DNA from: Psychroflexus maritimus
GTDB lineage: Bacteria > Bacteroidota > Bacteroidia > Flavobacteriales > Flavobacteriaceae
Assembly: GCF_011089875.1 (NCBI RefSeq)
Contig: NZ_JAANAS010000035.1
Location: 1-61,857, forward strand
DNA: 61,857 nt
Direction: 5' to 3'
Below are positions 1-61,857 of this stretch, in pieces. Numbering within the stretch: position 1 is the stretch's first letter; each line of letters starts with the position of its first letter. The notes under the pieces were generated by a model. The model saw only the letters and a list, made by a program, of their open reading frames with translations. It had not been told where the DNA came from and ran no database searches. The position numbers and the translations under genes are program-made.

Positions 1-3000
1 AGAATTCAAAATAATGAAAATCCTGATTGCTATGAAGTTGCTCAGTTTGATTTAATTCTATACGAAAGTATTAATTTTGAAGGTATTCAAGATTTAAATC
101 AATGTGGTGATTTTACTTTCAATCAGAATTTTAACTTAAACACAAATACCTTAAATATTTTTGATTTTAATGATGAAGATGAAATAGATAGCATAACCTA
201 TCATTTGACTGAACAAGAAGCTATAAATAACCAGAATCCTTTAAATGATCTCGTTAATTACTCGCTACCCATCGGCATTGATCAACAAACAATTTTTGTT
301 CGAGTTCAATTAATTGGGGAAGAAGAAGAATGTATCAATTTATCCTCCTTTGAACTTAGACTATTTAATGTTGAAATTGCTAACCCACTGCCCGACTTGG
401 TAGAATGTATAACTGATGGTAGTGAAACCTTTACTTTTGATTTAACCCAACAAAATGGATTAATCTTAGGTGGCAATCAAGAAACTGTAGATTATTCAAT
501 TGCTTATTTTACCTCTGAAGAAGACGCAAATAACGGAGTTAATCCTATCGCAGAACCTTCTGAGTATGAAGCGGAAGACGAAAGTATTTGGGTTAGAATT
601 GACAACCCAACGGCTTTAGATTTTGACCAAGAATGTTTTGAAATAGACCAATTTACTATTGAAGCTGTTCAACCAGCTACTGTTAACTTGGACTTAGACC
701 CATTGGAAGAGTGTGATACCAATAACGATAACTTCTCAAGTGAATTTGATTTAGATGCGCTAATTCCAATTATTAATTTCTTAGACTTAGAAGTAGAAAT
801 TAGCTTCCATTTAACTGAAGAAGATGCAGCCTCAGGCAATTCACCACTTGCCTCTCCTTTTCAAAATGTTACTGATGACGTACAAACCATTTGGGTGAGA
901 ATAGAAGATGCTGAGTCCGGATGTACTCAATTTACCACCGTAGAATTAATAACTTATGATACGCCTCAAACTCAAGAAGTAAGTGTTCTTGAAGCTTGTG
1001 CCATAAGTGATACTAATTTTGCGCAGGTTTTTGATATTACTGAAGCTGAAGAACAACTTTTAATGAATGTTACAGACTCTGATAATATAAATATTGATTA
1101 TTACATCAATGAAGATTCCGCAATCAATGAAACAACTGCAAACCTAATTAACAATCCTGATTCGTATTTAAGTCAAACCAACCAAGATAATTTAGAGCAA
1201 ACGGTTTATGTGAGAGTTACTAATTCAGAAAGTCCTATTGATTGTTTTAGCCTTGAAGCCATCACTTTGCGTGTAAATCCTTTACCCGATTTCACCCCTC
1301 CTACCCTCCTAGCGGTTTGTAAAGATGATACTTCTGGGGTGAGTGGTCAGTTTGCGAGTTTTGACCTGAATTCAAAAATTCCAGAAATCACCAATAACAA
1401 TGCTAATTTAGAAGTCAGCTTTTATTTAAACGAAGATGAATTTGAAGCTGGAAATACTATTGAAAATCCTGAAGACTATACCAATACGGTTAATCCACAA
1501 AGTGTTTTTGTCGCCATTGAATCGGCTCAAACAGCTTGTTCTACAACTACAAACTTAACTTTAGTAGTTAGCCCTAACCCTACTATACCAGAACCAGAAC
1601 CCCTTGTGGAATGTGATCCAGGCGATAATGGTTTTGCACAATTTGATTTAGCTGCTGCAATAGAAGATATTTTAGCTAATGAAGTTGAAGCTGAAATCAG
1701 TTTCCACGAAACCGAACAACAAGCCATCAACAACACCAACCCAATACCTATTTTTGATGATGCGGGTAACAGCGTCTTGTTCGAAAATGAAAATCCATTT
1801 ACCCAAACTTTATTTGTACGGGCTTCAAATACTGGAAATTCAAATCAATTAGACACCAACTGTTTTGTGGTTAGACCTTTAGATTTAATTGTTGAACCAA
1901 GTCCAAGTGTAACTGACTTAGAGGATATAGTGTCTTGTGATGATGATTCTCCAAATGGATTTACGGCATTTGATTTAACAGTAAACGAAGTTTTAATTCT
2001 TGGTGAACAGAATCCAAGCGAAGTTGAAATTACTTACCATCTGACCGCAGCAGATGCCGAAGCAGGAGTTCAGCAAATTGCAGTCCCACAGAACTTTACC
2101 AACTTCACTAACCCACAAGAAATTTTTGTACGCATTGAGTCGGTTGAGGGTAGATGTAGCCCGCTTGAAAATAATAGTTTCACCATCAGCGTGGAACCTA
2201 GACCTAATATTGAATTAACGGCTAGCTACGAATATGTATGTGCCGATCCAAGTGATGCACAAGAGCAAGACAACGAAGTAGCTACTTTCGATTTAACACA
2301 AAAAGATGAGGAAATTAACCCTGACTTTGGAGACCCAACTACCGAAGTAAGGTATTACGCAAGCGAAGAAGATTACTTGGCGGGCAACTTTATCAATGAC
2401 CCTACTTCTTTCCAAAATACTGAAAACCCCCAACTCTTAATTGCAGATGTAGTTGATTTAACAAACGGATGTGCTTCATTTACATTTGTAGAGTTTGAAT
2501 TTCATGTTCATCCATTGCCTCTAGCAGCTATTGGTAATATGGATGGAGCCTCTATTTGTGTGGATCCATTAACTGGTGAATTAACAGACCCTGATAATTT
2601 ACCCATTTTAGATACCGGCTTAGATGATGTAGATTATGAGTTTGTTTGGTTTTTAGATGGTGAAGAATTAAATGATGAAACAAGCAGTTCTTTAATAGCT
2701 TTTATGCCAGGACTTTATGAAGTTGAAGTTACAGATACTGCCTACAGTTTAAAAACAGATTGTTTTAAAACCTCGCAAGCAGAAATAATTGAAAGCTCTG
2801 CACCGCTTTTTGAAGTTAATGCATTAAGTTCTCCGTTTGATGGAGACCATACTATAGAAATTGTGAATATTCAAGGTTCAGGAGATTATGAGTTTGCTGT
2901 AGATGGTGGGGCTTGGATACCTCAAAACAACCAAGAACAAATTATTGTTTCAGGACTTGAAATTGGTCAAATAAGCGTTATTGGTAGAGACAGAAATGGA

Positions 3001-3303
3001 TGTGGAGAAGAAATAAGAAATGTAAACTTAATTGATTATCCTAAATTCTTCACTCCAAATAATGATGGATTCAACGATACCTGGAATGTGGTTGGATTAG
3101 AAAATCAACCTGAAGCCAATATTTACATTTTTGACCGTTACGGCAAGTTATTAAAACAAATCAAACCATCTGGCGAAGGCTGGGACGGAACATACAACGG
3201 AAAACCTATGACTAGCAATGATTATTGGTTCAAAGTAGAATACATTAGTCCTAGAACAGGTAATAAAAACACTTTTAAATCTAATTTTACTTTAAAAAGG
3301 TAA
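1..3303 (+). CDS. Large secreted repeat protein with T9SS type B (gliding-associated) C-terminal domain, 5' end outside window
   Basis: The reading frame is open from base 1, so only the last ~1100 codons are present and the start and signal peptide lie upstream. The visible part is about eight degenerate repeats of 90-110 residues. Each has a Cys-containing segment near its start, then FDL, then a strand like 'EISFHLTEEDA', an 'NPI..P..Y' stretch, 'Q.I.VRIE' and a closing Cys. From about codon 1013 comes the conserved type B sorting domain: 'FTPNNDGFNDTWNV', 'IFDRYGKLLKQI' and 'GWDGTYNGKPM'. In the Bacteroidota this domain directs export through the type IX secretion system to the cell surface. 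The sequence is very acidic and has few lysines, as in many secreted marine proteins. Its ligand is not visible; an adhesin-like surface role is inferred. A strong terminator follows the stop codon. Confidence 0.88.
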   Translation, partial: RIQNNENPDCYEVAQFDLILYESINFEGIQDLNQCGDFTFNQNFNLNTNTLNIFDFNDEDEIDSITYHLTEQEAINNQNPLNDLVNYSLPIGIDQQTIFVRVQLIGEEEECINLSSFELRLFNVEIANPLPDLVECITDGSETFTFDLTQQNGLILGGNQETVDYSIAYFTSEEDANNGVNPIAEPSEYEAEDESIWVRIDNPTALDFDQECFEIDQFTIEAVQPATVNLDLDPLEECDTNNDNFSSEFDLDALIPIINFLDLEVEISFHLTEEDAASGNSPLASPFQNVTDDVQTIWVRIEDAESGCTQFTTVELITYDTPQTQEVSVLEACAISDTNFAQVFDITEAEEQLLMNVTDSDNINIDYYINEDSAINETTANLINNPDSYLSQTNQDNLEQTVYVRVTNSESPIDCFSLEAITLRVNPLPDFTPPTLLAVCKDDTSGVSGQFASFDLNSKIPEITNNNANLEVSFYLNEDEFEAGNTIENPEDYTNTVNPQSVFVAIESAQTACSTTTNLTLVVSPNPTIPEPEPLVECDPGDNGFAQFDLAAAIEDILANEVEAEISFHETEQQAINNTNPIPIFDDAGNSVLFENENPFTQTLFVRASNTGNSNQLDTNCFVVRPLDLIVEPSPSVTDLEDIVSCDDDSPNGFTAFDLTVNEVLILGEQNPSEVEITYHLTAADAEAGVQQIAVPQNFTNFTNPQEIFVRIESVEGRCSPLENNSFTISVEPRPNIELTASYEYVCADPSDAQEQDNEVATFDLTQKDEEINPDFGDPTTEVRYYASEEDYLAGNFINDPTSFQNTENPQLLIADVVDLTNGCASFTFVEFEFHVHPLPLAAIGNMDGASICVDPLTGELTDPDNLPILDTGLDDVDYEFVWFLDGEELNDETSSSLIAFMPGLYEVEVTDTAYSLKTDCFKTSQAEIIESSAPLFEVNALSSPFDGDHTIEIVNIQGSGDYEFAVDGGAWIPQNNQEQIIVSGLEIGQISVIGRDRNGCGEEIRNVNLIDYPKFFTPNNDGFNDTWNVVGLENQPEANIYIFDRYGKLLKQIKPSGEGWDGTYNGKPMTSNDYWFKVEYISPRTGNKNTFKSNFTLKR

Positions 3304-3317
3304 AGTTTAAACCTGAT

Positions 3318-3360
3318 TGCTTTATACTTTTTTTCGAATTTTCAAAAAAAGTATAAAGCA
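3318..3360 (+). terminator. Intrinsic terminator after the T9SS repeat protein
   Basis: A perfect 17-bp inverted repeat (3318-3334 with 3344-3360) encloses a 9-nt loop. The left arm ends in seven T and the right arm begins with seven A, so the hairpin could stop transcription in either direction. It begins 15 bp after the stop codon. Confidence 0.8.
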
Positions 3361-3518
3361 TTTCTAGTAGAAATAAGCACTTCAAAGAAGAAGAATGAAT
3401 GAATGAATTATCAGTATTATTAGATAACTAAACCTGTTTAGAGATAAGAGCTGTATTATACCACTTATCAATTGAAATCACCGCAATAAAACACCCTTTT
3501 TCCCTTTGTCCTTCATTA

Positions 3519-3644
3519 TAAAAAGAAACCATAGCTACAGCTATGCTTGATTTTTCTAATTTACATTAAGAAAAAAATCTTTCTCGAAACGGTCGGGACA
3601 GGCTATTTTCTTTTACAGTAATTTCAAATAACAACTGGTATTAA
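3519..3644. repeat. Dispersed intergenic repeat, copy A
   Basis: About 126 bp that recur without gaps and in the same orientation at 31594-31719, with roughly 85-90% identity by eye. Shared landmarks are 'gctatgcttgatttttctaa', 'ctcgaaacggtcggg' and 'caggctattttcttttaca'. Neither copy has a reading frame or terminal repeats that I can see. It sits in the ~590-bp stretch between the T9SS gene and accA. The rest of that stretch holds only a terminator at its left end and the accA promoter at its right end. Confidence 0.8.
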
Positions 3645-3856
3645 TTGAAAAAACTTACTGTTTAAAAGCTACTCTATTTTTATGTTATAAGATTTTGAAT
3701 TAATCAAAGCTTTCAAAAAAGGAAAACTTAAAAAGTGAACCTAAGTTAAGCTTATCTATAAAATTGATTCCAAAGATTTGTTTTTTGAATAGGAAAGAAG
3801 GAAAAAAATATTTAAAATAAAAACCTACTTTTTAATTCAACTTAAAATCTAACTTT

Positions 3857-3864
3857 TATATTTG
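3857..3864 (+). promoter_or_regulatory. Promoter -7 element of accA
   Basis: TATATTTG matches the Bacteroidota consensus TAnnTTTG and lies 32 bp before the accA start. No clear TTG -33 element was found at the usual distance. Confidence 0.6.
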
Positions 3865-3896
3865 TAAGTTCATTTGTAACAAACCCCTTTTAAAAA

Positions 3897-4850
3897 ATGG
3901 AGTATTTAGAGTTTGAATTACCATTAAAAGAACTGCAAGACCAATACAATAAAGCTTGTAAGTTAGGCGAAGATAATGATGTAGATGTGAGTGAAACTTG
4001 CCAGCAAATTAAAGATAAGCTAGAAGCTAAAAGGAAGGAAATATACACCCATTTAACCCCTTGGCAACGGGTGCAAATGTCTAGACACCCCAATCGTCCT
4101 TATACCATGGATTATATTAATGCCATTTGTGGTGACACCTTTTTGGAGTTACATGGCGATCGTAATTTTGGTGATGACAAAGCAATGGTGGGTGGTTTAG
4201 GTAAGATTGGCAACCAAAGCTATATGTTTATTGGTCAGCAAAAAGGCTATAACACAAAAACCAGGCAATACCGTAATTTTGGAATGGCGAGTCCTGAAGG
4301 CTACAGGAAAGCATTGCGGTTGATGAAGATGGCTGAAAAATTCGGTGTTCCTATTGTTACCTTAATCGACACCCCTGGTGCTTACCCAGGATTGGAAGCC
4401 GAAGAGCGAGGACAAGGAGAAGCTATTGCTAGAAACATCTACGAAATGGCTAAAGTAAAGGTGCCTATTATTACAATGATTATTGGCGAAGGAGCTAGCG
4501 GTGGAGCCCTAGGAATAGGGGTTGGTGATCGTGTATTCATGCTTGAAAACACTTGGTATTCGGTTATTTCACCAGAATCCTGTTCATCTATTTTATGGAG
4601 AAGCTGGGAGCAAAAACAAATTGCTGCTGACGCACTTAAGCTTACAGCTAAAGACATGAAAAAACAAAAACTAATTGATAAAATTATTAAGGAACCCGTT
4701 GGTGGCGCTCACGCCGACCGTCAAAAAACTTTTGACACCGTAAGCAAAACAATTGCTAAAACCTACGAAGAACTAAAAGCTCTTTCTCCTAAAGAACTTA
4801 TTAACCAACGTATGGACAAATTCACAGAAATGGGTGTATATAATGAATAA
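3897..4850 (+). CDS. accA: Acetyl-CoA carboxylase carboxyltransferase subunit alpha
   Basis: 317 residues, the usual length for AccA. With AccD it forms the carboxyltransferase half of acetyl-CoA carboxylase, moving CO2 from carboxybiotin to acetyl-CoA to give malonyl-CoA, the first committed step of fatty acid synthesis in the cytoplasm. The N-terminal ~70 residues are helical and charged. The crotonase-fold core carries the family signatures '[18 protein letters not shown]', '[15 protein letters not shown]', '[17 protein letters not shown]' and '[14 protein letters not shown]'. The ATG start directly follows an AT-rich leader and agrees with other family members. accD and the biotin carboxylase genes are not in the window. 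Nothing looks unusual. Confidence 0.97.
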
Positions 4851-5024
4851 GCCCAAAGGCCATAAATTTAAATAAAAACTAATAAGAATAACTAAGTCTA
4901 GTCTATTTATTAATTTTAATCAACAGACTATAAACAAGTTATCAACATAATATAAACAAAATTTAAGTCAGAAATGTGAATAAGCCTAAAGGTGTTTTTA
5001 ACACAAATATCCAAGTCTTATTTA

Positions 5025-5032
5025 TACCTTCG
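5025..5032 (+). promoter_or_regulatory. Promoter -7 element of dnaB, start codon 5 nt away
   Basis: TACCTTCG is a one-base variant of TAnnTTTG. It ends only 5 nt before the dnaB ATG, so transcription from it would begin at or next to the start codon and give a leaderless or nearly leaderless mRNA. Confidence 0.5.
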
Positions 5033-5037
5033 CACGC

Positions 5038-6564
5038 ATGGAAAGTCAAAAATCTACATTAAAGAATACCCCAAATCAAGGCAATGTAATCAATCTTCAA
5101 AAAGGGAAAATACCCCCTCAAGCTGTTGATATTGAAGAAGTTGTTCTAGGCGCTATGATGATCGACAAAAAAGGCATTGATGAAGCCATTGATATTTTAA
5201 GCCCAGAAGCCTTCTATAAAGATGCGCATAAAAATATTTTTGAAGCCATACACTTTCTTTTTCAAGATGGTCAACCTATTGACTTGTTAACAGTTGCAGC
5301 ACAGCTTAAGAAAGAAAAAAAATTAGAATTAGTTGGTGGTGAATATTACCTGATTCAACTTACCCAAAAGGTCTCTAGTTCAGCTCATATTGAATTTCAT
5401 TGTAGAATCATTTTACAAAAATTTATACAACGAAGCCTCATTAAAATTTCTAACGAAATTATTGAAGAAGCTTACGATGAAGGAGCAGATGTTTTTGATT
5501 TACTTGACCATGCCGAATCCAAACTTTATGAAGTTACCCAAGGAAACATCAAAAAATCTTCAGAAACTGCTCAATCTTTGGTTACCCAAGCTTTAAAACA
5601 GATTGAAGAGATCTCAAATAAAGAAGGATTAAGTGGCATTCCCTCTGGATTTGACAAACTAGATGAATTAACTTCTGGCTGGCAACCTTCCGACTTAATT
5701 ATTGTTGCAGCCCGTCCAGGTATGGGTAAAACGGCACTTACCCTATCCATGGCAAGAAATATTTCAGTAGGACACAACATACCGGTGGCTTTCTTTTCGC
5801 TTGAAATGTCATCTGTGCAATTAATTACACGTCTTATCTCTTCTGAAACAGGCTTATCTTCAGAAAAACTTAGAACAGGTAATCTTGAAAAACACGAATG
5901 GGAACAACTTAATGTGAAAGTAAAAGCACTAGAGCAAGCCCCTCTTTATATTGACGATACCCCTTCCTTGTCTATTTTTGATTTAAGAGCAAAGGCAAGG
6001 CGACTATCTTCTCAGTTTGGAATTCAGTTGATTGTGATTGATTATTTGCAATTAATGACAGGTGGAGGAAGTAATAAATCTGGAAACAGAGAACAAGAAA
6101 TCTCTTCTATTTCAAGAAATTTAAAGGCTTTAGCTAAAGAACTAAATGTTCCTGTAATTGCCCTTTCACAGCTTTCAAGAGCAGTTGAAACAAGAGGTGG
6201 GACAAAAAGACCTCTTTTAAGCGATTTACGTGAATCTGGAGCTATTGAACAAGATGCCGATATTGTGTCTTTTATTTACCGACCAGAATATTACGACATC
6301 CAAGAATGGGATGATGAAGAAGGGAGTCCTACTGAAGGTCAAGGAGAGTTTATTGTGGCTAAACACAGAAATGGTGGCTTAGATAATATTCGACTTAAAT
6401 TTATTGGTCACCTAGGTAGATTTGATAACTTAGACACCTTTGATAATACATTTGAGATTGGATCTTCTATCAATGACGACGATTCGTCTCCATTTCCTGA
6501 TGCAAACGAAGTGTTTGGCGAACCCAATAAGCCTTCAGAAAATGACGATGAAGTTCCATTTTAA
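5038..6564 (+). CDS. dnaB: Replicative DNA helicase DnaB
   Basis: 508 residues. The hexameric ATP-driven helicase that unwinds DNA at the replication fork and contacts primase. A short variable N-terminus precedes the all-helical DnaB N domain (~25-130), which begins around 'PPQAVDIEEVVLGAMM', then a linker and the RecA-like motor (~190-465). Walker A is 'ARPGMGKT' near 224-231. Walker B is 'LIVIDYLQLM' near 331-340. 'LSQLSRAVETR' and 'LRESGAIEQDADIV' are the later helicase motifs. There is no intein. The acidic C-terminal tail (DDDSSPFPDANE...) is typical of Bacteroidota DnaB. A -7 element almost touches the start codon. Confidence 0.97.
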   Translation: MESQKSTLKNTPNQGNVINLQKGKIPPQAVDIEEVVLGAMMIDKKGIDEAIDILSPEAFYKDAHKNIFEAIHFLFQDGQPIDLLTVAAQLKKEKKLELVGGEYYLIQLTQKVSSSAHIEFHCRIILQKFIQRSLIKISNEIIEEAYDEGADVFDLLDHAESKLYEVTQGNIKKSSETAQSLVTQALKQIEEISNKEGLSGIPSGFDKLDELTSGWQPSDLIIVAARPGMGKTALTLSMARNISVGHNIPVAFFSLEMSSVQLITRLISSETGLSSEKLRTGNLEKHEWEQLNVKVKALEQAPLYIDDTPSLSIFDLRAKARRLSSQFGIQLIVIDYLQLMTGGGSNKSGNREQEISSISRNLKALAKELNVPVIALSQLSRAVETRGGTKRPLLSDLRESGAIEQDADIVSFIYRPEYYDIQEWDDEEGSPTEGQGEFIVAKHRNGGLDNIRLKFIGHLGRFDNLDTFDNTFEIGSSINDDDSSPFPDANEVFGEPNKPSENDDEVPF

Positions 6565-6643
6565 TCAATCTAAAGAAAAAAATTCAAAAATTCAAAAAAC
6601 TGAAGTAGCTTTTCTGGTTAAGTATGCTTAAATTAGCTTCAAA

Positions 6644-6651
6644 TATCTTCG
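6644..6651 (+). promoter_or_regulatory. Possible promoter -7 element abutting the sbcD start
   Basis: TATCTTCG (one mismatch to TAnnTTTG) ends one base before the sbcD ATG, closer than a transcript start would normally allow. It is either an extreme leaderless arrangement or a chance match, with transcription read through from dnaB. Confidence 0.3.
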
Positions 6652-6652
6652 T

Positions 6653-7861
6653 ATGAAAATACTTCACACAGCCGATTGGCATATAGGTAAAAAGCTTCAC
6701 AAACAAGATTTATTTTCAGATTTTGATTATTTTATTGATTGGTTAGTTAAGTGCATTCAAGAAAACAAAATTGACTTGGTTTTAGTTTCTGGAGATGTGT
6801 TTGATTTGGCCAATCCTTCGCATGAAGCAAAAACACAGTATTACCAAAGTTTACTCAAATTAAAATCACTAGGTATTCAACTGATTATTACCGGAGGAAA
6901 TCACGATTCACCTTCAATGCTCAACGCCCCAAAAAAACTACTTGCCGAAATGAATATCCATATAATTGGGGGCATGCCAGAAAATCCTATTGAAGCATTA
7001 ATTCCTATTACCGACCAAACAGGTAATGTAAAATTAGTGGTAGCTGCTGTTCCTTACCTAAGAAATACAGATATCCAACACCAAGAAATAGCCAAAAATT
7101 ACGAAGAACGATTAGAGCGCTTAAAACAAGGTATTAGCCTTCATTTTAATAACTTAGCTAAATTAGCTAAAGAAAAATACTCCTCTGTTCCTTGTATTGC
7201 TATGGGCCATTTATTTGCAAAAGGCGTATCAACTTCAGAAAGTGAACGCGATATCCAAATTGGTAATCAAGCTGGCATTGAAGCTAGTCAATTTGGCGAC
7301 TATTTTAATTATATTGCTTTAGGACATATTCATCAACCACAACAAGTAAAGTCAAACACCCCTATTTATTACAGCGGCTCTCCCATTCAACTTTCTTTTA
7401 GTGAGAGGAAAGACCAAAAACGTGTATTGATGTTAGACACTAAACAAGGCTTTCAACCTATTTCAATACCAATACCTTCATTTAGAAAATTAATTAAAAT
7501 TAAGGGTAGTTTTGAAAGCGTTAAAAACCAGCTTAAAACCTTACCCGAACCTTCAAAACTAAAAAATTTAATAGAAATTGAACTTACTGAAAAAGCTTAT
7601 CAACCTTCGCTTACTTTTAAATTAAACGAATTAATTGAAGGTTTTAATGAACCAAAATTTGAAATTGTAAAGCATCGCATTTATTTTGAGGAAGTACAAA
7701 ACCAACTTGGAGATACAGAAGCTAAAAGCCAGCAGTTAGAAGAATTACAAGCTAAAGAAGTTTTTGATAAAAAATTAAATGAAGTAAAAATTGGAGTAAA
7801 AGAAAGAAAATTGGTTGAACTTGCGTTTACCGAGTTGTTAAATGAAATTGAAGAAAGTTAA
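6653..7861 (+). CDS. sbcD: Exonuclease subunit SbcD (Mre11-like)
   Basis: 402 residues, the usual length. SbcD is the Mn-dependent nuclease subunit that, with the ATPase SbcC, opens hairpins and degrades double-strand ends. The calcineurin-like phosphoesterase motifs are all present: 'TADWHIGK' (Asp8, His10), 'GDVFD' (~47), 'GGNHDSPS' (~81-88), 'GHLFAKG' and 'ALGHIHQPQ' (~221-229). The C-terminal half is the capping domain. The start is secure because the first residues are the catalytic motif. No sbcC follows: the next gene is an unrelated lipoprotein. SbcC must therefore be encoded elsewhere, or this copy works alone. Confidence 0.93.
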   Translation: MKILHTADWHIGKKLHKQDLFSDFDYFIDWLVKCIQENKIDLVLVSGDVFDLANPSHEAKTQYYQSLLKLKSLGIQLIITGGNHDSPSMLNAPKKLLAEMNIHIIGGMPENPIEALIPITDQTGNVKLVVAAVPYLRNTDIQHQEIAKNYEERLERLKQGISLHFNNLAKLAKEKYSSVPCIAMGHLFAKGVSTSESERDIQIGNQAGIEASQFGDYFNYIALGHIHQPQQVKSNTPIYYSGSPIQLSFSERKDQKRVLMLDTKQGFQPISIPIPSFRKLIKIKGSFESVKNQLKTLPEPSKLKNLIEIELTEKAYQPSLTFKLNELIEGFNEPKFEIVKHRIYFEEVQNQLGDTEAKSQQLEELQAKEVFDKKLNEVKIGVKERKLVELAFTELLNEIEES

Positions 7862-7951
7862 GTTGAATAATAGCAACTAATTCAACTTAGTAGATAGAAC
7901 AATTGCTAACAAAATTTATTTACCTATTTTTACCACAGAAAATATAAGGCA

Positions 7952-8776
7952 ATGAACCAAAAATCTTTATACAACTATTTCATTTTATGCTTAATCCTTC
8001 TGCTTACAACTAGTGGGTGCAAAGAACAAGCAAACAACGAAAAGAAAGAAAAAGAATCGCAGCACAGTGAGATTGTTAAAAGGAAATCTAGTGAGCAAAG
8101 GTATGCTAATCATGTTGCTGAAATACACAAAACTTTACTTTATAAAGAAGAAGCCTTTGTAGGTTTTGAGTTAGACATACAACTTCCTGATTTTCAAGAC
8201 CAAGTAAAAATAATAAAAGCCACGAATTATTCTGAAATTCAATTTTCGAGTAAAAAATACGGAGATTTATTTTACATGGGGAATGAATTTTTTAGTGCAA
8301 ATGAAGTTTCAATAAAAGCCAAAGAAGCAAAAGTCTATTTAGATATGGCTTTTATTTTTGGTGCTTTTAGTCAGATTTTTAACGAAGAAAACAACTATCT
8401 AGAAAAACAAGAAAAAGAAGCTTTAGCTACTAATTTTAAAGTTTTAACCATCAATCAAATCAATTCAGACTTTCAATACGCCCCCAATGAAGTAAAAAGC
8501 TGGACCGATGCTAGAACAGATATGCTCAAGGCAATTGAAATGAGTTTTAGCCTTACTGAAAAACAACAATTAGTCTATTTTAATCGATACATTACTGTAA
8601 ACAGAATACCTGTTTCTCTTACCTGGAATTTTTTCGACACCAATAAAACAGAAAATCTAGACCAGGCTATAGGTGAAGTTAAAATAGCTAGAATAAAGTA
8701 CTACAAAAAAGGAGAATATTCCATGAATTTTCCAGAAGAGTTGAATCAAATAGAATTAACTGAACTTGTTCAGTAA
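7952..8776 (+). CDS. Lipoprotein of unknown function
   Basis: 274 residues. A signal peptide with a run of Leu/Ile ends in the lipobox 'LLTTSGC' (Cys23), so the mature protein is lipid-anchored in the envelope. A Lys/Glu-rich linker (~25-50) leads to a mixed alpha/beta domain with no motif I recognise. It stands between sbcD and thrS on the same strand with 90 bp upstream, and thrS has its own promoter, so it is probably a single transcription unit. I do not recognise a family. Confidence 0.7.
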   Translation: MNQKSLYNYFILCLILLLTTSGCKEQANNEKKEKESQHSEIVKRKSSEQRYANHVAEIHKTLLYKEEAFVGFELDIQLPDFQDQVKIIKATNYSEIQFSSKKYGDLFYMGNEFFSANEVSIKAKEAKVYLDMAFIFGAFSQIFNEENNYLEKQEKEALATNFKVLTINQINSDFQYAPNEVKSWTDARTDMLKAIEMSFSLTEKQQLVYFNRYITVNRIPVSLTWNFFDTNKTENLDQAIGEVKIARIKYYKKGEYSMNFPEELNQIELTELVQ

Positions 8777-8823
8777 TATAAAAATCGTGCACCATTTGAA
8801 GTAGCTAGGTTAAAATATATGAG

Positions 8824-8831
8824 TACCTTTG
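8824..8831 (+). promoter_or_regulatory. Promoter -7 element of the thrS operon
   Basis: TACCTTTG is a perfect TAnnTTTG element 30 bp before the ATG at 8862. It overlaps an in-frame TTG at 8829, which therefore cannot be the start of a transcript made from here. This decides the thrS start. Confidence 0.7.
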
Positions 8832-8861
8832 CCAAAATTTTTTTTCAATAGCAATTTACCT

Positions 8862-10808
8862 ATGATTAATATTACTCTACCTGACGGAAGTGTTAAAGAA
8901 TTTGAATCTGGAGTAACTCCTATGGACGTAGCTTTGAGTATAAGCGCTGGACTAGCAAGAAATGTAATTTCGGCTAAGTTCAATAACGAAACTGTAGAAA
9001 CCACAACTCCACTTACCACAAACGGAAGTTTAGTTTTACTCACCTTTACAGATGATGAAGGAAAAAAAGCCTTCTGGCATAGTTCTGCTCACCTCATGGC
9101 ACAAGCTATTCTAAAACTTTTCCCTGGTATTAAACTTACCATTGGGCCTGCAGTAGATAATGGATTTTATTATGATATTGATCCTGAGGGGCAGAAAATT
9201 TCTGAAACTGACTTCCCTAAGATTGAAAAGAAAATGCTTGAATTAGCTAGAGGCAAACACGAATTTAATTTACGTGAAGTAAGCAAAAAAGAAGCCTTAA
9301 ATTATTACCAAGAAAATAAAAACCCTTATAAGGTAGAATTAATTAAAAACCTTGAAGATGGCGAGATTACTTTTTGTGATCATGACGACTTCACTGATTT
9401 ATGTAGAGGTGGTCATATTCCAAACACAGGGTTAATAAAGGCAGTAAAATTAATGAGCGTTGCAGGTGCTTACTGGCGTGGAGACGAAAACAATACACAA
9501 CTTACCCGAGTGTATGGAGTTTCTTTTCCTAAGCAAAAGATGCTTAAAGAATATTTAGAACTACTTGAAGAAGCTAAAAAAAGAGATCACAGAAAGCTTG
9601 GAAAGGAATTAAAATTATTTACTTTTTCTCAACGAGTTGGTCAAGGATTACCCCTTTGGCTCCCAAAAGGAGCGCTCTTAAGAGAACGCCTTGAAGCTTT
9701 TATGCGCGATGCTCAACGTGAAGCAGGTTATGACCCCGTAGTCACTCCGCATATTGGGAATAAAGATTTGTACGTATGTTCTGGACATTACGAAAAATAT
9801 GGAGAAGATAGCTTTCAACCTATTAATACCCCTGCTGAAGGCGAAGAGTTTTTATTAAAACCCATGAACTGTCCCCATCATTGTGAAATCTATAAATCGC
9901 AGTCTTGGAGCTATAAAGATTTACCCGTAAGGTTTGCCGAATTTGGAACTGTGTATCGGTATGAGCAAAGTGGTGAATTGCATGGCTTAACACGAGTAAG
10001 AGGTTTTACACAAGACGACGCCCATATTTTTTGCACACCAGATCAGCTTAATGAAGAATTTACAAAGGTAATCGACTTAGTATTATACGTATTTAATTCA
10101 TTAGGATTTGGTGATTTTACAGCGCAAGTATCCTTGAGAGACCCAGAAAACAAAGAAAAATATATAGGCAAAGAAGAAAACTGGGTAAAAGCAGAAGAGG
10201 CCATTATAAATGCAGCTAAAGAAAAGGGATTAAATTACAAAGTAGAAACAGGAGAAGCTGCTTTTTATGGCCCAAAACTAGATTTTATGGTAAAGGATGC
10301 CTTAGGAAGAAGTTGGCAGTTAGGAACTATACAAGTTGATTATAACTTACCTGAGCGATTTGAATTAGAATATAAAGGAAGTGATAACGAAATGCACAGG
10401 CCAATTATGATTCATCGTGCTCCGTTTGGAAGTCTAGAAAGATTTGTAGCTATATTGCTAGAGCATACAGGAGGAAATTTCCCACTTTGGTTAATTCCGG
10501 AGCAAGCTATATTGTTATCAATCAGTGAGAAATATGAAAATTATTCTAAAAAAGTTTTAAGTTCGCTTAAAAATAACGAAATTCGCACCGCAATAGACCA
10601 TAGAAGTGAAACTATGGGCAAAAAAATTCGGGAAGCAGAAATGAACAAAATACCATTTATGCTGATTATTGGAGAAAAAGAGGTGGAAACCAATACAATT
10701 TCAGTAAGAAAGCACGGAGGAGAAGATTTAGGTTCAATGACTGTAGAAGAATTTTCGAAGATGATTAAAGATGAAGTAAGTTCATCATTGAATAAATTTA
10801 AAGTTTAA
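8862..10808 (+). CDS. thrS: Threonine--tRNA ligase
   Basis: 648 residues from the ATG at 8862, normal for ThrRS. It charges tRNA-Thr and edits mis-charged Ser-tRNA. Order of domains: TGS domain starting '[10 protein letters not shown]', editing domain with '[11 protein letters not shown]', class II catalytic core with '[10 protein letters not shown]', the zinc-binding '[11 protein letters not shown]' and '[17 protein letters not shown]', and the C-terminal anticodon-binding domain from about residue 550. The frame is open 11 codons further upstream to a TTG, but that codon lies inside the promoter and the family begins at '[11 protein letters not shown]'. It is the first gene of thrS-infC-rpmI-rplT, an order widespread in bacteria. 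Confidence 0.97.
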
Positions 10809-10827
10809 TTTTTAAAATTTAAGAGTC

Positions 10828-11385
10828 ATAGCTATAAGAAGACGTAAAAAGCATTCTCCTAGAGTAATTAAGGAGGATCAACACAGAATTAACGACAAGA
10901 TTAAGGCCCCCAAATTAAGACTTGTGGGTGACAATGTGGAAATGGGTGTTTACCCTACTAAAGAATGCCTTAAAGTGGCCGAAGAACAAGGACTTGATTT
11001 AGTAGTGATTTCGCCAAAAGCTGATCCACCCGTAGCCAAAGTAATGGATTATAAGAAGTTTCTTTATGAACAAAAGAAACGTGAAAAAGCCATTAAAGCA
11101 AATGCTCAAAAAGTGGTTATCAAAGAAATTAGGTTTGGCCCTAATACAGATGACCATGATTATGAATTTAAGAAAAAGAATGCTGAAAAGTTCTTGAAAG
11201 ATGGTGCAAAACTGAAAGCTTTTGTGTTTTTTAAAGGACGTTCAATAGTATTTAAAGACCAAGGCCAAATTCTTTTGCTTCGTTTAGCACAAGATTTAGA
11301 ACACTTAGGAAAAGTAGAACAAATGCCTAAATTGGAGGGAAAACGTATGATTATGTTAATGTCTCCAATTAAAGATAAAAAATAA
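10828..11385 (+). CDS. infC: Translation initiation factor IF-3, non-canonical AUA start
   Basis: 185 residues if started at ATA 10828. IF-3 binds the 30S subunit, keeps subunits apart and rejects initiation at codons other than AUG, GUG and UUG. The first ATG in frame (10924) would remove 32 residues that are clearly IF-3: from 10828 the frame reads IAIRRRKK and on to '[13 protein letters not shown]'. Bacteroidota IF-3 normally begins '(M)AIRRR...'. The only in-frame codons before this are AAT, TTA, AGA and GTC after a TAA at 10813, so an ATA start (10828, or 10834) is the best reading. In E. coli infC the AUU start makes IF-3 repress itself; AUA here suggests the same control. It lies 19 bp after thrS and 26 bp before rpmI. 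Confidence 0.93.
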
Positions 11386-11411
11386 AAGTTGGTAATCAAA
11401 AAGGAGATCAA

Positions 11412-11609
11412 ATGCCTAAAATGAAAACAAAGTCGAGTGCTAAAAAACGTTTTAAACTTACTGGAAGCGGTAAAATAAAGCGTAAGCATGCGTTTAAAAG
11501 TCACATCTTGACTAAAAAGTCAAAAAAGAGAAAACTCAAATTAACGCATACTACCTTAGTGCACAAATCAGATGAACCAAATATTAAACAACAATTACGT
11601 TTAAAGTAA
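11412..11609 (+). CDS. rpmI: 50S ribosomal protein L35
   Basis: 65 residues, highly basic, with the L35 opening '[20 protein letters not shown]' and the 'KHILTKK'-type central motif (here [13 protein letters not shown]). It is a structural protein of the large subunit. An AAGGAGAT Shine-Dalgarno-like sequence lies just before the ATG, which is unusual in this genome. It sits between infC and rplT as in most bacteria. Confidence 0.95.
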
Positions 11610-11645
11610 TTGAAGTTTAATGGTTAAATTTAGTATTAACCCTGG

Positions 11646-11682
11646 AACGGGCTCCAAAAATGTTGACATTCAACTGCCTGTT
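11646..11682 (+). promoter_or_regulatory. Candidate L20 autoregulatory hairpin before rplT
   Basis: In the 90-bp rpmI-rplT spacer a two-part stem-loop can form. The outer stem is aacgggc (11646-11652) with gcctgtt (11676-11682), including one G-U pair. The inner stem is gttg (11662-11665) with caac (11671-11674) around a 5-nt loop. It ends 17 nt before the rplT ATG. L20 represses its own operon through 23S-like RNA structures in several phyla. The assignment here is inference from position and fold only. Confidence 0.35.
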
Positions 11683-11699
11683 ACAAAAATTCAAAAATT

Positions 11700-12044
11700 A
11701 TGCCTAGATCAACAAATTCAGTAGCTTCAAGAGCCAGAAGAAAAAAGGTAATGAAGCAAGCAAAAGGTTACTTTGGACGTAGAAAAAACGTTTGGACAGT
11801 AGCCAAAAATGCGGTGGAAAAAGGATTATTATATGCTTATAGAGACCGTAGAAATAAAAAGAGAAACTTTCGCTCACTTTGGATTGTGAGAATTAATGCT
11901 GCCGCTCGTATGAATGGTATGTCTTATTCACAGTTTATTGGAAAAATTAAAGCTAATAATATTGACTTAAACCGTAAGGTTTTAGCCGATTTAGCTGTTA
12001 ATAACCCAGCAGCATTTACAGCTATTGTAGAGAAAGTTAAATAA
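11700..12044 (+). CDS. rplT: 50S ribosomal protein L20
   Basis: 114 residues. The basic N-terminal extension '[20 protein letters not shown]' and the '[15 protein letters not shown]' and '[17 protein letters not shown]' signatures are standard L20. It binds 23S rRNA early in 50S assembly and is often a translational repressor of its operon. It is the last gene of thrS-infC-rpmI-rplT, closed by a strong terminator 27 bp downstream. Confidence 0.96.
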
Positions 12045-12070
12045 ATTATCAACCCTTACCAACTTTTATA

Positions 12071-12106
12071 AAATACCTTGTGAAGTTCACAAGGTATTTT
12101 TATTTT
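12071..12106 (+). terminator. Intrinsic terminator of the thrS-rplT operon
   Basis: The inverted repeat aaataccttgtga / tcacaaggtattt (12071-12083 with 12087-12099) is followed by a T-rich tract. Confidence 0.8.
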
Positions 12107-12135
12107 AGCTATTTTACTAAATTGGCATTAAACCT

Positions 12136-12822
12136 ATGCAAAAAGTACCTTTCAAAAGCATGGACAAGTCTAGGCTTGAAGCATTAAATAAAAAATATAA
12201 ATCCTTAGATTTGAAATCGAGAATTTCAGCTTTATACTCAGACTTTAAAGCAAGTGAAATTATGCTAACCAGTAGTTTTGCGGCTACCTCCGCTTTTTTA
12301 CTAAAGCTATTTTCTGAAGTAAAACCAAGTCAGATTGTTTATTTTATTGATACGGGTTATCATTTTGATGACACATTAGCTTATAAAAAACAACTTACCC
12401 AAACCTATGGACTAAATGTAAAGTCGGTTCGGGCTGTTTCTAGTGAACATGACTATACCACTAAAGACCAAACCTGGAATAAAAACCCAGATTATTGCTG
12501 TAAAATCAACAAAGTAAAACCTTTAGACAAAATAAAAGCTAATTATAATGTGTGGGTTTCTGGCTTAATGAAATGGCAGAGTGATCATCGCTCAAGTTTG
12601 AACATATTTGAACAGCGCAAAGATATTTTAAAATTTTATCCGCTATTAGATGTAAGTAAAGAAGAACGAGATTCGTTTATAAATCAACACCAATTACCTT
12701 TTCATCCATTAGTTAAAAAGGGCTATCATTCAATTGGATGAAAACATTGTACAGTACCTGGAGAAGATCGCTCTGGAAGATGGAACAACAATCCTAAAAC
12801 CGAATGTGGATTGCATCTTTAA
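12136..12822 (+). pseudogene. cysH: Phosphoadenylyl/adenylyl-sulfate reductase (CysH type) with in-frame TGA at an Fe-S cysteine position
   Basis: CysH reduces PAPS or APS to sulfite in assimilatory sulfate reduction. The first 201 codons hold the adenine nucleotide alpha-hydrolase fold: 'MLTSSFAATSAFLLKL' near 43-58, 'IDTGYHFDDT' near 71-80, and 'NPDYCCKINKVKPL' with the Cys pair 121-122 of the 4Fe-4S form. At 'KKGYHSIG' the frame meets TGA (12739-12741) and then continues KHCTVPGEDRSGRW... and ECGLHL to a TAA at 12820-12822. The family motif is SIGC-x-x-C-T, so TGA replaces exactly the first Cys of the CxxC cluster ligand; the second (Cys205) is present. Everything after the TGA is conserved, so this is a single TGY-to-TGA change, a read error or a recoded codon. 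No other sulfate-assimilation gene lies nearby. Unless read through, the protein lacks its cluster and C-terminus. Confidence 0.85.
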
Positions 12823-12854
12823 AAAACCAATGAGCTTTTTAAGCATATAAAATA

Positions 12855-13397
12855 TTAAGCAGAATTTTCTTCAAGTAATTCAGCTTCTTTGCTAAGCAGT
12901 TTTACTGATTTTTGCAAAATCAAATTATTAGGATAAGTAATTAATTCGTTTTTATCATTTCTCAAATGAATCTGAAATGCTCTTATATCTTCTATTATAG
13001 CAACAATTGGAAAATCTTTGTCATGGATTTCTATTTTATCTCCAATTTTGAATGGAAAAGAAAAAAACATAATTACACCAGAAGTTACATTACTCAATAC
13101 CGACCAAATTGCAAATAAGGCCACACCAATTACAGCAAAAGTTGAAGAAAACAACCAAGCTACGTCTTTAGGATTTACTCCCCAAGTTAAAAGCAAAGCA
13201 AAAAAAGCAAAAAAAGAAATAACAAAGTTAATATATTTGAACATTAATCGTGTTCTACCTACATTATAACCAGATAGTTCAGCAACTTTATTTGTGCTTT
13301 TCTTTACAGCAAATTTTATAATCACCAAAAGAAGCACTAGAAATATCGTAATTATTAGTTGATCTGAATTATTTTTAAAAAAATCGAACAACATCAT
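12855..13397 (-). CDS. Small MscS-family mechanosensitive channel
   Basis: 180 residues, shorter than E. coli MscS (286). Three hydrophobic segments occupy roughly 13-30, 50-72 and 80-100. The pore-lining helix and beta domain are recognisable in 'VLSNVTSGVIMFFSFPFKIG' and 'GDKIEIHDKDFPIVAIIEDI', and 'LITYPNNLILQKSV' is the typical end of the beta domain. The C-terminal alpha/beta vestibule domain is missing, as in many short flavobacterial MscS proteins. It acts in the inner membrane as an osmotic safety valve. Its ATG ATG start overlaps the end of the upstream lipoprotein gene by 4 bp, so the two are co-transcribed. Confidence 0.85.
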   Translation of the reverse strand: MMLFDFFKNNSDQLIITIFLVLLLVIIKFAVKKSTNKVAELSGYNVGRTRLMFKYINFVISFFAFFALLLTWGVNPKDVAWLFSSTFAVIGVALFAIWSVLSNVTSGVIMFFSFPFKIGDKIEIHDKDFPIVAIIEDIRAFQIHLRNDKNELITYPNNLILQKSVKLLSKEAELLEENSA

Positions 13398-14266
13398 TTG
13401 AGTTTTAAAGAATCACGCAAAATTAAATCTTTTTCTTTGTTTTTGTTCCAATAATCTATATTCATTGAATTAATTAATTTTGCTTTTGATATTTGTGAAT
13501 TTCCATCTTGATTTACTGTTTCCTCCCAACTTAAAATTCGAAAAGGAAAGTTTTGTTCTTGTTCAATTTTAACGTTTCTATCTAATTCAGAAAAATAAAG
13601 CTCGGTAAGTATTGATTCATTTTTGTTAGATTGTTTAATTTCTACCGCATAAGCTTTTATTTCCTTTTTATTTAGCTGTAAAAAGGCAAGATTAGGAATT
13701 ACTTTAGAAGGCTGAGTAGTTAATTCAGGACTAATTCTTAAATCTAAAAGCAACTGATTTTCTGTATAATGATCATTAATTACAAAATAATCATCGTTCA
13801 AAGCTTCAAAATAAGAATGAAGAGATACATGGTAATCTTTTTCTTTCAAATTTAGTTGTAAATAAGACTGGCCACACCATTCTTGGATGCTACTTGCTAT
13901 TTTAGAAGCATTTTTATCAGTCGCCAAAGATTTGAAAGTGCTTTGCATGACTGCATAATCATAAATTCCTGTAGTAAAGTTTTGGTGCCAATTTAATTTG
14001 AAGTGGCTTTCTGCAGAATTTATTTCACGTTCTGTTTTCACTTGTAATTCATTATTAAAATCTTCCGTTACAAAAATCAAATACATCTCTCCTTCTCTAT
14101 TTTCACCATACCGACTCATCGACAGCTCGTAGTACGATATTTCTGCCTCGCCAGCATACCAATAATCTTTAAATTCCTTTGATAAATTCAAGTTGGGTTT
14201 ATCGGGCTTAGTTGAACAAGAAACCAATAATAAAAAACTAGCAAAAATTAAAAGGATATTCTTCAT
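13394..14266 (-). CDS. Lipoprotein of unknown function (flavobacterial family)
   Basis: 290 residues with a signal peptide ending in 'LLLVSCSTKPD' (Cys17 lipobox). The mature part starts 'LNLSKEFKDYWYAGEAEI' and includes 'SYYELSMSRYGENREGEMYL'. This recurs in a conserved Flavobacteriia family that databases sometimes label 'septum formation inhibitor Maf'. It has no visible Maf motif, so I would not use that name. The role is unknown; envelope location follows from the lipobox. It precedes and overlaps the MscS gene. Downstream of icd, it is separated from it by a terminator. Confidence 0.75.
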   Translation of the reverse strand: MKNILLIFASFLLLVSCSTKPDKPNLNLSKEFKDYWYAGEAEISYYELSMSRYGENREGEMYLIFVTEDFNNELQVKTEREINSAESHFKLNWHQNFTTGIYDYAVMQSTFKSLATDKNASKIASSIQEWCGQSYLQLNLKEKDYHVSLHSYFEALNDDYFVINDHYTENQLLLDLRISPELTTQPSKVIPNLAFLQLNKKEIKAYAVEIKQSNKNESILTELYFSELDRNVKIEQEQNFPFRILSWEETVNQDGNSQISKAKLINSMNIDYWNKNKEKDLILRDSLKLK

Positions 14267-14312
14267 TAAAAATTCTTTTCATAAATGTAGGTAATTTAGT
14301 TTCAACAAACAA

Positions 14313-14348
14313 AAAACTGTCTTAAGAATAACATCCTAAGACAGTTTT
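14313..14348 (-). terminator. Intrinsic terminator of icd
   Basis: A 12-bp stem (14313-14324 with 14337-14348, aaaactgtctta/taagacagtttt), read on the minus strand, ends in a run of six T. It lies 25 bp after the icd stop codon. Confidence 0.8.
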
Positions 14349-14372
14349 GAAATTTAATGAGTAAACTACCAA

Positions 14373-16595
14373 CTAACCAATAATTGAGTTAAGCGTTTTA
14401 CTCGGTCTCATTTGCAAAGTAACTTTATGTTCATCAGGCAAGAAATAACCATCAATATCAACTGGATTTCCTTGTGCTTCAATTAATTCGTTTAAAATTA
14501 CATCCTTATTTGTTGACAAATATTCATAGACCTTAGAAAATTCTTCTTTCAAATCATTATTATCCTCTTGGTTAGCCAGTGCTTCAGCCCAATATAAAGC
14601 TAGATAAAAATGCGCCCCACGGTTATCTAATTCGTTTACTTTTCTAGAAGGCGAATTATTATTACTTAAATAAGCAGAGTTAGCCTTATTAAGTGCTTTT
14701 GCTATTAATTTAGCTTTATCATTATTACTTTTTTCGGCCATATCTTCTATAGATACAGCAAGCGCTAAAAACTCTCCTAATGAATCCCAGCGCAAATGCC
14801 CTTCTTTTACAAATTGTTGAACATGTTTAGGTGCTGAGCCTCCTGCTCCTGTTTCAAATAAACCTCCTCCAGCTAATAAAGGAACAATCGATAACATTTT
14901 TGCCGAAGTACCCAATTCTAGAATAGGAAATAAGTCGGTAAGGTAATCACGTAACACATTACCTGTTACGGAAATGGTATCTTTACCTTCCTTAACTCGT
15001 TGACAAGAAAAACGCATAGCTTCAACAGGATTCATGATGTGAATTTCAAGTCCATTTGTAGAATGGTCTTTGAGGTATAGCTTTACTTTCTCTATAAGAT
15101 TTCTATCGTGAGCACGGTTTTCATCCAACCAAAAAACAGCTGGACTTCCTGTAGCTTTCGCTCTATTAACAGCTAATTTTACCCAATCTTGAATGGGTAA
15201 ATTTTTAGTTTGACACATACGCCAAATGTCACCTTTTTGAACTTCGTGACTCATCAGGACCTCACCGGCTTTGTTAATTACCTCTACTTTTCCATTAGAG
15301 GGAATTTCAAAAGTTTTATCATGGGAGCCATATTCTTCAGCTTTTTTAGCCATTAAACCAACGTTTGAAACATTCCCCATAGTACTTGGGTCGAAAGCTC
15401 CATTTTCTCTACAAAAATTAATTATTTCTTGATACATTCCTGCATAGCTTCGGTCTGGAATTATAGCTTTCATATCTTGTTGTTGGCCGTCTTTATCCCA
15501 CATTTTACCTGAAGTTCTAATTGCTGCAGGCATGGAAGCATCAATAATTACATCACTAGGAACGTGCAAATTGGTTATTCCTCGATCTGAATCTACCATG
15601 GCTATGTCTGGCTTTTCATTGTAAAGCGCTTGTATGTCAGCTTCAATTTGTCTAGCTTTTCCTTCTGGTAATTTTCTTATTTTACTATAAACATCACCTA
15701 AACCGTTATTTGGATTAACGCCGATTTCACTAAATTCTGATTGATATTTATCGAAAATCTCTTGGTAATAAGCTTTTACTGCATGACCAAAAATAATGGG
15801 GTCTGAAACCTTCATCATAGTTGCTTTTAAGTGTACAGAAAAAAGAACATTTTTAGCTTTGGCATCTTCAACTTGCTCTTTTAAGAAAGATTGTAAATGG
15901 GCAGCACTCATTTTAGAAGCATCAATAATTTCCTTTTCTTCTAAAGTTGTACTTTCTTTTAAGACAGTTACTTTACCGTTAATTGAAGTGTGTTGAATTT
16001 TTACATCATCTTGTTGTTGCATTTCTACCGATTGTTCACTTTCGTAAAAATCGCCTGCTTGCATATGAGCCACATGAGTTTTAGAGTCTTTAGACCATTG
16101 CCCCATTGAGTGTGGATTATTTTGTGCATACTCTTTAACAGGTCCAGCCACTCTACGATCAGAATTACCTTCCCGTAGAACAGGATTCACTGCAGAACCA
16201 AGGACTTTTGCGTATTTTCTTTGCAAGGCTATTTCTTCCTCGGTATTGGCTTGTAATGGATAATCTGGCAGGTTATAGCCTTTAGATTGTAACTCTTTAA
16301 TTGCTGCAGTTAATTGAGGTATAGAAGCGCTAATGTTTGGTAATTTTATAATATTTGCTTCGGGTGTTTTAGCTAATTGACCTAATTGATTAAGGGCGTC
16401 CTTTACTTGTTGGTTAGCGGGTAGTTGGTCTGCAAAGGTGGCTAAGATTCTACCTGCTAATGAAATATCTTCAGAAACAACATCAATTCCTGCTGATTTT
16501 GTAAACCTTCTAACTATAGGTAATAATGAATAAGTTGCTAAAGCTGGTGCTTCATCTGTTTTAGTGTAAACTATTCGATTTAAATTCTCTGCCAT
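14373..16595 (-). CDS. icd: NADP-dependent isocitrate dehydrogenase, monomeric type
   Basis: 740 residues, the standard size of the monomeric IDH family and unlike the ~400-residue dimeric enzymes. It oxidises isocitrate to 2-oxoglutarate in the TCA cycle and supplies NADPH. Family signatures include '[19 protein letters not shown]', '[13 protein letters not shown]' (substrate loop), '[18 protein letters not shown]', '[19 protein letters not shown]' and '[20 protein letters not shown]'. No gap or missing motif is seen. It is a single-gene unit: the 315 bp upstream contain no gene and a terminator closes it downstream. The hairpin-forming tttttac/gtaaaaa at 16634-16653 lies in its upstream region, with unknown role. 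Confidence 0.95.
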
Positions 16596-16860
16596 AATTC
16601 TTTAATTATTTACTTTATATTTTTTTTTGGGTGTTTTTACGAATTTGTAAAAAAAACAATACTTAAAATGATATTTTAAGAGTTTCAGGCTTTTTCTTGA
16701 TAAATTCGTATCAAATATAGATAATTTAACGGATTTATAAAAATATTTGAACAGCTATATTAGTATCATTTTATAACATTGAACAATTAATGAAAACTTA
16801 GAATAATTAACTGGAACGCTTGAGTTTATTGGTTAAAATAAGTTACCTATAGAACAAAAT

Positions 16861-16887
16861 AGGGCTAATCTTTATCAGATTAGCCCT
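16861..16887 (-). terminator. Terminator of the DUF4834-to-coiled-coil operon
   Basis: The perfect 11-bp stem agggctaatct (16861-16871) / agattagccct (16877-16887) has a 5-nt loop and, on the minus strand, a TTTT tail. It lies 24 bp after the stop of the minus-strand gene at 16912. The rest of 16596-16860 holds no gene. Confidence 0.8.
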
Positions 16888-16911
16888 ATAATGAATGATT
16901 ATAAAGTTGTA

Positions 16912-17697
16912 CTATTTCGTCAACTTACTAAACATTTTCTCCATTTTGTCTTCTTCTTCTTGAGCCAGTTCTTGATCCACAAGAATTCTTCCAGAGTGCT
17001 CGTCGGTCATTACTTTCCTTCGCGCTGCAATTTCAACTTGAACCTGAGGAGGAATAGTAAAAAAGGAACCTCCAGACGCTCCACGCTCAATGGTTACAAC
17101 AGCCAGTCCGTTTTTTACACTAGAACGAATTCGATCGTAAGCATTTACTAGACGTTCTTCAATAGATTTCTTTAACTCTTCTGCTTTCTTTTGAAGCGCT
17201 TCCTCTTCCTTTACCGTTTCTTGAAGAATACCATCTAATTCTTGACGTTTGTGCTCTAAATGTTTTGCTTTTTCGTCGATTACTTGTTGTGCTTCTTCAA
17301 TTTTTACGCTTTTATGTTCAATTTGCGCAGAAAATTCTCGAATGTGCTTTTCAGCAAGCTCAATTTCTAGTTCTTGGTATTCAACTTCTTTAGATAAAGA
17401 ATCAAATTCTCTGTTATTCCTAACATTATCTTGTTGTTCTTTATATTTTTTTATTTTGTTTTTAGCTTCTTCAATAAAATTCTTTCGATCAGCTATTTTA
17501 CTGTGAAGTTCTTCTAGGTTATCTTTGAATTTATCAATTCTCTTTTTAAGACCTTCTACCTCTGCGTCAAGGTCTTCAACCTCAAGTGGCAATTCTCCGC
17601 GCATATTTCTAATTTCGTCAATGCGTGAATCAACAAGCTGTAAATCGTATAAAGCTCTTAGTTTTTCTTCTACTGTAAACTCTTTTTTCTTTGCCAT
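16912..17697 (-). CDS. Coiled-coil protein of the C4 zinc-ribbon (COG1579) family, cysteines lost
   Basis: 261 residues. Residues ~1-195 are an almost unbroken antiparallel coiled coil rich in Glu/Lys. The C-terminal part keeps the family's zinc-ribbon scaffold 'GGSFFTIPPQVQVEIAARRK' and 'GRILV', but the four zinc-binding Cys are gone: the usual CGGCF reads ASGGSF and the usual CExCGRIL reads DEHSGRIL. The fold is therefore probably retained without zinc, a state I believe is common in this lineage. Function is unknown in bacteria. It begins 2 bp after the nif3-like gene, a pairing often seen across bacteria, and ends the operon. Confidence 0.85.
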   Translation of the reverse strand: MAKKKEFTVEEKLRALYDLQLVDSRIDEIRNMRGELPLEVEDLDAEVEGLKKRIDKFKDNLEELHSKIADRKNFIEEAKNKIKKYKEQQDNVRNNREFDSLSKEVEYQELEIELAEKHIREFSAQIEHKSVKIEEAQQVIDEKAKHLEHKRQELDGILQETVKEEEALQKKAEELKKSIEERLVNAYDRIRSSVKNGLAVVTIERGASGGSFFTIPPQVQVEIAARRKVMTDEHSGRILVDQELAQEEEDKMEKMFSKLTK

Positions 17698-17699
17698 AT

Positions 17700-18815
17700 T
17701 TAAAAATATTGTACCGGGTTGGTATTTACTTCTGAAATTAAAACCTTGGCATTTTCCAAGGCAGGTGCAAAATTAATTATTTTTTTTGTAAGATAAGCAC
17801 TTATAAGCGGTTTTGTGTATTGTTCACTCTCATAATGACCAATATCCAGCATAAGTATTTGATTTTCTGATTTATAGAAATCATGATATTTAAAATCTGA
17901 GCTTACATAAGCGTCTGCTTTATGGTTTATTGCATCATTTATGGCAAATGCTCCACTTCCACCAAGCACAGCAACGCGCTTTATTGGTTTATCTAACAAA
18001 CCTGAATGCCTAATAACATGAAGATTAAAGCTTGTTTTTAAGTGATTTAAAAAATCTAGTTCGTTCATTGGTTTTTCAAATTCTCCTAACATTCCCATTC
18101 CTCTTTGTGGATGAGTGTTTTCTAAGGTACTCACTTCATAGGCAACTTCTTCATAAGGATGAGCTTTCTTCATTGCTTGAAGAATTTGATGTTGCTTATG
18201 TGGTTCAAAAGTAAAGTTTAATTGATGCTCTTGCACTATTTCACGCTTTCCTTTTTCTCCGAGGTTAGGGTTTGAATCGCTATTTCCTTTAAAACTTCCT
18301 TGTCCTTCTATACTAAAGCTACATTCATCATAATTGCCAATAGTTCCAGCTCCTGCTTGAAAAAGAGCTTCTTGTAATTGTGAAGTATGGCTTTTAGGTA
18401 CATGTATGACCAATTTTTTTATTTGCTTATGTTTAGGAATTAAAATCTGTTGTTTCTTCAGGCCTATTCGGTTACAAATTTCATGATTCACCCCCTTATG
18501 CACATTATCTAAGGCTGTGTGAATAGCATAAATATTTATCTGGTGCTGAATAGCTTTAATCACTACTCGCTCTACATAATTCTTCCCAGTAAGTTTTTTT
18601 AGTCCAGAAAAAATAATGGGATGAAAAGTAAGAATTAGATTACATTTCTTCTTAATCGCTTCATCTACAACACTTTCTAAGCAATCTAAAGTGATTAAAA
18701 TTCCATTTACTTCAGCCTCAGCTTTGCCTACCAAAAGCCCAACATTATCAAAATCTTCGGCTAAGGATAGTGGTGCTAATTCTTCTATAATTCTTGAAAC
18801 ATCTTTTACTTTCAT
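17700..18815 (-). CDS. Nif3-like dinuclear metal-centre protein (YqfO type)
   Basis: 371 residues. Nif3 proteins form hexameric toroids with a two-metal site; some act as GTP cyclohydrolase-like or scaffold proteins, but the physiological role is unsettled. The two Nif3 lobes (about 1-125 and 240-371) flank a PII/CutA-like insert (~125-235), as in B. subtilis YqfO. Metal-ligand regions visible are 'LTFHPIIFSGLKKLTG', 'HTALDNVHKGVNHEI' and 'DIGHYESEQY'. The insert carries 'KKAHPYEEVAYEV', the PII-like signature. Tightly placed between the glycosyltransferase (17 bp) and the coiled-coil gene (2 bp). Confidence 0.9.
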   Translation of the reverse strand: MKVKDVSRIIEELAPLSLAEDFDNVGLLVGKAEAEVNGILITLDCLESVVDEAIKKKCNLILTFHPIIFSGLKKLTGKNYVERVVIKAIQHQINIYAIHTALDNVHKGVNHEICNRIGLKKQQILIPKHKQIKKLVIHVPKSHTSQLQEALFQAGAGTIGNYDECSFSIEGQGSFKGNSDSNPNLGEKGKREIVQEHQLNFTFEPHKQHQILQAMKKAHPYEEVAYEVSTLENTHPQRGMGMLGEFEKPMNELDFLNHLKTSFNLHVIRHSGLLDKPIKRVAVLGGSGAFAINDAINHKADAYVSSDFKYHDFYKSENQILMLDIGHYESEQYTKPLISAYLTKKIINFAPALENAKVLISEVNTNPVQYF

Positions 18816-18832
18816 AAACTTTGAATTTTAAA

Positions 18833-20128
18833 TTAGTTTGTATTTGGAATAATGGCCGCTAATTTCTGGGTTAATTGTTTTCTGCTATAGTCCTCAATTT
18901 GCGTTGAAGCGACTTCTAGTTTTTCTTTCAAAAATAAGGAAAGTAATTTTTTTAAGTGATTTTTTATTCCGTCGTAATCGGCATAATCAAAACAAACCCC
19001 CGCATTGGTGTGGGCTAAAATTTTTCTTACCTCCCAATTTTTTGGACCAATTGCAAGAATAGGCCGTTTTGCGCTCATATACTCAAAAAGTTTTGCAGGA
19101 ATAATACCTCTTGTCTCGGGTTGATTCTTTTCAATAAGCACTAAAACCTGTTTTTGTTCTTGCTTTTTAAGAGCTTCTTCATGAGGCAAATAATCAGTGA
19201 TTGTAAGAAATTCTTGTAATCCATGCTTAGCTATAGAACCGATTACATTAGTTGCTGTTTTACCAATAAGATTTAATTCAAAAAAAGCAGCAAAATCTTG
19301 ATTTTCTTCAACTAAATCAGAAAAAACTTTCCATAAAACAATAGGGTTTCGTTCGCTCATTAACGAACCTATGTGGGCAAATGTAAAATGTTCATCCAAC
19401 TCTGGTTGCTCTTGGTAAGGACGATCATCAAAGCCATTGGTAATTAAGTGCACAGGAACCAAAGTTTTCTTCTGAAATTCCTCTTTTGTTATAGAGCTAG
19501 TAACAATAATTTGATTAGCGTGGTGAAGAACATCTGCCTCTAAGGCTTTGTGTTTTTCTTTTGAAACTTCTGTTAATTTAAGCTCATCGTGGTAACTTAT
19601 GGTCGTCCAAGGGTCTCTAAAATCTGTAATCCAATGCAAAGATTGATGTTCTTTTTTTAAACCCAAACCAATTAAATGTAAACTATGCGGTGGACCAGAA
19701 GTTATTATGGTATCAATTTTTTCGTTTTTTAAAATGCGATTAATTTCCTTAATAGAAGGCTTCACCCAAAACTTTCGTGCGTCAGGAATAAAAAAATTTC
19801 CCCTAACGTACAGCATTATTTGTTCAAGCTTAGTCTGCTTTTTTGTTTCTGAAATTATTCCTGAACTTAACTTATTGGTTTTACTTTTTGTAACTAGCTT
19901 AGCTAACGAATAAGGCTCAAGGATTTTCTTTTTAAACACTTTGATTTCCTTAGGAACTTCTCTTAACAAGCTAGAGTCTTCAATTGGATAGTTTGGGTTT
20001 TCTGGTATAAAAACAAAGGGTTGAATATTGAATTGAGGTAGGTATTTAACAAACTTTAGCCAACGCTGAACTCCCGGCCCTCCTGCAGGTGGCCAATAAT
20101 AAGTTACAATAAGTACTTTTTTTTTCAT
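18833..20128 (-). CDS. Glycosyltransferase, GT-B fold (group 1/4)
   Basis: 431 residues. The N-terminal Rossmann half begins 'VLIVTYYWPPAGGPGVQRWL', the usual opening of GT4-type enzymes with the glycine-rich acceptor loop. The donor-binding half has 'FAHIGSLMSERNP' and the 'RGIIPAKLFEYMSAKRPILA' stretch, where the Glu of the E(x)7E-like motif contacts the sugar nucleotide. No membrane segment. The substrate is not deducible; a role in an envelope polysaccharide or glycolipid is inferred from its membrane-protein neighbour. It lies 14 bp after the yfhO gene. Confidence 0.85.
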   Translation of the reverse strand: MKKKVLIVTYYWPPAGGPGVQRWLKFVKYLPQFNIQPFVFIPENPNYPIEDSSLLREVPKEIKVFKKKILEPYSLAKLVTKSKTNKLSSGIISETKKQTKLEQIMLYVRGNFFIPDARKFWVKPSIKEINRILKNEKIDTIITSGPPHSLHLIGLGLKKEHQSLHWITDFRDPWTTISYHDELKLTEVSKEKHKALEADVLHHANQIIVTSSITKEEFQKKTLVPVHLITNGFDDRPYQEQPELDEHFTFAHIGSLMSERNPIVLWKVFSDLVEENQDFAAFFELNLIGKTATNVIGSIAKHGLQEFLTITDYLPHEEALKKQEQKQVLVLIEKNQPETRGIIPAKLFEYMSAKRPILAIGPKNWEVRKILAHTNAGVCFDYADYDGIKNHLKKLLSLFLKEKLEVASTQIEDYSRKQLTQKLAAIIPNTN

Positions 20129-20142
20129 CTGAAAGATTTAAA

Positions 20143-22569
20143 CTACTCTTCCTTAGAAGACTTCCATACTCGAAATACGCCAAATCCAATTAAAATCAAA
20201 ACCAAAAGGCTTGAGGCTAAAGTAATTTTACTTCCTATTTGAACTACTTGCGGAACAAAAGTAAACTCTATTTTTCCTTCTCCTTTAGGGAGCTCTAAAC
20301 CGCGTAATAGGTAGTTTACTCTAAAGTGATTAACTTCCTGGTTATTGATTTTTACTTGCCACCCGGGTTTGTAATAGGATTCTGAAAATACAGCAATTTG
20401 TTTTTTGTCTGCTGAATAGGAATAAGTTAAACGATTAGGTTGATGTGTATCAAGCTCAATTTGAGCTTTTTCTGAAGCCTTAAATGATTCTGTTGAAATC
20501 ATATCTTTAAACTCCTTATTAATTATAGCTTGGTTTTTTGAATCGAATTCATTCAGTGCTAAAATCTCTTCATTAGCATTGTTTACCCAAATAATATCAT
20601 TAACAAACCAAGCGTTTCCATTGGCATAAGTATTCTCTTGAACTAATAATTGATCATCTTCAGGGTAGATTTCATATTTTAGGTTGAGCATGTTTAAGAC
20701 TTCTTGATTTCCTTTTACTATATGAAAATCAAAAACATCTTGGATGCGTTGAGGTTTTGCCGCATGATACCCCCCTAAAGAATGATGAAAATACGAGGCT
20801 CTAGCTGAATTGAATGGATTTGTACTTAAGTCTAAAACACGGTAACGAGATTCATCTTTTTTAATTTGTAAATCGGCTTCATTAGCTGTAAAAGGTCTTT
20901 CCATATTATGCTTAGGAACAAAATCTGAAGCATTTATGTAACGCTGATTAACAAAGATTAAGTCGCCAGCAATTAAAACACCTATTCCTATTAACAAAAA
21001 CTGACTTTTCAATTTGTTTTTTATGAAAAAGTAAACTAATGCGGCTGTTGCAATAATAAAAAATAGAGAGCGTAAAGCATCATTGAAAAAAAGTGATTTC
21101 CTGTCTTCTTTTAAAGCTCGCATAAGTTGAGGCCCAAAAGACTGATTTAACTGAGTATCTTGCGCTCCAGAAAAAGTAAACAAATGAGAACCAAATACAG
21201 CAAATAAAAGTGTTAATCCACCAAGAATTAAAATTGAATTTTTTAGAGCTTTTGTTTTAACTTCATTAGATGTAGTAGTGGACAATAATTTTGTTAGGCC
21301 TAGAACAGCTAATACAGGAACACAAAGTTCTACAATTACCTGCACCGATGAAACAGCTCTAAATTTGTTATATAAAGGAAAGTAATCAATAAAAAACTTG
21401 GTAAGCCAAGCAAAATTATCTCCCCAAGAAAGCAACAAACTAAAAACAGCACCTCCTAAAAGCCAATATTTATGATGCCCCTTAACTAGAAAAATAGCTA
21501 AAACAAACAAAAACAAAAGGCTTGCACCTAAATAAGCTGGTGCAGCTACATAAGTTTGCGGCCCCCAATAGGTAGGTAAACCTTTGATGTATTCTAAAGC
21601 TTGATGATTAGGTACGCCAAGCTGAATTAACTCTTCGTAAAAGTTACTATTTTGAGTTAAATCTTGGCTACTACTTCCTCCTTTAAAATTAGGAATAAGT
21701 AAATTAAAAGATTCTAAAATTCCATAACTATACTCAGTAATATATTCGTAAGAAAGGCCCGAGCTACTAGCCTTTTTTTCTTTGCCATCTTGATTAATAC
21801 TTAAAATTGCAGGCCCTCGAGTAGAATGCTCTGCATACTCTGCAGTAGCCATTAAATTAGTAGCATTTAAACCCAAAGCCACAACTACAGCAATAACCAT
21901 TAATCCAATGCTTTTAAAAAAGTGAGGGATTTCTTTTAGTTGAAAAAAATGATAAGCATAAGCTAGACCTAAACTAATACACAATAACATCAAGTAGAAG
22001 GTCATTTGAAAGTGATTAGCTACTAATTCTAATCCCATACCTACTATAAGCAAAATACTTCCCCAAAAATAATTTTTATTAAAAATACTTATAATTCCTG
22101 CCAAAACTAAGGGCATATAGGCAATAGCATGCGCTTTTGCATTATGTCCAACACCAAGTATAACAATCAAATAAGTAGAAAAACCAAAAGCTAATGCTCC
22201 AATTAAAGCTGTTTTCGGATCAATTTTTAAAACTAAGAACAAAATGTAAATTCCGATGAAATAAATAAATAAGTAATCGGCTGGACGTGGTAAAAAGCGG
22301 ATTACACGATCTAGTTCTTTAATGTAATTATGAGGATAATTAGCACCTACTTGATAAGTTGGCATCCCCCCAAAAGCATTATCCATCCAATAAGGTTCTT
22401 GGCTGGTGCTTTTAATAAATTCTTTTTGCTGCTGAAACATTCCAACGTGTTGCTTTATATCACTTTGCTCAATTACTTTTCCTTGTAAAACGGGATAAAA
22501 ATAAGCTATAGAAAGTACAATAAAGCACAGAAGAACAAGCGTATGAGGTAAGACTTTTTTATAATTCAT
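20143..22569 (-). CDS. YfhO family multi-spanning membrane protein
   Basis: 808 residues with about twelve or more hydrophobic segments between ~8 and 560 plus one near the C-terminus (~780-800), and a soluble domain at ~590-775. The N-terminal loop carries 'DIKQHVGMFQQQKEFI' and 'WMDNAFGGMPTYQVGANYPH', typical of flavobacterial YfhO proteins. YfhO belongs to the GT-C-like membrane glycosyltransferases; B. subtilis YfhO is linked to lipoteichoic acid glycosylation, while the substrate in Bacteroidota is not known. It forms an operon with the DUF4834 gene (3 bp upstream) and the glycosyltransferase downstream. Confidence 0.85.
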   Translation of the reverse strand: MNYKKVLPHTLVLLCFIVLSIAYFYPVLQGKVIEQSDIKQHVGMFQQQKEFIKSTSQEPYWMDNAFGGMPTYQVGANYPHNYIKELDRVIRFLPRPADYLFIYFIGIYILFLVLKIDPKTALIGALAFGFSTYLIVILGVGHNAKAHAIAYMPLVLAGIISIFNKNYFWGSILLIVGMGLELVANHFQMTFYLMLLCISLGLAYAYHFFQLKEIPHFFKSIGLMVIAVVVALGLNATNLMATAEYAEHSTRGPAILSINQDGKEKKASSSGLSYEYITEYSYGILESFNLLIPNFKGGSSSQDLTQNSNFYEELIQLGVPNHQALEYIKGLPTYWGPQTYVAAPAYLGASLLFLFVLAIFLVKGHHKYWLLGGAVFSLLLSWGDNFAWLTKFFIDYFPLYNKFRAVSSVQVIVELCVPVLAVLGLTKLLSTTTSNEVKTKALKNSILILGGLTLLFAVFGSHLFTFSGAQDTQLNQSFGPQLMRALKEDRKSLFFNDALRSLFFIIATAALVYFFIKNKLKSQFLLIGIGVLIAGDLIFVNQRYINASDFVPKHNMERPFTANEADLQIKKDESRYRVLDLSTNPFNSARASYFHHSLGGYHAAKPQRIQDVFDFHIVKGNQEVLNMLNLKYEIYPEDDQLLVQENTYANGNAWFVNDIIWVNNANEEILALNEFDSKNQAIINKEFKDMISTESFKASEKAQIELDTHQPNRLTYSYSADKKQIAVFSESYYKPGWQVKINNQEVNHFRVNYLLRGLELPKGEGKIEFTFVPQVVQIGSKITLASSLLVLILIGFGVFRVWKSSKEE

Positions 22570-22572
22570 AAG

Positions 22573-22854
22573 TTAATCAATCTCTTCGTAATCAATATAT
22601 TCTCCTACTTGATGATTTTTTTTAGTTTTTAATTTAGTATCATTTTTTTGTGATGGGCTGGTGTTTGTTGACTTATTAAAATGATCACGGTACCTGTTCT
22701 GGAATTCTTGATTAAATCGCTTTTCTAAACTATTTCTAAATTTAGTAGCCATCAATTTTAATAAAATTGGCCAAAGCCATTTGGCTATTATTCGTATAAA
22801 AAAATAGAAAAGTAAGAAGTATAAAAAGTATTTCAAAAACTCATCCATAAACAC
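22573..22854 (-). CDS. DUF4834 family small membrane protein
   Basis: 93 residues. One or two hydrophobic segments fill residues ~5-32 ('FLKYFLYFLLFYFFIRIIAK'), followed by a basic polar tail ending in 'YIDYEEID'. The combination of an N-terminal anchor and a short acidic C-terminal 'GEYIDYEEI' motif fits DUF4834, a family found next to yfhO in Flavobacteriia. Function unknown. First gene of the five-gene operon ending at 16912, with its own promoter. Confidence 0.75.
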   Translation of the reverse strand: MFMDEFLKYFLYFLLFYFFIRIIAKWLWPILLKLMATKFRNSLEKRFNQEFQNRYRDHFNKSTNTSPSQKNDTKLKTKKNHQVGEYIDYEEID

Positions 22855-22866
22855 AAATTAGAAACA

Positions 22867-22874
22867 CAAAAATA
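22867..22874 (-). promoter_or_regulatory. Promoter -7 element of the DUF4834-yfhO operon
   Basis: TATTTTTG on the minus strand, a perfect TAnnTTTG match, ends 12 bp before the start codon. Confidence 0.55.
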
Positions 22875-22976
22875 GTATTCTTATTTTTCTAAAAACAATA
22901 AATTAGACTAAACTTATCACGAACTACTTATTGTCTTAATGGTTAAAGCAATAAGGTAGCTTTGCAGATTGTAAAA

Positions 22977-24011
22977 TTACAGCTGGCTAGATTTGGCATA
23001 TCTGCGCCATTTTTCCATACAACTAAGCATATCTTCTGGAACAGGGGTTTCAAAACTCATCCATTTCCCTGTTTCAGGATGTTCAAAACCTAATGTTTTG
23101 GCATGCAAGGCTTGACGAGGTAACACCTTGAAACAATTTTCAACAAATTGTTTGTACTTCGAAAAAGCAGTTCCTTTTAAAACTTTGTTTCCTCCGTATC
23201 GTTCATCATTAAAAAGCGTATGACCAATATGTTTCATATGAACGCGTATTTGATGTGTACGTCCAGTTTCAAGTTTACAAGAAACTAGAGTAACATAAGT
23301 AAATCGTTCTAATACTTTGTAATGGGTTACTGCAGGTTTACCTAAATCAGCTTCCTCGCCTTCATAAACCATATTTTGCATGCGGTTATTAGGGTTTCTA
23401 CCAATATTCCCTTCAATTTTTCCTTCCTCCTCTTCTACTCTTCCCCAAACCAAAGCCACATATTCACGCTGACTAGTTTTATTGAAAAACTGTTTAGACA
23501 AATGAGACATTGCGTGTTCGGTCTTAGCTACTACTAACAAACCAGTGGTATCTTTATCAATTCGATGAACTAGGCCAGGACGTTCTGAAGAATTTAATGG
23601 AAGTTTTTCAAAATGATGAACTAATCCGTTAATTAGCGTTCCCGAGTAATTACCATGTCCTGGATGAACAACCATACCTGCAGGTTTGTTAACTACCAAT
23701 AATGAATCATCCTCATAAACAATGTCTAGTGGAATATCTTCAGGTATAAGCTGACTTTCATAAGGTGGATATGATAACAGAACTTTTACCTCATCACCAG
23801 CCTTTACCTTGTGGTTCTGTTTAACAGGAGTTCCGTTAACATAAATATTTCCGTCTTTAGCAGCATTTTGAATTTTATTCCGCGTAGCATTTTCAATAAA
23901 ATTCATTAAAAACTTATCTACTCTTAAAGGGTCTTGACCTTTAGCAGCATTAAAGTGATGATGTTCAAAAAGGTGGTCTTCCTGTTGATTATTGTGTTCT
24001 TCTAAATTCAT
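22977..24011 (-). CDS. rluD: 23S rRNA pseudouridine synthase RluD family
   Basis: 344 residues. RluD converts U1911, U1915 and U1917 of helix 69 of 23S rRNA to pseudouridine. An acidic, His-rich N-terminal extension is followed by an S4 RNA-binding domain (~29-80, 'LRVDKFLMNFIENATRNKI'). The catalytic domain includes 'NKPAGMVVHPGHG', the 'HRIDKDTTGLL' motif (149-159) with catalytic Asp152, and 'CKLETGRTHQIRVHM'. It directly abuts the PASTA gene with no spacer, a conserved pair in Bacteroidota. The paralogue RluC cannot be excluded, but helix-69-type RluD is the usual occupant of this locus. Confidence 0.9.
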   Translation of the reverse strand: MNLEEHNNQQEDHLFEHHHFNAAKGQDPLRVDKFLMNFIENATRNKIQNAAKDGNIYVNGTPVKQNHKVKAGDEVKVLLSYPPYESQLIPEDIPLDIVYEDDSLLVVNKPAGMVVHPGHGNYSGTLINGLVHHFEKLPLNSSERPGLVHRIDKDTTGLLVVAKTEHAMSHLSKQFFNKTSQREYVALVWGRVEEEEGKIEGNIGRNPNNRMQNMVYEGEEADLGKPAVTHYKVLERFTYVTLVSCKLETGRTHQIRVHMKHIGHTLFNDERYGGNKVLKGTAFSKYKQFVENCFKVLPRQALHAKTLGFEHPETGKWMSFETPVPEDMLSCMEKWRRYAKSSQL

Positions 24012-24659
24012 TTAATTAGTTTCTGTATCTTCAAGATTTTGTAAAGTTTTATTTAAATCTTCATTCAAATTCTCTTTTATTTCGGGAACAACTTTTTCAT
24101 TAAAATCTAAAGAACCATCAGAAACAAGTATATCAATAACTGAATTTTTTGTAATGTAATCTCCAGGCGAAATAGTATCTTCTTCATGAAGTAAGTGAAG
24201 TACAATCCCCTTAGCAAAATAAGGAGTTTCAATAATTTCACCTACTTTTAATCCCATTGATTTTAAAGAGGGTTCAACTTGCCTCAATGTTCTATTGATG
24301 AAAAGATCTGGAATTTGAACTTTAGCATAATCGCCAGGATTTAGTGTTAAGTAAATTTTCCGTTGTTTTTTTACCTTAGTGCCAACTTTAGGAATATGGT
24401 CTATAACCGAATACGGAGGGAAATCTGGATTATAACTAGCTGAATCTAAAACTTCATAACGCAAATCCATTTCTTTTAATTTTTTATCTACAATGTCTAA
24501 ATCAAACTTTTTAAGGTTAGGAACTTCTATATAATCCTGATGATTGGTAGAAACCTTGAGCCACTGCAAACCTAGAAAAACCAGTAAAACCATAGCTATT
24601 AAAGCTAAAATTAGTTGCACAAGAAATGTTTTACTGAAGATAAATTTAAAAAAATTCAT
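24012..24659 (-). CDS. Membrane-anchored PASTA domain protein
   Basis: 215 residues. A short cytoplasmic N-terminus precedes one membrane helix (~10-32, 'FLVQLILALIAMVLLVFLGL'). Then come PASTA repeats on the periplasmic side: 'IEVPNLKKFDLDIVDKKL', 'VQIPDLFINRTLRQVEPSLK' and a third, less regular unit. PASTA domains bind peptidoglycan fragments or act as spacers in kinases and penicillin-binding proteins; here there is no catalytic domain. Acidic C-terminal tail. It shares a promoter and operon with rluD. Confidence 0.85.
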   Translation of the reverse strand: MNFFKFIFSKTFLVQLILALIAMVLLVFLGLQWLKVSTNHQDYIEVPNLKKFDLDIVDKKLKEMDLRYEVLDSASYNPDFPPYSVIDHIPKVGTKVKKQRKIYLTLNPGDYAKVQIPDLFINRTLRQVEPSLKSMGLKVGEIIETPYFAKGIVLHLLHEEDTISPGDYITKNSVIDILVSDGSLDFNEKVVPEIKENLNEDLNKTLQNLEDTETN

Positions 24660-24676
24660 AGTTAATAAATGTTCAA

Positions 24677-24684
24677 CAAAAGTA
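24677..24684 (-). promoter_or_regulatory. Promoter -7 element of the PASTA-rluD operon
   Basis: TACTTTTG on the minus strand, a perfect TAnnTTTG match, 17 bp before the start codon. Confidence 0.55.
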
Positions 24685-25077
24685 AGTATTTTATTTATGC
24701 TACACCTTTAAGCTGCTATAAAAATTAATTTATATCAGTTCATATTTATAAATTGACTACTGACAAGAAAGATATTTAATATATAGGCGTTTTGGCCTTA
24801 TAAAACAAGAGTAATATTTTCAATTTCGGTTAATATTCATTTTAACGAAATTTATTTACTCAATGATAAAATTATTTCTCTAAAGCATTAACATCATTAT
24901 GGAGTAGCTAAAAAACCTTCAGTTTTTAAGTTAGATAGATTTTGAATAGTTATAAGTGCATAATTAGACAACAATAAAGATGAAGTTGTTTAATATTTAA
25001 TATGTTGATTTTCAATATATTAAAATCTCAATGTAAATTTAATGTTAAGCTAATGTTTTTTAAACGTAAATTTTTAC
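24685..25077. other. Intergenic stretch with nothing recognisable
   Basis: About 390 bp of very AT-rich DNA between the divergent PASTA and YwqK-like genes. I see no reading frame, RNA gene, long repeat or clear hairpin. It may hold upstream regulatory sites of the two promoters at its ends. Confidence 0.5.
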
Positions 25078-25085
25078 TATATTTG
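25078..25085 (+). promoter_or_regulatory. Promoter -7 element of the YwqK-like gene
   Basis: TATATTTG, a perfect TAnnTTTG match, 18 bp before the ATG at 25104. This supports that ATG over the longer frame, which opens at 25002 and would lie mostly upstream of the transcript start. Confidence 0.6.
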
Positions 25086-25103
25086 CTTATAAATAAAAAA
25101 GAT

Positions 25104-25463
25104 ATGAAAACATTTAGCACGCTTGTAATGGTATTTTTAATGAGTTTTACACTTTTTGCTCAGTCCGAAAGTAACCATGTGAAGAAAGAGAAAGTTGGAG
25201 ATTTAGAAAAAGTGACTATTTTTTATGATAGTGGTGAAATACAACAAATAGGATATTTTAAAAGCAAAAAACCTCATGGAGAGTGGAAATTTTTTGACAA
25301 GGAAGGCAATAAACTTGTTAAAGCTACTTATGAGAAAGGAAATAAAGTTGGAAAATGGTTTTTTTGGAACGATGGAGTTTTATCTGAAGTAGATTACAAA
25401 AAAAATAAGATTGTAAAAGTTAATACTTGGGGTAAAGTAAACTCTCAACTAGTAATTAATTAA
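25104..25463 (+). CDS. Secreted MORN/YwqK-like repeat protein
   Basis: 119 residues from ATG 25104. The signal peptide 'MKTFSTLVMVFLMSFTLFAQ' points to export. The mature part holds three to four short beta-hairpin repeats of the pattern G-x-W-x-F-(Y/F/W): 'QQIGYFKSKKPHGEWKFF', 'KATYEKGNKVGKWFFW' and 'LSEVDYKKNKIVKV'. These resemble MORN repeats; such proteins are often labelled 'YwqK family toxin-antitoxin antitoxin' in databases, but nothing here suggests a toxin partner. Role unknown. Single-gene unit with its own promoter and terminator. Confidence 0.75.
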   Translation: MKTFSTLVMVFLMSFTLFAQSESNHVKKEKVGDLEKVTIFYDSGEIQQIGYFKSKKPHGEWKFFDKEGNKLVKATYEKGNKVGKWFFWNDGVLSEVDYKKNKIVKVNTWGKVNSQLVIN

Positions 25464-25480
25464 AAAATGTTACAATTTTT

Positions 25481-25508
25481 AAAAAAGCGTCTTCAAAGAC
25501 GCTTTTTT
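25481..25508 (+). terminator. Intrinsic terminator of the YwqK-like gene
   Basis: Stem aaaaaagcgtctt / aagacgctttttt (25481-25493 with 25496-25508, effective loop of about six bases) followed by further T. Confidence 0.85.
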
Positions 25509-25634
25509 TTTGCTTAAAAATAAGTTGCATAAGAATAGACCATCATTTTTTAATTTTTAGGTTGAAAAGTTTACTGTGACTATTGTCTAAAAACTCTTTT
25601 GATAGTCAAACTTTATTTTGGTTCTGCAAATCAT

Positions 25635-26447
25635 TTAAGATTTTGTCATATCAACTATAAAAGCTCCTTCGTATGTTATTTCAACTTCTTTCTTAAAACG
25701 CACAGCTGAATCACGATTAGAAAACTGACCTAAAATGACTGTATAAACACGACCAGCATTATTTGATTTAGACTGAACGGTAATATCTTCCTTAAAGGTA
25801 GTTTTTAACTCAGCTGTAAATCGCATCAAATTTATCATTTCTCTAAAACTTCCAATTTGAACTCCATAAAAATTTGGTTCAATTTGCCTTGTATCAATAC
25901 TAAAAAATTCTACCCCAGTATAAATTGAAGTTTGAGCAGGTGTTGTTTTTTCAGTTTCAAAATTTTTCTGGCTCTGTTGTTTGTTTTCATTTTTCTTTGC
26001 TTGAACAAGCGTTCCCTTTTTGTTTGATTCAACTTTTTCAAGAACATCGTTTTTTTCTTGTTTTATGCTAGAATTCTTCAAGGAAGAAGAACTTGCAGTA
26101 TCTTTATTAATCACTTCAATTTCAACTTCTGTTACGCCTTCACCTAAAAAATCTAATTCTTTAGCTACCGATTTACTTAAATCAATAATTCTACCTCTAA
26201 TAAAAGGACCACGATCATTTATGATAACCACAGCTTGTTTCATGTTTTTGAGATTAGTCACCTTTAATTTAGTACCAAATGCTAAAGTTCTATGAGCAGC
26301 CGTAGCTTTAGCTTGTTGAAAGATTTCTCCACTTGAAGTCTTTCTCCCTTCAAATTTATCATCATAATAAGAAGCTTTTCCTTTTTGAACTTGAGCCTGA
26401 ATAGCTATCGAACAAAGTATAAAAAGAAGTAATATGTTATTTTTCAT
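25635..26447 (-). CDS. RlpA-like septal ring lytic transglycosylase with SPOR domain
   Basis: 270 residues. Signal peptide 'MKNNILLLFILCSIAIQAQ'. The double-psi beta-barrel domain (~20-112) has the RlpA signatures 'GKASYYDDKFEGRKTSSGE', 'TAAHRTLAFGTKLKVTN' and 'VVIINDRGPFIRGRIIDLS', with catalytic-type Asp and His. A Lys/Glu/Gln-rich linker (~115-175) leads to a C-terminal SPOR domain (~188-268, 'FYGVQIGSFREMINLMRF') that binds denuded glycan strands at division sites. Family members cleave peptidoglycan strands lacking stem peptides. It is probably periplasmic rather than lipid-anchored because no lipobox Cys is seen. Confidence 0.88.
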   Translation of the reverse strand: MKNNILLLFILCSIAIQAQVQKGKASYYDDKFEGRKTSSGEIFQQAKATAAHRTLAFGTKLKVTNLKNMKQAVVIINDRGPFIRGRIIDLSKSVAKELDFLGEGVTEVEIEVINKDTASSSSLKNSSIKQEKNDVLEKVESNKKGTLVQAKKNENKQQSQKNFETEKTTPAQTSIYTGVEFFSIDTRQIEPNFYGVQIGSFREMINLMRFTAELKTTFKEDITVQSKSNNAGRVYTVILGQFSNRDSAVRFKKEVEITYEGAFIVDMTKS

Positions 26448-26540
26448 TAGTTATTATTTCGTAGGTTAAAACTGAAAACCTGCATTTTTGAATTCTTATC
26501 AAAATTACAGGTTTCTTTCTAAATAATTAGCGAATAAATT

Positions 26541-27494
26541 TTATTTTCTATCTAATGCAATAATTTGATCTGCTAACTCAATTCCTATTCGTGCTTGAGC
26601 CTCAAGCGTTGCTCCTCCAATATGAGGACTTAATGAAAGTTTTGGATTCATTAAAAGTTTAATAGGGGGAGTGGGTTCGTTTTCAAACACATCTAAAGCA
26701 GCGTAAGCAATTTCATCATTTCCTAAAGCTACATCTAAAGCTACTTCATCTACTACTCCGCCTCTTGCTGTATTGACAATAACGGCAGAATTTTTCATCA
26801 TTTCTAATTCAGTTTTCCCAATGACATATTCTTTCTGCTTAGGGACGTGCAAACTAATATAATCTGAATGTTTCAGTAAATCTTCAAATGAAGTAGTTTT
26901 TACTTCAAAAGAAAGTTCTTGACCATCAAAAAATTGTAATTCTATTTTTGCTTTTTCAACCACAGGGTCATGAGCCATTAGCTTCATCCCAAGTCCAATA
27001 GCTTTTTTAGCAACAGCTTGTCCAATTCTTCCAAAGCCAATAATTCCCATGGTTTTACCTGCTAATTCTGTACCACCGGCACAAGCTTTTTTAAGCTGCT
27101 TAAACTTCTGGTCTCCTTCTAAAGGCATATCTCTGTTAGTATTATGCAAATTTCTTGAAAGTCCAAGGATATGAGCCATCACTAACTCAGCCACACTTTC
27201 TGAAGAGGCTGCAGGTGTGTTGATCACCTCAACTCCTTTAGATTTTGCGTAATCCACATCAATATTATCTAGGCCAACTCCTCCTCTACCAATAATTTTC
27301 AATCCAGAAACTTGGTCAATAAGTTCTTTTCTTACTTGGGTAGCACTCCTTACTAAAATGACATCAATAGCATTTTCATTCATGTAATTAGCCAATTGTT
27401 CTTGCGCTACTTTTACGGTTTCTACTTGATGACCTGCTTTTTCTAGTACTTCAATTCCTTCTGGAGAAACTCCGTCGTTTGCTAAAATTTTCAT
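26541..27494 (-). CDS. serA: D-3-phosphoglycerate dehydrogenase (short form)
   Basis: 317 residues, catalytic and nucleotide-binding domains only, without the C-terminal ACT domain of longer SerA proteins. It oxidises 3-phosphoglycerate to 3-phosphohydroxypyruvate with NAD, the first step of serine synthesis. Motifs: 'GRGGVGLDNIDVDYAK', the Rossmann glycines 'GIIGFGRIGQAVAKKA', 'ARGGVVDEVAL' and the catalytic His in 'LSPHIGGATLEAQ'. Lack of the ACT domain suggests no direct allosteric inhibition by serine. It lies 30 bp after serC in the same operon, which supports the name over other D-2-hydroxyacid dehydrogenases. Confidence 0.93.
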   Translation of the reverse strand: MKILANDGVSPEGIEVLEKAGHQVETVKVAQEQLANYMNENAIDVILVRSATQVRKELIDQVSGLKIIGRGGVGLDNIDVDYAKSKGVEVINTPAASSESVAELVMAHILGLSRNLHNTNRDMPLEGDQKFKQLKKACAGGTELAGKTMGIIGFGRIGQAVAKKAIGLGMKLMAHDPVVEKAKIELQFFDGQELSFEVKTTSFEDLLKHSDYISLHVPKQKEYVIGKTELEMMKNSAVIVNTARGGVVDEVALDVALGNDEIAYAALDVFENEPTPPIKLLMNPKLSLSPHIGGATLEAQARIGIELADQIIALDRK

Positions 27495-27524
27495 TTTTCT
27501 AATATTTATAATTTTTTAAGGGAC

Positions 27525-28589
27525 TTATGCTGTTCTTTCTAATTCTTTCATAACATCTACTAAAACCTGAACACTTTCTAGAGGAAGTGCATTATACATG
27601 GAAGCCCGGTAACCTCCTACACTTCGGTGGCCATTAATTCCGTTTAAGTTAGCTTGTTTAGCCATTTCATCAAACTTCGACTTTAAGGCTTCATCCTTTA
27701 GCGTAAAAGTTGCATTCATTGCAGATCGGTCTTCCTTGACTGCAAATCCTTCAAATAATGGATTTCGATCAATTTCAGTATAAATTAAATCGGCCTTTTC
27801 TTTGTTTTTCTTTTCAATAGCAGATACACCTCCTTCTTGTTTTAACCATTCCAAAGTCAACATAGAAACATAGACTGAAAAAACAGGAGGCGTATTGAAC
27901 ATGCTATCTTTACTAATCATGGTTTGGTAATCTAACATAGAAGGAATAGCTCTTGAAACTTTTCCTAGAATGTCATTTTTAACCACTACCAAAGTTGCTC
28001 CTGCTGGGCCCATATTTTTTTGTGCACCGGCATAAATTAAATCGAAATAAGAAAAATCGATAGCTCTTGAAAATATATCACTACTCATGTCGCAAACCAC
28101 TGGAGCATCTACTTGAGGAAAATCTTTAATTTGCGTTCCAAAAATGGTATTATTGGAAGTGATATGAAGGTAATTAGCATCTGAAGGTACCGTAAAAGAC
28201 TTAGGAATATAATTGTAATTTTTATCTTTTGAAGAAGCAACAACGTCCACTTCTCCTAACAATTTAGCTTCTTTAATGGCTTTAGCCGACCAAGTGCCGG
28301 TATCTAAATATGCGGCTTTAGATTCAAGTAAATTGTAAGCCGTCATTAAAAACTGATAACTAGCTCCCCCTTGAAGAAACAAAGCGGTGTATTCATTTGG
28401 ATTAAGATTTAAGTGAGCTAAAGCCAATGTTCTAGCTTTTTCCATAATCTCAACAAAAGCTTTACTTCTATGCGAAATTTCTAAAATAGACAATCCTGAA
28501 TTATCAAGATCCATAACTGCTTTAGAGGCTTTATTAAATACTGATTTTGGGAGAATACAAGGACCCGCACTAAAATTATGCTGCATCAT
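27525..28589 (-). CDS. serC: Phosphoserine aminotransferase
   Basis: 354 residues. A PLP enzyme converting phosphohydroxypyruvate and glutamate to phosphoserine, the second step of serine synthesis, and acting also on the vitamin B6 intermediate. It opens with 'HNFSAGPCILP', carries 'EISHRSKAF' and 'LFLQGGASYQF', and has the Schiff-base lysine in 'YAGAQKNMGPAG' (Lys191). 'INGHRSVGGYRASMYNALP' at the C-terminus binds the phosphate. 20 bp downstream of the acyl-CoA reductase gene and 30 bp upstream of serA. Confidence 0.96.
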   Translation of the reverse strand: MMQHNFSAGPCILPKSVFNKASKAVMDLDNSGLSILEISHRSKAFVEIMEKARTLALAHLNLNPNEYTALFLQGGASYQFLMTAYNLLESKAAYLDTGTWSAKAIKEAKLLGEVDVVASSKDKNYNYIPKSFTVPSDANYLHITSNNTIFGTQIKDFPQVDAPVVCDMSSDIFSRAIDFSYFDLIYAGAQKNMGPAGATLVVVKNDILGKVSRAIPSMLDYQTMISKDSMFNTPPVFSVYVSMLTLEWLKQEGGVSAIEKKNKEKADLIYTEIDRNPLFEGFAVKEDRSAMNATFTLKDEALKSKFDEMAKQANLNGINGHRSVGGYRASMYNALPLESVQVLVDVMKELERTA

Positions 28590-28609
28590 TTTTTTGGTTT
28601 TTAAAACTA

Positions 28610-29668
28610 TTATATTTTCAATAAAAATGCTAAAGTATTAATATTATCTGCATAATCCCAAAGATTTGGCTGTTGAGTTTCCCCAAATTCAATTACATCT
28701 CCAAAATAAATCTCATTTTTAGACACAATACACTGAATATCATCATTTTGCAACTGAAGTCTTTCAGATAATTTTTTCTTATTCTTATACCTTTCATAAA
28801 AGATACAGCCTATAGGGGAACTCAATGAAGTATCTTCTTTTAAAATAACAAAGTTGTTATCTAATAATGCCACTTGACTCATTAAATAAACCGCCTTATT
28901 ATAATCGTAATTATTTACGTATTTATGATGATTTAATAGCGAAGAATAAGCATATATTGCTTCAAAAAAAGCTTTAAAATCATAGTCTTCTGGAACGTAT
29001 AATTTTGAAACACTTCTGCAACCAAGTCCAAAATACCTAAACATGTCTTCGCCTAATTTTTCAAGCTCTTCAGGAGTTTCGTTGCCTTCTAAAATGGCAA
29101 TTGAATTTCTGTTTTTTCGAATTATACTAGGGTAATTCCTAAAATAATAATCAAAATACCTAGACGTATTGTTGCTTCCCGTGGCAATTACAGCGTCAAA
29201 ATCATCTAAACGCTCTTTTTTGATTTCAATATGGGTCTTAAAATAAGCATCTTTTTCAGCTAAAAAATCAATAATAAAAGGGAGTAAAAGTGAATCATTA
29301 GAAGAAGGTTTTATGCGTAAATAATGCCCCACTATACTCACACAAATAAAATCGTGAAAGCCTACCAAAGGTATATTTCCTGCCATTATAATACCTACTT
29401 TTTTAGGCGAAACTTCATTAAATTCATAATTTTCTAACCACTTAGAAAAGTGTTCTTCGGTTAAAACAGAAGCCCAAGATTGAAGCGAATGTTTCAGTTG
29501 TTCTAGAGTAAACCAAGCATTATGATGTTTAGCATTCAATAAAAGGTCATGAAATTTAATTAACTCGTGATTTTGAGATGAATATATTTCACTTTCATTT
29601 AGATCAAGGTAAGAATTGAAGAAATTTCCTAATTGAATAAAAGCATTTTTTCTGTTAAGTAAATCCAT
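28610..29668 (-). CDS. LuxC-like acyl-CoA reductase family protein
   Basis: 352 residues, shorter than LuxC (~480). The aldehyde-dehydrogenase-like fold is suggested by 'VGIIMAGNIPLVGFHDF' (~91-107), 'AVIATGSNNTSRYFDYYF' and the putative catalytic cysteine in 'RYFGLGCRSVSKLYVP' (Cys217). Members reduce acyl-CoA or acyl-protein thioesters to aldehydes. It is the first gene of an operon with serC and serA and is divergent from a ferredoxin gene; this grouping recurs in Flavobacteriia as far as I know. Its substrate is unknown. A link to serine metabolism is only suggested by position. Confidence 0.8.
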   Translation of the reverse strand: MDLLNRKNAFIQLGNFFNSYLDLNESEIYSSQNHELIKFHDLLLNAKHHNAWFTLEQLKHSLQSWASVLTEEHFSKWLENYEFNEVSPKKVGIIMAGNIPLVGFHDFICVSIVGHYLRIKPSSNDSLLLPFIIDFLAEKDAYFKTHIEIKKERLDDFDAVIATGSNNTSRYFDYYFRNYPSIIRKNRNSIAILEGNETPEELEKLGEDMFRYFGLGCRSVSKLYVPEDYDFKAFFEAIYAYSSLLNHHKYVNNYDYNKAVYLMSQVALLDNNFVILKEDTSLSSPIGCIFYERYKNKKKLSERLQLQNDDIQCIVSKNEIYFGDVIEFGETQQPNLWDYADNINTLAFLLKI

Positions 29669-29673
29669 TTGTG

Positions 29674-29704
29674 TTGTCTGTTGGGCTTTAATTTTTTAAT
29701 TTTG
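29674..29704 (+). promoter_or_regulatory. Complete promoter of the ferredoxin gene
   Basis: TTG at 29674-29676 and TAATTTTG at 29697-29704 are separated by 20 bp, matching the Bacteroidota -33/-7 promoter. The expected transcript start is about 29711, with the ATG at 29729. Confidence 0.65.
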
Positions 29705-29707
29705 TAA

Positions 29708-30082
<375 letters not shown>

Positions 30083-30096
30083 ATGAGTTAGGTTTG

Positions 30097-30133
30097 AATA
30101 AAATCCGTTTCAATTATTGAAGCGGATTTTATT
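30097..30133 (+). terminator. Intrinsic terminator of the ferredoxin gene
   Basis: A 16-bp stem (30097-30112 with 30118-30133, one G-U pair) with a 5-nt loop, flanked by A and T runs, 14 bp after the stop codon. Confidence 0.85.
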
Positions 30134-30177
30134 TTGTAAAAATACCTACTTTAAACAATGTCCTCAAAAAATATCTT

Positions 30178-30185
30178 TACTTTTG
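30178..30185 (+). promoter_or_regulatory. Promoter -7 element of the coiled-coil/trmD operon
   Basis: TACTTTTG, a perfect TAnnTTTG match, 18 bp before the ATG at 30204. It argues against a start at 30117, which would sit upstream of this promoter and inside a terminator stem. Confidence 0.6.
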
Positions 30186-30203
30186 AAATTAAAATTATTA
30201 CTA

Positions 30204-30800
30204 ATGAAAAATATTTTTTTCTTTTTAGGTTTTAGTATAATCGTATTTCAATTTAACTTGAATGCGCAAGAAGAAACCCCACAAAATTTACTTGAAACCT
30301 ATGATCAAATTATTGATAAGGCTAATAATTGGGAAGACTACAAAATGGTCAAAAAACCCCAGCTTAACAACTTTAGAAATAATTTATCTAAAAAGTTAGA
30401 TGAATTAGAGAAAGAGATAGAAAATCATGACAATCAATTAAAAAAGAAAGAAAAAAAAATTGTTGATTTACACAACCAACTCGAAACATCGCAAACTAAT
30501 CTAGAAAAAATTACAGCACAAAAAAATCAAATTTTATTTTTTGGCTCAGCATTAAGTAAGGGTGTTTATCAAGCTACGATGTGGGGAATTGTTGGTGTTC
30601 TTGTAGTCATTTTAATTTTAATTATCCTTAGATTTAAAGTGAATAGCAATACTACTACCCATGCAAAAAAACAACTTGAAGCAGTTGAAAAAGAGTTTGA
30701 AGATTATAAAAGAAAGGCGCTAGAGAAACAACAAAAATTAGGAAGAGAATTGCAGGATCAGAAGAATTTGGTTAACAAACTCAAAGCTAATAAACAATAA
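30204..30800 (+). CDS. Membrane protein with two coiled coils, unknown function
   Basis: 198 residues from ATG 30204. N-terminal signal peptide ('[18 protein letters not shown]'), then an extracytoplasmic coiled coil (~50-108, Lys/Glu/Asn-rich), one membrane helix (~125-144, '[19 protein letters not shown]') and a cytoplasmic coiled coil to the C-terminus. No catalytic motif is seen. It ends one base before trmD and shares its promoter. The layout suggests a scaffold or spacer in the inner membrane, but I do not recognise a characterised relative. Confidence 0.75.
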
Positions 30801-30801
30801 T

Positions 30802-31482
30802 ATGCGCATAGACATAATTAGCGTTGTTCCAAATCTTCTAGAAAGTCCGTTTAGTGCTTCTATTTTAAAACGTGCTATTGATAAAGGCCTTGTTGAAATT
30901 CACTTACATAATTTAAGAGATTATACTTCCAATAGCTACAAACAAGTAGATGATTATCAATTTGGAGGTGGAGCGGGAATGGTTTTAATGATTGAGCCAA
31001 TTGATAAATGTATTTCTCAATTGAAGTCAGAACGTGAATATGATGAAATCATTTATATGACTCCCGATGGTGAACAAATGAAACAGGGATTAGTAAATAC
31101 TTTATCGCTTAAGAAAAATCTTATCATTTTATGTGGTCATTATAAAGGCGTAGATGAACGCGTAAGAGAACAGTTTATTACTAAAGAAATATCGATAGGC
31201 GATTATGTACTATCGGGAGGCGAATTAGGTGCGGCGGTTTTGTGTGATTCCATCATCCGCTTAATTCCTGGGGTTTTAGGCAACGAAACTTCTGCTTTAA
31301 CCGATTCTTTTCAGGATCAACTTTTAGCCCCTCCTATCTACACCAGACCCGCTGAATACAAAGGCTGGAAAGTTCCTGAAGTTTTAACCTCTGGAAATTT
31401 TACCAAAATTGAAGATTGGCGTGACGAACAATCCTACCAAAGAACAAAAACAAGAAGGCCTGATTTGCTGGATGAGGAATAG
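30802..31482 (+). CDS. trmD: tRNA (guanine-N1)-methyltransferase
   Basis: 226 residues. TrmD methylates G37 next to the anticodon, which prevents +1 frameshifting. SPOUT trefoil-knot signatures: '[20 protein letters not shown]', '[12 protein letters not shown]' and the knot '[14 protein letters not shown]', then '[16 protein letters not shown]' and '[13 protein letters not shown]'. It follows the coiled-coil gene by one base. In many bacteria rplS follows directly; here a dispersed repeat and a minus-strand cupin gene separate the two. Confidence 0.97.
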
Positions 31483-31593
31483 GCGTTTCTATAATTGAAA
31501 AGAATCTATGGAGTTCTAGTCTTTATAGAAATAACACCCATTAAACCATAAAATGAAACTAATAAATCCTCTCTTTTTTGATAGATGTCGTTA

Positions 31594-31719
31594 AAAAAAT
31601 AAACCCTAGCTATAGCTATGCTTGATTTTTCTAATTTAGATAAAGAAAAAAATCCTTCTCGAAACGGTCGGGTCAGGCTATTTTCTTTTACATTCATTTC
31701 AAATAATAACTAATATTAA
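31594..31719. repeat. Dispersed intergenic repeat, copy B
   Basis: Gapless partner of 3519-3644 in the same orientation. It lies in the trmD-cupin spacer and ends about 10 bp before the cupin stop codon. No reading frame or terminal repeat is visible. Confidence 0.8.
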
Positions 31720-31729
31720 CTAAGTAACA

Positions 31730-32212
31730 TTAAAGCTTCTCCCATTCTTTAATCAACATATCAATCCCCTGCTCTCCTTCTTTTGGAAATCCTGGATGAA
31801 AAGCTTTATCGGTTGAGGCTTTCCAAGGACCTGTTTTATTTTCAAAAACAACAAAGAAATCGGTTGTAGGGACTATGGTGTGCCAAGTTTCTTCAGACAG
31901 CCAAAGCATAGGCTTCTGATTAGCATGCATTTGATAAACTTCTAAAACCTCACCTTCGTCTGTAAAAGTAATGAGTTTAGCTTTTCCTTCGAGTACAAAA
32001 AACGACTCCCCTTTCTTGGTGATTTGATGGTTTTCATCTTTCACATAATGCCGATGAGGAACAACATACGTCCCTTTGCAAAATACATTAATCATGGTAT
32101 GTAGAAAAGCCTCGTGGTTAGGATGAAGCGAATGTAAATAACGCTTTCGTTGGCTTGCTTTTGCTTTATTTTTAAGGTCTTTTATTAAATTTGTATCAAC
32201 TTGAACAACCAT
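31730..32212 (-). CDS. WbuC-like cupin fold metalloprotein
   Basis: 160 residues. A single cupin barrel with a metal-binding His/Glu set in 'VVPHRHYVKDENHQITKKGE' and 'LSEETWHTIVP', followed by 'FFVVFENKTGPW', fits the WbuC family. WbuC members are often encoded with O-antigen genes, but their reaction is not settled. Here the gene is isolated, inserted on the opposite strand between trmD and rplS, with its own promoter. The 300 bp between it and rplS hold no gene, only its promoter and the rplS promoter and leader. Confidence 0.8.
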   Translation of the reverse strand: MVVQVDTNLIKDLKNKAKASQRKRYLHSLHPNHEAFLHTMINVFCKGTYVVPHRHYVKDENHQITKKGESFFVLEGKAKLITFTDEGEVLEVYQMHANQKPMLWLSEETWHTIVPTTDFFVVFENKTGPWKASTDKAFHPGFPKEGEQGIDMLIKEWEKL

Positions 32213-32226
32213 AATTTTATTTTACT

Positions 32227-32234
32227 CAAAAATA
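32227..32234 (-). promoter_or_regulatory. Promoter -7 element of the cupin gene
   Basis: TATTTTTG on the minus strand, a perfect TAnnTTTG match, 14 bp before the start codon. Confidence 0.55.
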
Positions 32235-32418
32235 CGTTTTTCTTTTTTCTAAACGATACAAGAATTTGGTTAATGATTTCTCTTTCTAATTTTGCGCACC
32301 CATAAATCTGTTTTAAATTATTGAACCTAGATAAGTTCGTGATGGAGGTTAATTTCTGCTTTTCTACAAACATACAAACTCGCTGAGGTCGGTTTTAGAA
32401 TGAATAATTTCGATTAAA

Positions 32419-32449
32419 TTTGCTAGAATCAAAAAAAGAAGTAATTTTG
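32419..32449 (+). promoter_or_regulatory. Complete promoter of rplS
   Basis: TTTG (32419-32422), 19 bp spacer, TAATTTTG (32442-32449): the best full Bacteroidota promoter in the window. Transcription should begin near 32456. Confidence 0.7.
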
Positions 32450-32455
32450 CACACG

Positions 32456-32521
32456 CTTAAATTAACCTCTGGCGAAATCCGTGAATGTTGCTTTAAGGAT
32501 AACAATTAATATATTTTAGAA
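32456..32521 (+). promoter_or_regulatory. rplS 5' leader, possible L19 control RNA
   Basis: The predicted leader is ~66 nt and contains a GC-richer stretch 'aacctctggcgaaatccgtg' in otherwise AT-rich DNA. Leaders controlling L19 have, to my recollection, been proposed in several phyla including Flavobacteriia. I cannot fold it reliably by eye, so this is a candidate based on position and composition. Confidence 0.3.
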
Positions 32522-32872
32522 ATGGACTTAATTAAATACGTTCAAGACGAATTTGTAGAAAAGAAAGATTTTCCTGAATTTCAAGCGGGTGATACCATTA
32601 CTGCTTATTACGAAATTAAGGAAGGGCAAAAAACAAGAACTCAGTTTTTTAAAGGAACTGTGATTCAAGTAAAAGGTTCTGGTGCTACCAAAACTTTTAC
32701 CCTTAGAAAAATGAGTGGTACGGTTGGTGTTGAAAGAATCTTCCCAATGAATTTACCTGCACTTCAAAAAATTGAAGTAAACAAAAAAGGTAGTGTGCGT
32801 AGAGCAAGAATTTACTACTTTAGAGAACTTACTGGTAAGAAGGCTCGTATTAAAGAAAAGAGAAGAATGTAA
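32522..32872 (+). CDS. rplS: 50S ribosomal protein L19
   Basis: 116 residues. L19 sits at the 30S-50S interface. Signatures: 'FQAGDTITAYYEIKEGQKTR', 'QFFKGTVIQVKGSG', 'TFTLRKMSGTVGVERIFP' and 'VRRARIYYFRELTGKKARIK'. Own promoter and a strong terminator shared with the convergent mscL gene. Confidence 0.97.
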   Translation: MDLIKYVQDEFVEKKDFPEFQAGDTITAYYEIKEGQKTRTQFFKGTVIQVKGSGATKTFTLRKMSGTVGVERIFPMNLPALQKIEVNKKGSVRRARIYYFRELTGKKARIKEKRRM

Positions 32873-32891
32873 TTTTACTCTTGATCTCATA

Positions 32892-32922
32892 AAAAAAAGT
32901 CCTCAATTTGAGGGCTTTTTTT
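32892..32922. terminator. Bidirectional terminator between rplS and mscL
   Basis: Stem of about 15 bp (32892-32906 with 32908-32922, loop effectively caattt, one G-U pair) with an A run on the left and a T run on the right. It can serve both convergent genes. Confidence 0.85.
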
Positions 32923-32930
32923 ATGCTTTA

Positions 32931-33377
32931 TTATTGATTAGACTTTTGCTCTTTTTGCTCCTTAAGTAAATCTCTGATTTCAGCAAGTAAGAGTATGTCT
33001 TTTGGAGTAACTTCATTCGGATTTGATTCGTCTTCAGATTCTTTTTTAAGCTTGTTAAACAATCGAATGACCAAAAACATAGAGAACGCAACAATGAAAA
33101 AATCGAATGAGTTTTCTATAAACGTACCGTAATTGATGGTGATTTCTTCTCTTACTGAAGTGTCTTTCACAACTTTTGGAGCTTGAATAACCCATTGAAA
33201 GCTTGAAAAATTTACTTGTCCCGTAAAATAACCTATGGGAGGCATGATGATATCTTTTACCAAAGAAGAGACTACTTTACTAAAAGCGCCTCCAATAATT
33301 ATTCCGACAGCCATGTCGAATACATTTCCTTTTACGGCAAACTCTTTAAATTCTTTTATTATTGATTTCATGTACAT
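32931..33377 (-). CDS. mscL: Large-conductance mechanosensitive channel
   Basis: 148 residues (146 if the second ATG at 33371 is used, which better matches the family opening 'MKSIIKEFKEFAVKGN'). MscL opens a wide pore at near-lytic membrane tension. Two membrane helices: ~17-45 ('VFDMAVGIIIGGAFSKVVSS') and ~87-108 ('FDFFIVAFSMFLVIRLFNKL'), separated by a periplasmic loop. The C-terminal helix ends with the usual 'LLAEIRDLLKEQ' bundle. It complements the MscS-type channel encoded at 12.9 kb. Confidence 0.94.
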   Translation of the reverse strand: MYMKSIIKEFKEFAVKGNVFDMAVGIIIGGAFSKVVSSLVKDIIMPPIGYFTGQVNFSSFQWVIQAPKVVKDTSVREEITINYGTFIENSFDFFIVAFSMFLVIRLFNKLKKESEDESNPNEVTPKDILLLAEIRDLLKEQKEQKSNQ

Positions 33378-33562
33378 CCGATTTTTATAGCTTAAACTCT
33401 CTGTAAAATTAATTCAAATTTATTTTTCTAATGAAATAAATAGTGGAAATGTCATAATAAATCTAATATGCGACTTCTCTGGTGTCGTGATATTTTGGAC
33501 ATAAACGAGTTGGCAACAAGCTAAAAAAATAACTCAAAAAAAACATCAAAATGATTAATTCG

Positions 33563-33570
33563 TATATTTG
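33563..33570 (+). promoter_or_regulatory. Promoter -7 element of the toxin-antitoxin operon
   Basis: TATATTTG, a perfect TAnnTTTG match, 16 bp before the antitoxin start. Confidence 0.6.
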
Positions 33571-33586
33571 ACAAAAAATAACGAAA

Positions 33587-33820
33587 ATGGATATTCAAAC
33601 AAGAAAAATAAAATTTATTCAAGAGTTTTTGAAACTTCAAAACGATGAGCTTATATCTAAATTCGAAAAAATACTCAAAAAAGAGAAAAAGTCATCTAAT
33701 GAACTTATTGAAAATCCGATGACAAAAGAAGTTTTAAATGACAGAATTGAAAAATCTGAATCGGATTTTAAAAACAAACGATTTAAAAAGACCTCTGAGC
33801 TTCTAACAAAATATCAATAA
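33587..33820 (+). CDS. Antitoxin of a ParE/RelE-type toxin-antitoxin pair
   Basis: 77 residues, highly charged and predicted helical: 'KIKFIQEFLKLQNDELISKF' at the N-terminus and a C-terminal half (ENPMTKEVLNDRIEKSESDF...) with 'KNKRFKKTSELLTKYQ' at the end. This composition and length are typical of small Bacteroidota antitoxins that precede RelE/ParE toxins. The partner follows with a TAATG overlap (33818-33822). The antitoxin is intact although the toxin frame is broken. It has its own promoter and probably autorepresses. Confidence 0.75.
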   Translation: MDIQTRKIKFIQEFLKLQNDELISKFEKILKKEKKSSNELIENPMTKEVLNDRIEKSESDFKNKRFKKTSELLTKYQ

Positions 33821-34136
33821 TGAAATATGAGGTTATTTGGTCAGAATTCTCTGAATTTCAACTTGACGAGATTTTGAATATTACGAAAATGAAACGAGTT
33901 TAAGCCTTGCAATAGAAATTATTCAAGGCATTTTAAACAAACCTGAAATACTTCGAAAAAGTCCTTTTATTGGACAAAAAGAACCACTTTTAAAAGAAAG
34001 AAAAATAGAATATCGTTATTTGGTTTTTAAAAGCTTCAAGATTATTTATTCTGTAGATCAAAAAAATGCAGAAATCAGAGTTGCGGATGTTTTTGATACA
34101 AGACAGTTTCCTGAGAAGATAAAAAGAACGAAATAA
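33820..34136 (+). pseudogene. ParE/RelE-family toxin with a single-base frameshift
   Basis: The frame from ATG 33820 reads MKYEVIWSEFSEFQLDEIL and stops after 27 codons. One frame over, the sequence continues without a break as FEYYENETSLSLAIEIIQG..., 'RKIEYRYLVFKSFKIIY' and '...ADVFDTRQFPEKIKRTK' to a TAA at 34134-34136. The two parts together make a full ~105-residue ParE/RelE-like toxin with the usual conserved Arg/Tyr-rich strand and C-terminal 'DVFDTRQ(N)P'. The shift falls in the TTTT run at 33872-33875, where one T seems to be missing (ATT-TTT-GAA expected). It is a true inactivating mutation or a homopolymer read error. Confidence 0.85.
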
Positions 34137-34904
34137 AGCCAGTTGCCAACAGCGCATAGCAAAAACCTGCCTTTGCCGGTCAGGCAGGTGGCGAATTTAT
34201 TGCTGAAACGATTCCGAAGCGTTGGTAGTGTGTTTTTAGAAACTTATAATTTAACCGAAAAATTTGCGCGTTTTAGCTCGCTACTTTCGTTATACGCAAG
34301 ACGTTAAAAATTATGCGACTACCCTGGGTTGATGATGAAGAATGATTTCTAATTTCTCCACACATGCAAGTCTCCTAGGGCCGGGAGAAAAACAATGGTT
34401 TTTGTTTTTCAAATTCCTACCTTATTATTTAAAACCTGAGTTCGATTATAATCACAAAGTCAAAATCAATAAGGATATTCAGTTACAAGGCAATTTTTTG
34501 AAGGATAGCCTTAGCTATCGTGATTAAAATTAACGCAGTAAATGGATGTTCTTATTGAATAAGATAGAGTAATCAGTTTTAAACAGCAATCTACTTTACT
34601 TTTTTACTCCGCAATATCCAGCTATTACGTCTTAAAAAAGTTCGTATCTTACTATTTAAAACAGTTTTGACAAAGGGAGAATAACCGAACTCAGGTTTAA
34701 AAACAAAACCTGTTACAAACCCAAATGTTATTTGCGTTAGGGATGGAAGCGGTAGCTTGGTGAAACAAAAAGCTTGTTTTTAGCGCATTGCCAAAGCGAC
34801 CATAGAAGCTCTTGGCAAGGTGACTAAAAACTGATTTTTGTGAACCAACTTTAGCGGACAGCCCGTTTAAACGCCAAAAAAATCTTCTAAAAACAAGTTG
34901 TCTT
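34137..34904. other. Gene-free, repeat-rich stretch after the toxin
   Basis: No convincing gene in ~770 bp. It holds an acctgcc/ggcaggt hairpin (34165-34171 with 34183-34189) and a gatagc-ctta-gctatc hairpin (34504-34519). A 13-bp inverted pair, aaacctgagttcg (34432-34444) and cgaactcaggttt (34686-34698), is also present. 'aacctgagttcgatta' (34433-34448) recurs exactly at 36845-36860. A 62-codon frame at 34342-34527 spans these repeats and looks accidental. The DNA is probably a graveyard of small mobile or intergenic elements. Confidence 0.6.
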
Positions 34905-36740
34905 TTATTGAGAAATCTTGTCGAAAGTGATTTTAGAATCGTGGTAAATTTTGTGGGTTTGAGTTTGGTAATCGGAGGCTTTTGCTTTAAAAATATTATC
35001 TACGAAATTCTGTGGATTTCTGTCAATGTAAGGAAACATGGTACTTTGGACTTGAATTTGCAATTTGTGTCCTTTCTTGAAGGTGTGATTAATGTCTTGA
35101 AGTATGATATCTACTTCGGTTTTCGTGTTGGGTTCAAAGGCTTTGGGTTGGTCAAATCCGTCTCTGTAACGACCTCTAAACACTTCACTTCTCACCATCA
35201 TGTGGTAATTGCTCATTTGTAGATGGTCTTGCATTTCTCCTGTATTTTCTGCCTCATGCGGATGCACGTCCACTACCTTTACAATCCAATCGGCGTCGGT
35301 GCCGGTAGTTGCCACTTTGAGTTGGGCTAGAATTTCACCGCTTAATTTGAGGTCTTCTTCCAAAACTTCTGTTTCATAAATCATTACATCGGGTCGCCTA
35401 GCGGCAAAACGCTGATCATCGGTCATGAACTTTCTTGGTGTAAAAGTTACTTTAATATCTTCGGTAAAAGGTACTGGCTTGTTGATATCGCTTACAAATT
35501 CATCAAAACCTTGGGTTGCGGTTGAGGAAAGTGTCTGATTTGCATTAAGGTAAAAACTTTCTTTTTCAATAGCTTTTGGAGGCCATTGCTCGTAACTATT
35601 CCATTCTTTTTTTCCTGTATCAAAAACATAAGCTTCGGGTAAGTTATTTTTGCCTTCTCCTTTTAAGAAATAATTAAAAAATGGAGTTTCAATATCTTTT
35701 TGGTAGTTTTTAGAAATATCATCTCCAAAATAAATATTCCCAACTGCTTGTCGCTTGCTTTGTCTAGCCCAATCGCCATGACTCCAAGGGCCAAAAACTA
35801 GGGTATTGTGATTATTACTGTTTTTTTCTAAGCTTTTGTAGATATTGAAGGGGCCGTAAAGGTCTTCAGCATCAAAAAGTCCACCTACGGTCATTACCGC
35901 TGGCTCAACGTTTTTCATGTGTTGTACTAATCCACGCGATTGCCAAAATTCGTCATAATCGGGATGATCTTTTAATTGTTGCCAAAACACATTATCTTCT
36001 CCATAATAGTGGTCTAAATTAGACAAAGGTCCCACGTCTAAAAAAAATTGGTAAGCATCTTTTGTACCGATATCTGGAATGGAATACCAAGGCTGATTGG
36101 TAGGCGCTGATTTTTCATAACCAAAAAGCGATGTTGCAATCCAATAACTGAGCAAGTATGCGCCATTGTGGTGAAAATCATCAAAGTAGAAATCGCCTAT
36201 AGGTGCTTGAGGAGAAGCGGCTTTAAGTGCAGGATGTCCAGAAAGGACAGAAAAAGCGGCATAATGGCCTGGATAAGAAATTCCCCAAGTACCAACATTT
36301 CCATTATTATTTTGCACATTGTTTACTAGCCATTCTATAGTGTCGTAAGTATCTGAAGCCTCATCGGTTTCCTTTCCTTTTTTGTTGGGATTGAAAGCGC
36401 GCATATTATCATAAGTTCCCTCGCTCATCCAACGTCCGCGCACATCTTGGTAAACAATGATGTTTCCTTCTTCGGCTAAGTAAGGATTGGGACCAATGCT
36501 TTTGCGAAATTGATCTTCTCCGTAGGGGCGGCAACTGTAGGGAGTTCTTTGGAATAGAATGGGATACGATTTAGAGGTGTCTTTAGGACTGTAAATGGTG
36601 GTGTGTAATTTTACACCATCACGCATTTCAATCTGAACTTCTTTCTTGTTGTATTTTTCTTCAACATTTACTTGAGCAACAGCTAGTTGAACAAAAAAAA
36701 CTATTAATGAGGTAAGTAGTAGTCTAAATCTTTGGTTCAT
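34905..36740 (-). CDS. Secreted CocE/NonD family (S15-like) hydrolase
   Basis: 611 residues. Signal peptide (~1-22, 'LLLTSLIVFFVQLAVAQ'). Alpha/beta hydrolase core with the nucleophile elbow 'GTWGISYPGHYAAF' (Ser155), an Asp-bearing 'GGLFDAEDLYGPF' and the His-bearing 'FGPWSHGDWAR'. The C-terminal ~200 residues form the jelly-roll domain of the X-Pro dipeptidyl-peptidase/CocE family ('DWIVKVVDVHPHEAENTGE', 'INHTFKKGHKLQIQVQSTMF'). Members hydrolyse acyl bonds in proline peptides, esters or beta-lactams (glutaryl acylases); the substrate here is unknown. It is probably periplasmic or secreted. Isolated gene with repeats on both sides. Confidence 0.88.
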   Translation of the reverse strand: MNQRFRLLLTSLIVFFVQLAVAQVNVEEKYNKKEVQIEMRDGVKLHTTIYSPKDTSKSYPILFQRTPYSCRPYGEDQFRKSIGPNPYLAEEGNIIVYQDVRGRWMSEGTYDNMRAFNPNKKGKETDEASDTYDTIEWLVNNVQNNNGNVGTWGISYPGHYAAFSVLSGHPALKAASPQAPIGDFYFDDFHHNGAYLLSYWIATSLFGYEKSAPTNQPWYSIPDIGTKDAYQFFLDVGPLSNLDHYYGEDNVFWQQLKDHPDYDEFWQSRGLVQHMKNVEPAVMTVGGLFDAEDLYGPFNIYKSLEKNSNNHNTLVFGPWSHGDWARQSKRQAVGNIYFGDDISKNYQKDIETPFFNYFLKGEGKNNLPEAYVFDTGKKEWNSYEQWPPKAIEKESFYLNANQTLSSTATQGFDEFVSDINKPVPFTEDIKVTFTPRKFMTDDQRFAARRPDVMIYETEVLEEDLKLSGEILAQLKVATTGTDADWIVKVVDVHPHEAENTGEMQDHLQMSNYHMMVRSEVFRGRYRDGFDQPKAFEPNTKTEVDIILQDINHTFKKGHKLQIQVQSTMFPYIDRNPQNFVDNIFKAKASDYQTQTHKIYHDSKITFDKISQ

Positions 36741-36811
36741 AATAAAAATTTTGCTCTAAATTAGTTTGTTTTTTGTAACAATTAAATTTGAATGATAGTT
36801 TTTTACGCTAT

Positions 36812-36857
36812 TTAACCTCAGGTTAAGAAATTTGATTTATTTCGAACCTGAGTTCGA
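36812..36857. repeat. Two palindromes upstream of the CocE-type gene
   Basis: ttaacct-c-aggttaa (36812-36826) and tcgaac-ctga-gttcga (36842-36857) lie 72-117 bp upstream of the hydrolase start. The second overlaps a 16-mer found also at 34433-34448. They could be operators or intergenic repeat ends. Confidence 0.4.
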
Positions 36858-36969
36858 TTAATAGTATTAATAGGTTTAAATGAGAAATTCAAAATAAACA
36901 AAAAGAGAGTTAGGTTTTGATAGTCTTAGCGATAAGGTGTTAATCATTCTTATCGATGTTAGGATTTAG

Positions 36970-37707
36970 TCATTTTTTTTTGTTAAGCATTTGTTTTGCT
37001 TTTTCTAAGTCTTCAGGCGTATCAATACCCACATTAGGAGTTGTGGTGGTAATCATTTTTATTTTTTTACCATGCTCTAAATACCTGATACATTCTATTT
37101 TTTCAGTGGCTTCAAGCGGGGTTTGATTTTGGTGGTAAAATTCCATCAAAGCTTTTTTTCTGAAAGCGTAAATACCGATGTGTTTATAGTAATCTACCTT
37201 CAAACCTTTTTCTCTAGGAAAAGGAATTGGCGATCTTGAAAAATACAAAGCAGTATTATTTAAATCGGTAATTACTTTAACATTGTTTGGATTTTCGATT
37301 TCTTCTTTAGTGGTGAGTGGGGTTTTTACTGAAGCTAAATCGATTTCTTTTTGGAAATCGGCCTCAAAAACTTGAATAAGTTCTTGTAACACTTCTTTAT
37401 TGGTAAAAGGCTCGTCGCCTTGAACATTAATTACAATATCGGCATCAATGGATTCTATAGCTTCTGCAATTCGGTCACTTCCACATTCATGCTCTTTTTT
37501 ACTGATGATAGCTTTACCGCCGTGGGCTGTGATCTCCTTATAAATTACTTTTGAATCAGTTACTACAAATACTTGGTCAAAAAGTTTTGTTTTTAATGTA
37601 GCTTCATAAGTTCTTCTTATAACGGATTTACCTTCTAAATCTTTCATTAGCTTCCCTGGAAACCTTGAAGCTTCGTAACGGGCAGGAATCATTGCTATTA
37701 TTTTCAT
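36970..37707 (-). CDS. kdsB: 3-deoxy-manno-octulosonate cytidylyltransferase
   Basis: 245 residues. Activates Kdo to CMP-Kdo for lipopolysaccharide inner-core synthesis. Motifs: '[20 protein letters not shown]' with the CTP-binding R/S/G-K residues, '[14 protein letters not shown]', '[18 protein letters not shown]' (metal-binding Asp) and '[15 protein letters not shown]'. It ends in a TGA stop, showing that TGA is a normal stop codon in this genome. Downstream of it are 65 bp of spacer and the gene-free DNA before the hydrolase. Confidence 0.96.
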
Positions 37708-37952
37708 CTGTTTATTTTATTGTTTTTCAATGGTCAGATGCGACACGTATAATCATCCTCTTGTGTGTAGAAAATTTGTACATGCGTGTTTCATCTGTTT
37801 ATATTATTTGCATTTTAGTTGTCAGTTGGCGGATGACGGTTGTAGGTTATCTGTTTTCTTATTTCTAACTTCTAACCTCTTCATTCTAAATTTCTCATAT
37901 CTAATTACTAACCTCTTCATTATAATTTCTTTATTCTTAATTCTTTATTTCA

Positions 37953-38134
37953 CGCAAAGCACACAGAAAAATTTGTTTACTGTTCAAGAATTCTTAATTC
38001 TTAATTCTTTGTACTTAATTCTTTTTTTACGCTTTAATCACCGCAAAGACGCAAAGCACACAGAGAAATTTGTTTACTGTTCAAGAAATCTTAATTCTTA
38101 ATTCTTAATTCTTAATTCTTTATACTTAATTCTT
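37953..38134. repeat. Tandem duplication with TTAATTCTT microrepeats
   Basis: A unit starting 'cgcaaagcacacag', continuing 'aaatttgtttactgttcaag' and ending in TTAATTCTT-type repeats occurs at 37953-38023 and again at 38050-38134. The second copy has more TTAATTCTT units and is preceded by 'accgcaaagacgcaaagc'. The ~425 bp between kdsB and the helicase gene (37708-38132) contain no credible gene, only this and similar low-complexity ctaac/ttcatt repeats. Confidence 0.75.
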
Positions 38135-39563
38135 AATCTTCACCTTCAAAAAAATCGTCTTTAAAACCGATTAAGTATAATTTATTTTGGGCTCGGGTTA
38201 TAGCGGTATAAAGCCATCTTAAGTAGTCTTTATTTACTCCATCACGTAAATAAGGTTGTTCTACAAAAACGGTTGGCCACTGGCCCCCTTGCGATTTATG
38301 ACAGGTAATGGCGTAACTAAATTTTACCTGTAATGCATTAAAGTACTTATTCGCTTTCACTTTCATGAATTTTTTGTATTTTGATCGTTCGTTCTGGTAA
38401 TCTTTCATCACTTCTTCGTAAAGTTGATTGGATTGCTCGTAGGTTAATGAAGGTGCATTAGCGTCTAAAGTATCCAGAATTAATACGGTTTCAAAAGCTT
38501 GCATTTTAGGATAATCAACCATTTGCACTTTTACTTCCGCAAAGCGAAAACCATACAAATCCTTAAAGTTAAAAATCTCTAGAATTTCGATAATATCTCC
38601 ATTAGCAATAAAACCTGCTTCCGAATTTGGTTTTACCCAGAAGTAGTTATTCTTGACCACCATTAGAAAATCGCCTGGGGCAATTTCATCTTCACGGTAT
38701 AAAATTCGCGCTCTAATTTGTTGATTGTATAAGTTAGCTCGTTTGTTAGAGCGAACAATAATAGCTGTATCTTGATGCCCGTTATTGTGATAGGCATCAT
38801 TAATGGCGTCCATAATTTCATAGCCATCTACCAATCTTTGCATATCGGCTTTTCCAGTTAATTTAAATTGAAAATCAACATAAACTTCATCCTGAATAGC
38901 GTCTCTAATTCTAGTGGCGTTTAATAATATATCGCTTTCCAATTCTTGTCTTACCACTTCGTCTAGCTCTACACCAACTACTTCCATTTGAAACTGCATA
39001 GCTAGTAATTTTTCATCTAAAGCCGGGCTTAACTCAGCTTTTACGGGAGGTAATTGGGCAGTATCACCAATAAAAATTAGTTGGCAGTTTTCGCCAGCAT
39101 AAACATATTCAACTAAATCTTCCAGCAGCGAACCTTTACTAAAAAGCTCGTCTCCCGTGGGTAAATCTGGAATCATAGAAGCTTCATCAACAATAAAAAT
39201 AGTGTTTTTAAATTTATTTTGTTGCGCCACAAAACTAACTCCCCCACCACTTGTTTTTTTGGGGTAATAAATTCTTCTGTGAATAGTTTGAGCCGACTGA
39301 TTAGAATAATTTGAAATTACTTTAGCTGCTCGACCTGTAGGAGCGGTAAGAACAAGTTTTTTTTTGACCTTAGCGATGTTTTTCACCAAAGTTCCAATCA
39401 TGGTTGTTTTTCCTGTACCGGCATAGCCTTTTAGTACATAAATATAATCGTTGTGTTCTTGAACAATAAATTTAGCTAAAAGCTGAAGTCCTAAATCCTG
39501 TTTTAAAGTTGGTGGATGACCTAAATCTTGTTTTAAAAGTTGATAAAATTTCTTTTCTTCCAT
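38133..39563 (-). CDS. RecD-like ATP-dependent DNA helicase
   Basis: 476 residues, a stand-alone superfamily 1B helicase. Walker A 'GYAGTGKTTMIG' (46-57), Walker B region 'TIFIVDEASMI', 'LIFIGDTAQLPPV', and the C-terminal UvrD-like domain with 'FSYAITCHKSQGGQWPTVFV' and 'WLYTAITRAQNKLYLIGF'. It probably unwinds with 5'-3' polarity in repair; no RecB or RecC partner is nearby. Length and motif order match the flavobacterial 'AAA family / ATP-dependent RecD-like' group rather than full RecD2 (~740 residues). Own promoter. Confidence 0.9.
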   Translation of the reverse strand: MEEKKFYQLLKQDLGHPPTLKQDLGLQLLAKFIVQEHNDYIYVLKGYAGTGKTTMIGTLVKNIAKVKKKLVLTAPTGRAAKVISNYSNQSAQTIHRRIYYPKKTSGGGVSFVAQQNKFKNTIFIVDEASMIPDLPTGDELFSKGSLLEDLVEYVYAGENCQLIFIGDTAQLPPVKAELSPALDEKLLAMQFQMEVVGVELDEVVRQELESDILLNATRIRDAIQDEVYVDFQFKLTGKADMQRLVDGYEIMDAINDAYHNNGHQDTAIIVRSNKRANLYNQQIRARILYREDEIAPGDFLMVVKNNYFWVKPNSEAGFIANGDIIEILEIFNFKDLYGFRFAEVKVQMVDYPKMQAFETVLILDTLDANAPSLTYEQSNQLYEEVMKDYQNERSKYKKFMKVKANKYFNALQVKFSYAITCHKSQGGQWPTVFVEQPYLRDGVNKDYLRWLYTAITRAQNKLYLIGFKDDFFEGED

Positions 39564-39579
39564 AAAATTGATAAAAACT

Positions 39580-39587
39580 CAAAGTTA
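39580..39587 (-). promoter_or_regulatory. Promoter -7 element of the RecD-like gene
   Basis: TAACTTTG on the minus strand, a perfect TAnnTTTG match, 16 bp before the start codon. Confidence 0.55.
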
Positions 39588-39752
39588 ATCTTTTAAAATG
39601 AATAAAGATAAAATAGTAACTCCTATTATACTAATTCAAAAAAAAAGACTTAAGAATATAGGTAATGATCAAGTTAAATAATGGTTTTTAAAAAAAAATT
39701 AAATTTAAAGTGGAATTTACAAAGCGAAACTTTCTTAAATCAAAAAAAATTG

Positions 39753-39760
39753 TAGTTTTG
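39753..39760 (+). promoter_or_regulatory. Promoter -7 element of the 39790-rsmD operon
   Basis: TAGTTTTG, a perfect TAnnTTTG match, 29 bp before the ATG at 39790. Confidence 0.6.
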
Positions 39761-39789
39761 TCTTATTAAGAAACAAACAAACAAAACTG

Positions 39790-40524
39790 ATGTTAGAAAT
39801 TGCTATTTACATTGTAGTAGGTATTTTAATTGTATTTGGATTAGTTAAAGTAATTGACAACTACTTACCCAAGAAACTTAGACCTATATTATCTTTTGTT
39901 TTAATCGTAGGAATTGGCGTATTAGCTTATATGAATTACAAAGCCATTTACGGCCCTGTAAAATTTAACAAGGTAAAAGAAAAACGTTATGCAGAAGTTA
40001 TTGACAAATTGAGAGATGTGCGAAAAGTTCAAATGGCTCATCAAGAAATTAACCGTAGCTATGCCAAAAATTTTGATCAACTTTTACGCTTTTTAGATAC
40101 GGCTGATTTTGTAATTACACAACGAAGAGATACTACCTATCTTGACAAAGAGTACGCTAAAAATTATGGGGTTGATAAATATATAGACGATTATGTTGTT
40201 GATACTTTAGGCTTTAAAAAAGTTAAGGATTCCTTATTCGGAAAATCAGATAGATATAAAACTATGATGGAGGTTCCGTTTACCGATGGAAAACAAATGA
40301 AAATGAATGCAGGCTTAATAGACATTAAAGGGGTTAATACACCTGTTTTTAAAGTTGAAGTTCCTAAAGAATGGATTTTAGCAGACCAAGACAAGGATTT
40401 ATTAAACCAAGAGATGCAAACAAAATCTGTTGATGGAATTAACGGAGAGTCTATTATTGTTGGTTCTATGGACGAAATAAGCACCAGTGGTAATTGGCCA
40501 ACAACCTATGGAAAACAAAATTAA
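39790..40524 (+). CDS. Conserved membrane-anchored protein, unknown function
   Basis: 244 residues. Two hydrophobic segments at the N-terminus (~3-22 and ~34-50) anchor a mainly charged domain with 'RDVRKVQMAHQEINRSYAKN' (which recalls the start of pseudopilin-like or flavobacterial 'DUF' proteins) and 'FTDGKQMKMNAGLIDIKGVN'. No catalytic motif is visible. It is first in an operon with the DUF3822 gene and rsmD and overlaps the former. I do not recognise a function. Confidence 0.7.
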   Translation: MLEIAIYIVVGILIVFGLVKVIDNYLPKKLRPILSFVLIVGIGVLAYMNYKAIYGPVKFNKVKEKRYAEVIDKLRDVRKVQMAHQEINRSYAKNFDQLLRFLDTADFVITQRRDTTYLDKEYAKNYGVDKYIDDYVVDTLGFKKVKDSLFGKSDRYKTMMEVPFTDGKQMKMNAGLIDIKGVNTPVFKVEVPKEWILADQDKDLLNQEMQTKSVDGINGESIIVGSMDEISTSGNWPTTYGKQN

Positions 40525-41338
40525 TCATAATCACATAAAAAACAATTTATCCATTCTGATTCGTCAGGATGGATTTTCTTTTTTAAATTATAAAGAGTCT
40601 TTAAATGGAGAAGAATTATTGCATTTTAATTTAGGTGAAAATCAATCAAAAACCCCTGAAAATCTTCTTTCGCTTATCAGTCAAGAAATTGACAAAGATT
40701 TCATTGAAGCTAATGCCATAGAAAACCTTCATATATGTTACCATAATTCGTTGTTTAGCTTATGCCCTACAACCTACTTTGATGAGAAATCAGCTTCAGA
40801 CATCATAAAATATAACACCAAAATTTTACCTGGAGACTATTTAGCTTCAGATGAAATTAAAGAAGCGAACCTAACAATTACTTACATACCATTTAATAAT
40901 ATTAATAACTACTTTATTGACCTTGTAGGAACTTTTGATTACCAGCACCTACTAGAACCGCTTATCAAAATCAATATAGAATTGGATCAAGAAAGAGAGC
41001 GGATGCTTGTTTATGTTGAAGCTAATTGTATAAGTCTTAGTGTGTTTCAAGGAAAAAAACTAATTATGGCAAACAGCTTTAATTATCAAACCCAAGAAGA
41101 TTTAGCCTACTATATTCTTTTTTGTATAGAGCAAACTAAATTAGATAGAGAGGAAATGATTCTATTAATTTTTGGCAAATTAGAAAAATCTAATAAGGCC
41201 TATAGCTACTTGTATAATTACATCAAACACGTAGATTTTTTATTTAGTGAAATAGAATATACCTTCACTGAAATCCAGCTTAAATCATTTCAACTTTTAT
41301 TCGATAAAAATTATGCGCATAGTCTCAGGAAAATATAA
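40508..41338 (+). CDS. DUF3822 family protein
   Basis: 276 residues from ATG 40508, which overlaps the previous gene by 17 bp. A GTG at 40487 is possible but would overlap more. The fold recalls actin-like/type IV pilus PilM-style proteins: two similar halves with 'LIRQDGFSFLNYKESL' and 'RMLVYVEANCISLSVFQGKK'. Family members are found in Bacteroidota almost always directly before rsmD, as here (26-bp overlap). Function unknown. Confidence 0.78.
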   Translation: MENKINHNHIKNNLSILIRQDGFSFLNYKESLNGEELLHFNLGENQSKTPENLLSLISQEIDKDFIEANAIENLHICYHNSLFSLCPTTYFDEKSASDIIKYNTKILPGDYLASDEIKEANLTITYIPFNNINNYFIDLVGTFDYQHLLEPLIKINIELDQERERMLVYVEANCISLSVFQGKKLIMANSFNYQTQEDLAYYILFCIEQTKLDREEMILLIFGKLEKSNKAYSYLYNYIKHVDFLFSEIEYTFTEIQLKSFQLLFDKNYAHSLRKI

Positions 41339-41852
41339 AGGCCGAAGAATAACTGCTCCAAAAAACATTCCCGCAAGACCTACTACCGATTTTGCTAAGG
41401 AAGCCTTGTTCAATATCCTCAACAATCAAATCTTCTTTTCAACCATAGAAGTAATTGATTTATTTGCTGGAATTGGAAGTATTTCTTTAGAATTTGCTTC
41501 GCGAGGTACAAAAACAATAGTAGCCGTTGATAGCCACTCTGGGTCTTGCCAGTTTATTAAGGAAACAGCCGAGGAACTTGAAGCCCCAATTCAAGTAATT
41601 CAGTCGGATGTATTTGATTTTTTAAACAAAACTCCAATCATATCAGATTTAATTTTTGCCGACCCGCCCTATAATTTTGAGGTGGAAGAAGTAGAACAAA
41701 TTACAAAACTAGTTAAAGAAAGAAAACTGCTAAAAGAAGAAGGCATGTTAATTATAGAACATTCAAAACACACCAATCTGGACTCATTACATGGATTTAA
41801 AGAAAAACGAAAGTACGGGAGTTCTAGCTTTTCTTTTTTTGAATTTAACTAA
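41313..41852 (+). CDS. rsmD: 16S rRNA (guanine(966)-N2)-methyltransferase
   Basis: 179 residues. Methylates G966 of 16S rRNA in the assembled 30S subunit. It opens 'MRIVSGKYKGRRITAPKN', with 'RPTTDFAKEALFNIL', the SAM-binding 'VIDLFAGIGSISLEFASRG' and the catalytic 'FADPPYNF' (NPPY-type motif near 116-123). It overlaps the DUF3822 gene. It is the last recognisable core gene before the accessory block that begins right behind it. Confidence 0.95.
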   Translation: MRIVSGKYKGRRITAPKNIPARPTTDFAKEALFNILNNQIFFSTIEVIDLFAGIGSISLEFASRGTKTIVAVDSHSGSCQFIKETAEELEAPIQVIQSDVFDFLNKTPIISDLIFADPPYNFEVEEVEQITKLVKERKLLKEEGMLIIEHSKHTNLDSLHGFKEKRKYGSSSFSFFEFN

Positions 41853-41995
41853 AACGTCTCGCGGCTTGCTATAGTGGCGGGCAAAATAGCAATTCACTTT
41901 CGTTTCAATTCTCAAAGTTAATAAATTAGCCTAAACCTCTCGTTTCAACTCCAAAGCCCCGCCATTGTTGCAAACCGCTGTTGTGGTGCGTTTTT

Positions 41996-42126
41996 TTACG
42001 CTGACATTGGTTTCACGTTGATTTGACCACCAATAGCCCTCAATACTTTCATTATTGTACCAAACTGTGGCTTTGCTCCATCAGATAATGCTTTATAAAG
42101 GCTTGGTCTGCTTGGTCCGACATTTG
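41996..42126 (-). pseudogene. 3' fragment of an addiction-module antidote (COG3636-type HTH)
   Basis: Minus-strand translation gives NVGPSRPSLYKALSDGAKPQ and then FGTIMKVLRAIGGQINVKPM..., ending at a stop codon (41996-41998). That is the C-terminal helix-turn-helix of the antidote family partnered with HigB/RelE-like toxins. The N-terminal half and the toxin are missing: at ~42127 the sequence changes abruptly to unrelated plus-strand coding-like DNA. Left of it (41853-41990) is non-coding DNA with a 'gtggcgggc'/'gccccgccatt'-type element. This marks the left edge of the accessory block. Confidence 0.7.
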
Positions 42127-42278
42127 AAGAAAACGCAGATTACAGGGAAGCTGAATCTGCTGCTCTTTAAGCTGAAAGTATCGCCAAAGACAGAACCAAT
42201 CTCAAAGAATGCTTAGCTGAAAATAAAGATAAACTTTCTCAAGTTGAAAGTAAAACATCAAGAGCAAATAAGTGCTAA
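42127..42278 (+). pseudogene. 3' remnant of an unknown gene with an internal stop
   Basis: A plus-strand frame reads EENADYREAESAAL, a TAA, then AESIAKDRTNLKECLAENKD and LSQVESKTSRANKC to a TAA at 42276-42278. The repeated Ala/Glu/Lys pattern looks like a real helical protein. It is followed by its own terminator, so this is the tail of a former gene joined to the antidote fragment. Family not recognised. Confidence 0.45.
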
Positions 42279-42302
42279 TCATTTAGCCATTTTAAACCAA
42301 CC

Positions 42303-42332
42303 AAAATCCTTTGTAGTTTTGCAAAGGATTTT
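42303..42332 (+). terminator. Terminator of the remnant gene
   Basis: Stem aaaatcctttg / caaaggatttt (42303-42313 with 42322-42332), 8-nt loop, followed by an A/T-rich tail. Confidence 0.65.
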
Positions 42333-42367
42333 AAATTTAAATTAAACTGTTTCTTCAGAAAATAAAA

Positions 42368-42400
42368 TAAAAAAGCCGTGAGTGGATCACGGCTTTTTTA
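42368..42400. terminator. Strong terminator before the lipoprotein gene end
   Basis: A 14-bp perfect stem (42368-42381 with 42387-42400, core aagccgtga/tcacggctt) with A/T runs on both sides. Mainly for the minus-strand lipoprotein gene that stops at 42414. Confidence 0.85.
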
Positions 42401-42413
42401 TACTCAGGACTTT

Positions 42414-43256
42414 TTAGTCACAATTTTGGTCAAATATTTGTTCGAGTTCAGTTGCGCTATTGGCTGCAACCTGCGTACCATCTGCAAGATTTACATTTAC
42501 AGGATAAACAAAGTCAATAAACACAAGACCAGAAACATTAGCCGTTAAATAGCTAATTAAACCTTGTTCATCAACAGTGACTTGAGACGTAGCAGCAGCA
42601 TCATTTTCATCTGCTATTATAATGTCAACTGGAAATTCTAAGCTGGCACATGGTAAAGTCTCATCTGGAAAATCAACCGGATCAGGTTCAGGCATAAGCG
42701 AAGAAACATCTATTGAATTATCTTCTTCTTCAAATATAACGTTGGAGCTCTGACAATCTTTAAAATAATCGGCAAATACGGTATAGTTAGACACTTGCGC
42801 AACATCTGCAGTATCTGCATCTATAGGTTTTACTAACACAGCAGCCACAAAAATGAGTTGTACTCCTTGCCCATATTCCTGTTCAGCAATCTGTTCTAAC
42901 AGGATAACCGTATCTTCTATGCTTATTCCGCTTTCCAAAGACCAACCAGTAATTAGAATGCCATCTAAAGAGTTATTATTAGCATCAAACAATTCATATG
43001 CTAAGAGCGCTCCCTGAACACCGCAATAAGAGGGGTCAATATCAGAGCTTTTATACCATGTGATGTCATCATTAAATTCCTCTGCCTCCTCGCTATTGCC
43101 ACCTGTATTTGTAACCAACCTCTGCGAAAGTTCGGTAGAAATCTGTGATTGTGGGTCTTGCTGTTCTAAAACTTCATTATCATCAGAGCAACTAAACGTC
43201 GTTGCTAAAATGAAAATAAATACTACTAAATTTGTAATTCTTCTTAATCCTAACAT
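42414..43256 (-). CDS. Surface lipoprotein downstream of the TonB-dependent receptor
   Basis: 280 residues. Signal peptide with the lipobox 'LATTFSCSDDNE' (Cys23), followed by an acidic stretch; the SDD after the Cys resembles a surface-export signal for Bacteroidota lipoproteins. The body is Asp/Glu-rich. The C-terminal ~80 residues ('LEFPVDIIIADEN' ... 'FVYPVNVNLADGTQ' ... 'ATELEQIFDQNCD') resemble a beta domain found in several flavobacterial lipoproteins. It is the last gene of the sigma-FecR-receptor unit and is the likely partner of the receptor, but it is not SusD-like. Ligand unknown. Confidence 0.75.
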   Translation of the reverse strand: MLGLRRITNLVVFIFILATTFSCSDDNEVLEQQDPQSQISTELSQRLVTNTGGNSEEAEEFNDDITWYKSSDIDPSYCGVQGALLAYELFDANNNSLDGILITGWSLESGISIEDTVILLEQIAEQEYGQGVQLIFVAAVLVKPIDADTADVAQVSNYTVFADYFKDCQSSNVIFEEEDNSIDVSSLMPEPDPVDFPDETLPCASLEFPVDIIIADENDAAATSQVTVDEQGLISYLTANVSGLVFIDFVYPVNVNLADGTQVAANSATELEQIFDQNCD

Positions 43257-43335
43257 AATTTTTAATTTTTAAGGTTATTATTCACCCTTTAAGCGTTTAA
43301 AGATTAAAATACCCTACTTAGAAAACTTAAAAAAA

Positions 43336-45831
43336 TCATAAAGTCCATAAAATACCCAAATTAGCTGTAAATCCAAGACCAACATTATCGATTTGCTGAA
43401 TGTTTTGCTCATTTATTCTGTTGAGCCTGAAGTTCTTTCTTAATAAGTTGTGCTTATCGGTGAGGTTAATAAAACCGAGTGATATTTTAAATTTTCCCGC
43501 TCTTTCAGTATTAAATCGATATTGTAACGATGAGTCTAATCTAAAATAATCTGGAAGTGTACCCGAATTGGCATGTTCAAAATTAATTAGATTTCTATTA
43601 GACAGTTCTATTAAAGGCAAGTTTGTATTTGTTGGCGTAAAAGGTAAACCCGTGTGGTAATTTAATGCTATGGAAAGGCTCCAGTTTTTGTATTTAAAAT
43701 GATTACCCCAAGTGATTTGGTGATTGAGATTATTATTACCCCTGAATTCCTGACTGCCAAAACTCAGGTGTTCATCTGTATGGGCGTAACTCAACCAGGT
43801 ATTCAGCCATTTGTTTTTAAAATACATATGAAACAACACCCCATAGATTCTTGAATCCCCTGTAAGTATATCTTCAAATTGATCTTCATTTTGAAAACGC
43901 TGATCGTTTGTAGAAATACCGTTTAGCCCTCTATTATAGATACTGGCGTAACCACCAACATTATTCAATCGCCATTTTAGCATGACTTCAACTTGATAGG
44001 TTTGCTGCAAGGGAGGTGAAATACTATCTCCGCTTACGACCCATCTTCGCTTTTCAATGCCCAGAAAATTTTGATCTAAATCTATAATCTGCTTAAAGTT
44101 TTGAGATTTAGCTTCACCGCGAAGAACTACGCCTATATTTTTATTTAGGTTGTAATCGACCTGAAATCGTGGTTCAATCCTCAATTTATCATCTCTCTGA
44201 AAATATGCAGTCCTAAAGCCGGTGTAAAATTTCCATTTGTCTTTACGAAAGCTATAGGAACCAAAACCAGAATAAATATTACTAACCTGTCCTAAATTGA
44301 GGAAAGCTTCGGTAACAGTATTATTAAAACGATTAAAAACCACGCTGCCTTCAAAGTCTATACCCACTTTAAATACACTGTTGGGGTTTTGCTTTTGCCA
44401 TATAAATTGAGTGACATAGTTTTCAACGGTATTGGATTGAGTCGTGTCTAAATTTCCCGAAAACGTATTGTTCATGCCTTCAGAAGCATGTCTGGAGTAA
44501 TTTGATTTCAAAAAAACTCGTTCACTTTTATTTATGGAATAAGTGGCGTCTAAACCAATAGCTGCATTTTGATTGTTATAGTCACTTGTTTTAGTGTCTT
44601 GAATACTTATATTTTCTCTATAATCTAACCTGTTTTCAAACCAGATGCCTTGTACATTAATTCTTAATTTTTCTCCGAACTTTCGTTTGATCTGAAATTG
44701 AGCATCCTGATAATAAAAATCAGCTTCGCGAGTGATGTTGTCAGACAGGTCTGAATCTTCTGATAACTCAAGATCAGTATCTCTGTAAGCTTTTTGGGTG
44801 TAAGATTGAAACGTAGGTGAATCAAAAACATCGGTAAACGACCTTTGGATAGCAAAAGCAAACTCGGTATTTTCATCTAAAGCCAGACGGGTAAAAGCCT
44901 GACTGCTAAGCGCATTTATTCCAACACCATAGCTATTATTATCAGCTATTTTCTCATCAAAGTTTAGTTTAATTGTTCCGGTTAGAGCATTCCCGAATTC
45001 TGCCGGAGTGGCATTGTCTATCACGCTAATCTTTTGAACTAAATTTTCATTAAAAGCTGAAAGCAAACCAAAAAAGTGGGAGTTCTGAAACATTCTTATG
45101 CCATTCCAGAGCACCAGGTTCTGATCATTGATTCCACCTTTTATATTTAATTCGGCGACGGATTCTACGTTAGTTGAAATTTGAGGGAGATTTAACAAGC
45201 TTACAAAAGCATCCTGTTGCGTCTGACCAGCCAATAGAGGCATTTTTTTGATATCAACTTGAATATGATTATCCCGATTGATATAAATACTATTGGTGTA
45301 TAAGGCTTTCAGGTTAACAGCCTCTAAATTGATTTGCTTAGGATTCATTATTACCGAGATTTGCTGTGGGGAATCTTCAGTAATTATCAACTTATAATCT
45401 TCATGATTGAAATGAGAAAGAGTAAATTGAGCAGGAAACTGTTTTAAATCTAAAAACAAGTGACCATAAACATTAGTAGATTTATTATAAGGCTTTATAT
45501 AAGCTCCGACTATAGGTTCTTTTGCAGAAGTTTTAAGTGTTATTTTATGGGAATATGCTTTAGATACAATCCAAATTCCGTTGGAATACTTACTAAAGTC
45601 TATCCCATTAGTCAATTTTATCAGTCTCCTGAATTGACTGAAAGTCTTGGGCAGACTATCTGTGCAATTCAGCTGTTTTAAATCTTCAGACGCATAATTG
45701 AAAGAAACGCCGTATTTATTTTCAGCCTTGGTTAATATAGTGGTGCAGGAAATTTGATTAGGGATGTTTTGGGAATACAAATTGAAACAGCAGAAGAATA
45801 TGACGAAAGAAAAGAACCTTAGAAATTTCAT
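43336..45831 (-). CDS. TonB-dependent receptor with N-terminal signalling (STN-like) domain
   Basis: 831 residues. Signal peptide (~1-20). Residues ~25-100 look like an STN/secretin-like signalling domain ('KAENKYGVSFNYASEDLKQL'). ~110-180 is a carboxypeptidase-regulatory-like domain, ~190-285 the plug ('VAELNIKGGINDQNLVLWNG'), and the rest the outer-membrane barrel ending in an aromatic C-terminal strand ('GLGFTANLGILWTL'). Such receptors take up or sense large ligands and signal through FecR to an ECF sigma factor. The gene overlaps the FecR gene by one base (TAATG). It is shorter than SusC-type receptors and has no SusD partner. Confidence 0.88.
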   Translation of the reverse strand: MKFLRFFSFVIFFCCFNLYSQNIPNQISCTTILTKAENKYGVSFNYASEDLKQLNCTDSLPKTFSQFRRLIKLTNGIDFSKYSNGIWIVSKAYSHKITLKTSAKEPIVGAYIKPYNKSTNVYGHLFLDLKQFPAQFTLSHFNHEDYKLIITEDSPQQISVIMNPKQINLEAVNLKALYTNSIYINRDNHIQVDIKKMPLLAGQTQQDAFVSLLNLPQISTNVESVAELNIKGGINDQNLVLWNGIRMFQNSHFFGLLSAFNENLVQKISVIDNATPAEFGNALTGTIKLNFDEKIADNNSYGVGINALSSQAFTRLALDENTEFAFAIQRSFTDVFDSPTFQSYTQKAYRDTDLELSEDSDLSDNITREADFYYQDAQFQIKRKFGEKLRINVQGIWFENRLDYRENISIQDTKTSDYNNQNAAIGLDATYSINKSERVFLKSNYSRHASEGMNNTFSGNLDTTQSNTVENYVTQFIWQKQNPNSVFKVGIDFEGSVVFNRFNNTVTEAFLNLGQVSNIYSGFGSYSFRKDKWKFYTGFRTAYFQRDDKLRIEPRFQVDYNLNKNIGVVLRGEAKSQNFKQIIDLDQNFLGIEKRRWVVSGDSISPPLQQTYQVEVMLKWRLNNVGGYASIYNRGLNGISTNDQRFQNEDQFEDILTGDSRIYGVLFHMYFKNKWLNTWLSYAHTDEHLSFGSQEFRGNNNLNHQITWGNHFKYKNWSLSIALNYHTGLPFTPTNTNLPLIELSNRNLINFEHANSGTLPDYFRLDSSLQYRFNTERAGKFKISLGFINLTDKHNLLRKNFRLNRINEQNIQQIDNVGLGFTANLGILWTL

Positions 45832-46742
45832 TAGTCTTTTGCTGAGCTGATTTCAAATGTAGAACTATTTAATTTTTTATAGTTAAGGTCAAGAGAACGG
45901 CAGACCAAATCTATAATATCTTCCGCTTCCATATCATGGTTGTAGGCACCTGTAAAATTTATGCTGTCTGAAAGTTTTAGCTTGATTTTGATATTTTTTT
46001 GCTTTTCAATGTCAGCAATAACTTCTGCCAGTGGCGCACTTTCAAAACTTGAGCGTTTCATTATCCAATTTGGCTTTGCAGTATTGACAAGTCTAATTTT
46101 TTGTTTTGCATTATCTATGCTCTGTCCGGGCTCTAAAACAACTTCTCTATCTGAAAAATTGACTTTGACTTTTCCGGTATAACAAGTCACAGAAAATCGG
46201 CTATTCCTGGATGCTACATTAAATGTTGTGCCTAAAACCTGAACCCTTCCATTAGGCGTTTCTACTGTAAAGGTTTTGCCTTCCTCTACATCAAAGTAGG
46301 CTTCACCTTTAAGGGCAACAATTCTTTCATCCTCCCAATTGTCTTGATTGAAAGCAATATTAGACATGGCATTTAACCTGACCTGGCTATCATCCGGTAG
46401 TTTTATAAAATCTTCTTTAGCCACAGAACTGGTAATACTGGTCATGTCTTGATCAGTTCCGTTATAGGTTAATATAAACAATGAAGTTGATAACAATACG
46501 ATTAAGACAGCGGCTATTTTCAAAAAAGGAAACTCTGATTTATTTTTGGATATGGTCTTTTTCTGCTGAAGACGTTCAAATTCTTGTTCAACATCAAAAT
46601 CTGGTTTGGGTAAATCTTCTACTTCTTCCAGTGTGCTTTTCCACGCCTGAAATTCTTCCTCAGAAAGTTTACGCTTTACCTCTTCAATATCAATTTCTCT
46701 ATTGAGGTATTGGTGGATGATATGTATGTTTTTATCCTTCAT
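45831..46742 (-). CDS. FecR family anti-sigma factor
   Basis: 303 residues. Cytoplasmic N-terminal ~70 residues ('NREIDIEEVKRKLSEEEFQAW') bind the sigma factor. One membrane helix (~72-93) follows, then the periplasmic FecR domain (~110-205, 'LPDDSQVRLNAMSNIAFNQD', 'VALKGEAYFDVEEGKTFTVE', 'VLGTTFNVASR'). The C-terminal DUF4974/STN-like part (~225-300) contacts the receptor's signalling domain. Encoded between the sigma factor and the receptor, the standard arrangement of cell-surface signalling units. Confidence 0.92.
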   Translation of the reverse strand: MKDKNIHIIHQYLNREIDIEEVKRKLSEEEFQAWKSTLEEVEDLPKPDFDVEQEFERLQQKKTISKNKSEFPFLKIAAVLIVLLSTSLFILTYNGTDQDMTSITSSVAKEDFIKLPDDSQVRLNAMSNIAFNQDNWEDERIVALKGEAYFDVEEGKTFTVETPNGRVQVLGTTFNVASRNSRFSVTCYTGKVKVNFSDREVVLEPGQSIDNAKQKIRLVNTAKPNWIMKRSSFESAPLAEVIADIEKQKNIKIKLKLSDSINFTGAYNHDMEAEDIIDLVCRSLDLNYKKLNSSTFEISSAKD

Positions 46743-46779
46743 CTATATATTAAACGCACAGCCTTTAAAAAACCCTACC

Positions 46780-47283
46780 TTATTTTTCGATTTCTTTTCG
46801 AATGGTCTGTAAAGCTATGCTGATTCGTTTTTCTACGGCTTTTACCGAAATTTCTAATTCTTCAGCAATCTCTTTATATTTCAGACCCTGTACCCTATTC
46901 ATCAAAAATGCTTCCTTACTCGCCTCAGGCATAATTGAAAGAATATAATTCATTTTTTGCTTTTTCTGGTCACTAACTTCTTCAGTTTTGTCTTCATTAA
47001 GAAAATCTTCGTTGGTGATGCTGAGGTGTTTGTTCTTTTTTCTCAAAATATCAACAACCCGATTTCTGCCAACCGTAAACACATAATTTTTAGCTTTAGC
47101 CTCCGGCACTTTTTTACAATTTTTCCAAAGTGTAATGAAGGCTTCCTGCATCCCTTCTCTGGCAATTTCAGTATTTTGATATTTCAAAAACAAAAACTGA
47201 AACAGCTGTTCACCAATATTGTAAAATAATTTTTTGTAAACTATTTCATTACAAACATCCGGATGTGATTTTTTTTCTTTCAA
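46780..47283 (-). CDS. ECF-type RNA polymerase sigma factor
   Basis: 167 residues. Sigma-70 region 2 (~25-90, 'FLKYQNTEIAREGMQEAFIT', 'KNYVFTVGRNRVVDILRKKN') and region 4 (~110-163, 'EAFLMNRVQGLKYKEIAEEL', 'VKAVEKRISIALQTI'). The only plausible start is a TTG at 47283: the frame is closed by TAA two codons upstream and the next ATG would remove region 2. It is released when the receptor senses its ligand and probably activates this unit's own genes. Confidence 0.9.
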   Translation of the reverse strand: MKEKKSHPDVCNEIVYKKLFYNIGEQLFQFLFLKYQNTEIAREGMQEAFITLWKNCKKVPEAKAKNYVFTVGRNRVVDILRKKNKHLSITNEDFLNEDKTEEVSDQKKQKMNYILSIMPEASKEAFLMNRVQGLKYKEIAEELEISVKAVEKRISIALQTIRKEIEK

Positions 47284-47309
47284 TGCTTAAAAATAGAAAA
47301 TTTTTGAAA

Positions 47310-47705
47310 TTAAGTTGAATGTTTCTCTAAATATCCTTCAATTCTGTTGATAAGCGTTTGTAAATCATTGATGTCATCAAGAGCTTTGTTGCTTAATAAT
47401 AGTTCAAGCTTGTATTGGTCTTCAACCAAAACCACCGGCAACTCAAAAGCCGGTCTAAATTTGGATTTATACAATTGTTGAAATTCGTCGGCATGTAAAA
47501 ACTTCATCTCTGCTTTGGCGTTTTTTCGATATCTTTTCCAAGCTTTTTTTTCGCCTAAAGCATGATAAGTCAAATCGCATAATTTACAGGGATAGGTTTT
47601 GGGACTAAACATTTTATGCGCAGAATCCATCAAAGTATTTTTTAATCCCGAATCGGCGTTGTAAACAAAAATTAATTTTGGTTTTTCGCTTTTAGTGGTC
47701 ATCAT
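47310..47705 (-). CDS. Small CxxC-containing protein, unknown function
   Basis: 131 residues. 'PKLIFVYNADSGLKNTLMDS' near the N-terminus, then 'YPCKLCDLTYHALGEKKAWK' with a CxxC pair (Cys40, Cys43), and a C-terminal helical part. The opening resembles a family sometimes annotated as 'GTPase' in Flavobacteriia, but no G motifs are present. It overlaps the end of the broken gldC by 14 bp and so belonged to a gldB-gldC operon. It is itself intact. Confidence 0.65.
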   Translation of the reverse strand: MMTTKSEKPKLIFVYNADSGLKNTLMDSAHKMFSPKTYPCKLCDLTYHALGEKKAWKRYRKNAKAEMKFLHADEFQQLYKSKFRPAFELPVVLVEDQYKLELLLSNKALDDINDLQTLINRIEGYLEKHST

Positions 47706-48037
47706 TCAACTCTAATTTTTCAGCAAAATAGGCACAAAAATCTTTCATGGTTTCACTCATTTTTTCATCTTGAGTGGCTTGGTAGTAGGTATCGCTCATC
47801 GTGACCAGAGTCTGATGAAAAAAATGCTTCATTTCGTCTACCGGCATGTCTTTGGTCCAAAGGTCTATTCATTCGTAGGCTTTCTTTAGATTTATGATCC
47901 CAAACCGAAAGAAAAGCGGCTTTGGCTTCTTCATTTTCAACTCCACCGTCCTGGGCAGACCAGTTAATGGCTTCCGGGATTTTATTTTCATCGGTTGTTA
48001 CTCGTAATATGATATCGGAGGTCTTCTTCATATTCAT
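47692..48037 (-). pseudogene. gldC: Gliding motility protein GldC, frameshifted
   Basis: The first ~35 codons read 'ILRVTTDENKIPEAINWSAQ', DGGVENEEAKAAFLSVWDHK and SKESLRM, which is GldC. After 'LRM' the frame is lost, but one frame over the rest is complete: 'IDLWTKDMPVDEMKHFFHQT', LVTMSDTYYQATQDEKMSET and ...FCAYFAEKLELNDDH, ending at TAA 47692-47694. GldC normally has LRIDLW here, so about 4 bp (an 'aatg' duplicate in cgaatgaatagac, near 47867-47880) appear to be inserted. GldC is a cytoplasmic accessory protein that improves gliding through GldB. Start ATG 48037 overlaps the former gldB stop as TAATG, so the operon junction is preserved. Confidence 0.85.
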
Positions 48038-48420
48038 TAAGGTTTATATTTAGATTGCTAAAATAAGATTTGTTCGTCTGTATTTATAATTTCTTCTATG
48101 CTCTTTTCCGGATGGCGCTCAGCATAAGCATTTACGATTTGCCACCCGAGATATTGCCCCAGTCTTGGCGGCGTTTCATTATCAATTTTGAGATAAAATT
48201 TGGTAAACGGCCCGGGCTTTAAAAATCGTCTTCTCAAATCTGATTTGGTGCTGTAAAGCAAATCACGCTCGACAAAATACTACCAAATCATAGTCTCATA
48301 AGTCATGGCCCATCTCCTACTGTTTACAATCTCCAAAATGTTCATCCGTTTCAAGTTTTTGGATTCGGAAAAGTATCTTGGATTTTGCCCGAATATCTTT
48401 CAGCTTTCTTATTCACTTAT
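48037..48420 (-). pseudogene. gldB: Gliding motility lipoprotein GldB, 3' remnant with stops and frameshifts
   Basis: The C-terminal part is recognisable: 'YFVERDLLYSTKSDLRRRFL', PGPFTKFYLKIDNETPPRLG and 'WQIVNAYAERHPEKSIEEI', then an amber stop (48058-48060) followed in frame by QSKYKP and the natural TAA. Another amber lies in 'YETMIW-TAG-YFVERDLLY'. Further upstream the similarity jumps between frames ('GKIQDTFPNPKT', 'ETDEHFGDCKQ', 'RRWAMTYETMIW'). The N-terminal ~60% and the lipobox are absent. GldB is essential for gliding in Flavobacterium johnsoniae, so this copy cannot work. Upstream to 48613 nothing coding is left. The G+C content looks higher than in neighbouring genes (29/60 in 48121-48180). 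Confidence 0.8.
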
Positions 48421-48628
48421 CAAATTCTGATGTTTTTTCAGTTATTATCATTCAAAATTGTATCCATTAAGATACAAATATAATCAATATTTTGGATTTG
48501 AAAAGAATTGTAATTTAATCTCAGAATTCGTTTTAAATGCTCCACAACTAATTTATCTTTAGTACAAATTTAAGAAAACAATTTTCGTTTTAATACAATT
48601 TAAAACAAATGAATTGTATTTTTACCTT

Positions 48629-50515
48629 ATGGATGAAAAAAGATTTTATTTAGTTTATGATTTAGAAGAATTAAATCAAGTCTCATCAGTAGATGAGAAA
48701 AACATAAATGACTTTTTTTATCAGAAATATCAGTTTGAATCGGATTTTAAAACAAGCATCCCCGAAGAGTCGTTTGTTATACTCCTCCTTTCAGATAAGG
48801 AAAACAAAGAGTTTATTGAAAAAACCAAAGACAAAAAATTCAAAATAGGCTTTCTTCCTCATCAACAAAATTTTGAAACTAGAAATGGGTTTCAAATTTC
48901 AGAAAGTATAACAAATTGCCTTGAAGAATTTAAAGAAAATGATAAAGTAATCAACTCAGACTTACTCTATTGTAATGAGAAAGTAGTTTTTAATTATTTG
49001 ATTATTGGAAGCTTAGTTACTACGTTTACTAAAAAAAGAACACAAAATAGATTTGTGTCCTTTATCAAGCAACTATGGGGATTACTTAAAAATTACAACA
49101 AAACAAAACCTAAAAAAGTTGAAATTACCGCAGATAAAAAGGACTCTTTTAGTACGGCTGTGGCAGAGGTTTTAATAACTCAACATGGGAAAAATTCGGT
49201 TATTTCTAGGCTCATATTAGAAAATTCTTATCTTAATGATGGGTTATTTCATGCTTTACTCTTTGCACCAAGAAGTTTTTCTGAAGTCATTTTTTCTTTT
49301 ATCAAATCAAAATTTAGCTTAAGGCAATTTAAAGGGATTAAAGCTTTCCATTTTTTAGGCCACCTCAAAACCGACCAACTAAAGCTTAAATTTGAACAAA
49401 GCACAAAGTATAGTATAGACGGTGAAGTTCTTGAAACAGAGAATTTACTTATTGAAATTCAAGAGAGTTTTCAGCTTATTCCAAGTAAAAGTTTGCTTTT
49501 TACCAAAGAAGAAAAAAACAATAAAAAAACCTTTCGAACTGAAAACCTACCAAAGGGTGAAGCTATGACAGAAATGATTGGTAAACGATTACCACTTATT
49601 AAACACGCTTCAACAGAAGAATATAAAGAGCTTTTTACCACTTTAAGAGATAATGCTAAAACTAAATCCTCTTACCTTATTTTGATGATTTTATCTACGC
49701 TTTTAGCCACCTTTGGGCTTTTTGCAGATTCAACACCTGTAATTATTGGAGCGATGATTTTAGCACCGCTAATTTCTCCTGTAATATCTTTATCTATGGG
49801 AGTTTTAAGACAAGAAAAAAAAATCGTGCAAGATAGTTTGGTAACTATTGGTTCAGGTATTCTATTTTCTTATATAGCTGCTATCATCCTTACTTTAATT
49901 ACACCTTTATATGCCATTAATAGCGAAATCAGTTCTCGTTTAGAGCCTAATTTACTTGATTTAGGAATTGCTGTGATTTCTGGAATTGCAGGTGCTTATG
50001 CGCATGCCAACACGGCCATCGCAAAAACCTTAGCTGGTGTTGCTATTGCTGTAGCGCTAGTTCCTCCTTTAGCTGTTTCTGCCATTGGTCTAGGTTGGGG
50101 AGAATGGAAAGTTTTCCTTGGTGCTTTTCTGTTACTTATCACTAACTTAACAGGAATGGTGCTAGCTGGCTCTTTTACCTTTTTATTAATGGGATATAGC
50201 CCGTTTAAAATAGCTAAAAAAGGTTTATTTATTTCATTACTTATTGTACTTTCTATTAGTGTACCCCTTGGCTACGGCTTTTTTCAAGTAGTAAAGGAAA
50301 ACAAAATTGTTAATTCTGTGAACAGAATGGAGGTGAAAGATATGAGGATAAAGCAAGTAGAAGTAATTAACAAAAACCCTTTGAAGCTAGCCATTCAAGT
50401 GGTAGCCAAACATGAACCAGGAGATGAAGATATTACATTAATCAAAAAACAAATAGAAAGTAAACTTGGAAGAGAAGTACAGTTTGAAATGACTTTTAGC
50501 CTTGAGGTTAAGTAA
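48629..50515 (+). CDS. DUF389 (TIGR00341-like) membrane protein
   Basis: 628 residues from ATG 48629; a TTG at 48614 is possible but less likely. The N-terminal ~350 residues are soluble. The C-terminal part has about six hydrophobic helices (~355-545): 'LILMILSTLLATFGLFADST', 'IIGAMILAPLISPVISLSMG', 'IAVISGIAGAYAHANTAIAK' and 'LAGVAIAVALVPPLAVSAIG', the diagnostic DUF389 core. A ~70-residue soluble tail closes it. The 350-residue N-terminal extension is longer than in most members. Function unknown, possibly transport. Located just outside the accessory block. Confidence 0.85.
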   Translation: MDEKRFYLVYDLEELNQVSSVDEKNINDFFYQKYQFESDFKTSIPEESFVILLLSDKENKEFIEKTKDKKFKIGFLPHQQNFETRNGFQISESITNCLEEFKENDKVINSDLLYCNEKVVFNYLIIGSLVTTFTKKRTQNRFVSFIKQLWGLLKNYNKTKPKKVEITADKKDSFSTAVAEVLITQHGKNSVISRLILENSYLNDGLFHALLFAPRSFSEVIFSFIKSKFSLRQFKGIKAFHFLGHLKTDQLKLKFEQSTKYSIDGEVLETENLLIEIQESFQLIPSKSLLFTKEEKNNKKTFRTENLPKGEAMTEMIGKRLPLIKHASTEEYKELFTTLRDNAKTKSSYLILMILSTLLATFGLFADSTPVIIGAMILAPLISPVISLSMGVLRQEKKIVQDSLVTIGSGILFSYIAAIILTLITPLYAINSEISSRLEPNLLDLGIAVISGIAGAYAHANTAIAKTLAGVAIAVALVPPLAVSAIGLGWGEWKVFLGAFLLLITNLTGMVLAGSFTFLLMGYSPFKIAKKGLFISLLIVLSISVPLGYGFFQVVKENKIVNSVNRMEVKDMRIKQVEVINKNPLKLAIQVVAKHEPGDEDITLIKKQIESKLGREVQFEMTFSLEVK

Positions 50516-50690
50516 CTAAATAGCTAGTTGAAAACCTACAGCACCTAAAATAGCAACGCCCATTCCTCCTATTCTAACACCACGATATAAATGATTAACA
50601 AGCTGTTTTACTATAGGCTTTTTTATCTTCTATTCCTAGAATTCCGCTCCATTTTAAAGAAGATATTTCTTAACCACTATTTTCTTTCCC
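50516..50690 (-). pseudogene. Fragment of a membrane protein gene
   Basis: Minus-strand DNA encodes 'VNHLYRGVRIGGMGVAILGA' and VGFQLAI up to a TAG at 50516-50518, right next to the DUF389 stop. Upstream, in another frame, 'EISSLKWSGILGIEDKKAY' precedes a stop. The pattern of a basic helix end plus a Gly/Ala-rich hydrophobic tail looks like the end of a membrane protein with at least one frameshift. I cannot assign a family, and chance cannot be excluded. Confidence 0.35.
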
Positions 50691-50708
50691 AATAAGAGAG
50701 TTGAAAAC

Positions 50709-51713
50709 TCATTTTTTACCTGTAATCAAGGTTGCAGTTAGCTGATTCAATTTATTTGCTGCTTCGGTATTTTGGTAATCATGTAGTCCAAATATAAATT
50801 CCATATTGTTATAAGCTACATGAGTCACTCCGTCTTTAGTTTCGTATAATAACATTTTAAGAGGTAAATCAATTCCTAAACTTGGGCGTTCTTGCATTAA
50901 ACTTGAACCCATTTCAGGATTACCGTACAACAGCAAGATACATTTACCTATTGAATAATTAGCTTCTTGTGCAAAACTTTGAAAGTCATGAGCCGCAATC
51001 AAATCAACTTCTTTATTTTTTTTAATTGCATGCAATATGCTTTTAGCTGTTTCATCAAAATTAGATGTACTTTGAAGAATTTCAATACCTTCTAATTCTT
51101 TGAAATTCAAATCTGAATTTTGAAAAGGCTTCTCCTGATTAGAAAGATTTTTCACAATTGAATTCAATACCCTTGAATTAGATTCCGCAGTTTGTATGCT
51201 CTCCTCTAACCCATATCTTTTAATCAAATAATGACCATCAACAAATTGAGCAAAATCATTGTTATCGTCTTTAAAAAAATGTATCCGCAAAGGAAGGTCT
51301 AGTGCTACTAAAGGGTTTTCGTTGATTAAAGGATTGATTAATTGATTGGTGTAAAGGTGATGAAAGGAGGAAAAATCAATGGTCATACCAACAGATTCAG
51401 CCTTTTCTTGATGGTCAAAGGTATTTGTTACCATCATTCCAGGATTCGCATTCATCAATTCATTAAACTTAACATAGAAATCATCTACTTCAATATTGAG
51501 TTTAAATTGAATTAAATGTGAAGATAAAGTTGATGTTAAATCAGATTCTCTATTTTCTTTACTTCCCTTCTTAGCATCATTTTCAGAAGATACCTCCGAA
51601 GACGATTTTTTTTCTATTACTGCTTCATTGGTTTTTATTTGTTTATTTTCTTCACAAGAAATTAAAAATAAAAGTACAAATAGTTTAAATAGTGAAAGAA
51701 TTATAAAACGCAT
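50709..51713 (-). CDS. Lipoprotein with two DUF302 domains
   Basis: 334 residues. Lipobox 'LLFLISCEENKQ' (Cys20), then a Ser/Lys/Glu-rich linker (~21-65). Two DUF302 domains follow (~68-185 and ~190-330). Each contains the pattern 'NP.(V/L).(L)DLPLR/K' plus a short acidic 'KDxNDFAQFVD' or 'ETKDGVTHVAYNNMEF' strand. DUF302 proteins bind small ligands or metals in unknown roles and are common in sulfur- or stress-related settings. Single gene with a short spacer to the divergent DUF2147 gene. Confidence 0.8.
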   Translation of the reverse strand: MRFIILSLFKLFVLLFLISCEENKQIKTNEAVIEKKSSSEVSSENDAKKGSKENRESDLTSTLSSHLIQFKLNIEVDDFYVKFNELMNANPGMMVTNTFDHQEKAESVGMTIDFSSFHHLYTNQLINPLINENPLVALDLPLRIHFFKDDNNDFAQFVDGHYLIKRYGLEESIQTAESNSRVLNSIVKNLSNQEKPFQNSDLNFKELEGIEILQSTSNFDETAKSILHAIKKNKEVDLIAAHDFQSFAQEANYSIGKCILLLYGNPEMGSSLMQERPSLGIDLPLKMLLYETKDGVTHVAYNNMEFIFGLHDYQNTEAANKLNQLTATLITGKK

Positions 51714-51822
51714 ACACTCATTTTTTAGGAGTAAAAATAGGAAAAATCTTTTGGTGATGACCCTATCTAAAAGCGAAAGTTTAAAATGCTATTAAAAGAA
51801 GTTAAAGTAAAAATCAAAAACT

Positions 51823-51830
51823 TACTTTTG
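51823..51830 (+). promoter_or_regulatory. Promoter -7 element of the DUF2147 gene
   Basis: TACTTTTG, a perfect TAnnTTTG match, 12 bp before the ATG at 51843. It lies inside the longer frame that opens at 51786, which decides for the shorter protein with a signal peptide at its start. Confidence 0.6.
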
Positions 51831-51842
51831 AAAGAAAAAGAA

Positions 51843-52268
51843 ATGAAATACCAGTTTATTTTTTTAATGCTTACCTGCATTAGTGCTAATGCCCAAGAAA
51901 TCGTAGGAAAATGGATTACAGTTGATGATAATACGGGTAAAGAAAAGTCGGTAGTTGAAATTTACGAGAAAGAAGATGGTAAACTATATGGTAAAATTAT
52001 TGAATTTTTGGAAGAAGGAGCTCAACCTGACGACACCTGTGAGCATTGCAAAGGAAGTATGAAAGGTAAAAAATTAATGGGCTTTGAAGTCTTAAGCGGT
52101 TTTGAAAAAAAAGGCGACAAATACGAAAATGGAAAAGTTACCGATCCTGAAGCCGACAAAACATACGATTCAAAAATTTGGGTAGATGAAGATGATGCTT
52201 CAATACTAAAAGTAAGAGGATATGTCTCTTTTATTTATAGAACGCAAGAATGGAAAAGAAAAAAATAG
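51843..52268 (+). CDS. Secreted DUF2147 domain protein
   Basis: 141 residues. Signal peptide 'MKYQFIFLMLTCISANAQ', then the DUF2147 lipocalin-like domain: 'EIVGKWITVDDNTGKEKSVV', 'LYGKIIEFLEEG', a Cys pair in 'DDTCEHCKGSMKGKKLMGF' and 'GYVSFIYRTQEWKRK' at the end. Proteins of this family are exported and small, and are often genomic neighbours of lipid or stress genes; the ligand is not known. Confidence 0.85.
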   Translation: MKYQFIFLMLTCISANAQEIVGKWITVDDNTGKEKSVVEIYEKEDGKLYGKIIEFLEEGAQPDDTCEHCKGSMKGKKLMGFEVLSGFEKKGDKYENGKVTDPEADKTYDSKIWVDEDDASILKVRGYVSFIYRTQEWKRKK

Positions 52269-52374
52269 AACAATTAAACAGATCTTAATCTTTTATGTTA
52301 GGGTAAAAAACGCAGCTATTATTCCTTAATGGAGGTTCTATGCTAGATTAAAGTATATTGAAAAACTAGATAAC

Positions 52375-53151
52375 TTAATTCAAACTTTCACCGCCATCTA
52401 CTTTAATCACAGTTCCATTCACCCAATTGCTCTCCGGAAGGCTAAGTAAATAAACTACGTTAGCTACGTCTTGTGGTGTAGTTAACCGTTGAAAAGGATT
52501 TTTTGTTTGCACTTCTTTAATCAATTGATCAATGTTTGGAATTTGTTTCAAAGATTCTGTAAGACAAACACCAGCTTCTATGCAATTAGAGGTGATCCCA
52601 AATTGAGCAAATTCTAGAGCAACACTTCTACTTGTAGCCTCTAAAACAGCTTTAGCAGCAGATACTGCTGCATAATTGGGTAAAGGCCTAGAGCTTCCTA
52701 TACTTGTAAATGCTAGCACTTTAGCAGGCTTAGCAAATAATTTTTTAACGTGTAAAGCACTTACCCATTCGTATAAATTATATCCCATTGCCTGTAAGGT
52801 AATTTTAAAATCAGTTGAACTCAACTTATGCTTACCTTGCATTGGTTTCAAAGTTCCTTTTGAAACGCTATGCAAAAGCAGATTGATTTGACAATTTTTT
52901 TCAAGTAACTGATCTAAAAATACATCTCTTTTTTCTTCATTTAAGGCATCAAAATTGAAAGCCATTAAATCAAGTCCTTCATCATTTTTTTGCTGAATCT
53001 TTTGCTGAAATTCTTCACTAAAACTCCTTGAATCCCGGTAAATTATTATAACCGAATTACCTGATGAAGCTAATTTGCAAGCACTTGCCCATCCTAAACC
53101 TCGACTACCTCCCAATACTAAACTATAGACCGAATCTTTTTTAATTTCCAT
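52375..53151 (-). CDS. SDR oxidoreductase with FabI/FabL-like active site
   Basis: 258 residues. Rossmann fold with 'LVLGGSRGLGWASACKLA' (glycine motif 13-20), 'LLLHSVSKGTLKP' and the active-site region 'YAAVSAAKAVLEA'. Tyr and Lys are separated by six residues (Y-x6-K), as in enoyl-ACP reductases FabI and FabL, not by three as in classical SDRs. 'FGITSNCIEAGV' and 'WVNGTVIKVDGG' complete the family pattern. It may reduce an enoyl thioester or a ring precursor in the polyketide pathway. Last gene of the type III polyketide operon, 4 bp after the synthase. Confidence 0.85.
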   Translation of the reverse strand: MEIKKDSVYSLVLGGSRGLGWASACKLASSGNSVIIIYRDSRSFSEEFQQKIQQKNDEGLDLMAFNFDALNEEKRDVFLDQLLEKNCQINLLLHSVSKGTLKPMQGKHKLSSTDFKITLQAMGYNLYEWVSALHVKKLFAKPAKVLAFTSIGSSRPLPNYAAVSAAKAVLEATSRSVALEFAQFGITSNCIEAGVCLTESLKQIPNIDQLIKEVQTKNPFQRLTTPQDVANVVYLLSLPESNWVNGTVIKVDGGESLN

Positions 53152-53155
53152 GTAA

Positions 53156-54208
53156 TTACCATTTTAAAAGGAGCCGTTGCGCGGTAAAACCAGGACCAAA
53201 ACTAAGCATAAGCCCATAATCATTTACTTTAGGTTGCTTCTCCAAAACATCCTTCAACACGTACAATACAGTTGCGCTACTCATATTACCAAATTCTCGC
53301 AACACCTTTTTAGTACTGCTAATGTCTTTTCCTAAATCCTTAAATAATGTTTCTACCGTTTGAACAATTTTTTTTCCTCCTGGATGAAAAATAAGATGTT
53401 CCAAATCATCTAAAGTTAAACCAAATTTTTCTAAGAATGGATGAAGAATAGCAGGAAAATGAGCCGTAATCGTTTCAGGAACAGCTTCATCAAGTACCAT
53501 TTTAAGCCCTTGATTAGTCAAATCGAATCCCATCATATGGGTTTGGTCATAAAAATGATACATTTCACTTCCACAAATTTCTGGTCCTACAGCTTCTTCT
53601 TCAGAAGACATCAAAACACAGGCGCATCCATCGCCAAAAATAGCCGAAGAAACAATATTAGTCATTGAGGTGTCTTCCATTAAAAAAGTAGCTGTGGGAG
53701 CTTCAAAAGCAACAATTGCAGCTCTTTTACCAGGGTTAGCCTTAAGGAATTCTGAAGCATAGATCATTGCTGAAACTCCTGCCACACAACCCATTTCAGT
53801 TACTGGCAAACGCACTATTGATTGTTTTAAGCCAAATTCGTTAATTAAGAAAGCATCTAAAGAAGGAATCATTATTCCTGTGCAACTTACCGTAATTATA
53901 TAATCTAATGACGAAGCTTTCCAATTTGAACTAGCCAAAGCTTTATTCATTGCTTTAGCCGCAATTATTTTGGCTTGCTTGGTATAAATTTTATTTCGCT
54001 CTTCAAAAGAAAGCGCACTAAATACTGTTTCTGGAGGCATAATAGAATAGCGCTTATTAACTTGAGCACCTTCAAAAATCTTAACTGCCTTCCTTCGGTA
54101 ACGTTCATCTTCATTAGCTAACCAAAATTCAACTAAAGGAATAATGTCTTCCGTATTTCGGGAATAAGGAGGTTGAACTGTTTGTACATCTTGTAGTTTT
54201 ACTTTCAT
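53156..54208 (-). CDS. Type III polyketide synthase
   Basis: 350 residues. Thiolase-fold homodimeric enzyme that extends an acyl starter with malonyl-CoA and cyclises the product without an acyl carrier protein. Catalytic triad: Cys141 in 'TEMGCVAGVSAM', His275 in 'IFHPGGKKIV', Asn308 in 'FGNMSSATVLYVL'. The C-terminal 'LMLSFGPGFTAQRLLL' is the chalcone-synthase signature 'GFGPG'-type loop (here SFGPG). Bacterial relatives make alkylpyrones, alkylresorcinols or tetrahydroxynaphthalene. The start follows the methyltransferase stop with no spacer. Product unknown. Confidence 0.93.
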   Translation of the reverse strand: MKVKLQDVQTVQPPYSRNTEDIIPLVEFWLANEDERYRRKAVKIFEGAQVNKRYSIMPPETVFSALSFEERNKIYTKQAKIIAAKAMNKALASSNWKASSLDYIITVSCTGIMIPSLDAFLINEFGLKQSIVRLPVTEMGCVAGVSAMIYASEFLKANPGKRAAIVAFEAPTATFLMEDTSMTNIVSSAIFGDGCACVLMSSEEEAVGPEICGSEMYHFYDQTHMMGFDLTNQGLKMVLDEAVPETITAHFPAILHPFLEKFGLTLDDLEHLIFHPGGKKIVQTVETLFKDLGKDISSTKKVLREFGNMSSATVLYVLKDVLEKQPKVNDYGLMLSFGPGFTAQRLLLKW

Positions 54209-54925
54209 TTAATGTTGTATTATCCATTGATATCTAAAAGCCCATTTCCAACTGATTTGATGCTTATTTTGTAAATGTAGTTTTTTAGCAAAATTAGTGA
54301 AATCATGCTTTTTGAATCCTCTTAGAATAGAAACCAATCCATCCTGGTGAGCCACTTTTGATTGAATAAAAAAAAGCGCGTATAATTGAAATAACCTATA
54401 GGCTAAAACACTTCTGTGCAAATCATTGATAACAATACCAAATGTAGTGTTTGCATACAAAACACGAATGAGTTTTAAGATTTCTTTTTCCTTAAAATGA
54501 TGCATCGTTAACGAAGAAAAAACAACATCTGCATTGATGCGTTTAAAGTCTTCAGAAAAAACATCCATCACAAGGAATTTAATATTTTCATAATCAGCCG
54601 ATTGACTTTTTGCTATTTGAACAATATGTGGGTTTGCATCAACTCCAATTAATTCAACTTGGTAAGGAGACGAGCTAAAATAGGTAGCTAGTTTTCTTAA
54701 ACTTGCTCCACTTCCACAGCCAAACTCAACAATCTTAATTGGCCTTTTAACACTAATCGACTGTTGGTCAAAAATTTGCAAAATACCTTGAATAGTTACT
54801 TTATAGCCACCTAAATTATTGTTTACTCGGTCTATTGAACGTAACACTTTTTCAAGTTCTTTTCCTTGAAAATCAAATTCATCCATGAGTTCAGGAAGTT
54901 TAGACCTAAATTTTGTACTAATCAT
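54209..54925 (-). CDS. Class I SAM-dependent methyltransferase of the polyketide operon
   Basis: 238 residues. SAM-binding motif I 'VEFGCGSGASLRKLA' (66-80), motif II-type 'VELIGVDANPHIVQIA', and 'ADVVFSSLTMHHFKEKEILK'. The C-terminal third contains a hydrophobic stretch ('SVLAYRLFQLYALFFIQS') that could lie on the membrane. It probably methylates the polyketide product. Overlaps the flavoprotein gene by 4 bp (ATGA) and abuts the synthase gene, so translation is likely coupled. Confidence 0.88.
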   Translation of the reverse strand: MISTKFRSKLPELMDEFDFQGKELEKVLRSIDRVNNNLGGYKVTIQGILQIFDQQSISVKRPIKIVEFGCGSGASLRKLATYFSSSPYQVELIGVDANPHIVQIAKSQSADYENIKFLVMDVFSEDFKRINADVVFSSLTMHHFKEKEILKLIRVLYANTTFGIVINDLHRSVLAYRLFQLYALFFIQSKVAHQDGLVSILRGFKKHDFTNFAKKLHLQNKHQISWKWAFRYQWIIQH

Positions 54926-56037
54926 TGCAAAGGTTTTCCATGGGTTTGTTTAATTAATTGTTGAAAAATGAACTTATTGTTTCCTACCAATTGTAAAGCG
55001 AAGTTGGTAAGTTTTGGTTGCAATAATAGGTGCTGAAATAAATTTCCAAAAAAAAGCCTTCGCTTGAAACTTATTTTCCATTTTTTGGCAAAGTCTGAGT
55101 TCAATTTTAATCTGTTTTTGTGTCTTTGATAATCAAGAATACATTCTGAAACAATTTTTGCACTATGAATTGCCATAGCCATTCCATTTCCACAAAGTGG
55201 GTGTATCAAACCTGCGGTATCACCTATCATTAAAGCGTTTTTTTCAATGCGGGTTTTGTTTTCAAATGAAACCTGAGAAATAACTAGGCGTTTTTCAAAA
55301 CTCAATGTTGCATTTTCAAAAAAACGCTTAAGGTATTCGTTTTTGCTAAGCACATTCTTTTCTAAGTCTTCAAAGTTTTTGAATTTTTGATACTGCTGAA
55401 GACGAATTAAATAACAACAATTGATGTGGTTTGTTTCTACTTTTGAAAGGCCACAATATCCGCCCTCAAAGTTGTGTAATTCAACTAAATTATCTGGAAA
55501 TTCAGCTAATTGATAATGAGCTTTTACGCCCATCCAGGGTGTTTTATTTTTAAAAAAAGAACGTTGTAGCTGTCCATCTAAAACTGATCTTTTTCCATAA
55601 GCACAGACAAGAAGTTTAGAAAAAAACTTGGTGTTCTTGGTGGTAACTTCAAACTGCGAATCAATAAACGAATAGTCCATGACTTGATCAAAAACAAATT
55701 CTACGCCTAAGTTCTTAGCGTAGGTATAGAGCAGCCCATCAAAACCATATCTTGAAACACCAAACCCTCCTAGAGGCAATTTGCTTTTAATAGGTTTGCC
55801 AGTTAATGCTGTAAGTTGAAAGAAAGAAATTTCCTTATAGTCTAAATGATGTAAAGGAACACCAAGTGAGACTAAGTAAGACTTTATTTCGTTTGAAACA
55901 TATTCGCCACAAACACGGTGAAATGGGTAAGCTTTTTTTTCAATTAAAGTTACCTTCACTCCTTCGTTCTGAAGATGAATAGCAGTAACTAAACCAGCTA
56001 GTCCTCCTCCTATAACAATAATTTCGCGATTAACCAT
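54922..56037 (-). CDS. FAD-dependent oxidoreductase (geranylgeranyl-reductase/hydroxylase-like)
   Basis: 371 residues. N-terminal dinucleotide fold 'EIIVIGGGLAGLVTAIHL' (5-22), substrate-side 'HRVCGEYVSNEIKSYL', and the second FAD motif 'MIGDTAGLIHPLCGNGMAMA' (270-289). It fits the PHBH-like flavoproteins that include aromatic hydroxylases and geranylgeranyl reductases. In the Streptomyces srs operon a flavoprotein hydroxylates alkylresorcinol made by a type III synthase, so hydroxylation or quinone formation is plausible here. First gene of the operon; a CATATTTG element (56042-56049, one mismatch to TAnnTTTG) ends 4 nt before its ATG. Confidence 0.87.
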   Translation of the reverse strand: MVNREIIVIGGGLAGLVTAIHLQNEGVKVTLIEKKAYPFHRVCGEYVSNEIKSYLVSLGVPLHHLDYKEISFFQLTALTGKPIKSKLPLGGFGVSRYGFDGLLYTYAKNLGVEFVFDQVMDYSFIDSQFEVTTKNTKFFSKLLVCAYGKRSVLDGQLQRSFFKNKTPWMGVKAHYQLAEFPDNLVELHNFEGGYCGLSKVETNHINCCYLIRLQQYQKFKNFEDLEKNVLSKNEYLKRFFENATLSFEKRLVISQVSFENKTRIEKNALMIGDTAGLIHPLCGNGMAMAIHSAKIVSECILDYQRHKNRLKLNSDFAKKWKISFKRRLFFGNLFQHLLLQPKLTNFALQLVGNNKFIFQQLIKQTHGKPLQ

Positions 56038-56132
56038 TTGTCAAATATGAATGATTAATTTACAAAAATTTAAAAAATGGCCAGACTTTAACGAAAAGCT
56101 ATCAATTGATAAAATAAAAAAGGTTGACTTGA

Positions 56133-56438
56133 TTATGATTGAAACATCTGATAAAAAAATAATTGAAGCTGTTCTTCGTAAATACGCACCAAAATAAACA
56201 CAAGTAGAGCAAAAATAACAAAGCTAATATGTGTTTTTTGTGTTCGGATTAAATTTATTCCTATTGCACCTAAAATAAGTGAGGGAAGACAAATCAAAAG
56301 ATTAGGAATAAGCCATAAATCCTTACCAACGATAGCAAAGAATTTCATGAAAATAAAAATCGCAGAAAAGATAACTACAATTTTAGTTCCCGTAATGGCA
56401 TATTTTTGTGATAAGATGGGTGGTTTTTTATCTTCCAT
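56133..56438 (-). CDS. Small membrane protein, unknown function
   Basis: 101 residues with three hydrophobic segments (~20-38, ~42-62 and ~70-88) and charged ends. No motif recognised. It lies 16 bp after ftsY, so it is likely co-transcribed with it, and 95 bp before the polyketide operon. Confidence 0.65.
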   Translation of the reverse strand: MEDKKPPILSQKYAITGTKIVVIFSAIFIFMKFFAIVGKDLWLIPNLLICLPSLILGAIGINLIRTQKTHISFVIFALLVFILVRIYEEQLQLFFYQMFQS

Positions 56439-56454
56439 GCAACAAAGTAAACAA

Positions 56455-57411
56455 CTATTGTTTGAAAAAAGAATCTACAAACTCAATTTTGTCAAAGGTT
56501 TGTAAATCGTCTATTGCTTCGCCAACACCTATATATCTTACAGGGATTTGAAATTGGTCACTAATTCCAATAACTACTCCTCCTTTTGCTGTTCCATCTA
56601 ATTTAGTAACGGCTAGGGATGTTACTTCTGTAGCAGCAGTAAACTGTTTGGCTTGTTCAAAAGCGTTTTGTCCTGTAGAACCATCTAAAACAAGCATCAC
56701 ATCATGAGGTGCATTAGGAATAACTTTTTGCATAACTCGCTTAATCTTAGTTAATTCATTCATCAAATTAACTTTGTTGTGTAGCCTTCCGGCAGTATCA
56801 ATTAAAACTACATCGGCATCTTGTTTAACAGCACTTTGAACAGTATCAAAAGCAACAGAAGCAGGATCGCTTCCCATTTGCTGTTTCACAATGGGCACAT
56901 CTACACGTTCAGCCCAAATTTGAAGTTGGTCAATAGCGGCAGCCCTAAATGTATCAGCTGCTCCTAAAACAACTTTTTTTCCATCCTTTTTAAATTGTGC
57001 AGCTAGCTTACCTATAGTAGTGGTCTTACCTACTCCATTAACACCAACAACTATAATAACAAAAGGAGTTTTAACTTCGTTGCTTGGTTGAACTACTTGA
57101 TTTTCTTTTTCAGAAGCTTTTAATAAACCGGCAATTTCTTCTCTTAAAATAACATTAAGTTCGTCTGCTCCTAAATATTTATCTCGAGCAACACGCGCTT
57201 CTATACGATTGATTATTTTGATCGTAGTATCAACACCAACATCACTCGAAATTAAAACTTCTTCCAAGTCATCAAGTACTTCGTCATCTACGCTTGATTT
57301 ACCAGCTACAGCCTTACCTAATTTATCAAAAAAAGAGGATTTGGTTTTTTCCAAACCATCATCTAATTTTTGTTTTTCCTTTTTTGAAAATATTTTTTTA
57401 AACAAGCCCAT
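56455..57411 (-). CDS. ftsY: Signal recognition particle receptor FtsY
   Basis: 318 residues. FtsY is the SRP receptor GTPase that brings ribosomes with nascent membrane proteins to the Sec translocon. A short Lys/Glu N-terminus (no long acidic A domain) precedes the N domain (~30-110) and G domain: 'VVGVNGVGKTTTIGKLAAQF', 'DTFRAAAIDQLQIW', 'DVVLIDTAGRLHNKVNLMNE', 'TKLDGTAKGGVVIGI' and 'YIGVGEAIDDLQTF'. Conserved position after rpmB-rpmG-DUF4295. Confidence 0.97.
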   Translation of the reverse strand: MGLFKKIFSKKEKQKLDDGLEKTKSSFFDKLGKAVAGKSSVDDEVLDDLEEVLISSDVGVDTTIKIINRIEARVARDKYLGADELNVILREEIAGLLKASEKENQVVQPSNEVKTPFVIIVVGVNGVGKTTTIGKLAAQFKKDGKKVVLGAADTFRAAAIDQLQIWAERVDVPIVKQQMGSDPASVAFDTVQSAVKQDADVVLIDTAGRLHNKVNLMNELTKIKRVMQKVIPNAPHDVMLVLDGSTGQNAFEQAKQFTAATEVTSLAVTKLDGTAKGGVVIGISDQFQIPVRYIGVGEAIDDLQTFDKIEFVDSFFKQ

Positions 57412-57542
57412 ACTAAAAGGTATTTATACGTTTAGAAATAACTAGATACTTAAATTCTTAAAAATCAAGTATTGAAATTGGTTGCAAATTTATTAAATAA
57501 ATTGAATTATATAAGATTAAGTTATTGATTTCAAACAAAAAA

Positions 57543-57568
57543 AAGTCGTTGCATATCTACAACGACTT
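57543..57568 (-). terminator. Terminator of rpmB-rpmG-DUF4295
   Basis: Stem aagtcgttg / caacgactt (57543-57551 with 57560-57568), followed on the minus strand by a run of eight T. It separates the ribosomal gene cluster from ftsY. Confidence 0.8.
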
Positions 57569-57591
57569 GAATCTCTTTAAAAATATATAAT

Positions 57592-57741
57592 CTACTTTTT
57601 CAAAAAGTCATTAACATCTTCCGGAGCCATGATACGCTCTACAAAAGTATAAGCACCAGTCTTTGGTGACTTTACCATTTTGATAGCTTTAGTTAGCCTC
57701 TTGCTTCCTGTCTGTAAACTTGCTACTGATTTCTTTGCCAT
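57592..57741 (-). CDS. DUF4295 family small basic protein
   Basis: 49 residues, starting 'MAKKSVASLQTGSKRLTKAI' and ending 'DVNDFLKK'. Basic N-terminal half, acidic C-terminal helix. DUF4295 is a Bacteroidota-specific family encoded next to rpmG and ftsY, presumably ribosome-associated, with unknown function. Six bases after rpmG. Confidence 0.9.
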   Translation of the reverse strand: MAKKSVASLQTGSKRLTKAIKMVKSPKTGAYTFVERIMAPEDVNDFLKK

Positions 57742-57747
57742 AACTTA

Positions 57748-57930
57748 TTATTTTATCTCTTTGTGAACCGTCATTTTTTTAAGAATAGGGTTGAATTTCT
57801 TCAACTCAATACGGTCGGGTGTATTTCTTTTATTTTTTGTTGTAATATATCTTGATGTTCCAGGTTGACCAGAAGTCTTATGCTCTGTACATTCTAAAAT
57901 TACCTGAACTCTATTTCCTTTCTTTGCCAT
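57748..57930 (-). CDS. rpmG: 50S ribosomal protein L33
   Basis: 60 residues. '[20 protein letters not shown]' and '[20 protein letters not shown]' are L33. Only one Cys (Cys14) remains, so it is the Cys-minus form without a zinc ribbon. Lies between rpmB (22 bp) and the DUF4295 gene. Confidence 0.96.
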
Positions 57931-57952
57931 AACTTATTATTTCTACGGTTAA

Positions 57953-58192
57953 TTATTTCTTCAAGAATCCTTTCGCTCTAGCTTCTTTAAGAACGGCTGA
58001 AATGCCTTTCCTATTAATGTTTTTCAAGGCAGAAGTAGATACCTTTAAAGTAATCCATTTATCTTCTTCAGGAATGTAAAAACGTTTTTTAACTAAATTT
58101 ACATTGAATTTCCTTCTTGTTCTATTTAATGCGTGAGAAACGTTGTTTCCAGACATTGCTCTTTTACCAGTAAGTTCACAAACTTTAGACAT
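57953..58192 (-). CDS. rpmB: 50S ribosomal protein L28
   Basis: 79 residues. 'MSKVCELTGKRAMSGNNVSH' and 'NRTRRKFNVNLVKKRFYIPE' are L28. First gene of the rpmB-rpmG-DUF4295 cluster. Cys5 is the only cysteine, so no zinc site. Confidence 0.96.
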   Translation of the reverse strand: MSKVCELTGKRAMSGNNVSHALNRTRRKFNVNLVKKRFYIPEEDKWITLKVSTSALKNINRKGISAVLKEARAKGFLKK

Positions 58193-58297
58193 CTTATATA
58201 CTTTTATGTTTTTAAAACAGGTTGCAAATTAACTACATTTTACCTAAATAGCCAAAGAAAAAAGGAATTATTTTAAACAAAGTTTGTATTTAATTTT

Positions 58298-59551
58298 TTA
58301 CTGTTTTTTTTGAATAATCCAGTCATAGATTAATTCAAGTGACTTATTTACAGCTTTATAGGTGACGCGCTCTCGTTGATTACCAAAACTGTATTTCTGT
58401 ACATTTACACCCTGCTTATCGGCTAGAGCAATATAGACTGTTCCAATTTCAGCCTTACTATCCCCTTTTGTTGGCCCAGCGTTTCCAGTGGTTGCAATAG
58501 CCAAATCAGAATGGAACATGGCTAGGGATTTTTTTGCCATTTCAACAGTTATTTCTGCACTTACTACAGAATGTTTGTCAATAACTTCAGAAGCTATCCC
58601 TAAGGCATCTGCTTTTGCTGATGTAGCATAACTAATAAGACCTCCTTTTAAAAAAGCAGAAGCCCCAGGGATATCAGAAAGCTTAGAGGCTATTTTACCA
58701 CCCGTACAGCTTTCTGCAGTACTTATACTTAATTGCTTTTGAGTGAGCAACTGAGCAATATTTTCTTCAAGACTTAGCTCATCTTCAAAACCTTTAATGA
58801 TATGACCAATGTACTGGTGAAGCTTATCTATTTGTTGATTGAGCTCTTCATACAATTGGTCTTCATGGTTACCTCTAGTAGATAAACGCAACCTTACTCG
58901 CCCAAAATTTGGCAAATAGGCCAGCTTGATATGCTTGGGTAGAGCCTCTTCCCAATCTTCAATTAAATCGGCTATAGCACTTTCGCCTAATCCATAAGTA
59001 ACAACCGTTTTATGTATTATATAAGGAGTTTGAAAACGCTGTTTTAACCGAGGAATTACCTCGTCACGCATTAAAGATTTCATTTCATAAGGCACCCCAG
59101 GTAATGATATATAAACCACTTGATTTTTCTCTATCCACATTCCAGGTGCAGTGCCATAACGATTAAATAATGCTGTAGATTTTGAAGGTAGATAGGCTTG
59201 TGTTTTATTAGCTGGTAAGATAGGCGTACTTACATATTTCGTGAAAATATCTTCAATGTGTTCTAGTACTTGTTTGTTTAATATAAGCTCGTCCTTAAAA
59301 TAAGTACATAGGGTTTTCTTAGTCAAATCGTCTTTTGTTGGACCTAAACCTCCGGTTGTTATAATTAAATCTACTCGTTTTGAGGCGTCTTTAAGGGTAT
59401 TGATTATTTGCTCCTCTTCATCCTGAACTGAAGTTATTTGATAAACCTCTATACCTATTTTATTAAGCTGTTTGCCTAGAAAAGCAGAATTTGAATCAAC
59501 AATTTGACCAATTAAAATCTCATCCCCTATGGTAATAATTTCTGCTTTCAT
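58298..59551 (-). CDS. CinA family protein (MoCF-like plus NMN deamidase domain)
   Basis: 417 residues. The N-terminal molybdopterin-binding-like domain (~1-170) has 'EIITIGDEILIGQIVDSNSA' and 'DLIITTGGLGPTKDDLTKKT', the ADP-ribose pyrophosphatase part in CinA. The C-terminal domain (~255-415) has 'SISTAESCTGGKIASKLSDI' and 'ATTGNAGPTKGD', the nicotinamide-mononucleotide deamidase signature with catalytic Ser. It recycles NAD breakdown products and is often annotated competence/damage-inducible. Overlaps the FAH-family gene by one base (TAATG). Confidence 0.93.
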   Translation of the reverse strand: MKAEIITIGDEILIGQIVDSNSAFLGKQLNKIGIEVYQITSVQDEEEQIINTLKDASKRVDLIITTGGLGPTKDDLTKKTLCTYFKDELILNKQVLEHIEDIFTKYVSTPILPANKTQAYLPSKSTALFNRYGTAPGMWIEKNQVVYISLPGVPYEMKSLMRDEVIPRLKQRFQTPYIIHKTVVTYGLGESAIADLIEDWEEALPKHIKLAYLPNFGRVRLRLSTRGNHEDQLYEELNQQIDKLHQYIGHIIKGFEDELSLEENIAQLLTQKQLSISTAESCTGGKIASKLSDIPGASAFLKGGLISYATSAKADALGIASEVIDKHSVVSAEITVEMAKKSLAMFHSDLAIATTGNAGPTKGDSKAEIGTVYIALADKQGVNVQKYSFGNQRERVTYKAVNKSLELIYDWIIQKKQ

Positions 59552-60162
59552 TATTTGATATTTAGTTGAAGTATAGCCTTATTCTCTATAAATCCCTTAA
59601 GTTGATCACCCTCCGTTACTTGTCCAACACCTGCTGGTGTCCCTGTGAAAATTAAATCTCCTATTTTTAAAGTAAAGTATTGAGAAACATAGGCAATTAA
59701 CTCATCGATTTTCCAAAGCATCATTTGGGTATTTCCTTTTTGAACTAACTGCTCATTTTTATAAAGATGAAAATTGAGTTGATTTATATCAATTTTATTC
59801 TTATTAATCCATTCCTTTCCTAAAACAGCCGAACCATCAAATGCTTTTGCTTTCTCCCAAGGCAACCCTTTACTCTTTAACTCGTGTTGAAGATCTCGCG
59901 CTGTCATATCTAGTCCTAAACCAATTTCATCATAATACTTATGAGCATGTTTTTGATGAATAAACTTACCCAATCGATTAATTTTAACTACAACTTCAAG
60001 CTCAAAATGAACATTATTGGAAAAAGGGGGAATAAAGAAAACCTGATTTTTTGGTAATAAAGCTGAATCAGGTTTCAAAAAAATAACTGGTGAACTAGGT
60101 TTTTCATTTTCAAGTTCATTAATGTGATCAGTATAATTTCTACCAATACAAATTATTTTCAT
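59551..60162 (-). CDS. Fumarylacetoacetate hydrolase family protein
   Basis: 203 residues. The FAH fold catalytic part only: 'IICIGRNYTDHINELEN', metal-binding region 'FELEVVVKINRLGKFI' (Glu-x-Glu) and 'GLGLDMTARDLQHELKSKG' (Asp), 'WEKAKAFDGSAVLG' and 'GDLIFTGTPAGVGQV'. Members act as oxaloacetate decarboxylase, acylpyruvase or hydratases; the short form here is most like acylpyruvate hydrolases. Operon with cinA downstream and the exonuclease gene 12 bp upstream. Confidence 0.92.
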   Translation of the reverse strand: MKIICIGRNYTDHINELENEKPSSPVIFLKPDSALLPKNQVFFIPPFSNNVHFELEVVVKINRLGKFIHQKHAHKYYDEIGLGLDMTARDLQHELKSKGLPWEKAKAFDGSAVLGKEWINKNKIDINQLNFHLYKNEQLVQKGNTQMMLWKIDELIAYVSQYFTLKIGDLIFTGTPAGVGQVTEGDQLKGFIENKAILQLNIK

Positions 60163-60174
60163 AAAAAACTATTT

Positions 60175-60945
60175 TTATTTAGTAGCTAACTTTTTTAGCT
60201 GAATACCAGTAATAACTTTTTTAGTATATAATGGAAAATCTGCATTTTGTAGCCAAGAGAAATAACCTGGCTCGGCTTCAAGCACTTTGGCAACTTTTTT
60301 GCCTTTGTGTTTTCCAAAAGAAAAGATTTCATCACCTTCGTCGTCATACCTAATAAATCCAGCAAAATCGGCGAAATGTGAAAACTTACTAAAATCGGCA
60401 AGCCATTTAATTGTAGGTTCTAAATCTTTATAACGCTCTAATTGTCCTTCTAAAACTTCGTAGGTAGCTAGTGTATCTGCTTCAGCGCTATGTGCATCTA
60501 TCAAGTCTTTATTACAATAAAATTTATAGGCTGCTTCTAAAGTTCTCTTTTCCTTTTTATGAAAAATTGTTTGAACATCAACGGCCAGCACGTTAGAAAA
60601 ATCAAAATCCTGATCTGCACGCAATAATTCTTCCGCTAACAATGGAATATCAAAACGATTACTATTATAGCCAGCCAAATCTGCACCTTTAAGAATACTT
60701 AAAATTTTACTAGAAAGAGCTTTGAAGTTAGGCTCATCTTTCACATCTTCATCGTAAATTCCATGAATTTTTGAAGTGACTGCAGGGATTGGAATTTCTG
60801 GATTAATCTTATAGGTAAAACTCTCTTTATTACCATTAGGAAAAACTTTAAGAATAGAAATCTCAACAATTCTATCTTTCGCGACATTAGTACCTGTAGC
60901 TTCAAGGTCAAAAAAACAAATTGGTTTGTTTAATGATAAATTCAT
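60175..60945 (-). CDS. 3'-5' exonuclease (DnaQ-like, DEDDh)
   Basis: 256 residues from ATG 60945; an in-frame TTG at 60963 overlaps the promoter and is rejected. Exonuclease motifs: 'CFFDLEATGTNVAKDRIVEI' (Exo I, Asp/Glu), 'AGYNSNRFDIPLLAEELL' (Exo II, Asp), 'DAHSAEADTLATYEVLEG' (Exo III, His...Asp). The C-terminal 'FSFGKHKGKKVAKVL' is the FGKHKG motif of the DUF3820-type tail. It is a proofreading/repair-type nuclease separate from the polymerase. First gene of the exonuclease-FAH-cinA operon. Confidence 0.92.
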   Translation of the reverse strand: MNLSLNKPICFFDLEATGTNVAKDRIVEISILKVFPNGNKESFTYKINPEIPIPAVTSKIHGIYDEDVKDEPNFKALSSKILSILKGADLAGYNSNRFDIPLLAEELLRADQDFDFSNVLAVDVQTIFHKKEKRTLEAAYKFYCNKDLIDAHSAEADTLATYEVLEGQLERYKDLEPTIKWLADFSKFSHFADFAGFIRYDDEGDEIFSFGKHKGKKVAKVLEAEPGYFSWLQNADFPLYTKKVITGIQLKKLATK

Positions 60946-60960
60946 GACTAAATTTTCCAA

Positions 60961-60968
60961 CAAAAATA
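60961..60968 (-). promoter_or_regulatory. Promoter -7 element of the exonuclease operon
   Basis: TATTTTTG on the minus strand, a perfect TAnnTTTG match, 15 bp before the ATG at 60945. It overlaps the alternative TTG start at 60963. Confidence 0.55.
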
Positions 60969-61102
60969 GGCAAATTAAAAAAGAAACGTTGAAATTAAAG
61001 TATTAAATTAGTGAACAGAAATTAAAAATAAAATCTTTAACTAGACCAATTAAAAAAGAATTTATTATATTGTGATTCATTAAAACTAAGGCTAATAATA
61101 AG

Positions 61103-61531
61103 ATGAAATTAAGATATGTTTCCTACATAAGCAATCAGGCTAAGATCTTGAACGAAGACCACGTTGAAAATCTATTATTTCAAATAAGGGAAAAAAATAA
61201 AAAATTAGCCATTACAGGATTACTCCTATTAATTCAAGGTAAATTTATTCAATATATAGAAGGGCCTGATGAAGAAATTGAGAAAGTATATAAGAAAATA
61301 AAAAAAGACCCAAGACACAATGAATTAGTTCTGCTTGACAGTGGCTTTGTAAATGAACGTCAATTTAAGGATTGGTCTATGGCCTATAAAAAAATTGACG
61401 ATGTTACCGTGGAAAACATAACTGGATATAAAAACTTAGAATTAGATCAATTGTTTCTAGAACCTAATAAAGGGGATAAACACCCGGTATTAAAGGTCTT
61501 ATATAATTTCACAAAGGCATTAGCAAGTTGA
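61103..61531 (+). CDS. Short BLUF blue-light receptor
   Basis: 142 residues. The BLUF domain fills ~1-95 and binds FAD. The photochemically essential residues fall at Tyr8 ('RYVSYIS'), Asn32 ('REKNKKLAITG') and Gln50 ('GKFIQYIEG'), with Trp91 and Met93 in 'KDWSMAY'. These are the same positions as in Synechocystis PixD (Slr1694). The ~45-residue C-terminal part is helical, without an output domain, so signalling must go through a partner protein. It has little spacing to a partner gene: nothing coding follows before the window ends, and upstream is the divergent exonuclease operon. Probably a functional photoreceptor of a sunlit-habitat bacterium. Confidence 0.92.
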   Translation: MKLRYVSYISNQAKILNEDHVENLLFQIREKNKKLAITGLLLLIQGKFIQYIEGPDEEIEKVYKKIKKDPRHNELVLLDSGFVNERQFKDWSMAYKKIDDVTVENITGYKNLELDQLFLEPNKGDKHPVLKVLYNFTKALAS

Positions 61532-61673
61532 TAGAAGATTCTAAAAAATTATTAACTGGAATAAAGTGAATATATTACCCGCTTGTTTCATGTTGCTTAA
61601 ATGAGATATAAATATAATTGTATCTTTAGAATATTTTTAAAAATAAAGGAATTCAAGTTCATTATAAATCAAA

Positions 61674-61700
61674 AAAACTCCGATTTGTTATCGGAGTTTT
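61674..61700 (+). terminator. Intrinsic terminator downstream of the BLUF gene
   Basis: Stem aaaactccgat / atcggagtttt (61674-61684 with 61690-61700), 5-nt loop, then ctttt. It cuts through a possible 82-codon frame at 61601-61849, which is therefore not taken as a gene. Confidence 0.8.
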
Positions 61701-61816
61701 CTTTTGGCCAAAAAAAGGATGAAAGCGTAATTCAAATAGACACACTGTCGTTGTATATTTTAATGGTTTTCATTGCGCTGCTTTCTTTCTACAAATTTAG
61801 AAGGTGTTGTAGTTTA

Positions 61817-61844
61817 AAAATATACCCCTTAATGGGTATATTTT
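61817..61844. terminator. Second hairpin terminator at the window end
   Basis: Perfect 11-bp stem aaaatataccc / gggtatatttt (61817-61827 with 61834-61844), 6-nt loop. It may belong to a gene beyond the window on the minus strand. The ~325 bp from 61532 to the end hold only these two hairpins. Confidence 0.65.
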
Positions 61845-61857
61845 GTTAAAATTTGGA

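Follow-up and report, generated by a model that had tools for sequence, protein, structure and literature searches.

An in-frame TGA at an iron–sulfur cysteine codon of cysH in Psychroflexus maritimus: probably a very young nonsense allele, with selenocysteine effectively excluded

The cysH gene of P. maritimus carries one in-frame TGA at a position where homologues encode a cysteine, which raises the question of whether this codon is decoded as selenocysteine (Sec), terminates translation, or is a false base in the assembly. We analysed the locus within a window of 61,857 bases, the entire contig C34, from a genome of 2.59 Mb in 126 contigs (99.97% complete, 0.09% contaminated). The features of the locus are as follows.

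12136-12822, + strand: cysH, for a PAPS/APS reductase of the 4Fe-4S type, with a single TGA inside the frame (translation, PF01507, NF002537, 2goy match)
12136-12741, + strand: ORF as actually terminated, 201 aa, stopping short of the CxxC pair and ECGLH (translation, ORF list)
12496-12501, + strand: CC pair, which would supply the remaining two cluster ligands (sequence, translation)
12739-12741, + strand: in-frame TGA, codon 202, at the first Cys codon of CxxC (translation; Cys in homologues)
12748-12750, + strand: second Cys codon of CxxC, intact, 3′ of the TGA (sequence, translation)
12758-12776, + strand: weak hairpin 3′ of the TGA, not separable from chance (folding)
12802-12816, + strand: ECGLH motif, its Cys putatively catalytic, intact, 3′ of the TGA (sequence, translation)

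Reductase motifs on both sides of the stop

When translated, 12136-12822 reads as 201 codons, the TGA, 26 further sense codons and a TAA at the end. Up to the TGA it encodes a PAPS reductase domain (PF01507, E 7.8e-31, 107.9 bits against a cut-off of 22.5) that also exceeded the cut-off of NF002537 (162.9 versus 154 bits) and scored below those of TIGR00434, TIGR02057 and TIGR02055. Around the stop the motifs run in the order SIG-TGA-KHCT...GRW...ECGLH. The placing of the TGA at the first cysteine of CxxC, with reductase motifs on either side, which a first-pass annotation had proposed, was borne out by the translation. The same annotation counted 27 fully conserved codons behind the TGA; the stretch is indeed conserved, but it comprises 26 sense codons and a stop, and is not identical to that of relatives.

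In a phmmer comparison with the APS reductase 2goy, cysH residue 201 aligned to chain residue 227, placing the TGA at chain residue 228. We take Cys228 of 2goy to be a ligand of the 4Fe-4S cluster, as presumably are the cysteines of the CC pair, and the cysteine of ECGLH to be the catalytic one. The gene has the domain, the CC...CxxC layout, GRW and ECGLH in common with 4Fe-4S CysH (PF01507, NF002537, 2goy), and differs in that one cysteine ligand codon is TGA and the product is truncated. In this product the set of four cluster cysteines is incomplete, the first of CxxC being the TGA and the second lying behind it; the cysteine of ECGLH is encoded, yet it too is absent from the terminated protein.

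cysH is preceded by genes for a threonyl-type tRNA synthetase, IF3 and L20 and followed by a small MscS-like gene. Elsewhere in the window we noted an L19-Flavobacteria ribosomal protein leader (Rfam RF03130, 32463-32490, + strand, 44 bits), and an antitoxin-like ORF that precedes a frame which we named RelE/ParE-like toxin by eye (the pair at 33588-34137, + strand).

A cluster-free CysH paralogue of 207 aa in another genome, G018 (L037, 1438-2061, − strand), is, like the gene described here, a PAPS reductase relative with an ECGLH tail. Unlike it, the G018 copy has neither CC nor CxxC, and no such copy was found in P. maritimus. CysH matches of similar extent to this paralogue occur in several other Flavobacteriaceae.

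Selenocysteine machinery and decoding of TGA

Insertion of selenocysteine requires SelA, SelB, SelC and SelD. A genome-wide search for the four components, the check proposed with the first annotation, found no match to selA in the 99.97%-complete genome, while selB, selD and tRNA-Sec were matched only below the cut-offs. The best selB match was EF-Tu, and the sole selD match was thiamine-phosphate kinase (ThiL). None of the 133 tRNA-Sec candidates in the genome, all of which were scored, exceeded the cut-off; the eight places matched below it were ordinary Ser, Leu, Tyr, Glu and His tRNAs according to ARAGORN. Such matches below the cut-off are uninformative, because the selB, selD and tRNA-Sec models gave them in all 14 control genomes. 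Above the cut-offs, the same controls gave selB in 2, tRNA-Sec in 5, selD in 2 and selA in 1.

Decoding of the TGA as Sec would yield a reductase with a selenol-ligated 4Fe-4S cluster. The alignment of the TGA to a conserved cysteine favours this reading, since such a Cys/Sec pair serves as a signature for finding selenoproteins (PMC13188914). Bacterial selenoproteins of the Cys/Sec-pair kind thus have a TGA at a conserved cysteine in common with this gene; they differ from it in that here no Sec genes were found, no convincing SECIS was present, and no second TGA-bearing CysH was recognised. In a 2006 survey (PMC1794560) the Sec trait was not found in Bacteroidetes, which argues against Sec at this site.

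The RNA fold behind the TGA gave a mixed picture and, as no Sec genes were found, carries little weight. Stretches of 40, 50 and 62 bases that begin at the TGA folded with z = -0.08, -0.28 and 0.00 relative to shuffled sequences, and across the three 75–89 of 200 shuffles folded at least equally well. The hairpin at 12758-12776 has six pairs, a 7-base loop and a 22-base spacing, all suitable and inside published limits. Its minimum-energy loop, however, lacks the G that the bSECIS rule (PMC13188914) calls for at loop position one or two; opening the last pair would supply one. All six pairs are possible in 1 of 74 homologous sequences, at least five in 8 of 74, and in the stability of the fold P. 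maritimus ranks 61 of 74. The fold agrees with the earlier impression that no convincing bSECIS follows the TGA.

We also looked for the exact pattern IG-TGA-x-[H/P/Q]-CT, which variant motifs would escape, in 395 Bacteroidota genomes. It occurred at 25 places in 24 genomes (the reversed pattern at 7 places), and only the place in P. maritimus is CysH, which speaks further against Sec. A crude motif flagged three places as CysH-like, of which two (L198, L204) proved on reading to be chance letters. Taken together with the cysteine found at the site in all aligned relatives (below), the missing Sec genes mean that selenocysteine is effectively excluded, and we regard a selenol-ligated enzyme as vanishingly improbable.

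A general reassignment of TGA was likewise rejected. The gene for RF2, prfB, is present, with a score over the cut-off. Among 52 ORFs of the window, picked from 66 listed, TGA ends 6, TAG 6 and TAA 40. The gene that the first-pass annotation names kdsB (36970-37707; PF02348 cytidylyltransferase) has TGA as its stop, so that the first description of TGA as a normal stop here was correct. No TCA anticodon was seen among the 34 tRNA places found, a list drawn from 150 scored of 248 candidates and possibly incomplete, as Ile (GAT) was not seen among them either.

The codon could also be read at a low level independently of Sec, by a near-cognate tRNA such as tRNA-Cys (anticodon GCA), which is present (L167), or by a suppressor, so that some active CysH would be made. 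The purifying selection on the codons behind the TGA (dN/dS about 0.05; see below) is what a full-length protein would predict, but a very recent or false mutation would leave the same pattern. The presence of RF2 and the lack of a suppressor anticodon among the tRNAs found also count against readthrough. UGA decoding at a useful level without Sec machinery, for instance by tRNA-Cys, with the level of CysH set by leaky termination, seems to us highly unlikely, and recoding of any kind is to be considered very unlikely.

Relatives at the cysteine codon and the age of the lesion

To the TGA the relatives oppose a cysteine codon throughout. The motif was present in 45 of the 46 loci fetched from named relatives, and all 45 had cysteine (TGT in 25, TGC in 20); the remaining locus (L135) is distant and lacks the motif. 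For the alignment, 77 sequences less three identical ones (L090, L091, L093) gave P. maritimus and 73 homologues, with the more distant loci (L025-L036, L065-L076) and repeats (L048, L049) left out. Cysteine stands at the TGA site in 73 of 73 homologues. In the genus survey a CysH match was present in 24 of 27 genomes (none in G007, G014 and G023), and an internal stop occurred in P. maritimus (G000) only, in none of the 23 others. The cysH frames of two other genus members, G017 and G003, match exactly those of records named Psychroflexus sp. and Psychroflexus halocasei.

Across the order, 164 of 395 genomes had a CysH match. Stops occurred in at least six matches, those of P. maritimus, G066, G357, G298 and G400 and the second match of G285. 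Among the matches listed, a lone TGA in a full-length cysH was found in P. maritimus only; a single TAA is the only stop in G066 and in G357, and the other stop-bearing matches have several stops. The cysteine codon at the site is intact in G066, and cysteine also stands there in the truncated remnant of G400 and in the decayed extra copy of G285 (L144, 2470-3051, contig 12). The frame of the latter is still recognisable, and its stops (6 TGA, 1 TAG, 1 TAA) show an excess of TGA.

Apart from the stop, the P. maritimus gene shows the constraint of an intact one. Its identity to the 73 intact homologues is 51–77%, and of the 65 columns at which these are all alike it departs at just one, the TGA itself. 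Counted in this way, 68 of the 74 sequences depart nowhere, five (including P. maritimus) once, and L064 three times. The other invariant codons hold 150 nonsynonymous sites, none of which is changed. Compared with the nearest relative, the 26 codons behind the TGA carry roughly 9 synonymous changes and 3 nonsynonymous ones (dN/dS about 0.05), which indicates that this stretch is not open by chance. For the whole gene and for this part, dN/dS was 0.12 and 0.05 against G002, 0.08 and 0.04 against G015, and 0.07 and 0.02 between G002 and G015; these values are rough, as synonymous sites are near saturation (against L011 they are saturated, with no usable ratio).

The unchanged sites in the invariant codons confine neutral drift to about 2–5% of the gene's own branch, if the dS of that branch is assumed to be 0.4–1.0. 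It follows that the stop arose very recently or else is not real. The initial preference for a recent null mutation or a read error over selenocysteine is supported accordingly: no Sec machinery was found, no convincing SECIS follows the codon, cysteine is universal in the alignment, and purifying selection has lasted to nearly the present.

A young allele or a false base

In bacterial genomes, biosynthetic genes can carry young nonsense (null) alleles, and the P. maritimus gene resembles them in having a single stop and an otherwise intact frame. We consider a very young nonsense allele of an ordinary cysH to be the probable explanation. By this account, a vertically inherited cysH would have undergone a single-base change of the first CxxC cysteine codon to TGA, very recently and at the level of the strain or lineage. 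RF2 would then read the TGA as a stop, giving a 201-residue protein which, lacking the cysteine of ECGLH as well as two of the four cysteines that hold the cluster, should be inactive as a reductase. That cysH is not retained throughout the genus favours this account: the near-complete genus member G014 has no match, and decayed or truncated copies occur in another genus (G285, G400). G014 (100% complete) has kept cysD, and an assembly gap could also explain its missing cysH.

Against a nonsense allele stands the lack of a second lesion and of relaxed selection beyond the small fraction of the branch given above, which an error in the sequence predicts equally. Furthermore, cysQ, cysC, cysD and cysN, which adjoin on another contig (C30), are all open, so that there is no decay across the pathway at large. 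Finally, the mutation would have had to strike a cysteine codon. In four intact relatives 4–6% of the single-base changes that create a stop land on cysteine codons, a mild coincidence that needs no special cause.

Alternatively, the TGA may be a base-call or consensus error, or a base from a minority strain in a mixed assembly, and the living strain would have a cysteine codon and a working CysH. The full constraint on the rest of the gene, where the TGA is the only departure at an invariant column, and the open cysQ-C-D-N genes are as this predicts. The assembly is in 126 contigs, and the contig contains a second split frame, the RelE/ParE-like one (about 33826-34137), which is divided between two reading frames. 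The authors of the GOS selenoproteome study (PMC2398784) also caution that, in candidates known from a single sequence, an in-frame TGA may be a sequencing error. However, the sequence is not generally poor, as 10 other orthologues (at least 100 aa) shared with G002 in a syntenic stretch of about 13 kb have no stop; completeness is 99.97% and contamination 0.09%. Three tblastn rows with stops (from L137, L140 and L090) run antisense to real genes; they were taken as shadow frames and were not counted. We regard an error as a serious possibility, though the less likely one.

The sulfur pathway and significance of the TGA

No second cysH was found in the genome, which gave one match only. Within the genus, all 17 members searched (G000-G016) had cysD, and 15 of them had cysH. 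A siroheme sulfite reductase (NIR_SIR) was found in none of the 17 and in 1 of 27 genomes overall, while 11 of 14 controls were matched. Sulfite from CysH may thus have another fate in the genus; as a guess, we suggest sulfonolipid synthesis. The first-pass annotation had supposed that the strain may be unable to assimilate sulfate and had proposed a check of the other assimilation genes. Of these, cysQ, cysC, cysD and cysN proved open, as described above; the supposed inability is uncertain, as the fate of sulfite may differ. In genome G028, cysH, cysD and cysN are followed by a gene for a TauE-family sulfite exporter (L177, 7491-11408, + strand).

No report of a Sec-containing CysH was found among the titles and opening abstract lines of literature on selenoproteins with PAPS/APS reductase or on Psychroflexus with selenocysteine. 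The available parts of PMC13188914, PMC1794560, PMC2398784 and PMC12013277 contained no mention of PAPS or sulfate reductase.

The locus is chiefly a caution: a TGA at a conserved metal-binding cysteine mimics a new selenoprotein, but this interpretation falls away once the whole genome is checked. Should the base be real, the strain would just have lost PAPS/APS reduction while keeping PAPS synthesis; and as the genus members searched gave no match to a siroheme sulfite reductase, CysH may serve a purpose other than cysteine synthesis there.
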